Shown here in pieces: positions 1 through 64,000 of a stretch of DNA of 64,000 nucleotides. The DNA is taken from assembly GCF_000003815.2 (NCBI RefSeq), contig NC_049980.1, positions 20,569,436-20,633,435 on the forward strand, read 5' to 3'. Position 1 is the stretch's first letter. Every line of letters begins with the position of its first letter. The stretch comes from Branchiostoma floridae. Taxonomy: Eukaryota; Chordata; Leptocardii; Amphioxiformes; Branchiostomatidae. The notes under the pieces were generated by a model. It made no database searches, was not told where the DNA came from, and worked only from the letters and a program-made list of their open reading frames with translations. The translations under genes and the position numbers were made by a program.

Positions 1-825
1 GGTGTTGACAGTGTCTCACCTGGCTGTAACAATAAAAACACACTTAGTCATCTGTACAGTGTCTCACCTGGCCTGTAGACAATAAAAATACACCTTAGTC
101 ACCTGTACAGTGTCTCACCTGGCCTATAAACAAAGAAAACACACCTTAGTCACCTGTACAGTGTCTCACCTGGCCTGTAGACAATAAAAACACACCTTAG
201 TCATCTGTACAGTGTCTCACCTGGCCTGTAGACAATAAAAACACACCTTAGTCACCTGTACAGTGTCTCACCTGGCCTATAAACAAAGAAAACACACCTA
301 AGTCACCTGTACAGTGTCTCACCTGGCCTGTAGACAATAAAAGCACACCTTAGTCACCTGTACAGTGTCTCACCTGGCCTGTAGACAATAAAAACACACC
401 TTAGTCACCTGTACAGTGTCTCACCTGGCCTATAAACAAAGAAAACACACCTTAGTCACCTGTACAGTGTCTCACCTGGCCTGTAGACAATAAAAACACA
501 CCTTAGTCACCTGTACAGTGTCTCACCTGGCCTGTAGACAATAAAAATACACCTTAGTCACCTGTACAGTGTCTCATCTGGCCTATAAACAAAGAAAACA
601 CACCTTAGTCACCTGTACAGTGTCTCACCTGGCCTGTAGACAATGAAAACACACCTTAGTCATCTGTACAGTGTCTCACCTGGCCTGTAGACAATAAAAA
701 CACACCTTAGTCACCTGTACAGTGTCTCACCTGGCCTATAAACAAAGAAAACACACCTTAGTCACCTGTACAGTGTCTCACCTGGCCTGTAGACAATAAA
801 AACACACCTTAGTCACCTGTACAGT
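1..825. repeat. 51-bp minisatellite with an A-A-B higher-order repeat
   Basis: GTCTCACCTGG recurs every 51 bases (about 61, 112, 163, 214, 265 and so on). Two unit types alternate. Type A contains CTGTAGACAATAAAAA and type B contains CTATAAACAAAGAAAA. From 61 to 825 the order is A B A A B A A B A A B A A B A, a 153-bp trimer repeated about five times with few substitutions. The array runs off the left edge of the window. Short reading frames inside it are by-products of the repeat and are not genes. Confidence 0.95.
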
Positions 826-1290
826 GTCTCACCTGGCCTGTAGTTCATGGAAACACACCTTACTCACCTGTACGGTGTCTTACCTAGTCTGTAGTCAAAG
901 AAACACACCTTTCTCACCTATACGGTGTCTCACCTGGTGTGTCGTCAAAGGAAACACACCTTACTCACCTGTACGTTGTGTTACCAGGTCAATAGTCAAA
1001 TGAAACTCACCTTACCTACCTATACGGTGTCTTACCTGGTGTGTCGTCAAAGGAAACACACCTTTCTCACCTATGCAGTGTCTTACCTGGTGTGTGACAG
1101 TATCGTCAAAGGAAACACACTTTACCTACCTGTACGGTGTCTTACCTAGTCTGTAGTCAAAGACACACAGCTTGCTCACCTATACAGTGTGTTACCTGGT
1201 GTGTCGTCAAAGGAAACACACCTTATTTACCTGTACAGTGTCTGTAACCTGGTCTATAGTCAAAGGAGACAGACATTACTGACACCTGTG
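826..1290. repeat. degenerate flank of the 51-bp minisatellite
   Basis: Units of similar length continue but have diverged and vary in spacing. They share a core like GTAGTCAAAGGAAACACACC followed by a TCACCTGTACGGTGTCT-like stretch. The two-type order is lost. This looks like the older edge of the array, with the homogenised part on its left. After about 1300 the sequence is unique. Confidence 0.85.
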
Positions 1291-1638
1291 TACGGTGCAA
1301 AAACTTTATTTCATTCGCACGCTTGCATTAGTTTTGGTGCTTTGTTAAACGTCATATTTACAATGGTGCCACAATTGGTAGAACAAATGCCGAGTAAACT
1401 ATCCCATACTCATTTACATACGAACGATACTCTGTATTTACCTCATGATAATTTGTAGTCCCTGGTCGTGATGCTGCCACTCTCCTGGCCTCCGCCTCGT
1501 GATGTATATAACGTTAACGTTACGTTGTTGAGAGGGAAGCCACTGTCATGTCGTGAAACGACAAGTTTGCAGACATTAAAACTACAACACAATGCTTAAT
1601 CATGTATTTACAAACTACTACAGTGTGTGTGTTCCGCG

Positions 1639-1788
1639 ATGAACTGCCGCTCTATCTCCTATTTTGATGAGAAAAACGGCCCGGTTGTTGTCTGGGAGAT
1701 CGGAAAGGCTGTGCTGCACACTCTGGAGCAGTTATACATCACGGGTCAGAGGTCACGGGTATTTAAACGGGAGAGGGATACAAGATAG
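1639..1788 (+). CDS. small ORF, possible first exon (unrecognised)
   Basis: An ATG at 1639 opens 49 codons to a TAG. The product starts MNCRSISYFDEKNGPVVVWE and ends in a basic stretch RVFKRERDTR. I do not recognise a family. A weak in-frame donor candidate (CGG|GTATTT at 1758) would leave phase 0, which matches the phase-0 acceptor of the PHD exon at 2369, so the two could belong to one gene. That joining is inference only, and the ORF may equally be chance. Confidence 0.2.
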   Translation: MNCRSISYFDEKNGPVVVWEIGKAVLHTLEQLYITGQRSRVFKRERDTR

Positions 1789-2368
1789 TCCTGACCTTCC
1801 TGGTATGAGGAACGGCACACCGTCTTTTCCATGGCACCAGACCAGTCATTGCGACCCTGGTGCTGCTTGCTTCCCTGGACATCAGCCTTCTATACATGTA
1901 CATTGATGATACAGGTTAATGGCCTTCAAATTCTGGAAGTACTACTACAGTACTCCCCCAAATACCCTTCACCTTTATTCTAAGCACTTATGTTTTTTGG
2001 TCACTGACACATTTCGTGACTATTAATTTGTTAAGCACAAAACAATGACTACTTTACAGTTAATTTAAACAAGGAGCACAGTCTACAGAAGTTGCACATG
2101 TCTGTACCACAGCTGCAGGTATAGAAAGTAGCCATTTCTAATCCACAATCCTGCCAAGTCCTGTATGTCTATTAGATATTCTGAATTGAAGTTCACATGT
2201 GATTTATTTTATCTTGGTGGACTTCAGGAATCTTTTGTATCATATGTGTACAAATGGTGAGGGTTATTTTTATTGATAAAGAGCATTGGGTATTCTACTT
2301 CAAACAGACTATTTAAGGTGAAGTCATATGTAAAGGTTTAAATGTTTATGAAATGTTTCTGTCTGCAG

Positions 2369-2668
2369 AATGCTGAGTCCATTGCAAGAGGCCGTGAACT
2401 CAAGTGCATGGGGCATAAAGATGTTCCGTCGTTCCAGAAGCACGTGATATATCAGCTGTTGGCAAACAGCGAGCAAGACGGCAACTGTGCCATGCTTGAG
2501 AACTGCACTTTTCCTCTTGCAACATCTTGGATCTTATGTGGGCACTGCCACCAATGGCTGCACTTGGAGTGTGCCGGATTCTCAAAGAAACCACGTGGTA
2601 CCTATGTCTGTGATGCATGTTCTGAACGCATTGCTGCCTGTCAGTGTGTCAGTCATGCCAGGGTTTAA
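2369..2668 (+). CDS. terminal exon with a PHD-type zinc finger (gene unassigned)
   Basis: The open frame runs through a good acceptor (TTTCTGTCTGCAG ends at 2368) and ends in TAA at 2666-2668, giving about 99 residues in phase 0. The C-terminal half has zinc-finger spacing: C near NGNC and LENC, then WILCGHCHQWLHLECAGF, then YVCDAC. This is the CxxC, W-x-H-x-x-C-x-G-F, CxxC core of a PHD finger, a module that usually reads histone H3 tails and also occurs in transposon-derived proteins. It ends soon after the finger in a short Cys-containing tail. Upstream exons were not found with confidence. It lies between the minisatellite and an inverted-repeat element, so it could be the 3' exon of a host gene or of a degraded mobile-element gene. 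Confidence 0.5.
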   Translation, partial: NAESIARGRELKCMGHKDVPSFQKHVIYQLLANSEQDGNCAMLENCTFPLATSWILCGHCHQWLHLECAGFSKKPRGTYVCDACSERIAACQCVSHARV

Positions 2669-2724
2669 CAATGTCATATCAAGTACAATCTGTCACCACA
2701 AATGACTCTAATATGTAGTGGTTA

Positions 2725-3002
2725 TGGGGCAAATGCCTTGTGTACGCTCTGGTGACTTTGTTTATACATTTATGAAATAAACGCAGCAAGTCCTACCTAT
2801 TCACCAGTTATTGATTTATCGCCCTGTAGTCTATGGGAGCCGAGGAAGGTATTGAGAACTTCCCCATGCAGGCTCCTAGCACAATCTTGAAACCAGCGGA
2901 CTAACTGAAAATAACTCGTGAATACATGGGAGTTGTTGCGTTTTTTAAATTCATAAATGTATAAACAATGTCTGCAGTGCGTCACACAAGGTCATTGCCC
3001 CA
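2725..3002. mobile_element. MITE with about 70-bp terminal inverted repeats, TA flanks
   Basis: The left end TGGGGCAAATGCCTTGTGT and the right end ACACAAGGTCATTGCCCCA are near-perfect inverted copies. Similarity continues inward through TTTGTTTATACATTTATGAA and its mirror at about 2950-2970. TA dinucleotides flank both ends (2723-2724 and 3003-3004), as in Tc1/mariner-type insertions. There is no coding capacity. The element begins 57 bases after the stop codon of the PHD exon. Confidence 0.8.
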
Positions 3003-3183
3003 TATACAATGCTTATTAGAGTCGTTTGTGGTTGTTTTTGGTAATTTGTGGTGTTTAGGCCGAAGGTGTGATATGATTTGATCTTTCTTTCAAAGTAGTT
3101 GGCCACAGCTTGGCTTTGATATTATGTTTAAAAGTGTTAAGTGATTTTCTTGAGGGAACACAAGTACATGTGTATTGTTAAAT

Positions 3184-3859
3184 CATCTCAAGATCTGTAT
3201 TGTCAAATCCTATGTCATTCTGTATGGGGACAATGTGAAAATGTCACCTTTTGTTGCCTTTGTACCTGTTTCTTTGTAATAGTTAGCTTCAAGTAAATAA
3301 GGGTTCATTTGATATGTAATACATGGATGTAACACCTTTTATGAAGGTACAGGAAGGAGTGTAAAGTGTTGTAATAGATCAGCGCTTTAGCTGACTTGCC
3401 AGTTCAGCACCCCGGACAATATCTAGTCGTAAACTTACCTAACAGTACCTGTGTGCCATTTTTTCCCATGTATTTTACTCTTATGTTGTCAAGACATCTC
3501 AGGATCTGTATTGTCAAAGCCCAAGTCATTCTGTGGGTGCAGAAAGCAGATTGTATGGGGACAATGTTAAAATGTCACCTTTTCTTGCCTTTATACCTGT
3601 TTATTACCTTTGTAATATTTAGTTTCATGTTGGTATACATTTGTAAAGATAGTATACACTATAAGGGTTCATTTGATATGTAATACATGGATGTAACACC
3701 TTTTATGAAGGTACAGGAAGGAGTGTAAAGTGTTGTAATAGATCAGCGCTTTAGCTGACTTGCCAGTTCAGCACTCTGGACAATATCTAGTCGTAAATTT
3801 CCTATAACAGTACCTGTGTGCCATTTTTTCCCATGTATTTTACTCTCATGTTGTCAAGA
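3184..3859. repeat. tandem duplication, two diverged copies of about 310 and 365 bp
   Basis: Copy 1 (3184-3494) and copy 2 (3495-3859) share CATCTCARGATCTGTATTGT at their start, GGGTTCATTTGATATGTAAT in the middle and GTGCCATTTTTTCCCATG near the end. Copy 2 has extra segments of about 20 and 35 bases. No gene is seen in it; the reading frames are not conserved between copies. Confidence 0.85.
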
Positions 3860-4552
3860 CTTCTCAGGAATGCTGTAGCTTACATAATCATACTTTTTAT
3901 ATAGTTTAGGCACTGTAATACAAAAAATAATATGAAAACAAATGTCTTATTGCCTTTGCAATTCATCACCACTAATACCAAGCTACACTGGAAGAATATT
4001 TCTTCTTAAAGTATAGGTTGTTAGCTTTCCAATAGCGGGGTATGGTCAATTGAAAAGAAAATAGAAAAAAACACAGTAAAACAAAAGTAGTGTCCCCATT
4101 TCAAGAGGGGCTGGAAACCCCGGCGGGCAGAAATGCTGGCAGTTTAAGGATTAAGTTCAGGATCATAGTGAGCTATTATCAATAGACAACTTTGTACTTA
4201 AAGCCTCATCATGACAACATTTATTGATGTTGGGACTCACTAAAATGTTAGCTGTTAATTCATTCTTGTTTTTTGGTTTATTTTGTTTTTGGTTTGATAA
4301 TAAACTGCACAAGACTGGTTTGAATTTGAGTTGATTCTGAGTTTTATTTGAAGAATTGAAAATTAGGCTACACAGCAATACTGTACATTATATATGTAAA
4401 TATATCACACACTAAGTATATAAGTATACAAATCAGACATTAAACTTAGGGACTCTCATTAAGTCCTTGTCTCGTGGCACAGCCTGTAACCATGCAGTTT
4501 AGTTTGTATTCCAAGTCTATAGACTAGTGAGTTGTAACTGAAGCAGACTTAA

Positions 4553-4990
4553 AGGGGCATTCCACTCCAGACGGGACTGTTATTTTCAGATAGATATTGT
4601 AGGAAGTTACAAATTTATGCTACGTAACATTCTCACAATAGAGTACCCACGTGCATCAAAAGCATTCAGTTACCTACAAAACTCCCACGTGCCTTCTGAT
4701 TAAATTAATCAATCTCAGCCTATGACTGAAAACACTGTCTGACAACGCCTGACAGGGCAATAAGATAGGCTGTGAACAATTGACCTTCTTGGTATGCTTA
4801 GCGCCCCTCATTTATGCCGAAAATATTCACGATAAAGAAAGTGTCTAGACGTATAGGGAATACATGGGTTTAGTGAATATCATATTGTTTTACAAACACA
4901 CAAGTGGAATTCCACAAGGTCAGATGAATATGTATTCATTGATACATTATCTATTGGAAAATAACACTCCTTCTGCAGTGGGATGCCCCT
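4553..4990. mobile_element. non-autonomous DNA transposon, TTAA-type
   Basis: The left end AGGGGCATTCCACTCCAG follows TTAA (4549-4552). The right end CTGCAGTGGGATGCCCCT precedes TTCA (4991-4994), a one-base variant of TTAA. The ends are inverted copies of each other. A TTAA target duplication fits piggyBac or Kolobok superfamilies, but no transposase is visible in the 438 bases. Confidence 0.65.
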
Positions 4991-5116
4991 TTCAAAACCT
5001 CATAGTACCCAGGTTTGACATGACCTCAAGTGTCAGTATTGACAGCAAAAATACACTGACTCTGTCAATAGCCAACAATATTTACGCTATTATTGACACA
5101 GTGAGTGTGACATAGT

Positions 5117-5907
5117 GAGTGTGTCAATAGTTTTGGCTAATAGTTTTGGCTATTGACACACTCCCCTTATGATCCAAACATCCTAGCAGTTACGCTGTAC
5201 TCGTAACATATCGGTCAATCTCGCTATGACGCTACAAAGATACAAAGTAAATGTTATCATTTGGAGAAAATAAGACGCCACGTTGACGTTTTGAGTCAAT
5301 TTTTTTTTTAAACAAAAGTCTGTAACAATAACTCTAGTACTAACGTAAACCAAAAATAACACTGACCACATTATCGGCCGTGTGGTTCCATGCGATATCG
5401 GCAGCGACTCGGAAGAATATTTCTTTTATATTAAAACTGATGGAGGTAAAACAACAACTATAAGTTAGTATAACTTTGCTTCCCTTGTGATATAACTTTT
5501 GAGGCGCAAATTCTCCAAAACGGCAGGAATATTCGTCGGTAAACACTGCAGCTGAAAACGTGTTCCAAACCGATCCAACATGGCTGCCATGATCAAATGC
5601 GGTGACAGTAAAACTAGCAGCAGATTCCGATGTTTAAAATGGTGCCGTAAATTTAAACGCGTGAAAAAGATCGCATTTTGGGTTGTTGATGGACACAGAA
5701 TGCTATTTGTATTTTCAGAGTGTTGACTGTCAAATATAATCGTAAGATTTTCTCATTTTAGTGGTTTCTAGTGTCAAAATAAAAAAAATAGAGCACCGAG
5801 TGTGTCAATAGCCTGTGAGGCTATAGGCACACTGAGTGTGTCAATAGCCTGTTTAGGCTATTGACACACTGAGTGTGTCAATAGCCTGTTTAGGCTATTG
5901 ACACACT
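5117..5907. repeat. two hairpin clusters bounding a 630-bp segment
   Basis: At 5117-5163 GAGTGTGTCAATAG faces CTATTGACACACTC. At 5800-5833, 5835-5870 and 5872-5907 there are three consecutive hairpins of the form GTGTGTCAATAGCC, loop, mirror. The last two have perfect 15-base arms and the same 6-base loop TGTTTA. A half unit follows at 5909-5924, and related fragments lie at 5034-5105. The inner arms therefore form a 14-bp inverted repeat around 5164-5799, as expected for the ends of a mobile element. No coding sequence was recognised between them. Confidence 0.75.
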
Positions 5908-5930
5908 GGGTGTGTCAATAGCCTCGCTCT

Positions 5931-6718
5931 TATATAATAACTCTTCCTGAACTTGACAACCCACAAACACAACAGCGGCAAATTATGAAAACGTAACGCT
6001 TCTTAGTTAGTTAATCGGTAGGGTTAATCAGCTAGCTAATCAACTTACTTGATGTAACACATGATCTGGGGCCTCACATAATTTTGCCTTTTATTTGTCA
6101 ATTTTGTGATTTGTAAAAAGTTGACGGACATATGGGTAACTAGAACTCGACTAGAAAGATCGGTAGAACTTTGTGATTAGTAAGTCAACGCAATAAGTGA
6201 AGCAAACAAGGCAACTGGTCCTTGAATGTACCCACAAATCAACAAGGTCGTTGACCTAATGTATTTTGTTGTACACGTTTCCACGCACGTCATTGTGACC
6301 ACATACCTACACAGACAGTCTCATGGAATTATCCCCTTAAACTGCATCTCAAACATGTCAAAAAATCGCCTATCAGTGCCAAATTGATTTCTTAAGAGAT
6401 CTGTAACGAAATGATACCTTAACTTCTCAGCAACGAGGAGGGCTCGCGCCTTTTCTTCGAAAGTTGGCGACAAGTTTCTCACATCTTCCTCCATCTTGGA
6501 TGTTTACATTTGGGCCTGGCTGCTGATTGGTCAGTCTTGTAGCGTGCTTATGAGATGTCGAGAAAACTTTCATTTCTTCCATTTTTACGCAATTTTTGTC
6601 GCAATGAGTATCAAATTGTTCTAAAACAACCTTAAAACGTTTAATGATTTGTACCACGCGCATATTTATGATTTCCTTTCGAGAGATAAGTTTGTAGGGG
6701 TTAAAGGTCACCATTATC
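5931..6718. promoter_or_regulatory. upstream region of DSCC1
   Basis: This gene-free stretch precedes the DSCC1 start codon. There is no clear TATA box at a sensible distance. CTCCATCTTGGATG at about 6487-6500 contains a CCATCTT core resembling a YY1 site. The reverse-strand open frame here overlaps the promoter and has no recognisable domain, so I treat it as chance. The transcription start cannot be placed from sequence alone. Confidence 0.35.
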
Positions 6719-9700
6719 ATGGCGGGAAAATCGAGGTGAGGTACTATATGTGAGAGTGTTGTCAATTTTTTTATCAATGTTTGACTGCTTATATGTAGTT
6801 CATTCATGATCCTTTGAGTAAACACAATTCCCGAAAGACGAAGGACTTGAACATTCACACAATTGGTGGAGTTTTTAGGAATTTTGATTAGAAACGCGTA
6901 AATATAAAAGTGTAGGGGGAGGGGGGCAGCTGACCACACAGGTTACCTGTAAAGTATTCCGGTAACTTTTCATTTGATGGTCTATCCTATAGAGGTTTAT
7001 GGCTGCCGGAGTTATTGGAACCAAACAGGTTGAAAGAGTTTGAACAGAAGTAGTTTTATTGGCTGACATCGTAAAGTCTGTCTTTTTATTTCATTTGACC
7101 ATAAATTAATCGTGCTATTGGCCTGTAACATTGTGCAATAATTGTGTATGGATGTAAGATTTGGTTCATTTAATTTTCAATGTAAAGGTAGAACAGTTTA
7201 TGGGTCTTGAAAGTTCTTGATACAGTAAGCCCTTTCACGTATTCAACGGCACATACACAGTCAAACTCAAAGGTAAAGGCTCCTGAGATTTAAACAATAA
7301 ACAAAACATGCCAGGACATTATTATGTAAACTGACTGACAAAGGCAATATGTGGACATGTATGATATAAAGCAAAGTGGACACAAAAGTTGTTAAGAAGT
7401 TAGGGGCCTTCACCTTTGATAGATCCATGATAGATTTAGAAGAGGGGGACATGTATATATCATACCCATTAACATTGGAAGTATTCTAACAATAGACATA
7501 ACTTGTTAGCGTTACATACCACATACAGATGCTTAAAGCCATTCTAAAGAATATCCTCCATGAGTTTGAATGTCAGATATTTCCCATGTTCAAAATAATA
7601 TGCAAGTGCTTGTCTCTTTTCCCCCTCTAGGACCCTACAGGAGGCCCTATGTTTAGCAGAGCAGGCCAAACTTGACCTGGCTGACCTGAACAGCAATGTC
7701 CAGTCTCTGTACCTGAGTGAGGACATGGGTGACCATGAGGTCAGGCTACTGGAACTGGACAGCAGTATGGTCAAGCATCTAGAGGCTGGTAATAGGTCAG
7801 AAAATAAAATCTGAAAAATAAACTTTAAAACAAATATAGAATTAGTATATATTAAATGGGCTCTGTATAGGATTCAGGTGACAGTACTGAAAATGTTTTA
7901 GACCAAACAATTCTTGACTAAAATTTACAACTCTTTTTTACATACATGTATTTGCTTCATTATTTTGCATTTCTGGCGTGTGAAGTCCTTCGGTTATTTT
8001 ATGGCAGCAAAAAAGAAACCCTAGCCTGATGGGACCGGTGAGGTGAGGTGAGGAGCCTGATGTAAACAAAGATGTGTTTACTGCATGTTAAAAGATCTCA
8101 ACTTTTCAACTTCAATATGGGGAAATAACATAATAATTCTCTGCCTGAATATGATCATGTGATATTGTACAAATGTAGGTTTGATAAAACTTACAAAAGA
8201 AAAGACTTAGAAACTTAACTTTCAAATCCTACATAGAGCCCAGTAGACCAACAAAACAAAGACTTTTTGTATGCTTTATAGCTGTGCAAGAAAGTTGATC
8301 AGCTCACCAGAACAAAAGTTATCAGCCACTAAAAATAATCCATAGCATTTCACTAGATATGAAACTGGAGGTCAGTTCTCAAACTTAACGGTGCACACCC
8401 CAGTTCTTCCGCAACAGGGGTCCGAGGTAGTGCGCGATAAAAAAAGTGACGAAAGGCTTCCGAGGGTCTATGTTTGAGTTGGCATTTCTCATTATTTACT
8501 GCGAAATTACATTAAACGCTAACATGGCTGAAAAGCGTAGGAAATGGTGTGTTTTGGGTGCAAATTGTTTTTCGGCCCGACTTTCATTTCCGGATATCCA
8601 TACGCCTTTAATGTAAACAGGCCCGTGACCTAGATTGACCTCTGAAGCGCTGTGTTAAGCCAAGTTGCACTTGCAATGCCGCGCGCCGTGGATGATTAAA
8701 AAAACTGTAGTACTAGAATTTTCTTTATAATTGGCTGGATTACTCGTTAGATTTTCCTCTTTCTTGCAGTATCAGTTGTGCTTGCTTTTTTATCCAGTGC
8801 GAAAATGCCCGATTTTGTGCATCATTTTTGACATGTAAATAATTTTTCAAAATTAGAGAAGTTGAAGGATCGGAACTCAGTTGGTCTTGTAGCTGAAGGT
8901 ATATCCTCTCACCCCATATACAGTTATTTTGCTTCAGGTTAATTCCCTGGAAAAGATGGTCGCTAGACGCCTCCATTTGAAACCCCAAATAAACTGGGGT
9001 GTGCCTCCTTAACCTTTGTTTTCCTGACACTTATGCATACTGCCCTACCAAATATCATAGATCCACCCACATCTTCTCGAGTTATGCTGCTACAAGCATA
9101 CAAACAATCACACCCAACCACAAACAACACTCAAAACATAACCTTCTGGACTAAGCTAAGTTGCGTTTTTTCTGCAGTCTGATGGTGCGAGGAGACAAAG
9201 CTGACACGGCAGTGGTGTGTACAGAGGACAGCACGTTTGAACTCAAGTCTACACAGACTACCAACAGTCTGTTGTTACTACCAGATTGTAGGGCTCCAGA
9301 ACAACTTGTGACTGGGGATGGCTGCCTGCTGAATAAAGAGGTATAAATTTTATAACTACAAATGTATACAGTCAGTGAACAGCCTCAAGGCGTAATGCAC
9401 TGCGAAAGTCCAGATTGTTAGGTTTGCTCCATTCACACCAAAAGGACCTCTTCTATTATTGATATACCAATATCAATACATTGTTGCTTGTACTTGTATA
9501 TATATGTTTAATCAAAATACCAGTGTCTAGATGCATTTAATTTTTAGATTGTTAACCAAATTTGTTGGATTAATTTGACTGAGAATCCCTACCTCTCAAC
9601 CCAGATTTTGTCAGGACAGTAATGGGAATCACAACATTAATTTTTCCAGGACCTCCAGCTTAACATCCCATCCAAAAGACAGAAAACCAGTTAGAATACA

Positions 9701-12700
9701 TATTCCCCTCTGTACAGTTATAGGCAAGAATCATTTTGTTCTGTAACAGATCTACAGCATCTCACATGTGTACCTGGAGCTGAAGCAGTGCAGACCCAAG
9801 TTAAAGAAGTTGCAGACATTACTGCAAGAAAATGTCTTCTCAGGACCAGAGTATGAATCAGATGAAAAGCACAAAGGAAAAAAGGTGGAAATCTCTTTCT
9901 GTTTCAAACTTTCTCACATCACTGCACTGGAATTAAAGTTGACTGCATACTTTAATGTACATACTATGTAGTATGTAACATAATTCCACCGGGTGCCATA
10001 ACACAGCCATATCAAAAGACATTGTTATAGAGGCCTTCTCAAGATTGTTTTGAACACCAAAATACCTGAAGTGTCTATATCTCAGGATTACTGATGCTGC
10101 ATTGGTACATCCCTTTAAATGACATATTCTTCTCAGGTGGCAGTGTTATGGCACTCGGTCAAGCCATGAGAGTTCATGTTACATGCTCACAAAAGTAACA
10201 GACCATTTTTCAAAGAAGAACTAATAAAATTTCGCATTATATCAATGCTCAAACTTTTGAACCGTTAAATAGGGAAGACAGACGGTAAACTATAGAGTAG
10301 ATAGTGGTTGTGTGAGTGAGGAGTGCCCCTACATAACATAATGTCCACTGTGACACACCATTTTGTCCTTCACCCATCAGTACACCACTGCAGACCTCCT
10401 CAGCCTCATCCAGGCTAGCCAGAAAGAGCTGATGGAAGAGCTAAGAAAACTGCACGCTGTTCACATAGATGGTAAGTTTGTCAGATATTGTGTGTTCAAA
10501 CATAATTATTCAAATTGAGGATGAATCTGAACTTGAAGTTGTGTTTCAGATTGTTTTTAGTTTGAATGTTTTTACTTACGATACACTTTTTTTGATCCCT
10601 ATAATAAGTATAAATTCATAGTATAAGTCTGTTTAAGAGATATATCATGTAAAAGGTTCCATAAGGACAGTTTTAGTTCCTTTCTCCCAACATGTGTTAA
10701 ACTTTTTGTATGTGCTCTTTTCATCTTTGGTAGAACAAATTAATACATGCTAGCTGTATGTCAACATACCAGCAGCTACTTACTCGCCTGTAAAAAGTTG
10801 TATATCTGTAAATGCTGCTAGTCGTTTGTTTTTATGTGCGATTTGCGTCATGAGTTTTTATTCTGAATCCTGGAAGATTTGCTGTTGGCTAAAGGGTATC
10901 TCAATAAGGAAGGAATCATGTGATGCAATTTTTTAATATTTTCACTCTCTGGTCATGCAAATTGCCATATGATTCATTTACCTTGCAACATGTAAAGAAA
11001 TGACCAGAAATTGACGTCAAACATCACCCTTATCTGACATTGTGTGTTTAATTAACCCCAGGTTATTGGAGACTTGTTGACTTTGACTACATGGGAAACG
11101 TGCTGCAGTATATCATTGACACAGTGGACTGTCAGTCCTGGTGCTACGACCAGATCCCTACGGACAGGCTGCTCAGTATGGAGGACAACGTATATCCCAG
11201 GTAAGGGCAAGGGATGGTCCATTAAAACAGCATGGGTCGCTTGAAAGGAGACACATGCACACAAATACCCCTGTAAGGAGAAGAGGTATGACAAAGCTAA
11301 ACATATCAAGCCCAAGTCAAATTGGAAGCCAGTGAAGGTCTCAAGCCAGAGTTACAGTTATCAAGATCATTGGTTAATTTTCTTTCCTCCATGGAGCCTT
11401 GACTGTTGCAAACTTTGTTCAGTACTTGCAGATTAGCAACAAATACTATATATGTTTTGAACTGAAGTTGATGCCTATCCACACAGGGTTCTGTTGGAGC
11501 ACTGTTTAGACTGCTATGGAGACAGGAAAGGGATGGAATTTGAAGAAGGTGAGTGATGAAGCCTATATTATCTGTTAGATGAACCCTACTAATGTATTAT
11601 TATCACGTATAGCTTTGTAGTTGTTGATTATGAACTCATTATTGCATGACGGGAAATAGAGTCTAGGATTTTATTTGTTAAATACTGTACCATACTATAG
11701 CAATCATTTTAATATGATGGAAGTTGAAGGAGGTGAGTGATGAAGCCTATATCATCTGTTAGATGAACCCTACTAATGCATTATCATCACATATAGCTTT
11801 GTAGTTGTTGATTATGAACTCATTATTGCATGACAGGAAATAGAGTAGGATTTCATTACTGTACCATACTATAGTAATCATTTTAATGGATGTATTATCC
11901 AAAAAAACTCATTGTAAATAAATGTGCATCATTTAGACACTTATTGCATTTGTTCTTCAAGATGAAGTTAGAATACCTATGTAATGTGGCCTATTTTGTT
12001 TTATTGCCAAATTGACCAACAGGTTCGGAACAGGTCCATGTGCTGGGCGAGGACAAGGTTTGTCGTTACTTTGCGGAGTACCTCCTGAAGGGGGTGGGGA
12101 AATTCAACCTGGCCGAGTTCCTACAGACATGGAAGGAGAGTGTTCCTGTTGGCATGACAACTAACCTTGAACAGTTAGAGGTGGGTGGACAACATGGTAG
12201 ACACTGGTAAATCGCCTTTAGCCCGTCACAATGTTCCAGTTTTGTGCAGGTGATATATACTAGCTGCATGATACAGACTGTATCCAGTCACGCTGGGATT
12301 TACCCCTACTCTTTTCGATAAGCATGGTTCTTTAACATGCCCGAGGTGTTTATACAATCTGTGCATTTCTGGGGCATATTCATTTATCACAGGTTTAGAT
12401 GAACAAAATTAAATCTGTTAGTAGTAATGAAGGAAGCCTAGAATTGAAGAAAAAAAATTTCATTGGACTTTTACATCTTTAAGTTTGTTCGTTTGGCATT
12501 CAATAATTGATTTTGGGACCCTGTTTTTTTATAATCTGATAATCTTTTATATATCTAGATGAAAATGACATGAAAGGAATTTGATGTGAATCATGTGATC
12601 ATGATTTTATTAGTGCATAGATAGGTTTTGTGTCAAGTTGGTGCTAACATTTTTTGCTGTTTGGCACAGTATCTTCCTTTTAATTTATTCCTTTCACTTT

Positions 12701-13948
12701 TTATTGTTATTGACAGTTAGAACCTTTCTCCACAGGGAGTAGCACTGATTGATAAGAAGAGCCACCCACAGGTGATCTCACATTTCCCAGTGACAGAATT
12801 GCCGGAGGATGCATCAGACAGGTAAATGTTGGGTACAGTCATGTCTCTACTAGTGACAACCCTTTACATTAAGACCACTCAGCCAGTGTGACCACTTTTT
12901 GCTGATATCTACCCATTGACACTCTGTCTACAGTGATCATCTGTCTAGATGGACCAGATTTTATCTGAGTGGTATTCTTGGGCAGTTTTGAATGTACTCA
13001 TATATATATATATACTTCATGTTAGTATATTTTATCAGTTAACAGAATCTTTCTTGTGGTTCAAAACAAATGAGACTCAGACATATTATTGGAAGGAAAG
13101 CAAAAATGTATTGACTTCTTCCAACATGTTTTTGATACATGTATAGTAGTTTGATAATGTTGAAAGTACACAAGCATTAATACAGATTTCATGATAACCC
13201 ATACCCAGGTGTATTACTCACTACTATTTCTGTAGGTTCAACAGGTTGTTCCGTACTCGTGAGAAGTGGACGTTGGAAGACATCACCCCTTACATAAGGT
13301 TTGCAACTCATTTTCCTTGACTCTCCATGCCATTTGGTAGCTTTCTCCTCGTTCTGGCCAACACTGTATAAACAAGTAATAGGTGTTGCATGTCAATGTA
13401 GTTATTTTTAGCTAATTGACTCAGTGTACAAAGTATTTGTCTGTGGCATGTCAGTTGTTTGAATGAATAGAATAGAGTGGCAGGAAGTGAGTAAGAAGAT
13501 AACCACAAAGGTCAGACTTGCTGCACAGGTAAGAGTTAGGAGTTAGAGTTCAGAAATTTGTTGTTAACCTGACATGATAGTCTAGGTTATGGAGTGAATG
13601 GAAAAGGCAACTGATCTGTTTTTATCTCTCTTTTCAAATTTATGATATGGAAGTCACTGTAGATTGACAGGAAGTGATTAACCAACACATAATCTTAATC
13701 AAAACCTTATTTGCATATTTGATAAATTACAAATAAACAGAACCTGAATATATGTCAGTTATCTACGACGGGTATTGACCACACTTGTTGCCGTCTTCAT
13801 TTTCCATTCCATTTTTTCCCTGTATTTTATGTCCAGGGATCTGTGTGAGAAAAAACAGACAGTGGGCTCCCTTCTGACTAAGTTTGCCCGTGCTTCAACA
13901 CTTCCAGACGGGACCAAAGTGTACAACTCCAGAGTACCTATCAAGTAA
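6719..13948 (+). CDS. DSCC1: sister chromatid cohesion protein DCC1 (11 exons)
   Basis: DSCC1 joins CHTF8 and CHTF18 in the alternative clamp loader CTF18-RFC, which handles PCNA, contacts DNA polymerase epsilon and supports sister-chromatid cohesion in the S-phase nucleus. Coding exons are 6719-6735, 7631-7795, 9178-9340, 9750-9884, 10381-10471, 11062-11200, 11487-11548, 12023-12180, 12736-12821, 13236-13298 and 13837-13948. All introns are GT-AG, phases match at every joint, and the sum is 1191 nt (396 aa plus TAA), close to the 393 aa of human DSCC1. Family signatures in order are LMVRGDK, CRPKLKKL, YTTADLLSLIQAS, GYWRLVDFDY, LLEHCLDCYG, VGKFNLAEFLQTWKESVP, FNRLFRTREKWTLEDITPYI, EKKQTVGSLLTK and a C-terminal KVYNSRVPIK. 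The C-terminal third is the winged-helix region that binds polymerase epsilon in yeast. Exon 1 codes only six residues. Its ATG (TATCATGG) was chosen because the frame, the GTGAGG donor and the family's short N terminus agree. Confidence 0.95.
6721..6730. promoter_or_regulatory. E2F-type site overlapping the DSCC1 start codon
   Basis: GGCGGGAAAA overlaps the ATG and forms codons 2-4 (Ala-Gly-Lys). It matches the E2F consensus (TTTSSCGC read on the other strand as TTTTCCCGCC). E2F drives S-phase genes, and DSCC1 acts in S phase, so the match fits the gene's role. Binding is inference. Confidence 0.45.
8389..9008. mobile_element. deleted Kolobok-like element in DSCC1 intron 2
   Basis: TTAA flanks both ends (8385-8388 and 9009-9012). 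The termini share GCACACCCCAGTT (8392-8404) and its mirror AACTGGGGTGTGC (8992-9004), with looser similarity out to the TTAA. A short frame on the plus strand, 8524-8616, begins MAEKRRKWCVLGANCF and continues to SFPDI, resembling the first part of a THAP zinc finger (C-x-C, then S-F). TTAA target sites and THAP-domain transposases are both features of the Kolobok superfamily. The 620-bp copy has no complete transposase. A 96-codon minus-strand frame (8740-9030) overlaps the right end and is unrecognised. Confidence 0.6.
11530..11885. repeat. tandem duplication spanning a splice donor in DSCC1
   Basis: The end of exon 7 and about 155 bases of intron 7 (11540-11700) are repeated at 11724-11885 with a 184-base period. 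GTGAGTGATGAAGCCTATAT occurs at both 11549 and 11733 (one mismatch near the end). The duplicate carries a copy of the exon end (GTTGAAGGAG versus TTTGAAGAAG) and an equally good donor. Confidence 0.85.
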
Positions 13949-14863
13949 TCACTGTATTCTTCTGTACATGTCTGTATGTGTGGAGAGTCCATGCGATAAA
14001 TGGCCTTATTGTATAACAGAATGGATATATCTTGCTAGTCTACATGACGGTAAAAGATATGTATTCATATTGTGTAGAGATATACCTGAAGTATGTTAGT
14101 TTGTTTGTCAGTTTGTCACAAGCTACATAAGACCAGACTGGCTTGTACTTAAAATGAGACTTAGGAGTATGAGCCTCTCACACTGGATGGAAGAGACCGC
14201 ATCTCATCTTAGTATTGCTGTTGGTGGTGACATGGCAACAATCTGTACTTTATTAATTGAAAATTACAAACAAGACAAAAGTCCATCACTTGTACTCTAT
14301 AGAGACCTAGCCTTTGTTGCTGACCCCGACAATTTTTTTCAACTACGTGCAGTCTTCTGATTGCATGATGAGGTCCAATTTAAAAAAAAAAAACTCACAA
14401 CCTTGTATACAATCAGAACATGGCTATAACCAGACACTGTGCATAGTAAAAGAACGGAAGCTTGACAAACCCTCAAGAGGGTTCATCTACACAGATCATT
14501 GATTCCACATGCTTTGGAATTTGTACATTGTAAAAGTTAATGGAGGTTTGCATGCCACAGTTAATTGGGTTGGGGCCCTTCATTATAGAAATCCCTATCA
14601 CCAATATACTCTGTCTGCCACGTCAATTGGCTGCTTAACCAACAAGCCAATAGGCTGCTAGATTTAAGATGATGATTGACAGATGGTCAGAGGGCAGGAA
14701 AATGCAGCAACCCTGAGTTCTCTAGTATCAATTAACATCAATGAAGGTTGGACATCCAGGTATGTAATGCAAAATACACAAGACAGGTAACATTAGTGAC
14801 CAAATGTATAATGATTTGGTCGAGCCCAACAAACTACTGCTCTGTTTATTCTTGAACACACTC

Positions 14864-14865
<2 letters not shown>

Positions 14866-14894
<29 letters not shown>

Positions 14895-14895
14895 A

Positions 14896-14935
<40 letters not shown>
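14866..14935. repeat. CA microsatellite
   Basis: About 35 CA repeats with one CCA interruption near 14895. The Cys-Val and His-Thr frames on the two strands come only from the repeat. Confidence 0.97.
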
Positions 14936-14938
<3 letters not shown>

Positions 14939-17920
14939 ACAGCTTTGTCCTGCCACTTGCTACATTATGTATTCAAACACCACGGGGTGTCTGCTACTTT
15001 ACCAGTAACCATGGTTTGACTTTATTTGTTTGAAGTGGAAGAAGAGGGGAAAGAAATGCAGCAAAAACAATATGTTTCCCTTCCATCAAAGTAAGCATAA
15101 TCGAGCAACTGGATACATTCTCAGACGTTTCAGATAGCATCCACTATCTTTCATCAGTGACTGAGAGTGAGTCTGAAGACAAGTGTAACCTGTATATAGA
15201 TACCAGAATTGATACATGAATGAGTTACTTGAGAAGCTCAGGTAGCTCCTGAGATGGTAGTTAAGCCTGTTGGACTGCAGGAGCTACTGTTACATAAAGT
15301 GTGTTGAGCAACACCTGAGTGTATTACACATACCTTGTATACAATTTGCTAAGATTTAATATTAAGTAACAGTGTACTACATGTCATTGCATCTGATTTA
15401 CCTCTCCAGGAATTTGTATTGCAGATACAATATTACCACACTTGTTTGGTACAAGCTACATAAGACATGACTGCTAGGTTTGATCCTTGCACACCAGGAC
15501 AGACCACTACTTCCAATAGTTCTATCTATAAGTATGATGTGGCTCTCCTCAAACACAGGACCTCTAGCTTAGTGTGCCCTTCAGTTTGTATTAACTTTAA
15601 TATGCTGTATGAGAACAGAGTCAGTATAGTCAGTAAATGAAGACCTCCTTGACAAGAAAATGTCTTTAAGCAAATGGGATATTTTTCTTTCTACTGTACG
15701 TATATTTACACGAATGCAAGAATTTATAAGCATATGAAAATTGCCAATATAATAGGTACACGTCGAATGTGTGTTGTGACTTGTTAGTTCATTCAATCAA
15801 TAAAAGTCAGACTGGTCTTATATTTCCAAACAGACCATACAGGATTCCCATTGAAACATATTTAAGAATAGTGTAAGTCTTGAAACATGACAGTTTTTTT
15901 TTTTTTGTGTGTGGTGACCTCTCCGTTGCAAAGATGTATTTTCAATGTATTTCTACTGTACTACAGAATAGCTTTTAACTGCAAATGTAGGACACCACAA
16001 AGACTCATCTCCCGTCTTGCACTGAAATATAACCACCACAGACGTAAGAAAGATACAGCCTAACATGGCCTTGATTTCACACAGCTATGTCCAACTACAT
16101 AAGAGCAGTCAGTTGATCCTGCTGTAAGCTTTAAGTTGAAACGCAGAAGTGGTTGGATCAAAGGAACCCAGAAGCACTTTAAGATATGCTGTAGATATGC
16201 TGTGAATATTAAATGGGCACAACTAGTACTCATTCACTCAACATTAAGTTGCATGTTTTATATGCGGTCAGCACGTGGTTATAGGTACATACGTTACTTA
16301 AATGTCGCCAAGAAGCTTCCATTTTAACCATTCAACATGGGCCATGGCGGACAGTACCTACCTCATAGTCATGTTAGTGCCATTACTCCGTACAACGGAT
16401 TCAAACACATCAATGAACGAAAAACAACATTTTATTGAAGTGAGCTGTTTGTGTGATGGTTTAAGACAGCTTGCGTGAAATCACAGTAACGCGGGCGTAC
16501 AAATAAATACAAGCGTTGCGTGAAATTCTTGTCCCGTCAGCTGGCATTTCATACCCTGTCCTTGGTGCTGAAGTAGAGTGCAGGTTGTTGTACTTGTGAA
16601 GCTCCATACAAATGCCTTTGTAAAAGATGTAATGTTTCAATCAGCGTTGTTCTTCATGTTTTTGTACAATAGTCAGTAGAAAGACGAATGTTTTTTTTTA
16701 ATTTTCCAATAGCTATAAGATACATAGACCAACCCCAAACCAAGGCGGTTTTGACATGTCTTGAAGCGCCTTCCCCAAACCATGCGCGTACAATGTTGTC
16801 CTGCAGCCTATTTCAAAATTCCCTATGTGCGGCGTGATTGACATGTCGTTATTTCTGTGCTACGTTCCATTAACTTAGAAACCCTGTACCCGTAACCCTC
16901 CATCACGTGTTGCCTGGAATCATTACCGCACAACATCTCCCGCCCTCCTAACCAACGCTAAACAGGTTTGCCCGGAATGTCCTGAATTATTCAACAACGG
17001 TCCATGTTCGAGCACGACGCGCAATCATTGTTAGCGCCGATAAGCTTCTGTTGCGCACTTTAGACTAAGACGTCCTTTTTACCGCAGGGCCTCCTGAGTT
17101 CAACGGGAGACATTCTTTTAAAGAATCCCAGCGTCTCTGCATACCAGTACGTGAATAGAAAACAGACCCCTAAGTGTGGCGAGTTGAATCGTAAGCCAGT
17201 CGTTTCTGTTGGACATGCTTGGAATATATATAGAGATGAAGAGCATTACTGGACAACAAGGCGTCCAAACTGTTGAAATGCACATAAATATTTCAGACCA
17301 ACGCTAGTGCTGATATGACCACTGAAATGTTGCCTGGCGCATAGTTGAATTACTCAGTGACATTACCGTCCAGACATGATGGCTGCTCGGTGCTGTGTGC
17401 TTATGTTTTTTTCTGTCTGTCAAATCTGGGCAAACAGTAGAACTACAAAAGGGGCAATGTGGTTCAACTCTCGGCATATATCTCTTTCTTTGCCAACGTT
17501 ATTTTGTGCCTTGTGAAATATTACAGCTATGGCCTACTGTCATTTTCCTCAGTGCATGTGTAAGACATGTGTAAGAGTGTGAGGTATACGAGTACTGTGC
17601 AGTATGAGTTACCATTCACCTAACGGTTATTACTGGATGGTCCCGGCTGTTATTGGTGCATGCAGGAGCTCTGTTGACGTCAACTTGAGAGCATCTAATT
17701 GTCATTGTTCCCTTGGCAACAGTTGGGGTGTGCTGACATTCGTTTCTTTCTGCGTAATTTGTAGGAAATAGCTGGGATCCCCGTAATCCACCATGTACTA
17801 AATGTGGCTGTTTACCAGCTGACGATTCGTTAAGTTGGGACAATCCATTATTGCTTCAGAGAGGAAATTTGTTTTACCATTTTATCTTTCACCATGGGTT
17901 CACCGCCTGTGCCTGCCACT

Positions 17921-17956
17921 GTGTGTGTGTGTGTGTGTGTGTGCGTGTCTGTGCAT

Positions 17957-17992
<36 letters not shown>

Positions 17993-18086
17993 ACGTGTGT
18001 GTGTGTGTGTGTGTGTGTGCGCATGTGTGCGTGTGTATGCGCGTTTGTGTGTGCGTACATGTGTGTGTGTGTGTGTGTGTGCGCGT
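17921..18086. repeat. GT-rich microsatellite, interrupted
   Basis: GT repeats over about 165 bases are broken by GC-containing steps (GTGCGTGTCTGTGCATGAG, GTGCACGTG, GTGCGCATG). Alternating purine-pyrimidine tracts of this length can adopt Z-DNA. It lies about 0.9 kb upstream of the channel start codon. Confidence 0.97.
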
Positions 18087-18989
18087 GCTCACGCACGTTT
18101 GGCCACATGTGTGTATGTATTCGCTTGCGCGCGTATGAGGAGAGACAGGAAAAGTACAATGCAAACCATCAAACAATCAATTACCAAGAATGAAATGTTC
18201 ACATTTCTAGATTGTCCATCTGCACATACAGACTGAAATACATCCTACATCATAAATTGGACAAAGGTTGCATAGGTAGCAACTTGACACAACACAGTTG
18301 AAAGTGATGTAGTTTCAGCACAATGTGCACATGATTTGTTGATCCAGCACAGAAGAGTGGATAATGTCATGAACCAGCGTCAGACACGGGAAATGCAATA
18401 TTCAACTGAATGATATAAAATATTTTGTCAGATGGATTTTTCCTCCGCAGACGCGGCTCCTGGCGCCTGTGGAAAGCGACAGGCCAAAAAAGTCAATATG
18501 AGCGATCTGCACAGGAGTCATTACAATTTGTAATGACGAGGAAAGTGGTTGGAAGCCGGCGCACCCATGTAGCAGCCCGTGCGGCTATACGACAGTGATG
18601 GAGGAAGGATCTTCTTCGGTAAGCCTTGCCGGGCTATGACACTCCTGTCTCCAAGTAAGCTGGCTGTTGGTAAGTTGGGGAGCAAGAGTCAATATTGCCG
18701 ATATAGCGGACATTAATTACGGCTGAGGAACCAGCGGGTAGCTGGAGCCTGATATTGGGGCTGCGCCGCTTCCTTCAAGACGCTACTGACTCCAACACAG
18801 TGGAGGGAAAATCGTTGGAGGTCTTGACCTAATTATGTTGCATTGATCAGAAGTGAAATAGTTGCATTGTTAAGCTGTGCTTCCGCCTGGGCTGAACGCG
18901 ATGTGGTGACATTGGATGCGCTGGCCACATCCCTGGCGCCCCCCCTCCGAGCTGACGTAGGACGTGGGGATAATGGCGACGGTAACAGC

Positions 18990-20429
18990 ATGGCTGATGC
19001 TCTTGCCTCTCCTAGACCCATCTCGCTAACACGAGAAAACAACCCTCGTCGTGCCTTCCTTCTCGCCAAGCTGAGCTCCAAGCCCAGTCCTGACGAACAG
19101 GAACAGAAAAGTCCCAGCTTGAGCGCTTTCCTTCGGAAATTCAGCAAGTTTGGCCCGGACCTAGGGGAGAAGACCCAGCCCAGTCCTCAGCGGAGCATCG
19201 CTCCCCCACCGAGGATAAAACCCAGGTTACTTGGAGATGTCCGACTTGTCTTTAATGTGAGCGGTCGCCGCTTCGAGACATGGAAGAGCACGCTGGACAA
19301 ATTACCGGACACTTTTCTGGGAAGCACGGAGAAAGAAGCTTACTTCGACGATGACACCAAGGAATACCACTTTAACAGGGACCCTGAGATTTTCAGGTAT
19401 ATTTTGAATTATTACCGGACTGGTCAGCTACACTACCCTAAGTGCGAGTGCATAGATGCATACGACGCGGAACTGAATTTCTTCGGTCTTTCTGAATTTT
19501 CCATCAGTGAATGCTGCTACGAAGACTACAGTGAGCACAAGAAGCAAAGACATGAACAGTTACAGGAGCTTCTGTTGCCCGTACTTAACGTGCCCACTAA
19601 AGCCACAACCTTGCGGCAGAAGATGTGGAGCATTCTAGACGGTTCGAACGAGTCGGGCCACCCCTTGGCCCCCCTGTGTTACTATACCACAGGATTCTTT
19701 ATAGCAGTGTCAGTTCTGGCCAACATAGCAGAAACGATTCAATGTGGGGCCCTGCCTGGGACCACAAAGATCCTCCATTGTGCAGATAGGTACCCGAAGG
19801 TTTTCTTTACCATCGACACAGTGTGCGTGGTGATGTTTACAGTGGAGTACGTGACGAGACTATACTCGACTCCAGACAGGGTCCGATTCGTCAGGAGTCC
19901 GATGGGACTGGTAGACTTGGTGGCAATCTTACCCTACTACATCGGGTTGTTTTTAATGTCTTCCAAAACGGAGCACGGTGGCTTTGACTCGCTCTTTGTC
20001 ACACTAAGAATCTTACGCGTTTTTCGGGTCTTCAAAATAAGCAGACCGTCACAGGGACTACGGATTTTGGCTCAGACTATAAAAAGTTGCGTAGACGAGC
20101 TAGGGTTTCTCCTCTTGTCCTTCATGCTCGCCGTGGTTATGTTCTCGACATTCATGTTCTATGCGGAGAAACTCATGAAAGCACCTGTGACAGACTTCAA
20201 AAGCATCCCCGAAGGATTCTGGTTCATTTTAGTTACCATGACTACGCTAGGATATGGAGACATGCTACCGGTCACGTGGCTAGGAAAAGTTATGGCGGGA
20301 ATTTGTTCTCTCAGCGGAGTGATTTTGATCACCCTACCTGTGACAGTAATAGTGTCAAACTTCAATCGTTTGTACTGCCAAAATAACCCGGATATAGCCA
20401 AGTCTCCCGAGGCCACCCTGCTGGGATGA
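18990..20429 (+). CDS. Shal/Kv4-like voltage-gated potassium channel subunit, intronless
   Basis: One open frame codes 479 aa. The ATG at 18990 has a good context (AGCATGG). The frame is open further upstream only to a stop at 18825 and has no earlier ATG. Domains: a basic, Pro/Ser-rich N terminus (1-83); T1 tetramerisation domain (about 84-181) starting FNVSGRRFETW, with the H...C...CC zinc residues of non-Shaker Kv channels; S1 (234-251), S2 (270-292), S3 (306-323), S4 (337-359) with LRILRVFRVFKISR; S5 (370-391); pore with TMTTLGYGD (416-424); S6 (432-459). S4-S6 resemble Kv4 most closely: SQGLRIL, ELGFLL, FYAEK, GICSLSGV, IVSNFNRLY. Three features are odd: the S6 hinge reads PVT where functional Kv channels have PVP; only 20 residues follow S6, against a long C terminus in Kv4; and the hydrophobic KChIP-binding Kv4 N terminus is absent. 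It would act at the plasma membrane. PVT, as in vertebrate silent subunits, hints at a modulatory role, which is inference. Confidence 0.93.
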   Translation: MADALASPRPISLTRENNPRRAFLLAKLSSKPSPDEQEQKSPSLSAFLRKFSKFGPDLGEKTQPSPQRSIAPPPRIKPRLLGDVRLVFNVSGRRFETWKSTLDKLPDTFLGSTEKEAYFDDDTKEYHFNRDPEIFRYILNYYRTGQLHYPKCECIDAYDAELNFFGLSEFSISECCYEDYSEHKKQRHEQLQELLLPVLNVPTKATTLRQKMWSILDGSNESGHPLAPLCYYTTGFFIAVSVLANIAETIQCGALPGTTKILHCADRYPKVFFTIDTVCVVMFTVEYVTRLYSTPDRVRFVRSPMGLVDLVAILPYYIGLFLMSSKTEHGGFDSLFVTLRILRVFRVFKISRPSQGLRILAQTIKSCVDELGFLLLSFMLAVVMFSTFMFYAEKLMKAPVTDFKSIPEGFWFILVTMTTLGYGDMLPVTWLGKVMAGICSLSGVILITLPVTVIVSNFNRLYCQNNPDIAKSPEATLLG

Positions 20430-23400
20430 TCTCGTGCCCATGGTTATATGCAGCTGTTGGAGGAACGAGAGTTTGGCCGGACAAAGCCGAGGATTCCCGA
20501 ACCGCTAGACATCTAGATCAGGTTTGGTTGTCCAATCTTTTGGTGACAGGTTTTGAAGGGTGCAGATAAAGTTTGTGCATTGAAATAGGAGATGCCAGGG
20601 TAGGCAGGAACCCTGGCATAGTAAATGAAAAGTACTTTGGGATAGAGGTGACTCTAATTGTTATCATTGGACCAGGCTAGCATAGTGTACCGAAAATCTT
20701 CTAGGTAAAGGTATACATAATATATCTTTATATTCTGGATCATTATTGAACCAATAACACCCCTAGCTGTTAGCTATGGAGAAGAACCTCATCAGTGTTC
20801 TATAATAGAACATTTGTCACTAACGATAATGTTCATGCATGGCAGGATACATCAGTACATAGATTGCTTATCAAGATACTAAGAGGCGTGCCCCGCTCTA
20901 AGCAATACAGCTAGGAATAAGGAATCCCTTAGAAGATTTAGTAAGCACCTAGTACTTCAAAGTGGCAACCAGAGTTGTGCATCTTCAACTTTTACTACAG
21001 CGACTATGTCATTTTATGATTGGTGGCAAACCATTTTCATACTGACCTGTTTCAGGACAAAGCTGTTTAACGTAATCTTCCCTTTCATTTCGTTGTCCTG
21101 CTGTATCATCAATCTCAATTGATCTTTACTGGTTTCCAATTATGGACATGTAGAAGTATGTATTATCCCCCCCCCTATGACAACTTCCGCACAAGCATTT
21201 ACATTCTGCTAAAACTGCAAAGATCAACTTGTGAATGTGCGAATACATCGCAGTACGTGCATGCCAAGTCGATTTGGGAAGTAGGCCGGTTGGCTCAACG
21301 TTAACGTTTTATCAATCACTCAAAGAAGCATCCTATTCTGTCGAAAGCCATATTGCGTACACGCCATAACATGGATGGGCGACATGGGTGAGATACTGTT
21401 GTCGACCTTTATTCAGCTGCGGTGGCGGAAACAAGGAGAGACTTTCTCGTCTAGTTTCCGTCACTGCAGCGCTATAATCTCACATTTTCCTCCCTAACCC
21501 TGTATGTATGTATGTACAACACGACTCGAGTGCGGAAATGCCCCAATGCGAGGCCCCTAAGACTGCGGAGAGAATGATTCTTGGGGAAGACAGGACTTGC
21601 ATACAGAAGCTGTCTGCTTCACTGAGCCAGAAATGTCGACTCCCAGCCAAACATCCAAGATGCTGTACATACTCGGCAAGTCAAATCCAGCGCGCAGTGC
21701 ACAGGGGAAAACGCTAGTCCTTTGAACCGTTACTTCACAAACGGTACATCAGACCAAGTCTTCTTTTTTTCTTCTTGATGACCACGAAGAAGAATTCACC
21801 CGTCCGTGATATAATCACGAGCGTTGGCAGAGCTCCACAATATCTTCCTTACAGAAAAGAGGCGCGAATCCAGGTAAAGGTGTCAATGCACGCCAAGTCT
21901 TGATCAGAGTTATTTTTATCATCTGAATGAAACATATAAAACGACCTCTGTGTAGTACTAATAACACCCGGGACATGACAGATCCGTACACATATCAACT
22001 AAAGCACGCTAATTTAACTTGGCGTGGATATATGGACCACTTTATCTCCTACAGGTAAATCCAGTTGCGTCTCGCTTAATTGATTTATCTGAGCAGGTGT
22101 GCAAATGGTGTGATGATGTTCTAGGCGCTGAATAATAAAACGGATAGACTTGAATGGTTCTATGAAAAATCAACGCATTTCCAATTTAACGTAGCGGAAC
22201 ATTACTTTTTGTTCACCTGACAAAAGTGTGTCTTTCTGATTTTTCACTGTGATCCACAACACACAACACATCAATTCTGCTGCAATAGAATTTTTACATC
22301 GATATTTTAAGAGTTTTTATTCCGCGTTGTATCTAAAGCACTAAAAGGAGTTACCAGCATTAAGAAATATTACTACGTTCTGTGAAATGGAATTCTTACA
22401 TCAATATTCTAAGGTATTTTATATTATTCCACGTTCTAAAGCACTAAAATGAGCTCCTAGCATCAAAAAGGCTATTACGCTATCGACGTGTTCCCTAAGG
22501 TGATAATCCTCCGTAAAGTCTAACTTTTTAAATTAGAAATATCACTTAAGTACAGGATAGGCATCTTTTCTCAGCTGCCAGCGATGATACAATTATCTGC
22601 ACACTCAGGCCCGGGGCGCCAGTAAAACTTGCATTGGGATTCCGGCAATGTTGCCTCCCTCCCGGCTGTACTGCCGGGGCTGGGTACTTGTCCATCTCTG
22701 ATGAGCTAATGCTCATTCTTCCGTGCACGCTCGCGTCCGCGCACTTTATCGAGTGGTCATAATCCTCAATCCAGCGGGCAGATTGGCCACAAATTCAGAC
22801 AGAAACCCGCTCTAGAAGTCAGAAAATCGAAGCGGTGTTGACCCCCTGTTTGCCAAATGTGGCCCCGTTGGCTCCTCTCCTTCCTTGGCGATTTCCACAT
22901 CTTCATTATTTATAAATTGCAGGACCTTCAATACAATGTGGCCGTAATTTCTCGGTGACCAAATGTACGTGCATGTATGATCCTGACAAAAATAAATGTT
23001 CATATCTAAATTGCTTCCTTGTGATCACAAATCTATCGACAATGAAGTGAAAGCGTGGCAGAAAACATCTCCTCCATGAAGTGTAGAGGTTGTAAACGTC
23101 CCCACTAATGTGCTCATTACACATTTGTCGTCGCCACTTCTCGTCGGATCAGATGAAAGAACGTATTCATCACTCAGCTTTGTTAAATATTCCATAACGG
23201 TCTATAATTCAGTTAACACTGAAAGCCAAATTACTAAGAGCAATCTAGCAATTTTCATTGCACAGCCCCCTGTATTAAGAACAAGCTGTAAAATTTTTAT
23301 GTACATATGCTCACCGGGACTTTCGATCAGTTTCTTTTCATCCTGTGCCGTGACATTTACTCGTAAACGCGTGGGCACAAAAGGTTTCTTATTTGAATTT

Positions 23401-24049
23401 CAGAAACCAGGAATGCCTTGCGATATAGTGTACGTGACATTTTAGGGCAAGACAAGAACGGAATGCAGAAGAGGTGTTGGTTTTTAGCATAGGCATCGAT
23501 TTGTACAATCCCATCGACTAGCCGTCAGGGATCCATTTAGGCAGAGGTAAAAGGCTTTTTTTCTCCGGCCCTCTTTTGTTTCTGGATGCAAAAATTTAGC
23601 TGCTTGAGATCTATACTTTTTGTGTTCAGCCCCTTTTTGAAATTCTATCTGAATCCGCTTAACTAAGGCTGTAAAGATGTGTTCATCTGTTTGTTGTTTA
23701 TCAATAGTCTTGTAACATAAAGAGAAAAGAGTGGGTTTATCTTTAGTGATCTCATGACAAGTGCTTTAATTGTAACTTCATAACAGTACAAGCAGGCTCG
23801 CCCGGAAAATATAGACTGCATGATGCGGGTACGTTATTCAATAAAGATTGTGTCAGTTTGGGACAGGCAGATATGCCATCAGCGGATGCCTCTGTTTTAC
23901 ACACTGGAAACTGATATTCGAGTCGTTGTGAACTCGGGAAGAACGAAAACTTTAAGCGATGAGAGTCATGGTTAGGTGAATCGTTCTGCTTGCACTCTTT
24001 CCTTGAAATCGCGGATGGAATGTTACTTGGAATTAGTATGGACCTACCG

Positions 24050-24112
24050 ATAGGGTGTTTGCACACACGTGATTATGACGTAAGTACTGTCCTCCATGTT
24101 GGATGGTTAAAC
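24050..24112 (-). repeat. dispersed repeat copy containing a TTACGTCATAA core
   Basis: On the minus strand it reads GGTTTAACCATCCAACATGG, then GGACAGTACTTACGTCATAA, then TCACGTGTGTGCAAACAC. Related copies lie at 16323-16373 (plus, degenerate) and 43212-43275 (plus). No inverted ends or target duplications were found. The TTACGTCA core resembles a CREB/ATF site. Confidence 0.6.
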
Positions 24113-27100
24113 CTAGAAGCGGCCAGGCAGCTGCAAATTTGAGTATGTAATTACAGCCACCTGATAATGACATTATCTGTGAACCTTTAAAGATGTTTAC
24201 AGCATACCCTGATGGCCCACTAGGTTACTATAATTGTGATAATGTCGGACACATGGATCAATTCATGTTTTCATTGGTTGCTGTCAACGAACAAGTGAAT
24301 TGGCCTTAAAACGATATGCGATATCTACACAATGTTCCGTTAAAGGACTGATAATTAGTCTACAGTTACGGGGTAAGACAGTGTCAGGACGATGTCTATT
24401 ATTACTTCACCCTCAGACAGGGAGAGAATTTTTACTTGTCCGCATGTCTGTTTGTACTTTTAAACTACTTTCGTGACAATACTGCGTAGAGCATCTCTAA
24501 CCGCCTTGTGTGAAGTCTGCTATCTCTGATTGCCCTATTCCCCTGCAAACTGCGTCGGCATAGATAACATCCCTTGAACACAAAGCAGTGTACGCTTTCA
24601 CATGTAATCAGTTCCAGCCAGGCGCCCGTATAGGATAGTACATTACATTTGTTGTTAGGTATTCCTGCTGGAAAAGACAAGCTCTGGCTACTGCTTCCCC
24701 AGACATGCGTTTGTGGCATATTCCCATAACTTCCATTGGATAGGTCCTTCCAGAATGTTACCCAGATGAGATTTGTTGCATTATTTATATTTGTATATAT
24801 ACATACAGCTTTCTTTGAGCAATGTTGCCATTCACTATGCATGAATGCACTAATAACCGCACTGTTGAGGTCTGCATTAGATCAATGTGAGATAGACGAG
24901 ATGAGGGAAGGGTTAGTATGCACGCAGAACGGAAAGATACACGGGTGTCATCTGAGGCCACAGCCGCTCACAAAGTCAATTCTGCAACATTCAAACATCC
25001 TGTTACTCCGATACATCACACATCGGCGGGTTTGGCATCCTTTCCTGGAGGAATATTCTACGGAACAAACCTGAGCGTTTTCCACTAGAATTTAACTACG
25101 TGTTGGGTCATTGGAGAAATATTAACATCATCATTCTGCCGGAAACCTATAAAACAATGATATGAACACATATTTCTAGCAATTATCCATGGAGACAACA
25201 TTGCTACTAATTGTGGCTTTTGTGTGGAAGCGCTCTGTGTATGTTTCGTTTTAATGCAGACTACAATTAATTGTATCAAGTTTGATCCAAGTAAATCTCT
25301 AAAATGAGAAGGACGAGCAACAGTGCATTTCAAACAGGTATAGTCAACCCAATCTACTGTATATAGCTTAAGACTTGATTTTTCATTGCCTCAACGAAAG
25401 AGTTTATGCATTCATGATCACCACCAGTAGTGAATTATGGGTTGGTTGGTTGGTTGGTTTGTTGGTTTGAAGTCAGGATAAAAACGGTTTTAAATGTCGG
25501 AAGTTGACAAATGAGTTGTTCCTGTTTGATTTTAAGTCATGGACCACAGGGGTGTCTAAGCATTCGTCCGAGTTTCATGCAACGTGCACTGAGAAGTTGT
25601 GAGAACTATGCAAAAAGGCACTTATTTCATTTTATAAAAAGACACATTTTATCCAACCTGCTGCCTGAGTCAGGTGACAAAACCTGACCGGCGGGATATC
25701 AAAGACAACTAATTTAAAGTCAAAGTATCGTTGGCAGAAACACCAGGACAACATCTTCTCCCAACGCAGCAGTAGGCCGGTTTGCGTATAAGGCGTTTGA
25801 TTTCCATTTTCAAAATCGTTTACATCTCCTATAGTGCTTAATACGTTTTTGCAAATTACATCGTGCGTATCTTATTAGATTTGTATGGATGCATGGCCAT
25901 CGTTGTAAACTTTTGATGCGGCTATAGAAAAGAATTTCCCTTCTTTCAAACAACTCCCTGAGTTGATCTGGCCGTGACGACAACATGCCGCCTCTCCCTT
26001 CCATTCCACAGATTCCAGTGCGCTGTCCGACAGGTCCCCCATTAGTTTCCATCCAGAAAACGTTTTATCTCTAAAGCTTACCCTCAGTACTTTCTCGGAA
26101 AGGAATCAAGGTTTGATGGCGCAAATAAATCTGCTGCGTGTAGCGTCTCATGTATATACATATGTGCCGAGCCCCTGATGGCTTCTCGCTCCTGACTTGT
26201 CCTTTGATGTTGAGAGGCAGATTTTGATGTCCGCCCTCTCTGATTAGTAGGTTTGAGCATGGAGACCAGCACCTGCGAACAAACTCGTACCGTCCTGGGA
26301 ATTGGAAGGCACATCGAGCCACGATGACTTCTTGGGTCTCGGAATTGGCACTATGATGGCAATGGGTGATAGATACATGACGTGACCATATTTATGAATT
26401 GATTGATTTACTGTTCGATTGATTGACTGGTTGATTGATGGACTAATTGATTGAAAAGATGAAATAAGCTTTTACTAGGAGTATAAGAATATGACAACTA
26501 TTTTCACGTCATGGAAACTACGCCATCTCCAATAGCAGACTTGCACCCCATATGTGTTACTGAATTCTCACCCCAGTGCTGCTTGAATCTGTCACAGATA
26601 ACCAGATTTGCAGATGCCCTTAGCCTGGAGGCTAAGTGTGGAGGCGCAAGTGTGGAGGTTTCATCCTAACACAAAGCCTTTCTAGTCTTGATCTGTGCTG
26701 ATTTAAAAAAAAAAAAAACTGCTCAAATACCCAATAAGTAAGAAGAATAAGTAATGAGACACTACTATGAACGCTAGTCGAACACATACATCTGAAATAT
26801 GTACATAGACTCAACATTCAACAATGTACAAAAATCTGTTGCAGATCACGATACAAGGCATAAAGGTAGTTCGGGGTTAGGTTCTAAGTCTTGGGAATTA
26901 AAGAGTTAAAGGCGAAGGACATTGTTAGGGTATGGAACTTGCATCAACAAGCAGAACTAGAGAAATACATGTTTTTGCTCAACCGACATTTTGTACTATC
27001 ATCACCTCTACGCTATGAGATTTGTCCTTCTGAAATTGCATTGTAAAAATAGGAATCGTAATATGTACTGTCAAGCGAGCCAACATAGCATGAAATACAT

Positions 27101-29378
27101 CATGATGGAGTCTAGTTTCTCCTGTGGCAGGTCAATCGAAATGCCGCCTCATCATTTTCCGTGCCTGCCTACCATTCCTGTTGCATCTGTGAAATTCTGT
27201 CGTCGTGTTGTCTGCTTAATGCTTCAAACTTACATCCAGTCGAGTCAAGTGGTAAAGGGAAAGCATAAAGACTTCCAACAAATATGGTGAACGAGATATG
27301 CAGGGAGCTTGAAGGCAACACTGGCGAGAAAATGAAAAATTATCGATCCCCATCTCCTCCAGTGGTGTATTCTCGTCGTAGCACCACTAAAAAAGCGCGT
27401 ATGGGTAAATATTGTCTAGCATCAACAAATTCCGCATGAATTGAATATGCTCGTCTAAATTGTAACAATCATAATTACACTCTATAGATATGGATAATAA
27501 CGTAAGTACCTGAAATTTTATACACGCTAGAATAAATGTCTTATAAGCAATGATTTTCCCCTTCATGTGCAGAAATGTGGGTGCAAACATCCTTCATAGA
27601 ATCCTTTACTGTGGTGGGAGGGGGCAAACGCAGTGTGACGGCAATCTGGCAGCATGTAGTCTGCAGAGACGGTTCCCATGCACACCACGTCTCCCCAACA
27701 ACTGCTCATCGCGTGGGTTTGCCCGACATCCCATAGGGCGGGCATGTCCTCCAGAGCAGTAGCGGGGAGGTGTCGTCTGTCAGTTACTAAACTACAGGAG
27801 GGGGTGTTCAACGTCTGCTTCAAACACACTCTTCTGTCAAATATTGTCCACTCTCTTATGAACATATTAATCAAAATTGTTGAACCCTGGCACAAAGGTA
27901 TTCAACAACAGTAGTAGAAAATGCGGCCCCAGAGTCTTCAGCCTTTGATGATTTCATTTATTTTTTGTACTAATGACAGTAACGTTACAGGGTAGTCTTT
28001 TCAGTTTCAGTTACTGATTTCTGATATCCAAGGGACCCATCTACAAAATCATAGCAAAGCAGGATGCAACAGAAAATAATTGAGCTTAAACACAGTAATA
28101 TACACAAACTAATAATCATCGAACATTATATGGGTAATGGGTTCATGGGTAATATATCAAACAAACAACTCAACACTTCAGGAGTAATATATCAAACAAA
28201 GATCTCAAAATAACTCAAAACAGCAATAGCCCCATATAGAGTCGATTCCAAGTCACGAGAGGGTTTTCAGATAGTATTTTGATACGTTTTCACTATTTCA
28301 GATAAGATGGTATTTTTATTACAACAGTTATAAGTTGTTCAAGCAATTGAAAATTAAAGTTTAAACATGCTTCAGTATATGTCGGAAACATTTTGAAATT
28401 AACTGCGCAACTATATCTTCATTTGAAACAATTTTCAAACATCTATTGTGTTTCTTTCACTGTTAGAACATGCATGCTCTAACAATTTGCATCATTTTCT
28501 AAATTGTAGGTTTAGGTTGTTTTCCCCCATAATAGTAGGTGGTATTGTCTGCTTCTGTATATTTTTAAGTCTCACAGCTGGGCACTGGTGGCTTCTTGGG
28601 GGTGACGCGTCTATGTATGGCACCCAGACATACTTTGCAGGGATGCGCTGATTGCTATCCTCCCAGCCTACTGATCCATGTACCGAATGTTAGAACATGT
28701 TAGAACCAATGGTGTATCTATGTTGCCCCATGGTTGAAACAGTTTAGACACTAATACAAATTATGTATTCCATGTTAGAAATGTTTACAGAAAATATCTA
28801 AAAGTCAAACAGATGTTAGACATTGTTCACAAAGTTACTTATTTTAGTTAGATTGTACAAATGTTTTTCAAATATTGTAGAACAAAAAGCAGCAAACACC
28901 CACGTGGTAATGAATTAGTTTTTCAGAATTATTTGCCTCACAGCCAAAAGCTGACTGAAATTTCAAAACAATATACATGTACAATTCCAGAACATATAAA
29001 ACACATCGTATACAATTATCTTTGAAATCGTCTGTGATTTAGCGAACGTATAGATTAAAATGGTTGAGTCAATGTTGTTAAAAGGCGTATTGCCTGATAC
29101 AGAAACTATATTTTTTGTCTTTCTGTCTTGCATTTTGGCACTTTGATGCGGTCTTTGTTTCGTAGCTACCGTCCGGTGTTGTGGAGTCTGCTATTCGGGA
29201 CCATGAAATAGAGGGGTGGTTGTCACTCTGCATTTGGCTGAAGAGCGATTTCATTACTTTCCCCCTGTCTGCCCTGTTCATCGGGGAGAGGGGCTGTCCG
29301 TTGTCGGGATACTGTTATGGATGATTCGGTCGCCCTTCTCTAAACCACGCCCAGTGTTTTTGCTCAGATAAGGTGCAG

Positions 29379-29407
29379 CTAAAGTATGCGACATTTGCAT
29401 ACTTTAG
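29379..29407. promoter_or_regulatory. palindrome around a POU octamer core
   Basis: CTAAAGTATGC (29379-29389) and GCATACTTTAG (29397-29407) are perfect 11-base inverted copies. The spacer and right arm together make ATTTGCAT, the POU octamer core. It could be a regulatory site or a chance or relic inverted repeat. Confidence 0.3.
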
Positions 29408-32400
29408 AATAGGCCCACGAGGGTGGTATAAACTGTCATCAAGTTCCTCCAGTGGCTTTCCGCCCTTTTAAAGCATGAGTAGAAACTGGAGACGTGTTGA
29501 GCCTTCCTTTGCCATGTGGGATCATGTGGGTGATTCGGCTGTTGCAACCAGGGCTGTGGTGAAGTTGGAAACCTAGCTATGTGGTGCATTCAGCGGCCGG
29601 GACTTCCTTGCCTCCAGAAATGAGGGGGCATTTCTTTAGAAGCACTGTCTTAGCTGATATGGAATTGAAACTTAAACATGGATCTAATTGGAGTTTCATA
29701 TACTATAGAATTAAGAAAGACGTGAATCCGTGAATGTAGTTCCTTTACTGGAAGAAGTCACGACATTCAGCTATACATCATCAGGAATCTACGGGGCCCT
29801 TCTTTTATATACAAGACTAGCACTGGTCGTCTCAAAATTATCTTCATACCCCTTGATAGGCATTACTCAGGATGTCCTCTTTGTATATATATATATATAT
29901 TAAAGAAACAGAAAGATCATAACCTTACAAAGAAACCGTTTTTCTCCATGTCATATCATCCAGCTCAAAGTTAAAAGCTTAAAGTTGACTAATAGAATAC
30001 TGATCTGATACACATGAACATCAAGCCTGCCTTTCCATATTTCGTTTGTGAAAAAAGGTACAGTTACCTTTTTATGTTGATCAAGAGAGTATCATGCATC
30101 ACAAGGGTTGTGTGTGCATTTCTTCTGAATATATACCATGTACCACGTCATTAAATATGTGTATCGGAGTTGAATACACATAACATGTATTCCTTTGGCC
30201 CTCACGAGTTGTGATGGGTCATATCAAATGCATTTCAGTATGTAACGGTACCCCATTGCTTCAGTGTAGGTACCTGCAAATTACATCGTATTGTATTGTA
30301 AATCGTCCTTCATCTTTCACTGCTAGCTCTCGCCATTATCAGACAGAACATCACAGAAAATACCGCAGTCGGCAATGTGCTGGGTGAGTATCTAGACCAC
30401 TAAGATTAATAGATATAAGTTATATCTATTGATCACACCATTCTAGGTCGACAAAACGCCGCTACATACAGATCTTATTCCATGTCAACATAAACATAAC
30501 TGTGAACGTATACGTTGATGAGTGAAATAATTGACTTATAGCAAGAAATTATGCAGGTATTGAACGTCTTCGTCTGAATGCTATAAATAGTAATACCGAA
30601 TATAGTGAACACGAAATACACAAATTGGACGATACATGCCAAAGTTCATGTCATATCAGCAATCCTTTTTATGTTGAAGTTTATGTGTAGCAGCACGGGG
30701 TCTTTCCCTGGTTCTGAAGTTGTGGATGCTTCATTCCACTGTGGTACTTACGTCAATCCGGTCACGTCTGGTCCCATAGTGGCGACTCTAGCAAATGGTT
30801 GTTCTCAACAATTGCAGGTCTGAAAAATGACAAGAGTGATGATGTTTATAAAGTTGTTTTAGAATGAATGACATTTCGTGTACATCTGTTGTAACTCGGC
30901 TTTATTCTGCTGAAGTAGGAAAATGTAGGAAATGTCTAGCAACCAGGAGATAATCTTAATTCCCAGCACTTAATGGTACATTTGTATCTTGGAAAAAATA
31001 TTTGTGAACTACGGTACAACACATAGTTTGATATCATTTTATTTTGCATTTGAGCTTATTTCAACTCAGAAAGCGTACTTATAATGCCAATTCCCCCTCA
31101 CTGCATTCCTAAGCATGCACACGTATCATGTGATGGTTGAGCGGCTGCGGAGGCCGAGGAATGATGGTGAACTTGAATCCGACTGATGGGGGCTTTCCCT
31201 TTAGGGGCCCGTAACAAGCCTGTCCGACTCCACCAGCTACACCGTTGCTTTTATTTGAACTGTTCCTCATTTACGGCAGCCGCGGTGATTGGTAAGGAAT
31301 TGTGCGCTGTTGCATGGATGCACAGGGAGACGATTACAGCTCGTTTTACTCTCAGCCATACGCTACAAACACCCAACAGCCTGTTATGGGTACTTATCTG
31401 GCAGCAGTAATTGAGGCTATCTGGGGCAGAAGCCATGGCTTGGCTAACAGGGAGCATAACATCGGGACTCCCTGTCAGCTGCTTTGAGAACCTCTCCGTA
31501 TTCATGTACTGTGCTGGAGTTAGGCATGCACAAAGCTTAAATTCTCGGTAGTAAAATGCCGTAATGCAATCAGATATGCAGACATATATGTCTCATACCT
31601 ACCTCTATCTAAAGGTTCCCCCTGCGATGTCATTTGCTTATTACCGGACGAATTTGTCATGGATCATCTCACGAAGGTCATTCCAACATGCGTAAATGGG
31701 ATTATAGTCCAACGTTTACCAGCATAATCCAATCTACGTGTCGTGTGACCATTACAATTCGTCATCCTTGCGTAATGCTTGGATGTGACTGGAGCATCTA
31801 TACCTCATGTGGATTTACATAAACAATGAAACAAAGGGAAGATTTGAAAGAATATGGATAACGACTATATAGATGTATAAATCTGCAAGGCAGGAATGTT
31901 CCGGAACGAGTGGAAGGTTTTAAGCACGTCATCTGTTCTCATCGACCGAAGCATTTCAATTTATTCGACCATTATGTCAGTTATAATGTGGGATTGGTTC
32001 CCAGTCACTATCATAGCGAAACGTAAATCAAATGCAGCTTGTGTATATTAGGCAGGGCTGGAGCTGATAATCGCCGTTTGATCATCGCGAATTTCTCCTC
32101 CGGTACCCTAAGGGGTTTGCCATTTGAAGATCTAGATGTGATTATAGACGGTTGGGTCTCACTGGCGTTTCCGAATAATAGAGGCCTCTAATGAAGCCAG
32201 GAAAGATTTGAAAATGATAAACCGCCCACACAGTGCTCGCTGCAAACGATGTCCTTCTGGAAGTCATGTTGCTCGTATCTAGTATGGAGACTGGCGGGGT
32301 GTCTGGGGCTACACATTCTCAAATAACAGTTGTTTCAAGAACAAACTAAGAAATAAATAGACTTAACAGTAATGTGTAAATGATGAAATAAAATCGTTCA

Positions 32401-35400
32401 GGTTCAATATAAAGGCCAGGATTCAATTCCATGACCCTATACATAATTAAGATCATGAAGTATATATTGTACATTGAAGCAATTAATTACATACATTTTT
32501 TATTAATCTTCGACATGTGTCTCCCATGAATGAACACTAGGATCCTGGAAACTCTAGGGAGATGGAAAATCACCAGCATATGTTAATGACGAGGTAATCA
32601 GTTTTTGATTAGGTGAAGTAGATTCCTTATTATACTTCATTTTAACCCATCCATGAAGGTAACATAGTAATGCAGTGATGTAGCTCTGACGTAACCAGAG
32701 GTAGAAAGCATTGGTGTCACGTTATATGGTGAGGTCTCGTGAGAGTCGCTGAATCGGTGACTCGTAAGATTGAACAGTGAAAAAATATTACAAAGAAGAT
32801 ATTTCAACGACAAAGTCGATTAAGGAAAACCCCTCCAGGGCGTCTGTGGGACGGGCGAGAAGCTCTACTCAGGAGAAGTGTGCGCTATTAATAATCAGTC
32901 GGCATTCAGAAGCTAGCCGGAGGCCTCACAATAGTCAAGTTTCGTCACGTAAAGGGCCCAGCTTATGTGAATTATTCACACCCACATGGCTACATTTCAT
33001 ACCCTACCTATTTCATGATTGAAAAGGATACGATGTATACATCATGTATACAGGGAAACCTTCATATGCTTTTGTTATTATTTTTGAAATTCCAGAATGC
33101 AGAAACAAATACTCATGACAATTAAGATCACATGAAAGGAATCGCCTACGAGTTTGTTATCCACGACTCTAAACCGATTTCAATCCTTCGTGGGCTTAAT
33201 TCTGGTTTAATTGTACCTCGATCATTTGAAATATACCGTCATTTGTCTTTGCGTCAACCATTAATTGTTTCTCCCCGGCGGCTTTCAATATTCCTGCTCG
33301 ACCATAAATATCACGTATGTATAATTTGTGAGCCGTGAATGGAGACATTTCCCCATCCGTCAATATCCGAGTGTCCGTAAGGGGAGGTTCAGCTGTGGTC
33401 AGGAGCGCTCCATCAATACTGAGAATAGCCTCTTGCCAAATGAGTTATGCTACAATATGTACCGCGCGCCTAGTATTCCAAAATCACACGGTGTTAGCCT
33501 ATGTATATACCTCGGAAATGCTCATAGGGCATCCTTTTCAAAAAGAGGGGGAACTCACACAGAATATAACATGTGTTATACATGTGCTATAAATGTTTGT
33601 ATCTCCCATTATAGCTGAAATGAAAGATTAACAACATTGTTATCACAAATTCATATTGCCCAGTCTACTTTCCAATGGCATGTAATACTTACAGGAGTTT
33701 CAGTACCAAGGACAGTTCTGCGGCCCAATCGTCTCGACAGAAACAACCGAGTTGTCCGCTGATATCGCTGAGAAAATGATATCAGCTAGGTAACCATCCT
33801 ATAGAACTCTGATATTCTCGCAGAATGTTACTTTTAAGGAACAGTGTTAGCTATGCCAACAAGCCCAACAGTTACCGCCTGTTTGGCTGAATGTTTCTGT
33901 TGTTTATTAGATAGGGACCTATTCCGTGCTTAGAATTAGACGAACCAGCCTAACCATTTAATAAACAAATAAATAATCAATTTTGAGTGCTAGTGGCCTT
34001 CCGTGGTATAGAATACCGCTACATTATGGAATCCTATGGTGCCAAGGTCGCCACTAAATGCAATGCGTTCTTCTATGATGGCTATTCTGAATAATAAAGC
34101 ACTGCGGTATTGAGCCTTCCTGTATTATTTAGCTGGCCCCTGCACCTCAATGTGAAGATCAAACTGTGGACCGCCATTGCTTGTTTCAGTCATGGTAAGT
34201 CAGGTGTAAGCTATTGGTGAAAAATCGTTATACGTTGTACGTCGACAAAAATCTTATAGTGACAGAATCCATGAAACTGTTTATATTGCATTCTTTGCAC
34301 ATAATTGTTTACTTTATCCCTTACCTAATTTCATTGTGGTGAATATTTAGATAAACAAATATTTTGACGAAGTTATATTCTTCATAAGCTGAAAATAGTT
34401 TGTGTTGGTTCTATATCTTATTTTAAGAATTTATGTAAACTTTTTTCAGGATCGTAACTTGTCTTACGTTCTACAAATTGATATATTAATCGTCTCCACC
34501 AATGATTCCGTAATCACGTAACAATTGCGAGTGCTTCAATCCGACGTTTGATCTTCCAGGTTTGCACTGCCTCCAGTAGTTTCATGGCTTCGTGAATAGA
34601 TGTGATCGACACTAAGTAGGAATGTATCCTTGGGGAACGCGATGCAGTGGTGAGAATAGTAACTACTTAAAGGGAATGGACAGATCAATTTGAAATGTTT
34701 GAGAGACCATCGCACTTGACGTGAAGGGGTGGCCAATGGGATGGCACAATGATCGTCTTTACTTATTATCATTATTCTACCTGGTGCATCTTACTGTCTA
34801 GAATCTGCTGAGGCTTTTTATTGTATCTAGATGTATGGGGTCTGTTCTCCGATTTTAGCTGTCGTTGATCCAAAATTCAATTCAAAAAGTGCACCCTGGC
34901 GCTCCAAGTCAGATCGTATCGAAGAACAATTTTCTTAAGAAGCACATTTTTCATACTTCGTGGACATGGGTAACCAGCTGAACGTTTTCGAGCAGGATAC
35001 AATAAAGTGCACGCCTAGGTCAACGTTCTCTTGTCTACTGCAAATCCCACATTGATCTTTTATTATTTCATCCTTCAATGATTCACTATTCAAGCCACTG
35101 TGGGTACCTTTTTTTTTATTTCTTCTTAGTACGAATTCGAAGATACAGCAGTGAGTTTGTCAGAAGACAGGTCAGATTGTATTCATGGGTCAGTAACATT
35201 AATCAAAGTTGTAGGGAACTAAAGTGCATTGTTATCCCCAAATGGGTTCTACTCCAGCTCGAGATAAATTTAGGACCAGAAATGAAATAAAAGACATCGT
35301 GATAAACGTAACCTGGGGCTTCCTGAGAAGACCGTGCATGATTACCTTTACAAGGCAGCCAATCACCATTCTGATAACGAATGGCTGGACTCTGCAGGAT

Positions 35401-38400
35401 ATTGGGGTCTGGCGGGTGTGATTGGCCTGGTGAGTTATTGTCGCTCGGCGATCCTAAACACTACCGTACACGTGCGGACTCCGGCGTAATGACGAGTACA
35501 TGCACATGGGGTCATCGGGGGCAGAGAACTTGCCGACTATTGTCGACGACACGTAAAATGAAGGTAGCGTCGATATGTCTTCAACCATTTGCCAACCGTT
35601 ATATTATGTTACAAAACATTAACGGACTGTGGGTCTAATATAGACACCAATATTCTAACGCCAAGAAAACCGACACTCAGCGACTGATGATGCCAGTGAT
35701 GATGTACTTATCTGTAGTCCTGATCCTCATTAGATAACTTGTAGAAACAAATCTACACCACCCCTGCTTACAAAAGCTATGACGATAATTGTATCATAGA
35801 AAAATACTTAGAAATTACTTTGAAAGTATTTCCTCATTACAGGTAAGGTATAGTTACGGTACATTTGGTCGTATATAATGCAAACACCTTTGCCGGAAAA
35901 GTTCTAAAATGACTTAATTGGCATCATCTTATATGTGGGTAAAAAAAGGTATAAATTTTGGTCCGGCAGATTTCTATGGTACCACAGTAAACCTGTCGAT
36001 TATGAGTATTTCTCCTTTTCGGACTTGTGCTATCCCTGGTGAGGAAATTGTCTTCATGTAAGGACCAGGCATAGGGTCAATTGGTCCACTAATCGAATCT
36101 GGGTCAATGAATACTCAAAGAGGCGTACGGAATAAACGAGTTACACACGATTTATTTTTCATTTGAAATTTCAATTCATGATTACTTCTGTAGTTCACAG
36201 AGAAGGCACTGGGCAAACGTAAACGTGGCATCATCCAGTAGAACGCAGAATTGGACCCTCCCGATATTTGGCATTGTCGCAGTATTTTCATATCATTATC
36301 AACTGCTTAAAACGGCCAAAGTGTGCTCAGCATTTTTCTTTCTTTTCCTTTGTGGGTGATATCAGAGATGCACCCATTGTCGTAATGAAATAATCACGCC
36401 TCCCAAATCGATTTAAAAGGACGTGGTCTCGATTTGCGTGCGGTGCGTTGCATTAGAACGGCGCACAAATACAATTATGGGCCCCCTTAGCTTGTGTGTT
36501 GGAAAGATGGGGGAGCTTGGCCTATTATTTCTGGACGGTCACATATTCTGTTGGACAGCATCCAACAGTCTTCTTTCGTCATTATTCAAAGCTTGGTGAA
36601 CCCCTCTGCCCGCTTATCGTTTGGACGATGAGAGACGATGTTCCTTTTATGTCTTTATGCACAGCAAGGTCATTCGGTATTTCGAAATGGAGACACGTCG
36701 CCTATTACTTGTTGTTTTGTCCCCAACCGTTCTGTGGCTAGAAAGTGTGTTCGATTTGTCTGACCTGAGACAAACCTGTATTACCTGTAGGAAATTGGTT
36801 TTGACAGCAGAGGCGTTTGCACGTCGTAGATCCACTTCACATGCCAGCTTTATCCCCAAAGGATTTATTCAGTAAAACATAAAAGTAGAACAAGAGCTTG
36901 CCAGTCATTCAGACATTTTATTCCTCTAGTGCCAGACCTCTATCTCGCAACAACATAGTATTAGATGGTACTTCGGTAACGGAAACTGGTTGTACAGCTC
37001 TATCTATTTTGCCTCATGTAAAAGTGTTCAACAAAACATGACGTCAATATGAGGTCAAAGGTGCCCGGAAGTTTGTGTGATCCGCCGTCTCAGATGTTTG
37101 ACTGGCTCTGGCGCAGATGACCCCCATCACCCCCCTTTAATACAAATGAATCCCGTCCAGACTGAGAATTTGACACTTTGGCTCTACAACAGAATATGTG
37201 ATGGAACCTCGCACGTGAATACCTTTTGACACCTCTGAAGATCCAAGGTAGAGCTTTTGCCTTCCAAAAACATAGCCTTTGATGACATATTACATTCGGG
37301 CACCTTGCACTTGAACCGTGTGTCTCGCTTCCGTAAAGTCACTTATTGCAAATCAGAGGAGGTTTATTCCTGACGAAAGTCACAGAAGGAACAAAGGGGA
37401 CCACAAATCTAGAATTCTTGCTGCAAATCTGGAATTTTGAAATGGTGGACTACGTGTATTTTGAAACAATCTGTTTAAAACCTTCCCCAGACTGACCTTG
37501 CACGACCTCAGCAGCCCATATCGATGTCAAGTATTGTTTTCTGACACGTAATCACAATCCGATGGCAGTGTCTAATCTACCATCACGGAGGAAGTATATT
37601 CATACCTATGTTATAGGCTATTACAGACGGATGGTGGCGGTGTAGATTTAGACAATTCTCTAAATAAGTAGGTGAATCTTTTTAGTTGTACAGCTTTAGG
37701 TGGCTCCTATTGTGTACCTATTGGAATTTCACATCAGGCCACGATGTAGAGTTTCTGTGAATCGCATAGGTGTAAATGTAAAAGTACATGTATTAAGCCC
37801 TTTGGAATGCAACGGTGTGTGCGGTTGAACAGCTCGTAAGAGTGTCGAAGCTATTGACAGATAACTGGCAACCTGTCTTTCATAGGTACTTTTACGCTAA
37901 AACACTTTTGACAGAACGCAGTTAATTGATAAGAAGAAGTCTGTCTTTTACCAACTTTTAAAGTGGCGGAATCGATGGATTATTTTAGGGCCCGTCACAA
38001 TGGAGTGACCCTTTCAAAGTTTCTGGCAATGTGTCATAAGGACTGGAGACCAAAGCCCTGCTTGAGGATTCTAAAGACGGAAAGAGTAATCAAGTAATCT
38101 TTAATGGCCTTACATCTTTAATACCTTCAGCTTACCCTCTGGGTCAGGCCAGGACACGTACAGCAAGGCCAAATCCTTACATACCCTTAGCGTGTCCAAC
38201 ACATAGCATGCTAGCAGAGTTACACATCAATATCTGAAGTAATATCCTGTCCTCACATGAACTACCTCTGTCGAAATTGTGGCGGCGACTGGTGGCAGTC
38301 AAGGTAACTCTTATAATAGCAGTCATATATAAACGTGGGACGTTACCTGTCCTATTATCATACCGGTGATGGAGTTACCTTCGGGACGTGTGGCTAGAAT

Positions 38401-38447
38401 ACTAACTGAGAGATGGAGTCGGAGTTGAACCCGATTTCACTATTTCA

Positions 38448-39085
38448 GCTGTAAAAGTAGACCTGATAGCAGCTGTAATAGTGGGCTGGATGGCAGCTGT
38501 AACAGGCAATGGACCTGATGGCAGCTGTAACAGTAGGCTGGATGGCAGCTGTAACAGTGGGCTGGATGGCAGCTGTAACAGTGGACCTACTGGCAGCTGT
38601 AACAGTGGACCTGATGGTAGCTGTAACAGGCAATGGACCTGATGGCAGCTGTAACAGTGCGCTGGATGGCAGCTGTAACAGGCAATGGACCTGATGGCAG
38701 CTGTAACAGTGGGCTGATGCCAGCTGTAACAGCGGGCCTGATGGCAGCTGTAACAGTGGGCCTGAAAGGCAGCTGTAACAGTGCGCTGGATGGCAGCTGT
38801 AACAGTGGCCCTGATGGCAGCTGTAACAGTGGACCTACTGGCAGCTGTAACATTGGACCTGATGGCAGCTGTAACAGTGGACCTACTGGCAGCTGTAACA
38901 GTGGACCTACTGGCAGCTGTAACAGTGGACCTACTGGCAGCTGTAACAGTGGACCTACTGGCAGCTGTAACAGTGGGCCTACTGGCAGCTGTAACAGCGG
39001 GCTTGATGGCAGCTGTAACAGTGGGCCTGATGGCAGCTGTAACAGTGGGCTGGATGCCAGGATGGCAGCTGTAACAGTGGGCTGG
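38448..39085. repeat. 24-bp minisatellite with E-box and MYB-site in each unit
   Basis: About 25 units of a 24-base motif, GTGGACCTACTGGCAGCTGT followed by AACA. Variants carry GGCTGGATGG or GGACCTGATGG, and some units are 6 bases longer (GGCAAT). CAGCTGTAACAG, a CAGCTG E-box overlapping a YAACNG MYB-type site, is preserved in nearly all units while the spacer varies. All reading frames are open across it because 24 is a multiple of three; the predicted proteins are simple repeats and I do not call a gene. Confidence 0.93.
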
Positions 39086-39458
39086 ATGACATCGCTAATG
39101 AAAGCAGGCTGAAAGTTCACAAATACGATCTGGTCCTACTGTCTAGAATAAGGTCTTCAGCGCTTATCATATCCACCCCTTATTACTACCATACTTGTAA
39201 GCAACCCTGTGCTAATATTTCTTGCATTAGAGTATCAGATGAGTGGACATTTGACAATTGGTTATGGCTTACCATATAAGATGTAGTCTCAATCAACTAG
39301 TTGGTCTCTAGTTGACATTTAGCAAACTTCGCCACCCATTGGTATTCATACCCTCTCCCCTCCCATGTTTAGACTAGCTGCCTTTATCCTTCAGGCCGGG
39401 TAACAACGCTTCTGTCATTACCTGTCAGACCATGCAAAAGGGCATGAACCTGATAACG

Positions 39459-39466
39459 TATAAATA
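39459..39466 (+). promoter_or_regulatory. TATA-box-like sequence
   Basis: TATAAATA sits in GATAACGTATAAATAGTGC, a good match to the TATA consensus. A start site about 30 bases downstream would lie near 39490, ahead of the small ORF at 39577. In AT-rich DNA such matches also arise by chance. Confidence 0.3.
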
Positions 39467-39576
39467 GTGCTGGTCTCTGTTGTCAGCAAGTCGTATCTAC
39501 AGTACACCTACTCTCTTTCGTGTCCAGTTATTACGTGTGTACAGTTGCAGCCGAGAGAGAACGGAGAAAACCGAAC

Positions 39577-39711
39577 ATGTCAAACCAGGACAGCTTTTGC
39601 GAGCAAATGCAAGGCGTTTTCTCCCCGCCAACGGCTCTTCCGTGGAAAATGGACATTGTAACGGGACATGCTGCATGGACCTTATTGAGTTACATTTTAA
39701 CCTTAACCTGA
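39577..39711 (+). CDS. small ORF downstream of a TATA-like box (unrecognised)
   Basis: ATG at 39577 (GAACATGTC) opens 44 codons to TGA. The product begins MSNQDSFCEQMQGVFSPPTA and ends with a hydrophobic stretch, AAWTLLSYILTLT. No family is recognised. Overlapping frames on both strands are also open here, so coding is weakly supported; the position 118 bases after the TATA-like box is the main reason to list it. Confidence 0.15.
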   Translation: MSNQDSFCEQMQGVFSPPTALPWKMDIVTGHAAWTLLSYILTLT

Positions 39712-42700
39712 ATCTATTATGTTGCCAGGAGCCCAAATCAGACGAGATTCCACTGTCACGGGTGGAACAGACTATTGAACATTCTTTATACAACATTTTA
39801 TGGACCATACTAAATTACATGTCCCTATCAATTTCCGGCTTAATTGCATTCAGCTTAATGGCACAATAGCCCCTAATAGGAACCCTACTAATCTAGATTA
39901 CGACCTCTAAATACATGCTGAAAGTCAGCAACCAACAACTGCCTGTATCAAGTGATGGTCCATCATTCATAAGTCACAAAGAAGGTGAACAAATTCTTTT
40001 GAAAATCGAGTTCAGAGTTGCCTATCTTCACTTCATTGGATCATCACTTGCGTTTGAAAAATGCCATTGTCAACGATACTTTAGGACATGGTACTCTCAG
40101 ATTGGAGGGGAACAGCTACCTTCTCATGAATGGTATCCATATATGACAGCCGGGCCTCCAACGGAGCCTGTCAGAAAACGGGTACCGTTCAGGAAAAGGT
40201 GACGGTCTCCCCTCCAACCTTTGCTTGAAGAGTAAGGAACTGAAGCACAACGGAGTAATAGTCCCTCATAAAGGTCTCAGTACTACCGTAAATGTCGTCC
40301 AACCCCCTTGTATGTCACGGCCACTGTCAGTCCGCTGACGAATTGGACGTTTCTAATAGTACTTCCATGCAAGGCTAGTTTTGAATCGTGTTTTGAATCC
40401 GATGCTACTTCTGTCTTGAACATCTGCCGACGCCATTTTACTACGTCGTGAAACACCAGGTCCCCACGGCTACTGTTTTAGACACTAATATGGAAATAAC
40501 GTTCAATAAACATTTATGTCTTTGTTCAAGATCATTGACGCCAAATAAGGCCAGAGCGTGAAGGCTTATTGCCATCTGATTTAAAGCCACTGCCGAATGA
40601 AATTGTCAACTAGAGACCGACATGACATATATTTCCACAGAGACTTGGGTGGGGTATGCTTCTTCATGTTACCCCGTCAACGTAGATGTGGAGAGCGCCT
40701 AACTCCGTCAAGTTGGAATGGGGTTCTTCTATGTGATATTCAATAAGTGAAATGATAGACAAAAAAAATAGTGTTTATCTTGAACCTTCTGTCCAATGAA
40801 AACTGACCAGAATTGACGCTCAGATTCCCTACAGGCAACATGTACTGATACAGAGGTACTTCGTACAAACCCTTCTCGTAAAGAAGACTGCTGTAGTGCC
40901 TGAACCATCTTCTTGCCCGTGGGATAGTGGGTGGGAGGGAATCAATATTTCGCGAGAAAAGTGGATCGCTGCTGCAAATACGCCTGCGATGTTCAGGAGC
41001 TTCAATATCATACTTCACTAGGCGACAAAGCACGCGTTTATCGAGTTTTTACTCTTCTTTTATGGAGTTAAGGTTAGAAATAGTTCAGTTCGATCGATGT
41101 CAGTTGTGAGAAGACTAAATGTGACGCCATCTTGTTCTATCTGTAATGCTCAGGTTCGGAACAACATTTTGAACAAATGTTGTATGTAAATTTTTATAAT
41201 GTTGTTTCGCGAGCGATTTTCTTCTGTTGCACGGCTAAGATGTTGTAAGCGTTCCATGGGTTACAGCCAGCAAGTTAAGCTTTGCAACGGATCGTTTTTC
41301 AGGATTTAGGAAATGTTTGTAGATCGAATCGGATGATATCTATACATGCAGATTCTCGACGTTTGTAATCTTAGGTTCTTTTCTGGATTCGTCTGGAATT
41401 GTAGTTATGATTAAGTTTCATGGGCCCGAATTGCTCGGACGAGCATACAGTATACCCCAAGCTATATCATTGGAGTTCAAAAGCTATCATTGTGTTTAGA
41501 TCATCAGGAGCTCGTCTTACATTGTTTGATAAGAACACCTGCCTGCTAAATGCGACGTCAATCGGCCAAGAAATTAAATGGGATTGATTTATTCACCCTT
41601 TTCATTTCCAAGAGAAAAAAGGACGAAATGAACCGTACGAAAAGAGGGAAATAATCAGTATGCTTTTCTGAAGATACGACACACACATTGATTGATTGAT
41701 AACGCACTCTATATATATTCATAACCATATGTACACACAACTATTGATCAGTTTTGATATCGGCAATTCTATGCCATCAGAAGATTGCTACTAGTATACA
41801 CCAATCAATGGCAATATATGGGCTGTTGGTACATTAATTGCTAACATAAACATTTCCTACACTTCGTCGGACTGGGTAAACCTTTGGACTACTTGCTGGC
41901 GAAATCTCCGTTTATCTTGTTTGAGTGTTACACCTTCATGGTTGTGATACCGTACTTTATAATCATAGAGTAATTTACATTCAGTCGGTATCACCATTAG
42001 ATTACATCAGATATATCATTCTGTCGTGAAGATTTAAGAAATCGGCCCATTTTAGCTGTACTGTTAAAATCCTTTTATAATCACATTTACGATTCGACAC
42101 GATCCTTACTTCAACGTTACAATCGGCGTCCTCAGGTGGTCAAATCTAGTTAGTGGCCTCCTTAGAAGCAAAATTGCTGAAATCTCGTGAGCCGCATACT
42201 CTAGTCGACTTGATAGTGGTTAGTATTCAGTTCGCGACTTATCTCTGTTGAAAGTCTTGAGCGTCGGTAATGCTCAGGCGAGGTGAAAATGGCGGCCTTA
42301 GGGCGACGCTGACTGGAAGTTTATGGGCCTTTTCGGCAGAGATGTTGATCTGTGGGGAGAGATTGTAGCGGTGAAGTGTTAGGGGGCTGGTGGAGTTGGG
42401 AAAGCGAGCGGCGGGACCCACTAACGTGGGGATCAAACCTTTCTGACGCACTGCGGTGTTTGGCGTGAAGGGCGGCGGGGCGGTCGTGATCAATATCATG
42501 CCTTAATGGTTTTACGGGCTGATATCGGCAGAGAGGAAGGCAACCATGCTCGGTTGGCTCCCAACGGAGCAGTTTGGAGCCGTGAGACGGATCGCACCCA
42601 CATAGCATTGTGTGACTTGTCACGTGACCTTAGCCTCTGTAGGGGACCGTCCACACAGCCTTAGAAATGGGTGGCAAACTAATTTCTATTTCAAGAAATA

Positions 42701-43211
42701 TTTGACCGAGTCGACAACGTTAGTGGGAATTACCGGACACAAAACAGCAAGATATGCAAATGTATGACAAAATGACCACCTTCATAACTGGGATTTCTAT
42801 ATCCCATCCAGGCCCTACTGTTATTTTATTAGACTATGTGAATGCTGCACATGAATGCTGTTTTAGACGGATAAATGCAAAGAGTGACCCCAATTGTGCA
42901 GTAATAGCCTCAAACATGTCACCATCCTGACTGAAAACGACAGAAACCCCCACCAACTAACAGATACACAGGAATTGTAATCATGCCAAAAACCGATCGG
43001 TATATCGTTAGCTGTAGACCGAACGTCTGCCGAACATGAATCCAGACAGATGACCGATCATCAGGACAACAGGTCGTTAGTACATGACGTCACGGCCGCC
43101 GTGCCGAGGGGGCTATACTTGGTTGAACCTAAAAGAGTCAGAACTGTTTAGATGTGTGTAATATCGTCATTTACGTGACTTTGATGTCATCATTCATTCG
43201 GCAACACCCAG

Positions 43212-43275
43212 GTTTAACCTTCCAGCATGGCCGACGGCACTTACTTACGTCATAATCACGCGAGTGTAAACACAA
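43212..43275 (+). repeat. dispersed repeat copy containing a TTACGTCATAA core
   Basis: Reads GGTTTAACCTTCCAGCATGG, then CACTTACTTACGTCATAATC, then ACGCGAGTGTAAACAC. It aligns with the minus-strand copy at 24050-24112 along its whole length, apart from small indels. Confidence 0.6.
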
Positions 43276-43816
43276 GGACACCTCAAAGTATCAATGACGC
43301 ATAGGTAACCCCTCACACAGGCTACAAGGAGCCTTATTGACACACAATATTCCCCGCTACCCCACCAGTGGTTATTCAAAAGATGTATGGAAGAATCAAG
43401 TCTTCACAAGGCGATGTGTATTTCATGCTTCGATACCATCATCTTACTAAAATAGCACAGCACCAATCTTCATTTATGAAATTAAACTTCCTTCTATAAC
43501 GTTATATCGACCAAGGAACGGGGTAATTCTTCTCCCTTTATACGACTGACGCCTGTCGTTGAATGTCATAATGTAACACAACGTGTAAAGTATATACAGC
43601 ATCCTGGATAGTGGGCCAAATCTACAAACAATATTTTGCGCATTCGAGTCGTATAATTTCAGGAGTGTATCATTAGGAGATAACCACACAGTTTGGCGCG
43701 ATGTTGCCTTACTAAAGAAATCACAGTATTTTGACACTCGAAGGTCGTTACATGTCTCATTCATAGTCAAGTCGCTCACTCGTGTTGTTCTGCCAAGTCG
43801 CTCAGTCGCGTTGTAG

Positions 43817-43916
43817 NNNNNNNNNNNNNNNNNNNNNNNNNNNNNNNNNNNNNNNNNNNNNNNNNNNNNNNNNNNNNNNNNNNNNNNNNNNNNNNNNNNN
43901 NNNNNNNNNNNNNNNN
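43817..43916. other. assembly gap (100 N)
   Basis: Exactly 100 N, a conventional placeholder of unknown real length. Just before it, CAAGTCGCTCA recurs (about 43769 and 43795), so the assembly probably broke in a tandem repeat. Confidence 0.98.
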
Positions 43917-44813
43917 ATCGCTATGTATGTAACGGACTTTGCTATAGAAGTGGGATCACATGCACGTTTCCTAGTATCCGGGGGCGTGATATGGACCCAA
44001 GAGTTCTGTATAAGATTTTTGTCTCTTGCTGCATTGTATTGCCTGTAACATGTTGGCAAAACAGCGGGGCACGTCATTAAAAAAGTCATGCATAGAACAC
44101 ACAAACTTTAACAGGAAATATTATCCCGAAATTTGAGCAAAAAAAATACAAAATAAATCATGCTATGCATTTTGATGCGGAGTGTAGGTTTTACACTGCC
44201 TTACCGCGAAATGAAACTATGCAGTCCATAAGTCATTAAACGCTCGATACTTTACGTATTTGTCATTTCTGTGTTCTTCTGTAGCATAGGAGATAGAGTA
44301 TATACTAAGTATTATAGGCACGGGAAGAACTAAGGTGTTAGGTAAGGTGATATGCTATTCTACAGATCCCTTTACATGCTGGAAACACGGAGAACTCTTG
44401 GCGGGGGCCTGGTCAAATTCGTCCCATGATCGTCGTGCGATCGCCATCTGAGGGCGTTCTCGGGATAGCCGTGCATGTTCCCAAGTTGATGAAATCTCCT
44501 TAATGTTCCGTACAAAATTCAGCTATCTTGTTACGGAAAATCGATCCTATCTTGGATCCTTGTCGGCGCTTTATTTAGCCTGGTAAAACGTACGACGATC
44601 GCACGACGAATGTGTCTGCGTCGTAGACGGCAGCGGGCAAACAAAATCATCACCATGACGACATGTACAGGCCGTAACTCATACGTGTTGCCATGGGGTG
44701 TGCATTTTCTCCTGCGTTGCCCGGAATTCCCTGGTCCGTAAAAAGTCTGTTTTGCGAAAGTACAAGTCTTACTTTTATATCATGTAGCCTATCCGTCGTA
44801 TGTAAGGCATATG

Positions 44814-44964
44814 CAGTAGAAGCCGCTTAATTGCACGGTCTATTTGCCGGCGAATTTCGTGCAATTATCCGGCTGGTGCAATAATGCGAAGTCATCGGTT
44901 TGGGATTCCGTGCACTTAACAGAAGTGTGCGTTAATCCGTCGTGCAATTAACTGGCTTCTACTG
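44814..44964. mobile_element. pogo-like MITE
   Basis: The left end CAGTAGAAGCCGCTTAATTG and the right end CAATTAACTGGCTTCTACTG are inverted copies with few mismatches. TA follows the right end and TG, a variant of TA, precedes the left. Ends starting CAGT with a TA target site are typical of pogo/Tigger elements. It is 151 bp and non-coding. Confidence 0.7.
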
Positions 44965-46299
44965 TATCGTACACTCACACATTGTTATCAAATATTGAAA
45001 TCGTCATTTCATACGTATTATGACGGAGGCATTACTCGCACTCTGACTGTTCATAAGTGGGAGTACAGATAACCCGATGTTGGAGCTGAGATTCCGCCTA
45101 ACTGGAGGGAGGGACACCATGAGACCACTTCTGCGACATCTGGGGGAAGTCAAACAGCGTGCACGTGGGTAGGTATCGCACAAGTTGGACTGTTTCTTGA
45201 GTGCCATCTAGCAGCATGGCGCAGGACTGCATAATATCACCGGTATGTTCAAAATCTTCAGATTCCTTGGAATAACGTAACGCAGGCGGGCGTAAAGTTT
45301 TATTGTTTCTCGAGCGTCCTCTAGCAACACAGGTTATTATTACACTGCTTCGACTGACTGGTTGCATCAAGTAGTTGCATCAAAGGGTTCATGGTTTTGT
45401 TCAACATTAAGGTTTGGAAATCAATGTATACATAACAATTATCGTAATGCGCATATTTTAAAGTGTATCTCAGTGAAATCGATGACACTGTCGTATATGG
45501 CAACAATCAATTTTGTGGGGAAAATATTTTAAGTATCAAGTCACTACAATGTAATTAGTTACTACTTAGGTCCCTTAATAGACAACCCGCAACCTCCAGA
45601 ATGTACAGCGATCACCCCACCCACAAGTTCTGCATGCATCAGCCAATCCCTCATTGACACTTAACGACTGAAAACGAACGATGGCTGCACCAGCCGTATT
45701 TGCACTGCCCCTGGTGGTGGGAGTGTGTCTGTGTGGGGGAGGGCAGAGTTTATGTTGCTGCACGTGGCGGGGTCAGGCTCAACCTCTCTGATAAACATCT
45801 AATGGTTGGCATAAATATGGGGAACGGCATCAAAGCTGTGATAGCACTATGTGTACGTAACACTGCTTAGACCAATTCCATTATGCTCTAAATTCTATGC
45901 GACGTTTTTCATGTATCAATTCCACATTACAGTGCCTTGTGTATTTACTACCGCATCAAAATGAAAGAAATCATTTCAGCTTTGAAGCGTCTATTTCTTG
46001 TATCTAAGAAAGGTCTTCTGTTGCAGAAGATGCCAGGGATGTATTACTCCTTTAAACGACATAACTAGATGGTGAATAATGAGCCAAATTTTGACATTTG
46101 CGGCGATCATATTTGCCTCAGTTTATTCTTTTTGTCTTCTTGAATGAATACTTCTTAAAAAGGAGCAGTATGCAAAGACAAGGATGTCCTTATTCGTTCT
46201 AGTCGCCGTCGTCTGCGAGACTGTAGTTTTTAAGGGAAGAATACACCAGGTTGATTAGTAGGTTCAAAGTTTGCAGCAGTACCAGTACCATAGTTCTCC

Positions 46300-46668
46300 C
46301 TAAATTCCTGCCCAGATCTCAGTGATTACACCAGATTTACCTTGGCGGAGAAGCTGTAACACAAGCTGACGTGTCTGCTGCATCATCGGGCAGCCAAGGT
46401 TAACGTGTGGGGGTCTCGCCCCGCAGTTGTCACATGTGTGGCAGGGGTCAGGTTTACACGGGGCCCGCACACGGACGTGTCTAAATAGCGCTCGGCCCGG
46501 GGGGAGGTGGGGGACGCACAGTGACGAACGTCTACATGTACCTGTGGGAGAGATAACCCGACGCCACACTGACGACAGATCAAAAACGTATTGGCCAGTA
46601 TGTTGGTGCGACGGTGCGGTATTTTTATGCGACAATGAGACGATTCTATCTGATAGCGTTTTTCTCAA
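46300..46668 (-). pseudogene. possible non-LTR retroelement remnant (C-terminal zinc knuckle)
   Basis: The minus-strand frame contains PPGRALFRHVRVRAPC, then CHTCDNCGARPPHVNLGCP, then MMQQTRQLVLQLL. The CxxC-x5-H-x4-C spacing followed by a helix resembles the region after the reverse transcriptase in some LINE elements (CxxCG...H.L..C). The match is weak and no reverse transcriptase motif is seen nearby, so it is only a candidate. Confidence 0.25.
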
Positions 46669-46692
46669 ACTTAATTCCTACACAGTTTTGTT

Positions 46693-46932
46693 CATGGAAA
46701 AAAATACAAATGTATAGCTGGGAATGTTTCTTCTTCAATTTAACTTTTTTTTCAAACGCTATTTATCTTAGAGTAATACCTTCAAGAGGTGCCATGCATA
46801 GACTTGCAAGAAGTTTTCTCCATGGAAAAATATACAAATGTATAGCTTGAAAGTTTGCCTTCTTTATTTCAGCTCTTTTCTTTCAAACGCTGTTCATCCT
46901 TCAAGAAGCGTCATGCTTAGACTTGCAAAATA
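46693..46932. repeat. tandem duplication, two copies with a 128-base period
   Basis: CATGGAAAAA..TACAAATGTATAGCT begins at 46693 and 46821. Both copies continue through TTTCAAACGCT, CTTCAAGA and AGACTTGCAA. The copies are diverged and non-coding. Confidence 0.8.
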
Positions 46933-47497
46933 ACGCCGTGAAACCTTTTGTAGTGCTTTATCTCAAAAGATTAACAGATTTAAGGGTCAAAGTATGAAAA
47001 CAACATGTATTTCAGGCAATGATGTTTCAAAAAGCTATATTTGATAAAGGAACAAGAATAACTGCTCCGCCTTTGCCTTGGTATATGCGGTCCTATAATC
47101 ATGTCACAATGGTTATAGGAGGTAACCAGGCCTTTTGTCACCATACACCCATCGAAAAGGTAGGACATTAACTCTTTATTATTTCAAGTCGAGTCACTTA
47201 AGCCTGTTTAAATGATCTCGGAAGGCTTATCGCGCATAATGGTAAAGTACGTTTCCATAATGTTTAAGAAATGAGATACAAAAATAAACTTTATCTACTC
47301 AAATTTCGCCGCATGTCCTTGAATAAGTAATCAAATTTCCTTTACCAGCAAGCAAAGGTCCACAACAGTAAATACAGTCACAAGGTAGCCTTTTCCCCTG
47401 CTATTCTGTTGTGTGACGATCGGATAGCCATAAGTTTTGTTTCATAGTAAAAAAGTTTTCTTGGCCGATAACATATGAAATATGATATCTGATAAGA

Positions 47498-47712
47498 TAC
47501 TGTAAATGCATTTAAGTTCGCGGGGATTTGATTTCGCGGTAGCGGGAAAAAGGACTTTTCGCTGTGGTTTTAATTTCGCGGTAACACCATCGCTGCAGTC
47601 TAATACTAGTACCATAATAGAAAAATGTTCGCGGTGGTTTTAAGTTCGCGGTGAAGTGGTCGCCGCGAAAACCGCGAACATTAATCCACCACGAACATTT
47701 CTGTATTTACTG
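47498..47712. mobile_element. MITE rich in TTCGCGG motifs
   Basis: The ends TACTGTAAATGCATTTAAGT and (right, reversed) CAGTAAATACAGAAATGTTC are imperfect inverted copies. TTCGCGG recurs several times inside, on both strands. It is short and non-coding. Confidence 0.6.
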
Positions 47713-48475
47713 ATAATACGAGACAGTCCTCAAATCATCTTGTCCGTTGTAGTTTCTGTACTGTACATTGTGTACCAAATTACTACGTTGTTCCTGTGTA
47801 GAAAGGTATATCAGGTTTACGTTGACTCTGTCCAGATCATGTCGTGACACACTCACCTCCACTGGGAAGTCTGTAATGGCATATGGATATCACCTGAGTC
47901 ATACCCAAAGCTAACATATTGTAAATGCCCCGTGTGTTGTGTGTCCCATCCATCCGTAAAGAATAAAGGCTTCATTTTGAGTCGATTGTGACACTGAGAG
48001 TTACTCACTAAGAACCTGGCACCCACCCCATCAAGATTGATGATGTTTGGCTAACACTGAAAATCCATGTAACATAAGAAACTGGAGCATTTCTTTAGGA
48101 TCCTTGTCGACGACAGGGTGGTGGGGGAGGGCCTGGCCAGAATAAACACACGTGGCAGGAAAGTAAGAGCCAATTTCTTGGGGCTTAGACCGGGGTAGGT
48201 GGGATATGAGATAGTGATTGTGGAAGAGGGCAGGTTTGTTGTTCTTGGGCACTCTCTGCGCTAACGGGGTGTGAATCTTGTAAACATCGGTTGACATATC
48301 CAGGAGAGAGACCAAATCTACTGCGGACACCCGGGAAAACACGGATTACTCCGATTAGAAAGGGTGCTTTTGTAATCTCTAGTCCCTGACAATTTGAAGC
48401 TTTATTTTTGTTTTGTTTACCTAACGTTATACTGTACCTAAAGCGCATAACAGCTTCAGGTTCACAAGGGCTGGT

Positions 48476-48603
48476 ACAAGAACACTAGCCTGGTATCCAG
48501 CCGTAATATAGCTCCCGAGTCTCTTCTCTCCTGCCTCTTTGCAAAGAGAAGAGAAGAGACTCGGGAGCTATATTACGGCTGGATACCAGGCTACAAGAAC
48601 ACT
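48476..48603. mobile_element. perfect 106-bp palindrome with 11-bp target duplication
   Basis: The arms 48487-48529 and 48550-48592 are 43 bases each and identical in inverted orientation (AGCCTGGTATCCAGCCG... and its mirror). The 20-base spacer itself contains CTCTTTGCAAAGAG. ACAAGAACACT is repeated exactly on both sides (48476-48486 and 48593-48603). A 9-11 base duplication suits Mutator-like foldback elements. Perfect arms point to a recent insertion. Confidence 0.9.
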
Positions 48604-49292
48604 GCAGTTTTGCTGTATTAATTAAAATACTACCTTGGTCGAAATCTGATCATTTCTAGATTATCATTTTTGTTTATGTCAGCATAAACAAGATGTTATA
48701 GCGAACAGTCAACAGCTTGTTTAGTTATATTATTCGCAAATTCATATTCGTTATCTGAAATGTCAAGTTCTTCACTATGATAAGTGAAGATAATTGGAAA
48801 GGGATAAACCAGGACGGCATCTAAGTAACGTTATAAGATAATTAATTTCTTCTGCTGAATGCACAAAATAAGTCTTCATTCTATAGAGAGGGAGATGGCT
48901 TATATCTTGAATATTCTTATATAAGCAATATGTAAAATGAATGATAAAGAGATTTCATGTGTGTGTGTGTTGGTGCTATGGTCACGATTTTGAGTTGCAG
49001 GAAACTAGTGACATGCGGATTTTCGTGAATGATTAACTGATTTGCAAATATGCGACGTCATTGATGACGCTGACAACGGCGGGCTGCCCTAAGCAAGTAC
49101 GTAAGAAAAGCAAGTATGAAAAATACTCTACTTTTTCTGTGTGGGACAATTTTAATTCATCATTGAAAATATAATAAATACAAAAAAGAAAGCAATATTT
49201 TGTCTGAATCACGAAGTCAATGACTTTTTTTTATTACGACAAAACCTTGAAGTCGATGTCTTTGTGCGCATGCACCTAGCCATCTGACTAGT

Positions 49293-52200
49293 ATGGCACA
49301 AGCAACAATATGTCGTGCAAAAGTCCTGAACAAGCTGACTTTGGATTTTTTAGAAAAGCTTGGAAACATTGTTGAGAAATCACCCATGGTTTCCGCGGCA
49401 GTTTGGTCCAAAAGGTCGTTCTACAGCTTGCAGGGCGTCCATGACCATGGGGCAGTCTGTGACTTCATCGACGGGCTTCCAATCAACGGTGGGTGTTACT
49501 TTGAGCACGGCTTTGATACTTGAATTCATGTTCTGGACATGCTGTGGTCGTGATGTTTGAGTGAAAGGTTAGCTTGCTCTTGAACCAGAGAGTACGAGAT
49601 GTGGGATTGGCCTCCTAGCGGCTTTTCTCATTTACAGGAGAGTTCTACACCGAGTACTACCTGGTCTCTCTTACTCCAGTACATTGCCATACAAGGGACA
49701 ATAACAATTCCTACGGTGTGGTCTTACTATCTACATATGAGTAATATTTACATGCGATCCTAACGAACCAGTTACTTTGATACGTTCAACCGGTTTTTCC
49801 AGTTAGATGTTCTGCAAGTTCTTCTTGGCGCTGAGAGTCTCCCGTTTCCTGTTGGCCATACGCACCTAAAGCAGAAAAGAAAGAAAATAGATCAACAATA
49901 TGATTAGATATGACTTCCATGCCGAGTAGTAAAATTAATGCCCATGAACATTTAAACATCACTAAAACCCACCAGATTTGATATCCTAGGCAGCCCCGGA
50001 TTCGGCGCGGTCTCGTCCACCATGGCCAGCAGAGTTTCCTGCACAATGGTGTACGCTGACTTGAAGACATCTTCTACGGCTTTAGCGCGCACCTCAGCTT
50101 GAATCTGAAACAAAAACAAAAAAATATATTGAATTTTGTGTATCACGTTCCAGATCAAACATGAAGTTCAAAAGGATAGGATCACTAAGCAAAAATAATT
50201 GCTACATTTTGTACCTTAACATTTGTTAAGCAGTTGACCACCGGTGGGTGGTTGTGGAAGTTGTCGCCGCGTCGGAAGACCCCCGTTCTTTCCACCACGG
50301 ATGCAGGACACCTCCCCTTCTTCGGTCTTTTGGCACACTCCCAGTACCTCACGTTTGTGGCCGGTCTGCTGTAAAAAAAAAAAATTAAACTTATGCCTAA
50401 TTCAACCGCAAATTGAAAACGCAATTGTTGTGAATTGTGCCTTATCGAATTTGCCATTTGGAGTAGTCGATAGTAAATTACCTCCTCTTGATTGTGTACG
50501 CATAGCCTAGGTTATCCGTCAGCTTCGGGCGTCCTTTCTTCGTGCCCCTTTCGATGAACGTGAAGGTCACGTCCCTCTGCTGTCCAACCGGGAGATCGTC
50601 CTCAACGCGCACATCACGAATGGAGTCCTCCAGGGTGACATGGGGCATCAGGACCGAACCGTCTACGTGAGAACAGTCGGACACTTCGACGTTCTCCTCG
50701 GTGACGTGTTCCTCGGGGATGGTCTCGTAGGTCCCCCGTGTAGGCCGGCACCTGCTGCAGAGCCATTCTCCAAAGTCGACCTCCCCCCTGCGGATTTGCC
50801 TGTAGAAAGTCTGGGACATTCCTGCAAATACAATGTACAAATTAACGACCTTTATGGAAGTAGGTCACCCAATATAGAATTCTGACAATGAATTTCCACG
50901 TAGTGATATTTTTTCAAAGGATGATACTTACTTACTTGTTACTTGTTGATGATAAAGGCAAGCAAATATCAGTACTTACCGGAGTTACATGTCCTGTGCT
51001 GCCTCCTGTCACATCGGTCACATCGGAGTGTCTGTTGCCGTGCTCTAACAGTGCTGCCGCATACAACACATGGAGCCATGGTTGAGTCGATATGAATGAA
51101 TTCCTCTGGAACTGCCCTTTTAAAGGCAATAGAAAGTTGTCTTGCATACACAAGAGTTCCGAAAGTCTTTAAACACTGTCTTTAAACACTCAAAGAACGC
51201 GACAGGCCGCCTGTGATCTTTCATAAATTGAAGGAGTTGTCTGCGCTGTCACGCGCGTCTTTATTAACGTTGAAAACCCAAGCGCAAATCTCTTTGTAGA
51301 ACACGTATTCATGATGCATTGTATAACAGCAATGAAAAACCGCCTGTTATCTTTTGAAACTCATCTTCAAAAGATAAGTTGTCTAAACTGCATGATAGGC
51401 AAAGTGTAGTGCTTAGATGAATGTTTAATCGCCATGTTTTACCATTCTCAACGTATGTTCATGTACATGTATGTGTTCTTGGTGTGTTTTCTGACGCTTA
51501 TCTAAAATGTAGAGGTATATACTAATACATGTATGTACATATTCTGCGATGTTTGTATAGCATGTTGCAATGTAACTTGTACAACATGTAGCATGTTGCA
51601 ATGTAACTTGTACAACATGTTGTGGTGTAAATGGACCCTATATATGCCCAATATTGCTACGTTTAAGCTTATGTTGGAGCATGCAGCCGTCGTACTCATC
51701 TGGTGGTCTTTACGGCGGGGAAACAGTCCCCGTCGGCACAGTCTGTTCGCTTAAAAATCTGCAAAATTGTGGAAAAACACATCACACAAATATTACACAA
51801 ACTATAACATGTTATCATTTGTGGTATACACGCATCCTTCAAATGTCCACTCTGAAGTCAAATAAATGTATATCAATAAAAAATCCCATGACGGATAAAC
51901 GTCCACATAGACGGGGGAATGGCATAACTGGGAAAGGTCTAAATATCGCTGAAAAAGAGTGATGGATGTCGCTTGAAACGTCCGGTAGGAATCTCCGAAT
52001 CTTATCCAGTTGTAGAGATTGAATACCCTGAAGATACATAAACTTACGTGCGTACATTAACTAATCAATGAGAAACATGTGTAGATCTAATACCTCACTC
52101 GAAAAGGTTAACATCATTTGGCAAAGATATGAGGTCGTGGAACTCTAATTAAATCATCCTGTGTCAGGATTTGCAGTTAAAGTCAGATGTTGTCATGACT

Positions 52201-52617
52201 TTCACGTTCTTTTCCCTCTACAATTGTCCCCTCCCACAGGTTCCACAGGTAAAGAAGGCCTACTTCGCCGTTTTCCCGACTTGGCGGGAACTCTCGAGTC
52301 TGGCCCGAGAAGGGCGGCTGAGCTCGGAATCTACTGGAGAACAGCGGGCCGCGGGACTGCTAGATCTAACCACGGAGGAGCAGACCACCCGACTCAACTC
52401 GCAGTACAGGAGAAAATTCGGGGTTCCCTTCGTACTTTGCGCCCGTCTGAACAAGAAGGACGCCGTTCTGAAAGGGTTGAAGACAAGGATCAACAGCTCT
52501 AAGGAGGAGGAAATTAAAACTGGAATAGAGGAGGCCAAAAAGATCTGCTGGCTGAGGCTGGTGGATGTTCTACAGCGAGAACAAGTGGACATCATGTCTA
52601 AACTGTGGCACTCGTAG
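49293..52617 (+). CDS. URAD: OHCU decarboxylase (URAD), frame broken in exon 2
   Basis: URAD converts 2-oxo-4-hydroxy-4-carboxy-5-ureidoimidazoline to S-allantoin, the last step of urate oxidation, usually in peroxisomes. Exon 1 is 49293-49488: KVLNKLTLDFLEKLGNIVEK, SPMVSAAVWSKRSFYSLQ and CDFIDGLPIN match the family N terminus, and it ends in phase 1 at GTGGGT. Exon 2 starts at 52249 (or 52240; the two CACAG acceptors are 9 bases apart and in frame) and reads KEGLLRRFPDLAG. After PDLAG the conserved sequence continues only in the +1 frame: LAREGRLSSESTGEQ, RRKFGVPFVLCARLNKKDAV, EAKKICWLRLVDVLQ, stop at 52615-52617. So there is a net one-base gain (or two-base loss) between about 52282 and 52310. 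The catalytic His of the family's HPDLAG is Phe here; the Glu of the EST-x-EQ region is present. The C terminus reads SKLWHS, a PTS1-like SKL not at the end. It could be a pseudogene, or carry assembly errors. The 2.76-kb intron holds another gene on the minus strand. Confidence 0.85.
49803..51079 (-). CDS. PHD-like plus FLYWCH zinc-finger protein, nested in the URAD intron
   Basis: Exons on the minus strand are 51079-50980, 50821-50482, 50368-50215, 50104-49973 and 49865-49803. All are GT-AG with matching phases, 789 nt, 262 aa. Residues 1-60 form a PHD/treble-clef-like finger: CVVC, LRCDRCDRRQHRTC and LCSRC (C4, C7, C20, C23, H28, C31, C55, C58). Residues about 119-190 form a FLYWCH finger: GYAYTIKRS, RYWECAK, KGRCPASVV and NFHNHPP (C158, C167, H185, H187). 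The rest (IQAEVRAKAVEDVFKSAYTI, then PGLPRISNLVRMANRKRE) is helical and typical of proteins with this pairing. FLYWCH fingers bind DNA and also sit in front of Mutator-like transposases; no transposase domain follows here. The ATG at 51079 has a good context (AACCATGG); an in-frame ATG at 51151 would add 24 residues. All zinc ligands are present and there is no frameshift. Function unknown; likely nuclear. Confidence 0.82.
51545..51621. repeat. short tandem repeat in the URAD intron
   Basis: AGCATGTTGCAATGTAACTT followed by GTACAACATGT occurs twice in direct succession (about 51558 and 51590), a small local duplication. Confidence 0.8.
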
Positions 52618-53945
52618 TGATCGCCGTGACAATGTCAGCATATAACCGTGATAGAACTCCTTGGTTTCACCATAAACTTTGTCACCGCCGAAGACATTTG
52701 GAACAAATGACCACAACTCCTTATTTCACCGTAACTTTGTCACCGTTCATTCTCAAGCTGCACACATTTTTCTCTAAATTGGCATGACGAGGTAACCGAA
52801 CATCGATGGTAGAAACGCCAAAGTTTGTTTGCGCAAAGTGCGGAAACCGACGCCACTAATATTTGGTGTGATTTTCAAAACAATTCCCAATTCGCTAAAT
52901 ACCACAAAGCGGCGTAATTTATATATTTAAGGTTATTTTGGTGGGATGGAATGTCAGACCTTGTGCAGAAACCGTTACATTTGTGTCACGACTCGACGGT
53001 TCCTGTCAGGCAGGCTTTGTTGTAAAATTTACCTGGCAGGGCAGCAGCGACAGCTCTACTGATTACCGTGACATCACCGGTCCAAGGTGCTAAATCAAGA
53101 CCAGATGTTTGGGTCCAAGACAAAGTTAGGTCAAACACAATTTGGACACGACATTAATAACTGTTATGATCTCGGTACGGAACTGTGGGAAACCTTGAAC
53201 GCTCAAGGTACATTGGAACACTGCGAATGAAGGCATGCTACAAGATCAGTCATAATTTGGAGCCGCTTCAGAATTCGAGTGGAAGCCATGATTATGATCC
53301 TTCATGAATTTTTGTTATTGAATGGTTGGTGACAGACGTGATAAATCGTAGGTCACACCTATGAGATGTGTTGCCGCAATCTAATACTCAATAGGAAAAA
53401 GACATTTACATACCGGACATTTCTGTATGTCTGTATCACAACTGCAAAAATTTCAATCATTGAACGATAAAGTATCATAGCATTTTCCAATTGATTATGC
53501 AAATCGTGCCCTAATTTACGTCATTTACACCAAGACATGTCCGTGCCACCATGATATTCATATGATATGATTGTAAAGATCCTATAGACGTGTTATATTT
53601 TATAAGCGTTTGTAGCACACCCAGACCCTGTTTTCAATTTCAGAGCTACCTATACTCCTCCTTTTACTAAACTTTGGTATGACGTCATGCGGACGTTAAG
53701 AGTACTGCAGCGTGAGAGAAACTAATCCTCAGAAGGCAAGTTATCAAAGTTACAGAAGTAACGTCTGTTGGGAACAGGTCAGCAGGGAAAAGATCTGTAT
53801 GCTTTAATTATAAGATAGCAGAAAAACACTGTCCCAATCTTTCTAAAAATTTAACCGAAAAATTACAAAAAATTGCTGCTGTTTTCCAGAGGGAGTGAAG
53901 CGTACCAGCCATATACAGCCATATTAGGAGGTCGGCTGCTCTAAA
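52618..53945. other. intergenic, no gene seen
   Basis: This is the URAD 3' side and unique AT-rich sequence. CCTTGGTTTCACCATAAACT and CCTTATTTCACCGTAACTTT (about 52660 and 52720) are a loose 60-base duplication. No exon was recognised. Confidence 0.5.
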
Positions 53946-54394
53946 CACTGGCCTAGGGCTGGGTACCGGTACAGAAAATTCAGGTCCAGGTCCGGTTCAG
54001 GTCCAAAGGATCAGGTCCAGGTCCGGACCTGAACCTGGACCTGATTCAGTATGACTCATACCGATGGTCCATTTCACTACAAAGAAATCTGTCTGGTGGA
54101 GTATTAGACTTACACTGGCGTTTTAAAATCCTACAACGCTAACTGCACCTGTACGATTGGCTGTAAAACTTGGTAGAAATTACTATAAACTCTACTCTAC
54201 TTCACTCTTGTCATTTTCTTCCAACTGCAAGCGCCAAAACGTGTGAATGCCTGATAAAATGATATGTTAATTTTCTAATCGGTCCAACATCCGGTCCACC
54301 TAATTTTTTCAGGTCCGTTTTTTCTGGACCGGTCCAATAAGAAAAACCGGTTTTGTACCGGTACGCTGTACCGATACCCAGCCCTACACTGGCC
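53946..54394. mobile_element. hAT-type non-autonomous transposon with 8-bp target duplication
   Basis: CACTGGCC is repeated exactly at 53946-53953 and 54387-54394. Between them the element begins TAGGGCTGGGTACCGGTACA and ends with the mirror TGTACCGATACCCAGCCCTA. Ends of the form TAGGGNTGGG with an 8-bp duplication are typical of hAT elements. The left part contains an AGGTCCAGGTCCGG simple repeat and its mirror. It has no transposase. Confidence 0.88.
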
Positions 54395-57300
54395 CGTCTC
54401 CAGAGACGTTTTGCTCTAACTTTCATTGCTTTTCGCCCATGGCACTGACTTTTCTTTTGTGAATATGGCTTAGGCAAAAAGCAAAATCGCCTGAGTGTGT
54501 ATTTATATAATTATAAGCCAACTTTCCGCCAAACTTTATGTCATTTCGACTCTAAATCAAGACGTACTGGGTTCCACCTTGAAGAAATGTACATTTGCAT
54601 TCCCCTATCCTATGCGCAAATGTGACTTATTTTACTTACACTAATTTCTTGATCTTCAGGTAAAGTGTGTTTCACCCAGCCTTGCCGTGATTGTGAAACC
54701 AGCATATTAGGCTGACACATCACAACAGCCAGAGTGAGTAATGTAGGACGTCAGCAGATGAAGGACGGGCCTGTAGGAGTGGCCTTGGACGAGCGGAGGT
54801 GTACCGTGGCGTGTGTGTCAGGGGAACACGACTCCATCCAAGAATAACAGTCTTAGAACTCACGCTCATTTTACACCCGCCCCGAGCTACGTTTGGTCTT
54901 TTAATTAGAGTCCCGAGCTGGACCCCCCTAACCTTCTGTTCTTGAAATCTTCGGACGTCCTCGTGGGTTTCCGACACGGAAAGTTCTGATATTTCACAGA
55001 AAGGCACACTCTCACGAAATCTGTGAGCAGCGCATATCGTCTTATCACGCGAATCGGAAAGACTTATTTTAGTTCTTTGAACTAATTACTGCGCCATCCT
55101 TCAGTTCTGTTCATAGAATCCGGCGCCAATAACCTTGGGCTGCCACCTGTACAAACAGCTATTATGTTCTGCCCAGCGCCGGTGGAAAGTGAGACAACTT
55201 CTTTTCAACGGCCGCCATGGCTGCTGCTGACGTAATAACGTCATGCCCTTGCTGTTAGACCTAGCCCACAGCCCCAAACGTAGAAATGCAAAAAGATAAA
55301 GACATGGCGATTATTGAAGGACATGCGGTCACCCACTCGCTAATTGCCATGTTATCCGTTGATTAAAATGATTGTGACAGAGTCAGGATCGGTCAATCTT
55401 GTTGTCCATACTTTTATTCTATGTAGCAATATGAGTATATATATTTCCACTTCAGGAGAAAGTTATTTTGGAAAGCGATGTTGCCCGGACATCTCTCCCT
55501 GCGCATGACGTGTTTCTAGAGGAATGGTCCGAGTCGTGAGCTCGCCCTGCCACGGTGTGTGTTTACACATTCTACCCCGCTATCTGTCAGCAGGTCTCTT
55601 TTCTGACCGGCTGGAGAAGTGGGGCAACATTCCCTAACGACATCTCCGCAGCGCTGGAGTCAAGGGGAAGAACTTGACTCCTCCGACAACGAGATTAGGG
55701 AGGTGCGAAGTTGATGCGGATGTTTGTTAGTTTTTAAAGCAGGGGACTTACCAGGGGTTTTGTGCACCTGCCAGTGGATACATCCTACCAGTAATAGTAG
55801 AATTTCTACTTCTGTTATAAGGGGTTCGTGTTACAATTACAAGAAGCTTTTACTGATCTTTACGTTATAGTGTGTTCTCGTTGTGGCTACTATCATACAT
55901 CGAACTGATGCGATATTCTTCCTCACACACAAACAAGAACACACACGCGCCGATGGAAGTAGAGAGAGATATAACGTTACACAGTCACACACACGCACAT
56001 TAAAAAAAACTTAGACACGCAGATGCACACACATGCGCGCGCACACACACACCCATATACATACATACATACGAGTACATACACACATAAAAGAGGTAAA
56101 CATCACCATCAATAAACCTCCGTATCTGAGAGTTTTCCGCATTCTACACAAGAAGATGTAAGTGATAAGAATATGGTAACTATTAGAATTAAATGGGCAA
56201 GTAACTCATGAATCCCTAAAACAATTCTAAAATCTTGCAACTCACGTTTGATATTCAAGTTCAAGATCAAGAACGAATTCATTCAGATGTTACATAATAG
56301 ATGGACTTGAAAATCTCTGAGTGAATTAGTAGTGAGGGTCAAGTCGTGACCAATCGGGTTATGCGGTCAGTTGCCCCGCCCTGCTCTGTCAGCGGACCAT
56401 CAGGAGTTCCCAAGGATTGTACCAGAGTGTAAACATTGCCTCGACCCTCGACAACTCTTCTTGTCGGATCTGGGGCTTCGTGTACTCGAGAAGGAAACCC
56501 TGGGTAAACACGGCGGGTACAGGCCGGCTCTGGTTACCTCGGGGGATATACACACCTGCGCCCGCACCGCACGCCGCGCTACCTCCATCATCTGCGCGGG
56601 AAATGTTTGGAGTAGCGGGGCACTTTCAAACGATTAAATGTGCAGGCCGCGACACGTGCCTCGTCCGGAAACGGCGGGTCGCCGCTCGCACAGGATCTGA
56701 ATGGTAAGTTAACATTCTCGTGCTATTTATACTTCCTCGCTAGTTGTATTGATGACAAGCACTCATGTAGCTGGACAATGGATACAAGTGTCGGAGAAGA
56801 ATTCGAGCCGTTATGAGGTTTTGAAGATTTGGTTACAGTAGTCTGAATGGTCTGCCCTTCTTACCAATATTGTCGAATAGTTCAGGGGCTTGTGGCTTTT
56901 GCTCTCCTGTAATTGTACTTGGGGAGAATAAACTGGGTTCAGGTTGCTTATATTCTTCCTGTCGTTCCATTGGAGTGACGTAAAGGTTGGCAGAGCTACA
57001 CATGTAACAACAGTCCGTCAGAAGACTGGTCAAGGTGCGCGGTGTAGGATCTTCTCTGCAGGTATGGAGTACAAGTGTGTTTACTTTTCTTTGCCTTTTT
57101 CGAAATATCAAGAAAGTTTTCTATCTGCAGTTTTAAAACACTTTCCTATAGATATTGCAGATATTATATCTATTGTCATTCGACTTGCTTGCAGCAGGGT
57201 ACGTATTTTCTTACTGTATGGATCCTAAAGTTCGCTTCTTTTGAGTAATAGTTCTGGTTAACGTTGTTGAAAAAGTTTCACTTTATCATATTTTACAGTC

Positions 57301-58262
57301 CTTTTTTAGGCCATGTACACAAGGGAATGATTAAAGGTTCGTTGGAGTAAAAGAAAAGAAAGTGGTATTCTTCAAAACTTTGTCCTTCTTGCATCCCATA
57401 CTTTAAAAATTCTTTTTAGATCTCGCTAGACTTTGCAACACCTACTAAACATATGGCGACGTTTCTTTGTTACTATGTCAAATAGCAATACAAAAAGTCT
57501 GTAAACAAGCACAAATTAAATCGTCGGAAGTAACATTTCAAATTTTGGTCTCTTATTCTTGGTCTCTTATTCATATCCTGAAAAAGTAAAAGAAGTATAT
57601 GTCTAAACCGCAAACCACATTTGCGTTTGACAAAGCGTTTTATGCAATATGTGTAACATTTCTTTAGATACTCATACAACAGAAAGGGTGAGTGGCCTTT
57701 GGTCGTTGTCAAAACGTTGAAGTACAGATGCTGACTAAGCCTGGCTTGCAGGCGTACTCGGAATCTCCTAAATTTTGTCAGGAATATAATGGCTTGAATT
57801 TTTTTCTAAACACCAAATCCCAGGGGGAGGGGGTGAAATGAGTAGAGACTTAGGTCATTTCACGTTCCCCCAATCTTTGATAGAACATTTCCTTTTTCTC
57901 GTTTAGTCTAATTCAGTGTCTGAGCTGTTAATCTCAACAGAAGTTCTGCTCTGTTCATGCTGCCGAGTCCCGCTTGCGCTGTGTCTGAATAAAATATTAA
58001 TAAATGCTATTTTGTAAGGCCCCTTTGCCGGACGGTAATCGCTGAGCGACCATACAGTGACCAATATTTGACTTGTGTGGCCCTCATGATGCAAGCTTTA
58101 AGTCTGATTTAAAAGACATCAAAACGCTCATATTTTGAAAAAAAAAAACTCATCTTCATCTTTGAAATTCGTTGAGTGATTTGTCAAACTCTTGGTTGCT
58201 TAGCTCCAGAACACTTTTCACCTTTACATGAACAGAACAAACAATTCTATATTTTGTTGCAG
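54395..58262. other. 5' flank of the bHLH gene, with a candidate 5' UTR exon
   Basis: It is gene-free apart from a candidate non-coding exon: the GC-richer block 56400-56703 ends in a strong donor (GAATG|GTAAGTT at 56703). A strong acceptor (TATTTTGTTGCAG ends at 58262) lies 59 bases before the bHLH start codon. The splice pairing is inference. CA-rich simple sequence lies at about 55925-56060. Confidence 0.35.
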
Positions 58263-58321
58263 CCTTGCAGGACTTGAATTATCTAGTTGAGACATGAGCT
58301 ACTAGAAGAAACACCACCGCC

Positions 58322-60149
58322 ATGTCCACAGGGACAGTAAGCACCGACACCGTCAGCGAGTTGGGCTACATGGATACGGACACTGAGGAGGAAGCTCTCG
58401 GCTCTGAAGTCATCCTCCACCGAGAAGGTCTCCCCCACGGCCCGCTTACAAACCTTACGAGGCCGTTGCGGCGGCGGGTGCGGAGAAAAAGGCAGGCGGA
58501 ATCCACGAAGTACTGTAACAAGCAGAAACCCGAACAGAGAAACGCCGCTAACGCGAGAGAAAGATCCCGAATGAGGGTTTTGAGTAAGGCGTTCTCCAAG
58601 TTGAAGACGACGTTACCCTGGGTCCCGCCAGACACCAAACTGTCCAAACTGGACACACTGCGCCTCGCCACGTCCTACATATCCCACATGCGGCAGGTCC
58701 TGGTGGGGGACAAGATGGTGGAACAGTCGCTCCATCCGCTGATGCTGGTAAGTCACTGATTGTAGCCATAACATACGGCATACACTACATTGCCATTGGA
58801 TTCGATTCCCCATCTCCAACATTCGGTAAAGAAAAATTATTGAAGTACAGTGGCCATCATAAAATCATAATCATAATAATTATAACGACAGTATTTAAGT
58901 ACTAACGCTGAGTTACAAAATCTGTTGAGTGGTGATTTTCATAGGCGAAGAACGATATGTTTTACTTTTTTGTGTTCTCCTTTGAATCATACTTTAACAT
59001 CGCGCATCATAGACCAACACGGGTCACACAAATCCAAGTTTGGTCGTTCAACGGTCTCTCAGCGATCGCTGTGAAATGGAAAGGGGCCCTTAATAACTAA
59101 GAGTAGACCTCGTTACGTTAGACGGTCTCATGGTGTTGTTAACCGGGTCAAGACAAGCTTACAAGATTGACAAACCTTTCATGAGGACTTGGCACCTCAT
59201 TACACAGAGACATGACCTTGTGACAAAACTATTTTTGCCAGCAACTGAGACAGTTGGATATAAGCCCGACTTTGCAGACTTTAAGGGATTTTCTGGTGGC
59301 CTTCCCTTCACCATAACCATTGCTTACAGGAAAAACTGTGACACGCAGGGAGACCCATGTAGGGGTACCGAAAACATCGTGGCTCTGATTTCTAGAAGAG
59401 ATACGAGGAGATTCCATAGTTGAAAGAATCTAGCTAAAAAGACATTTCCATAGTTGAAAGAATGTAACTAAAAGACAAAGCAACTTGAGTTCCACGACCC
59501 TATACCTTCGCTCAATGGTTTTAACATTTACGACTGATATATTGTGTTCCCCACGCATTATGCAATAAGGTCTTCATTTACATAAATTATATCAGTTGAT
59601 CATCTCCTTCACTCAAACAACAGAAGACAACCTTATCTTAGGAAAGAAGGCTATATTAGCATTTTCTGCTTATTTACAGTGTGTACCATTAGGTCCTCAT
59701 TTGCATGATTCTATTCAACAATATTCACCTTCGCGTAACCAAATGTCACAAGTATGAAATTCCCGTCACGAGTTTATAAAATGTGCTCATTAATTATGCA
59801 AGTTATATTCTGATTTGAATAATCACCATCAAATTATATCACTTAGTTATTTAAGCTATGTCCATACCAAGAATCATGACGATACGGCAACCCCATCTTG
59901 AATTATTGTCTTTCAAAGTCTGAAACTAAACCGGCTCCTGCAGTAAAGCCGCTAAGGAGCCCAAGCCTACATGTAAATCCCTTACTCTCTGCCTCTATCG
60001 TAAATAACGACTATAGTATTTCCAGAACTCAAGATGTCGAAACCAGAAATTCCACTGCAGTACCGTAACAAGCCGCTGATAGTTTCAAGGTCTGAGGAGG
60101 ACTACCTACATACCAAATACATGTAGCAATGTAATACACGCACACACAC

Positions 60150-60186
<37 letters not shown>

Positions 60187-61466
60187 GACAGACACACACA
60201 NNNNNNNNNNNNNNNNNNNNNNNNNNNNNNNNNNNNNNNNNNNNNNNNNNNNNNNNNNNNNNNNNNNNNNNNNNNNNNNNNNNNNNNNNNNNNNNNNNNN
60301 GGGATGTGAAGTGTTCCGGTGAATCCCCTTCTCTTCTGATGCCATAAAAGACAAACACAATGGACATTTGTTACAATATAATGTATCGTATGATTACACA
60401 GTATAATGACTTAAGTAGAGATACAAATAGCATTACCTTCACTTAATAAATCTGAACTAAATTAGTCAAGACTAGAGTTACCTGGATATAATTGAATCTT
60501 TATTTGTAAACCCATCATGAGGCTAATTGCAAGATTAGTACAAGGCTACACACGGATGCGATAATGTGATCAATGTGAAACAAATGACTAGTTTATAGCT
60601 ATAGATATGAAGGTTGTGCCCGTAACAGATTGCATTAGCCCGTTACACCTACACACAACCCTTACTCGTGTGTAATAGGGCTTTCACACTGAAACCAAAT
60701 TAGTAGGAATCAAGCAGAACCAGTCGGAATGAAGTATTTGCAAAATTCGTGCCACATTCGGGGCCATTCCGAGTGGGACTTCCAAATGGACCTTATATCC
60801 CCTTCACACGAGAAGGAATGAGCCGGAATGCCGTCAGAATGAAAAGTCTTTTCTACTCGTGGGAATTCGTAGTGTATTCTAGAAATTCTTACTGCATTCG
60901 AGATTTTTTTGGCCACATTCGGGCAGGATTCGAAGTGGCTTGCCGTTTCGGTTCTCCATCGAATGAGATAAGAATGTTTCGAATAATGTTGGAATGCCAC
61001 AGAATGTGGTCAGACTGCAGTTAGAATAGTTAGAATCCACTTAGAATCCACTTAGAATGCCATTCGATATTTCTCCACTTCGAATGCACCTCGACAGTTT
61101 TTGACATGTCAAAAACTTTCGAGCCAGCTAAAAGAACGGGGACGAATATCTCGAGTGCAGTAAGAATGTTTAGAATACAGTACGAATTGCCAGGAATAGA
61201 AAACAATTTTCCATTCTGACGGCGTTCCGGCTCATTCGTGCTCTCGATCGTGTGAAGGGGGCTTAACATCAGCAGAATAGAGTAATTTACACAGATGTTG
61301 TGATGACACTTTTCAGACCTGGCCGTACACGTTCAGCACCAAGGTCCAGGAGAACCTGCTCCCCGAGCCGCCGCTGTGCCTGCACGAGCCGCCGCCCCTG
61401 TCCGGACCCTGCCGGTACGGACCGGACATCGGGATCGGGATGGACTCCGTGCTGTTCAACAAATAA
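58322..61466 (+). CDS. musculin/TCF21-type bHLH transcription factor (2 exons)
   Basis: Exon 1 (58322-58747) and exon 2 (61317-61466) join in phase 0 (GT-AG) to give 191 aa. The start context is CCGCCATGTCC. An acidic N terminus (1-30) leads to a basic stretch [12 protein letters not shown] (47-58), then the bHLH at 73-127: [19 protein letters not shown] (basic plus helix 1), [20 protein letters not shown] (loop) and [14 protein letters not shown] (helix 2). This is nearly identical to vertebrate MSC and TCF21, repressors or activators that bind E-boxes as E-protein heterodimers and pattern head and branchial muscle and mesothelium. The exon junction at HPLML|TWPY matches the vertebrate HPVNL|TWPF. 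The rest of the C terminus ([17 protein letters not shown], ending DSVLFNK) differs from the vertebrate LCGTTA ending. Whether it is the single ancestor of MSC and TCF21 cannot be decided here. Confidence 0.93.
60136..60200. repeat. CA microsatellite running into a gap
   Basis: CA repeats with CACG and CAGACAGA interruptions end exactly at the N run, so the gap probably reflects failed assembly of this repeat. Confidence 0.95.
60201..60300. other. assembly gap (100 N) in the bHLH gene intron
   Basis: Exactly 100 N, of unknown real size. It lies inside the intron, so the coding sequence is unaffected. Confidence 0.98.
60799..61261. mobile_element. MITE with about 105-115-bp inverted repeats in the bHLH intron
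   Basis: The left arm 60799-60904 begins CCCCTTCACACGAGAAGGAA and contains AATGAGCCGGAATGCCGTCA. The right arm 61148-61261 is its mirror, with TGACGGCGTTCCGGCTCATT and an end at GTGTGAAGGGGG. GAATGC- and GAATCC-like steps recur throughout. The element ends 55 bases before exon 2. No clear target duplication was found. Confidence 0.85.
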
Positions 61467-63199
61467 GATTATTCGAATTTTACGTACAGTAATACATGTA
61501 CAGTATCATATCATCCCAGGAGAAACAATTAGAATTAAGTAAGAAATTATCAAATTGATACCTACAATCTTTATCATCATAGCATTCTCGAAAAATAGAT
61601 TATTATTAGATTTCCTATCCTATATCTTGATTGCAGTTTTTACTTCATGTAACCTATTGGTATTGTAGGGACGTTATACACTTGGGTTTGAAATTGCCCA
61701 GCCCTTGTAACTTGCTGTTTGTACATAAATGTGATTCATTTAGTTTAATCCGTATTTTACTTTGTCCAGTCAATATGACTGCATGCATTATAAAATAGGT
61801 CAAGGCAGAGCGCACGAAAATGATCGCTGCGATGTACAATAGGCAAGGGTGATTTAATTAATGTGCTATGTAAGCTGCTGTATAATGTTGGTATCACATA
61901 ATCCACATGGTAAGGACATGGGCGCACTTTGAATAGTATCGCACAATGTTCCCATGTGGAGACATGGAACCTAACCCCACATTCGCCCACCTGACGATAC
62001 CGACCACTTGAGAGTAACAATAGCGTGTGTTGATCGCTCTCCGCCCGGCCGTGTTTACATAGCTGCGCGGCGGGATGCGCCCGTGTTGTGGCGAGCAGCA
62101 CCAACCACTGCCCGACCTCCGCATACAGGTTCAACAAGGGGGCCAAGGATCGCTTATGAATCAAACAACACTGACAAGCACCGATATCACTTAGTTATAG
62201 GAACATGATCTTTGCCGGGCAAATACCTACAAATAATATAATCATGGGACTGTAGATCAATCGATGACATCAAAGCCGTTGAAAAACTGTTATACATTTT
62301 ATCACACTTGTATTATAGTCGATGACGAAAGATAGCCGATGCTATCTGAGACGTCAGGCCGTTTACAAAATTTATCCCCCCTGAGTTGAGATGACTGACT
62401 TTTTCAAAATTCTGTACGCTATTACCTGGATATGTAACCTTCAACCACGTATCATGAAGCGCACAGCATCTTAACATGCACCCTTTAGTTTCAATTGCAA
62501 AATGACATGACACAGCCAAGATATCTAAAGATAGACGGCACCATCATATTATGTCACCTATCACAGTAACTGATATAATACCAGACGTGCACTACTTGTA
62601 CAAAAAGCCCATAATCCATCGCCAATATGTAGTCTTGAGTTAAAAAGTGACCTGCACCTCTGAATGTTTCAAGTTCATTCCATTACATCATGTAGTATAC
62701 AACAAGTAGCTTGAAATGATCTTTCGAAAGACGAAGAATGTACAATGTATGTCTATATAACCAACTAGCTAGGTAAACTAACTAGGATGGCACCCAGGCA
62801 TGCCGTCTTATGCACTCTTAGAAAGTATCAACATTGTTAATTTTGCCATGGCGCCACCAGCTGCTTTTGTGTTGCATGGTCGTTGTTTATATCAGACGAC
62901 TCATTGCTTATCATATCATTTGTCTTACCTTATCGAAACCATTAGCTGGAAGTGATCTATATCTAGGCTAATGATTTCTGGTGGATACAAGTTCGCAGGC
63001 CTGTGTCATGGTACCGCAAATCAACGTCACAACGTACAGTGGGTCAAAGTGTGATAGGTTCAGACTAGGAGCTCCATATTATGGACCATAATCTGGAACC
63101 CATTCTGTTGCCATGGCCTACACACGGGTTAGTCTTCGTTGGGCACTATTCCTTGGAGAGACTGGCGAACTCTCCAAACAGAGGTCTCCGACTGTGTTT
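61467..63199. other. 3' flank of the bHLH gene, no further gene seen
   Basis: Unique AT-rich sequence with the likely 3' UTR at its start. The frames present (up to 135 codons on the minus strand at 61757-62164) show no domain. Confidence 0.5.
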
Positions 63200-63462
63200 G
63201 ACATGTTTTAGTCGTTATTGTCGCGGTATCGTTTTGCCTTTTGTCCCCTTTTCTTTCCGTGTCTGGCAAAATTAAGGAAATGGGACAAAATAGAAAGCCC
63301 AACAAAAACGCCTATAGATAAAACACGTCTATAGGCGCTTTTGTCGTACTTTCGCCGTATTTTGTCCCCTATTCTTCCCGTGTTAAACGTTTGGCAGGCG
63401 TAAATGAAGGAAATGGGACAAAATAGAAAGTCCAACAGAAACGCCTTTAGCTAAAACATGTC
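63200..63462. mobile_element. small element with 12-bp inverted ends and an internal duplication
   Basis: GACATGTTTTAG (63200-63211) mirrors CTAAAACATGTC (63451-63462). Between them two diverged copies of about 130 bases share TTTTGTCCCC, AAGGAAATGGGACAAAATAG and CCAACARAAACGCCT. CGCCTATAG and CTATAGGCG face each other at the centre. It is non-coding. Confidence 0.65.
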
Positions 63463-63763
63463 AACAGCAAGAATCATACTCTGCTTGGAGAGTACAGGCT
63501 GAGATGTTTATAGAGAAATGTGAAAGATACTGCATGGAAGACGTAAGGATGTATGGAATGATATTCAGCAGTCACCACATACCAAGACCGTGCGTACGAA
63601 TGATCACGAATGACTTCCACAGCGATATCCATAGAGAGGCCTCTGAGGAGATTCAGTCTACCAAAATGAGGTATAGGAACATTTTGCAATGCTAAATAAA
63701 AGCACACCTATACACTCACATACACTACTTATACACACATAATGTTAGGCGAACATCAAAATT

Positions 63764-63773
63764 TCTCGCGAGA
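63764..63773. promoter_or_regulatory. TCTCGCGAGA motif
   Basis: A perfect copy of the palindrome TCTCGCGAGA, a motif known from many human housekeeping promoters. GGTCACATGA and TGACGTG follow within 50 bases. It could mark a promoter of a gene beyond the right edge. One 10-base match is weak evidence. Confidence 0.3.
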
Positions 63774-64000
63774 TCAACAAAGCTGTGGTCACATGACTCT
63801 GACGTGTGCGGTCACAAGCGGTCACAACAACGGAAATTGGAATTTTGGTATATCACAAGAAGGTTCTTAAGTTTCGTAATTTATTTCCTGAAAAACGCGT
63901 TCTACTAGTAGGCTTTATTACAAAGGTACAAACTTCCGCCAAAGTACATGTAGCACACCCCAGGTAAAGGCTTTACATGCTATTAAGAGGGCCACAGAAG

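Follow-up and report, generated by a model that had tools for sequence, protein, structure and literature searches.

A PHD and FLYWCH frame nested in a decayed URAD copy of Branchiostoma floridae is very probably the 5' half of a Mutator-like element

PHD fingers are a chromatin-reading type of module and FLYWCH fingers a DNA-binding type. Among the closest described systems, Phantom elements carry a FLYWCH finger together with a Mutator-like element (MULE) transposase; the Phantom values for terminal inverted repeats (TIRs) and target duplications used here for comparison come from excerpts of PMC6446971 and PMC3169594. A target site duplication of 8 to 11 bp was taken as defining for MULEs. 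Rehavkus, a Mutator-related group, combines a PHD finger with a minisatellite ahead of the 3' TIR and is listed from arthropods and annelids in the excerpt of PMC6446971; the PHD finger is entered for Rehavkus in the 2019 group table, within the same excerpt. According to that part of the 2019 survey, MULE transposases were not detectable in Branchiostoma floridae (PMC6446971). FLYWCH transcription factors derived from transposons are described from other animals in the portion of PMC10027918 used here. We analyzed a 64-kb stretch of the B. floridae genome (the window), in which a frame for a PHD and a FLYWCH finger lies antisense in the intron of a URAD copy. The structure, family and truncation of this frame, the loss of its catalytic domain and the decay of its host gene are demonstrated by the comparisons below, and we consider it very probable that this nested "gene" represents the 5' half of a PHD- and FLYWCH-bearing MULE that lies antisense in the intron of a URAD duplicate and is now immobile.

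The nested frame runs from 51079 to 49803 on the minus strand and has five exons, starting in phases 0, 1, 2, 0, and 0, which encode 262 amino acids. Splicing and Pfam place the first part of the PHD finger in exon 1 (50980 to 51079), the end of the PHD finger, a linker and the start of the FLYWCH finger in exon 2 (50482 to 50821), and the FLYWCH finger in exon 3 (50215 to 50368). Exon 4 (49973 to 50104) corresponds, from splicing and comparison, to the region preceding the transposase domain, and exon 5 (49803 to 49865) begins, from splicing and alignment, like the transposase exon of the relatives and continues as a frameshifted tail. The sequence-only reading had described an antisense gene in the only intron of URAD, 2.76 kb long, with all phases and zinc ligands intact, and this description was accurate. 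The sole intron measures 2,760 bp between 49488 and 52249, the four introns of the minus-strand frame are all GT-AG, and the two fingers score above their curated Pfam cutoffs (PHD, 27.6 bits against 24; FLYWCH, 29.2 bits against 23.6). All PHD zinc ligands are kept (C4, C7, C20, C23, H28, C31, C55, and C58), as is the FLYWCH pattern WxC..C..HxH at residues 156 to 187. Solved structures gave weak PHD matches only, the best being Pygopus (E value of 0.006). The same reading had called the gene complete, and here it went too far, as in the relatives a MULE transposase domain follows after exon 5. At about 49832 to 49833 the window copy has 2 bp more than the C5:22.7M and C19:3.61M elements, an insertion that shifts its frame into a nearby stop, and its homology to the relatives is lost near 49812.

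A genome search with the nested protein returned at least 47 matching pieces in at least about 30 places, by our own grouping and with the window included. We examined 20 relative loci, each with about 1.5 kb on both sides. A MULE transposase region was present in 15 of them (E < 1e-3), or in 14 of the 19 others if the locus that supplied the query is set aside; the remaining five had no transposase domain within the sequence examined, so truncated copies are not rare. In Pfam scans of three relatives, two of them spliced by hand (C11:20.2M and C19:3.61M), the MULE domain was over the cutoff in every case and the PHD finger below it; the FLYWCH finger was over the cutoff in C9:6.72M, unlisted at an E value of 0.01 in C11:20.2M and below the cutoff in C19:3.61M. 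Among seven copies examined with extended flanks, four have TIRs of 320 to 490 bp, and none were found in the other three, which include C5:22.7M, the closest well-aligned relative. Target duplications of 8, 9, and 10 bp flank three of the seven, a count for which only the four TIR-bearing copies were checked. Two TIR-bearing copies are about 98% alike, and their target duplications, of 9 and 10 bp, are exact. The locus in the window leads to near-identical, TIR- and duplication-flanked PHD-like-FLYWCH-MULE elements in a chordate. In C19:3.61M, which has TIRs, the splice borders match those of the window gene from exon 2 up to where exon 5 begins. The proposal that the FLYWCH gene came from a Mutator-like transposon is borne out by these relatives, which include PHD-like-FLYWCH-MULE genes enclosed by long inverted repeats and 8- to 10-bp target duplications, and, as a second line, by a degraded 5' inverted repeat that survives in the window. 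A Mutator-like origin of the nested frame is therefore well supported, and the amphioxus relatives seem to be MULE transposase elements, contrary to the 2019 survey.

The amphioxus relatives resemble Phantom in that their FLYWCH finger is N-terminal to the MULE transposase domain and in their long TIRs and 8- to 10-bp target duplications. They differ by an additional N-terminal PHD-like finger, and the window copy differs further in having neither transposase nor 3' TIR. The Phantom-type combination of FLYWCH finger and MULE transposase is found in C9:6.72M, a likeness of architecture. The PHD-like finger recalls Rehavkus, as do a minisatellite (123 bp, 5.5 copies) before the 3' TIR of C19:3.61M and an array (91 bp, 5.1 copies) that reaches the end of the L029 locus. 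Unlike Rehavkus, however, the amphioxus elements also have a FLYWCH finger, and in C9:6.72M no minisatellite is listed between the stop and the 3' TIR. This comparison is one of features, and the PHD finger that marks Rehavkus is above the cutoff in the window protein and below it in the three relatives.

In the window, the recognizable 3'-truncated MULE copy extends, by combined homology to the relatives, over approximately 49812 to 51963 on the minus strand and fills about 2.15 kb of the 2.76-kb intron. Upstream of exon 1, a 5' noncoding stretch (51080 to 51408) has main blocks with 76 to 83% identity to 5' regions in five relatives, although none of the five aligns over its full length. It is followed by short repeats (51483 to 51632) that also occur in the C3:13.2M and C11:20.2M copies, at 68% and 71% identity, respectively, and in which TRF reports two copies of a 31-bp unit. 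Of the TIRs to be sought around the nested locus, the 5' one is present in degraded form to about 51963, but no 3' repeat was detected in 49000 to 49812. The inner block of the 5' TIR (51696 to 51768) scores 23 against the TIR of the C12 element, compared with 16 to 17 for the best of 500 dinucleotide shuffles and 17 for the best of 76 control stretches, and the outer block (51884 to 51935) scores 22, compared with 18 for the best of 500 shuffles; all these features lie on the minus strand. The two blocks are colinear, and the end at 51963 is extrapolated from them. For a 3' TIR in 49000 to 49812, the best score was 11 on the expected strand and also on the opposite one, values equaled or exceeded by 424 and 407 of 500 shuffles. 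No remnants of the transposase exons were found 3' of exon 5 (91 of 200 and 136 of 200 shuffles did equally well or better). The MULE transposase domain (PF10551) is absent from the 64-kb window, where tblastn gave a chance match only (E value of 7.8). The exon 5 frameshift and the end of homology near 49812 mean that the transposase domain and the 3' repeat are missing, and as PF10551 is above the cutoff in C9:6.72M, C11:20.2M, and C19:3.61M, the window holds a MULE-derived fragment rather than a working MULE. Because the 3' end is lost, no target duplication is visible for this copy.

The history that we propose is that a full element inserted into the intron of the URAD duplicate and afterwards lost its 3' part. 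The copy retains the leader, exons 1 to 4 of the transposase gene and the start of the fifth, preceded by a 5' inverted repeat in decay; it has lost the catalytic domain and the 3' inverted repeat, and the 2-bp insertion in exon 5 supplies the stop. If it is transcribed, the predicted product is a 262-residue, transposase-free protein with PHD and FLYWCH fingers, able perhaps to bind the ends of elements or similar sites but not to cut them. Such a fragment may be becoming an ordinary host gene, or it may be dying.

Of the two outcomes we slightly favor the second, a dead relic, i.e., a MULE copy that is truncated, has a shifted frame in exon 5 and has simply yet to acquire a stop in exons 1 to 4. 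Exon 5 already bears its 2-bp frameshift, stops occur in the aligned stretch of 5 of the 16 loci compared, and in a neutral simulation without indels 28% of copies were stop-free at 0.05 substitutions per site. However, that probability falls to 0.087 when 0.1 substitutions per site are simulated and to 0.006 with 0.25, compared with 0.36 for the fitted window branch, and the copy appears to be old. The sequence-only reading had suggested a recently moved element, and this part is not supported: about half of the synonymous sites differ from the nearest well-aligned relative, identity between the 5' repeat blocks and those of a relative reaches only about 70%, and no 3' repeat is left. Among the 16 loci no copy is nearer to the window than a dS of 0.59, and a fresh insertion was rejected, as there is no close sibling and the TIR is degraded. 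The nested frame has stayed stop-free despite this age. Its branch also has a dN/dS unlike that of decayed copies, which likewise speaks against a dead relic.

It is possible, though we would not expect it, that the host now keeps the nested protein. The fragment would then be a truly domesticated PHD-FLYWCH regulator, expressed from the 5' region of the element, under selection and perhaps repressing its parent transposons, a reading that we hold as tentative. Its frame and splice sites are intact on a window branch fitted at 0.36 neutral substitutions per site, and the absence of a nearer copy indicates that the insertion is not fresh. Pairwise dN/dS between the window copy and 14 of the 16 loci is 0.19 to 0.30, dS being saturated for the other two. 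In a larger-set branch test, on a tree that groups the window with C5:22.7M, C9:0.60M, and C9:1.39M (support of 62), dN/dS is 0.21 on the window branch against 0.18 in the background (2dlnL of 5.62 against a value of 1). Two decayed relatives look more relaxed: L039 is compatible with a dN/dS of 1 (2dlnL of 1.1) and not with 0.2 (9.05), and L028 has a dN/dS of 0.45 (2dlnL of 3.08 against 1). The contrast with decayed copies is nevertheless not clean, since in a first test with six sequences the short terminal branch of C5:22.7M was also relaxed, although that locus shows transposase sequence. That first test gave a window dN/dS of 0.32 with 1 not rejected (2dlnL of 1.73); an alternative topology gave 0.18 (2dlnL of 13.82), and the later tree lacks support for that topology. 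Neutrality of the window branch is thus rejected weakly in the larger set and not in the smaller one. Moreover, the branch covers a period in which its ancestor was possibly still an active element; constraint after insertion is therefore not isolated, and the constraint observed may stem from mobile life. The C terminus is a frameshift product and the host gene has decayed, both of which also argue against domestication. The window copy shares with the transposon-derived animal FLYWCH transcription factors of PMC10027918, as far as the excerpt describes them, a FLYWCH finger kept without a transposase, and these factors offer a precedent; it differs from them in being known from sequence alone. 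As for the traits expected of a domesticated transposase gene, it has lost the 3' TIR and the catalytic domain and has kept its frame, while the constraint on that frame is less certain (dN/dS of 0.21 or 0.32 depending on the set).

We think it unlikely that the broadest reading is correct as a whole, namely, that an amphioxus MULE lineage with recently mobile copies joins the Rehavkus marks (PHD finger and 3' minisatellite) to the Phantom FLYWCH finger and that the host has retained the copy nested in URAD as a PHD-FLYWCH protein free of transposase that could recognize and silence its parents. This one locus shows a transposon leaving an open DNA-binding gene in a dying host gene, a step before domestication. 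Should the window frame prove to be conserved among amphioxus species, domestication could be put to a direct test in the presence of recently mobile elements of the parent type. A retrocopy was rejected, as the frame has introns and these match the introns of an element. That an ordinary host PHD-FLYWCH gene, independent of transposition, came to be nested by chance is scarcely credible in spite of its five clean exons and good splice sites, being contradicted by splice borders that match those of a TIR-bearing MULE, the 5' TIR remnant, the transposase domain of the relatives and the truncated last exon.

The host is one of four copies in the genome of URAD, formerly PRHOXNB, the gene for OHCU decarboxylase, and has two exons like the C11 copy. 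Exon 1 (49293 to 49488, plus strand; donor GTGGGT) shows OHCU_decarbox similarity and can be aligned with its counterparts in C11 and C5; together with the start of exon 2 it scores 21.6 bits in Pfam (E value of 3.5e-4), below the 24-bit cutoff. Exon 2 (52249 to 52617, plus strand; a second possible acceptor lies at 52240) is frameshifted and was delimited by its OHCU_decarbox match and the C11/C5 alignment, and the portion 3' of the frameshift scores 79.3 bits for PF09349, which assigns it to the domain. In contrast to a working URAD, the window copy reads FPDL in place of HPDL, with TTT (Phe) at 52272 to 52274 instead of the codon for His, which we take to be the catalytic residue, and a three-copy alignment places a 7-bp insertion that shifts its frame at 52292 to 52298, give or take a few bases, both on the plus strand. 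The His is kept in the C11 and C7 copies and in the solved OHCU decarboxylase 2o70. The host gene is therefore damaged, as had been proposed. That the insertion of the element broke it is a separate question, and we find this very improbable. The nested element is in only this one of the four copies, with no match at an E value of <1 in the other three within the loci compared. However, the exon lesions are local and the insertion itself is intronic. The same Phe also occurs in the C5 copy, where no insert was detected and which has a 1-bp frameshift of its own, so the insertion need not have caused the damage. Sites favoring a pairing of the window copy (C2) number 17 with C5, 19 with C11, and 7 with C7, a split that fixes no branching order among the URAD copies. 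Among the papers searched, none linked OHCU decarboxylase to Branchiostoma, and one linked FLYWCH to amphioxus. ARAGORN reported no tRNA in 49000 to 52700, and Rfam gave 10 matches in 48000 to 54000, all below their gathering scores; all 10 of these cover a palindrome at 48476 to 48604.

The gene nested antisense in the intron of the window URAD copy is best read as a 3'-truncated copy of a Mutator-like element (MULE) that retains an open DNA-binding half. The host copy has two plus-strand exons (49293-49488 and 52249-52617) separated by a GT-AG intron of 2,760 bp. Within it, five minus-strand exons with GT-AG splicing (51079-50980, 50821-50482, 50368-50215, 50104-49973, and 49865-49803) give a spliced product of 262 amino acids, in which PHD and FLYWCH domains both score above the curated Pfam cutoffs and all zinc ligands (eight and four, respectively) are found. 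The anatomy described in the sequence-only reading is thus confirmed.

Searching the genome (513 Mb in 431 contigs; the window is C2, 20569436-20633435) with this protein returned at least 47 matching pieces; by manual grouping these fall at about 30 places, one of them the window. The MULE transposase region was matched at E<1e-3 in 15 of the 20 relative loci inspected with about 1.5 kb of flank per side, among them L020, the source of the query; it was absent from the sequence of the remaining loci (L021, L028, L034, L041, and L042) with these flanks. Within the 64-kb window the query gave a single chance match (E 7.8), distant from the nested gene. At C9:6.72M (contig:position), a two-exon gene has an uninterrupted reading of 594 amino acids, with MULE (42.2 bits, cutoff 27.6) and FLYWCH (31.7, cutoff 23.6) above the Pfam cutoffs and PHD (16.5, cutoff 24) below. 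Its stretches VDSTF, VMDFE, GCVFHW, and NNDLEGWH resemble the signature by which Mutator transposases are recognized, DDE and CxxH. Two further relatives, spliced by hand, exceed the MULE cutoff and fall below that for PHD; for FLYWCH, one scores under the cutoff and the other has no match listed. A 98% identical pair of FLYWCH-region-plus-MULE genes, L027 (C9:15.9M) and L029 (C1:6.97M), has 90-bp tandem repeats inside the open frame, preceded by a stretch of N.

Extra flank was joined for seven relatives, and four of these carry long terminal inverted repeats (TIRs): 479 bp at 99.6% identity in C12:3.37M, about 490 bp at 95.8% in C19:3.61M, and about 320 to 350 bp at 84% in C9:6.72M and C19:2.14M. 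None was found in the available extended sequence of C5:22.7M, C11:20.2M, and C3:13.2M. Together with the transposase matches, these repeats support the proposed tie between the FLYWCH gene and Mutator-like transposons. The C9:6.72M and C19:2.14M elements are about 98% alike across roughly 4 kb and are bordered by exact target duplications of 9 bp and 10 bp, and the C12 element has one of 8 bp; none was found at the C19:3.61M element, where 5.5 copies of a 123-bp minisatellite precede the 3' repeat. Three of the four TIR-bearing PHD-like-FLYWCH elements include MULE transposase sequence and one is internally deleted. These relatives either still move or did so until recently. From exon 2 through the start of exon 5, the splice borders of the C19:3.61M element match those of the window gene, the exon 1 donor being less certain, so the nested gene owes its tidy phases to the transposase gene.

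Upstream of the nested start codon (51080-51408), the main blocks are 76 to 83% identical to the 5' regions of five relatives (C11:3.38M, C3:13.2M, C11:20.2M, C12:3.37M, and C19:3.61M). Beyond this leader lie short repeats (51483-51632) and, in colinear order, two blocks of the C12 element TIR (51696-51768 and 51884-51935). Both outscored 500 of 500 dinucleotide shuffles and 76 control stretches (38 window places, both strands); the opposite strand was unremarkable against this TIR, as 320 of 500 shuffles scored at least as high. These blocks put the outer end of the element near 51963. In exon 5, a match of about 30 bp is followed by a 2-bp insertion and about 20 bp of weak match, after which homology ends; the stop codon is therefore a frameshift product, with the transposase domain and 3' TIR absent. 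The 3' flank matched neither transposase exons nor TIR better than shuffles did. Contrary to the first claim, the gene is thus not complete, and the TIRs envisaged around it are present only as 5' blocks. From these alignments, the window copy is the 5' half of an element. A 100-bp piece at 49525-49626 is about 81% like the interior of a 1.35-kb dispersed repeat, and across the MULE copy 35 bp at 52113-52147 match (83%) near the end of that repeat, so the MULE copy may have inserted into an older dispersed repeat. The latter has 39 other scored places (993 candidates), and the seven copies compared (L044-L050) are 95.7 to 99.6% alike; a look for long inverted termini in it found none.

Against its closest well-aligned relatives (C5:22.7M and C9:0.60M), the window copy has a dS of 0.88 to 0.91 and a dN of 0.22; dS to L039 is 0.59, with only 78 codons aligned. 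In the protein tree it is a lone lineage beside C5:22.7M, C9:0.60M, and C9:1.39M (support 62). A branch model (seven sequences, 239 codons) gave the window branch a dN/dS of 0.21 (background 0.18; 2dlnL 5.62 against 1) and fitted its neutral length at 0.36 per site. The decayed control L039 had a fitted dN/dS above 1 (2dlnL 1.1 against 1), and the control L028, which has a stop, 0.45 (3.08). By contrast, with six sequences the value for the window branch (0.32) could not be told apart from 1, and C5:22.7M, a copy that does bear transposase sequence, likewise appeared relaxed on its short branch. In a neutral simulation without indels, all codons stayed open in 28%, 8.7%, and 0.6% of cases at 0.05, 0.1, and 0.25 substitutions per site; these rates indicate that neutral evolution probably took up no more than a small share of the window branch. 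Since the constrained part could date from life as an active element, the suggested domestication stays a hypothesis; retention by the host is a fair possibility, though less likely than not.

URAD, of which PRHOXNB is an old name, has four copies by domain search. Those at C11:23.10M (open frame, 395-bp intron) and C7:10.6M (three exons) have the HPDL motif; the C5:0.39M copy (C5:394874-396951, L012) and the window copy have FPDL, with frameshifts of 1 bp and 7 bp, respectively. The replaced histidine (Phe, TTT; 52272-52274 in the window), which is presumably catalytic, is conserved in the solved enzyme 2o70, and the host copy is indeed damaged, as first proposed. Pairwise dN/dS against the open C11 copy is low for both (window 0.24, C5 0.15). 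In the sequence available for the three other URAD loci, no match (E<1) was found to the nested protein or to the beginning of the transposase region. Because this Phe also occurs at C5, where no insert turned up, and because the lesions are small and confined to exons, there is no sign that the insertion broke URAD; rather, the MULE copy sits in a URAD copy that was, or became, dispensable. The flanking potassium-channel-like (18828-20426, plus strand; BTB_2 and Ion_trans) and bHLH (58298-58756, plus strand) genes resemble Kv and musculin/Tcf21 types. A passage of PMC5802833 mentions as reported the gain of a MITE-carrying intron in amphioxus PRHOXNB.

In the relevant sections of a 2019 survey (PMC6446971), MULEs are characterized by a transposase of the DDE type, by TIRs that are often long, and by target duplications of 8 to 11 bp; FLYWCH is among the finger types listed for Phantom, and Rehavkus, of arthropods and annelids, has a PHD finger and a minisatellite ahead of the 3' TIR. 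These sections record MULE transposases as undetected in B. floridae, despite an earlier FLYWCH alignment report to which they point (Marquez and Pritham 2010). The broader reward of the nested gene is that it leads to a set of PHD-like-FLYWCH-MULE elements, including the nearly identical pair with exact target duplications, where those sections reported no MULE transposase. No paper on PHD-FLYWCH MULEs of amphioxus was found among the matches listed; Repbase and most subscription journals lay outside the search, so the elements may already be catalogued somewhere. Elsewhere in the window, 48486-48593 holds an almost perfect inverted repeat of 47 bp around a 14-bp loop; several miRNA families match it on either strand, all under their cutoffs, and it is probably a short palindromic repeat. 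An open frame at 2342-2665 (plus strand) encodes a PHD-like finger under all Pfam cutoffs, the best being an NSD-type PHD at 22.5 bits (cutoff 27).
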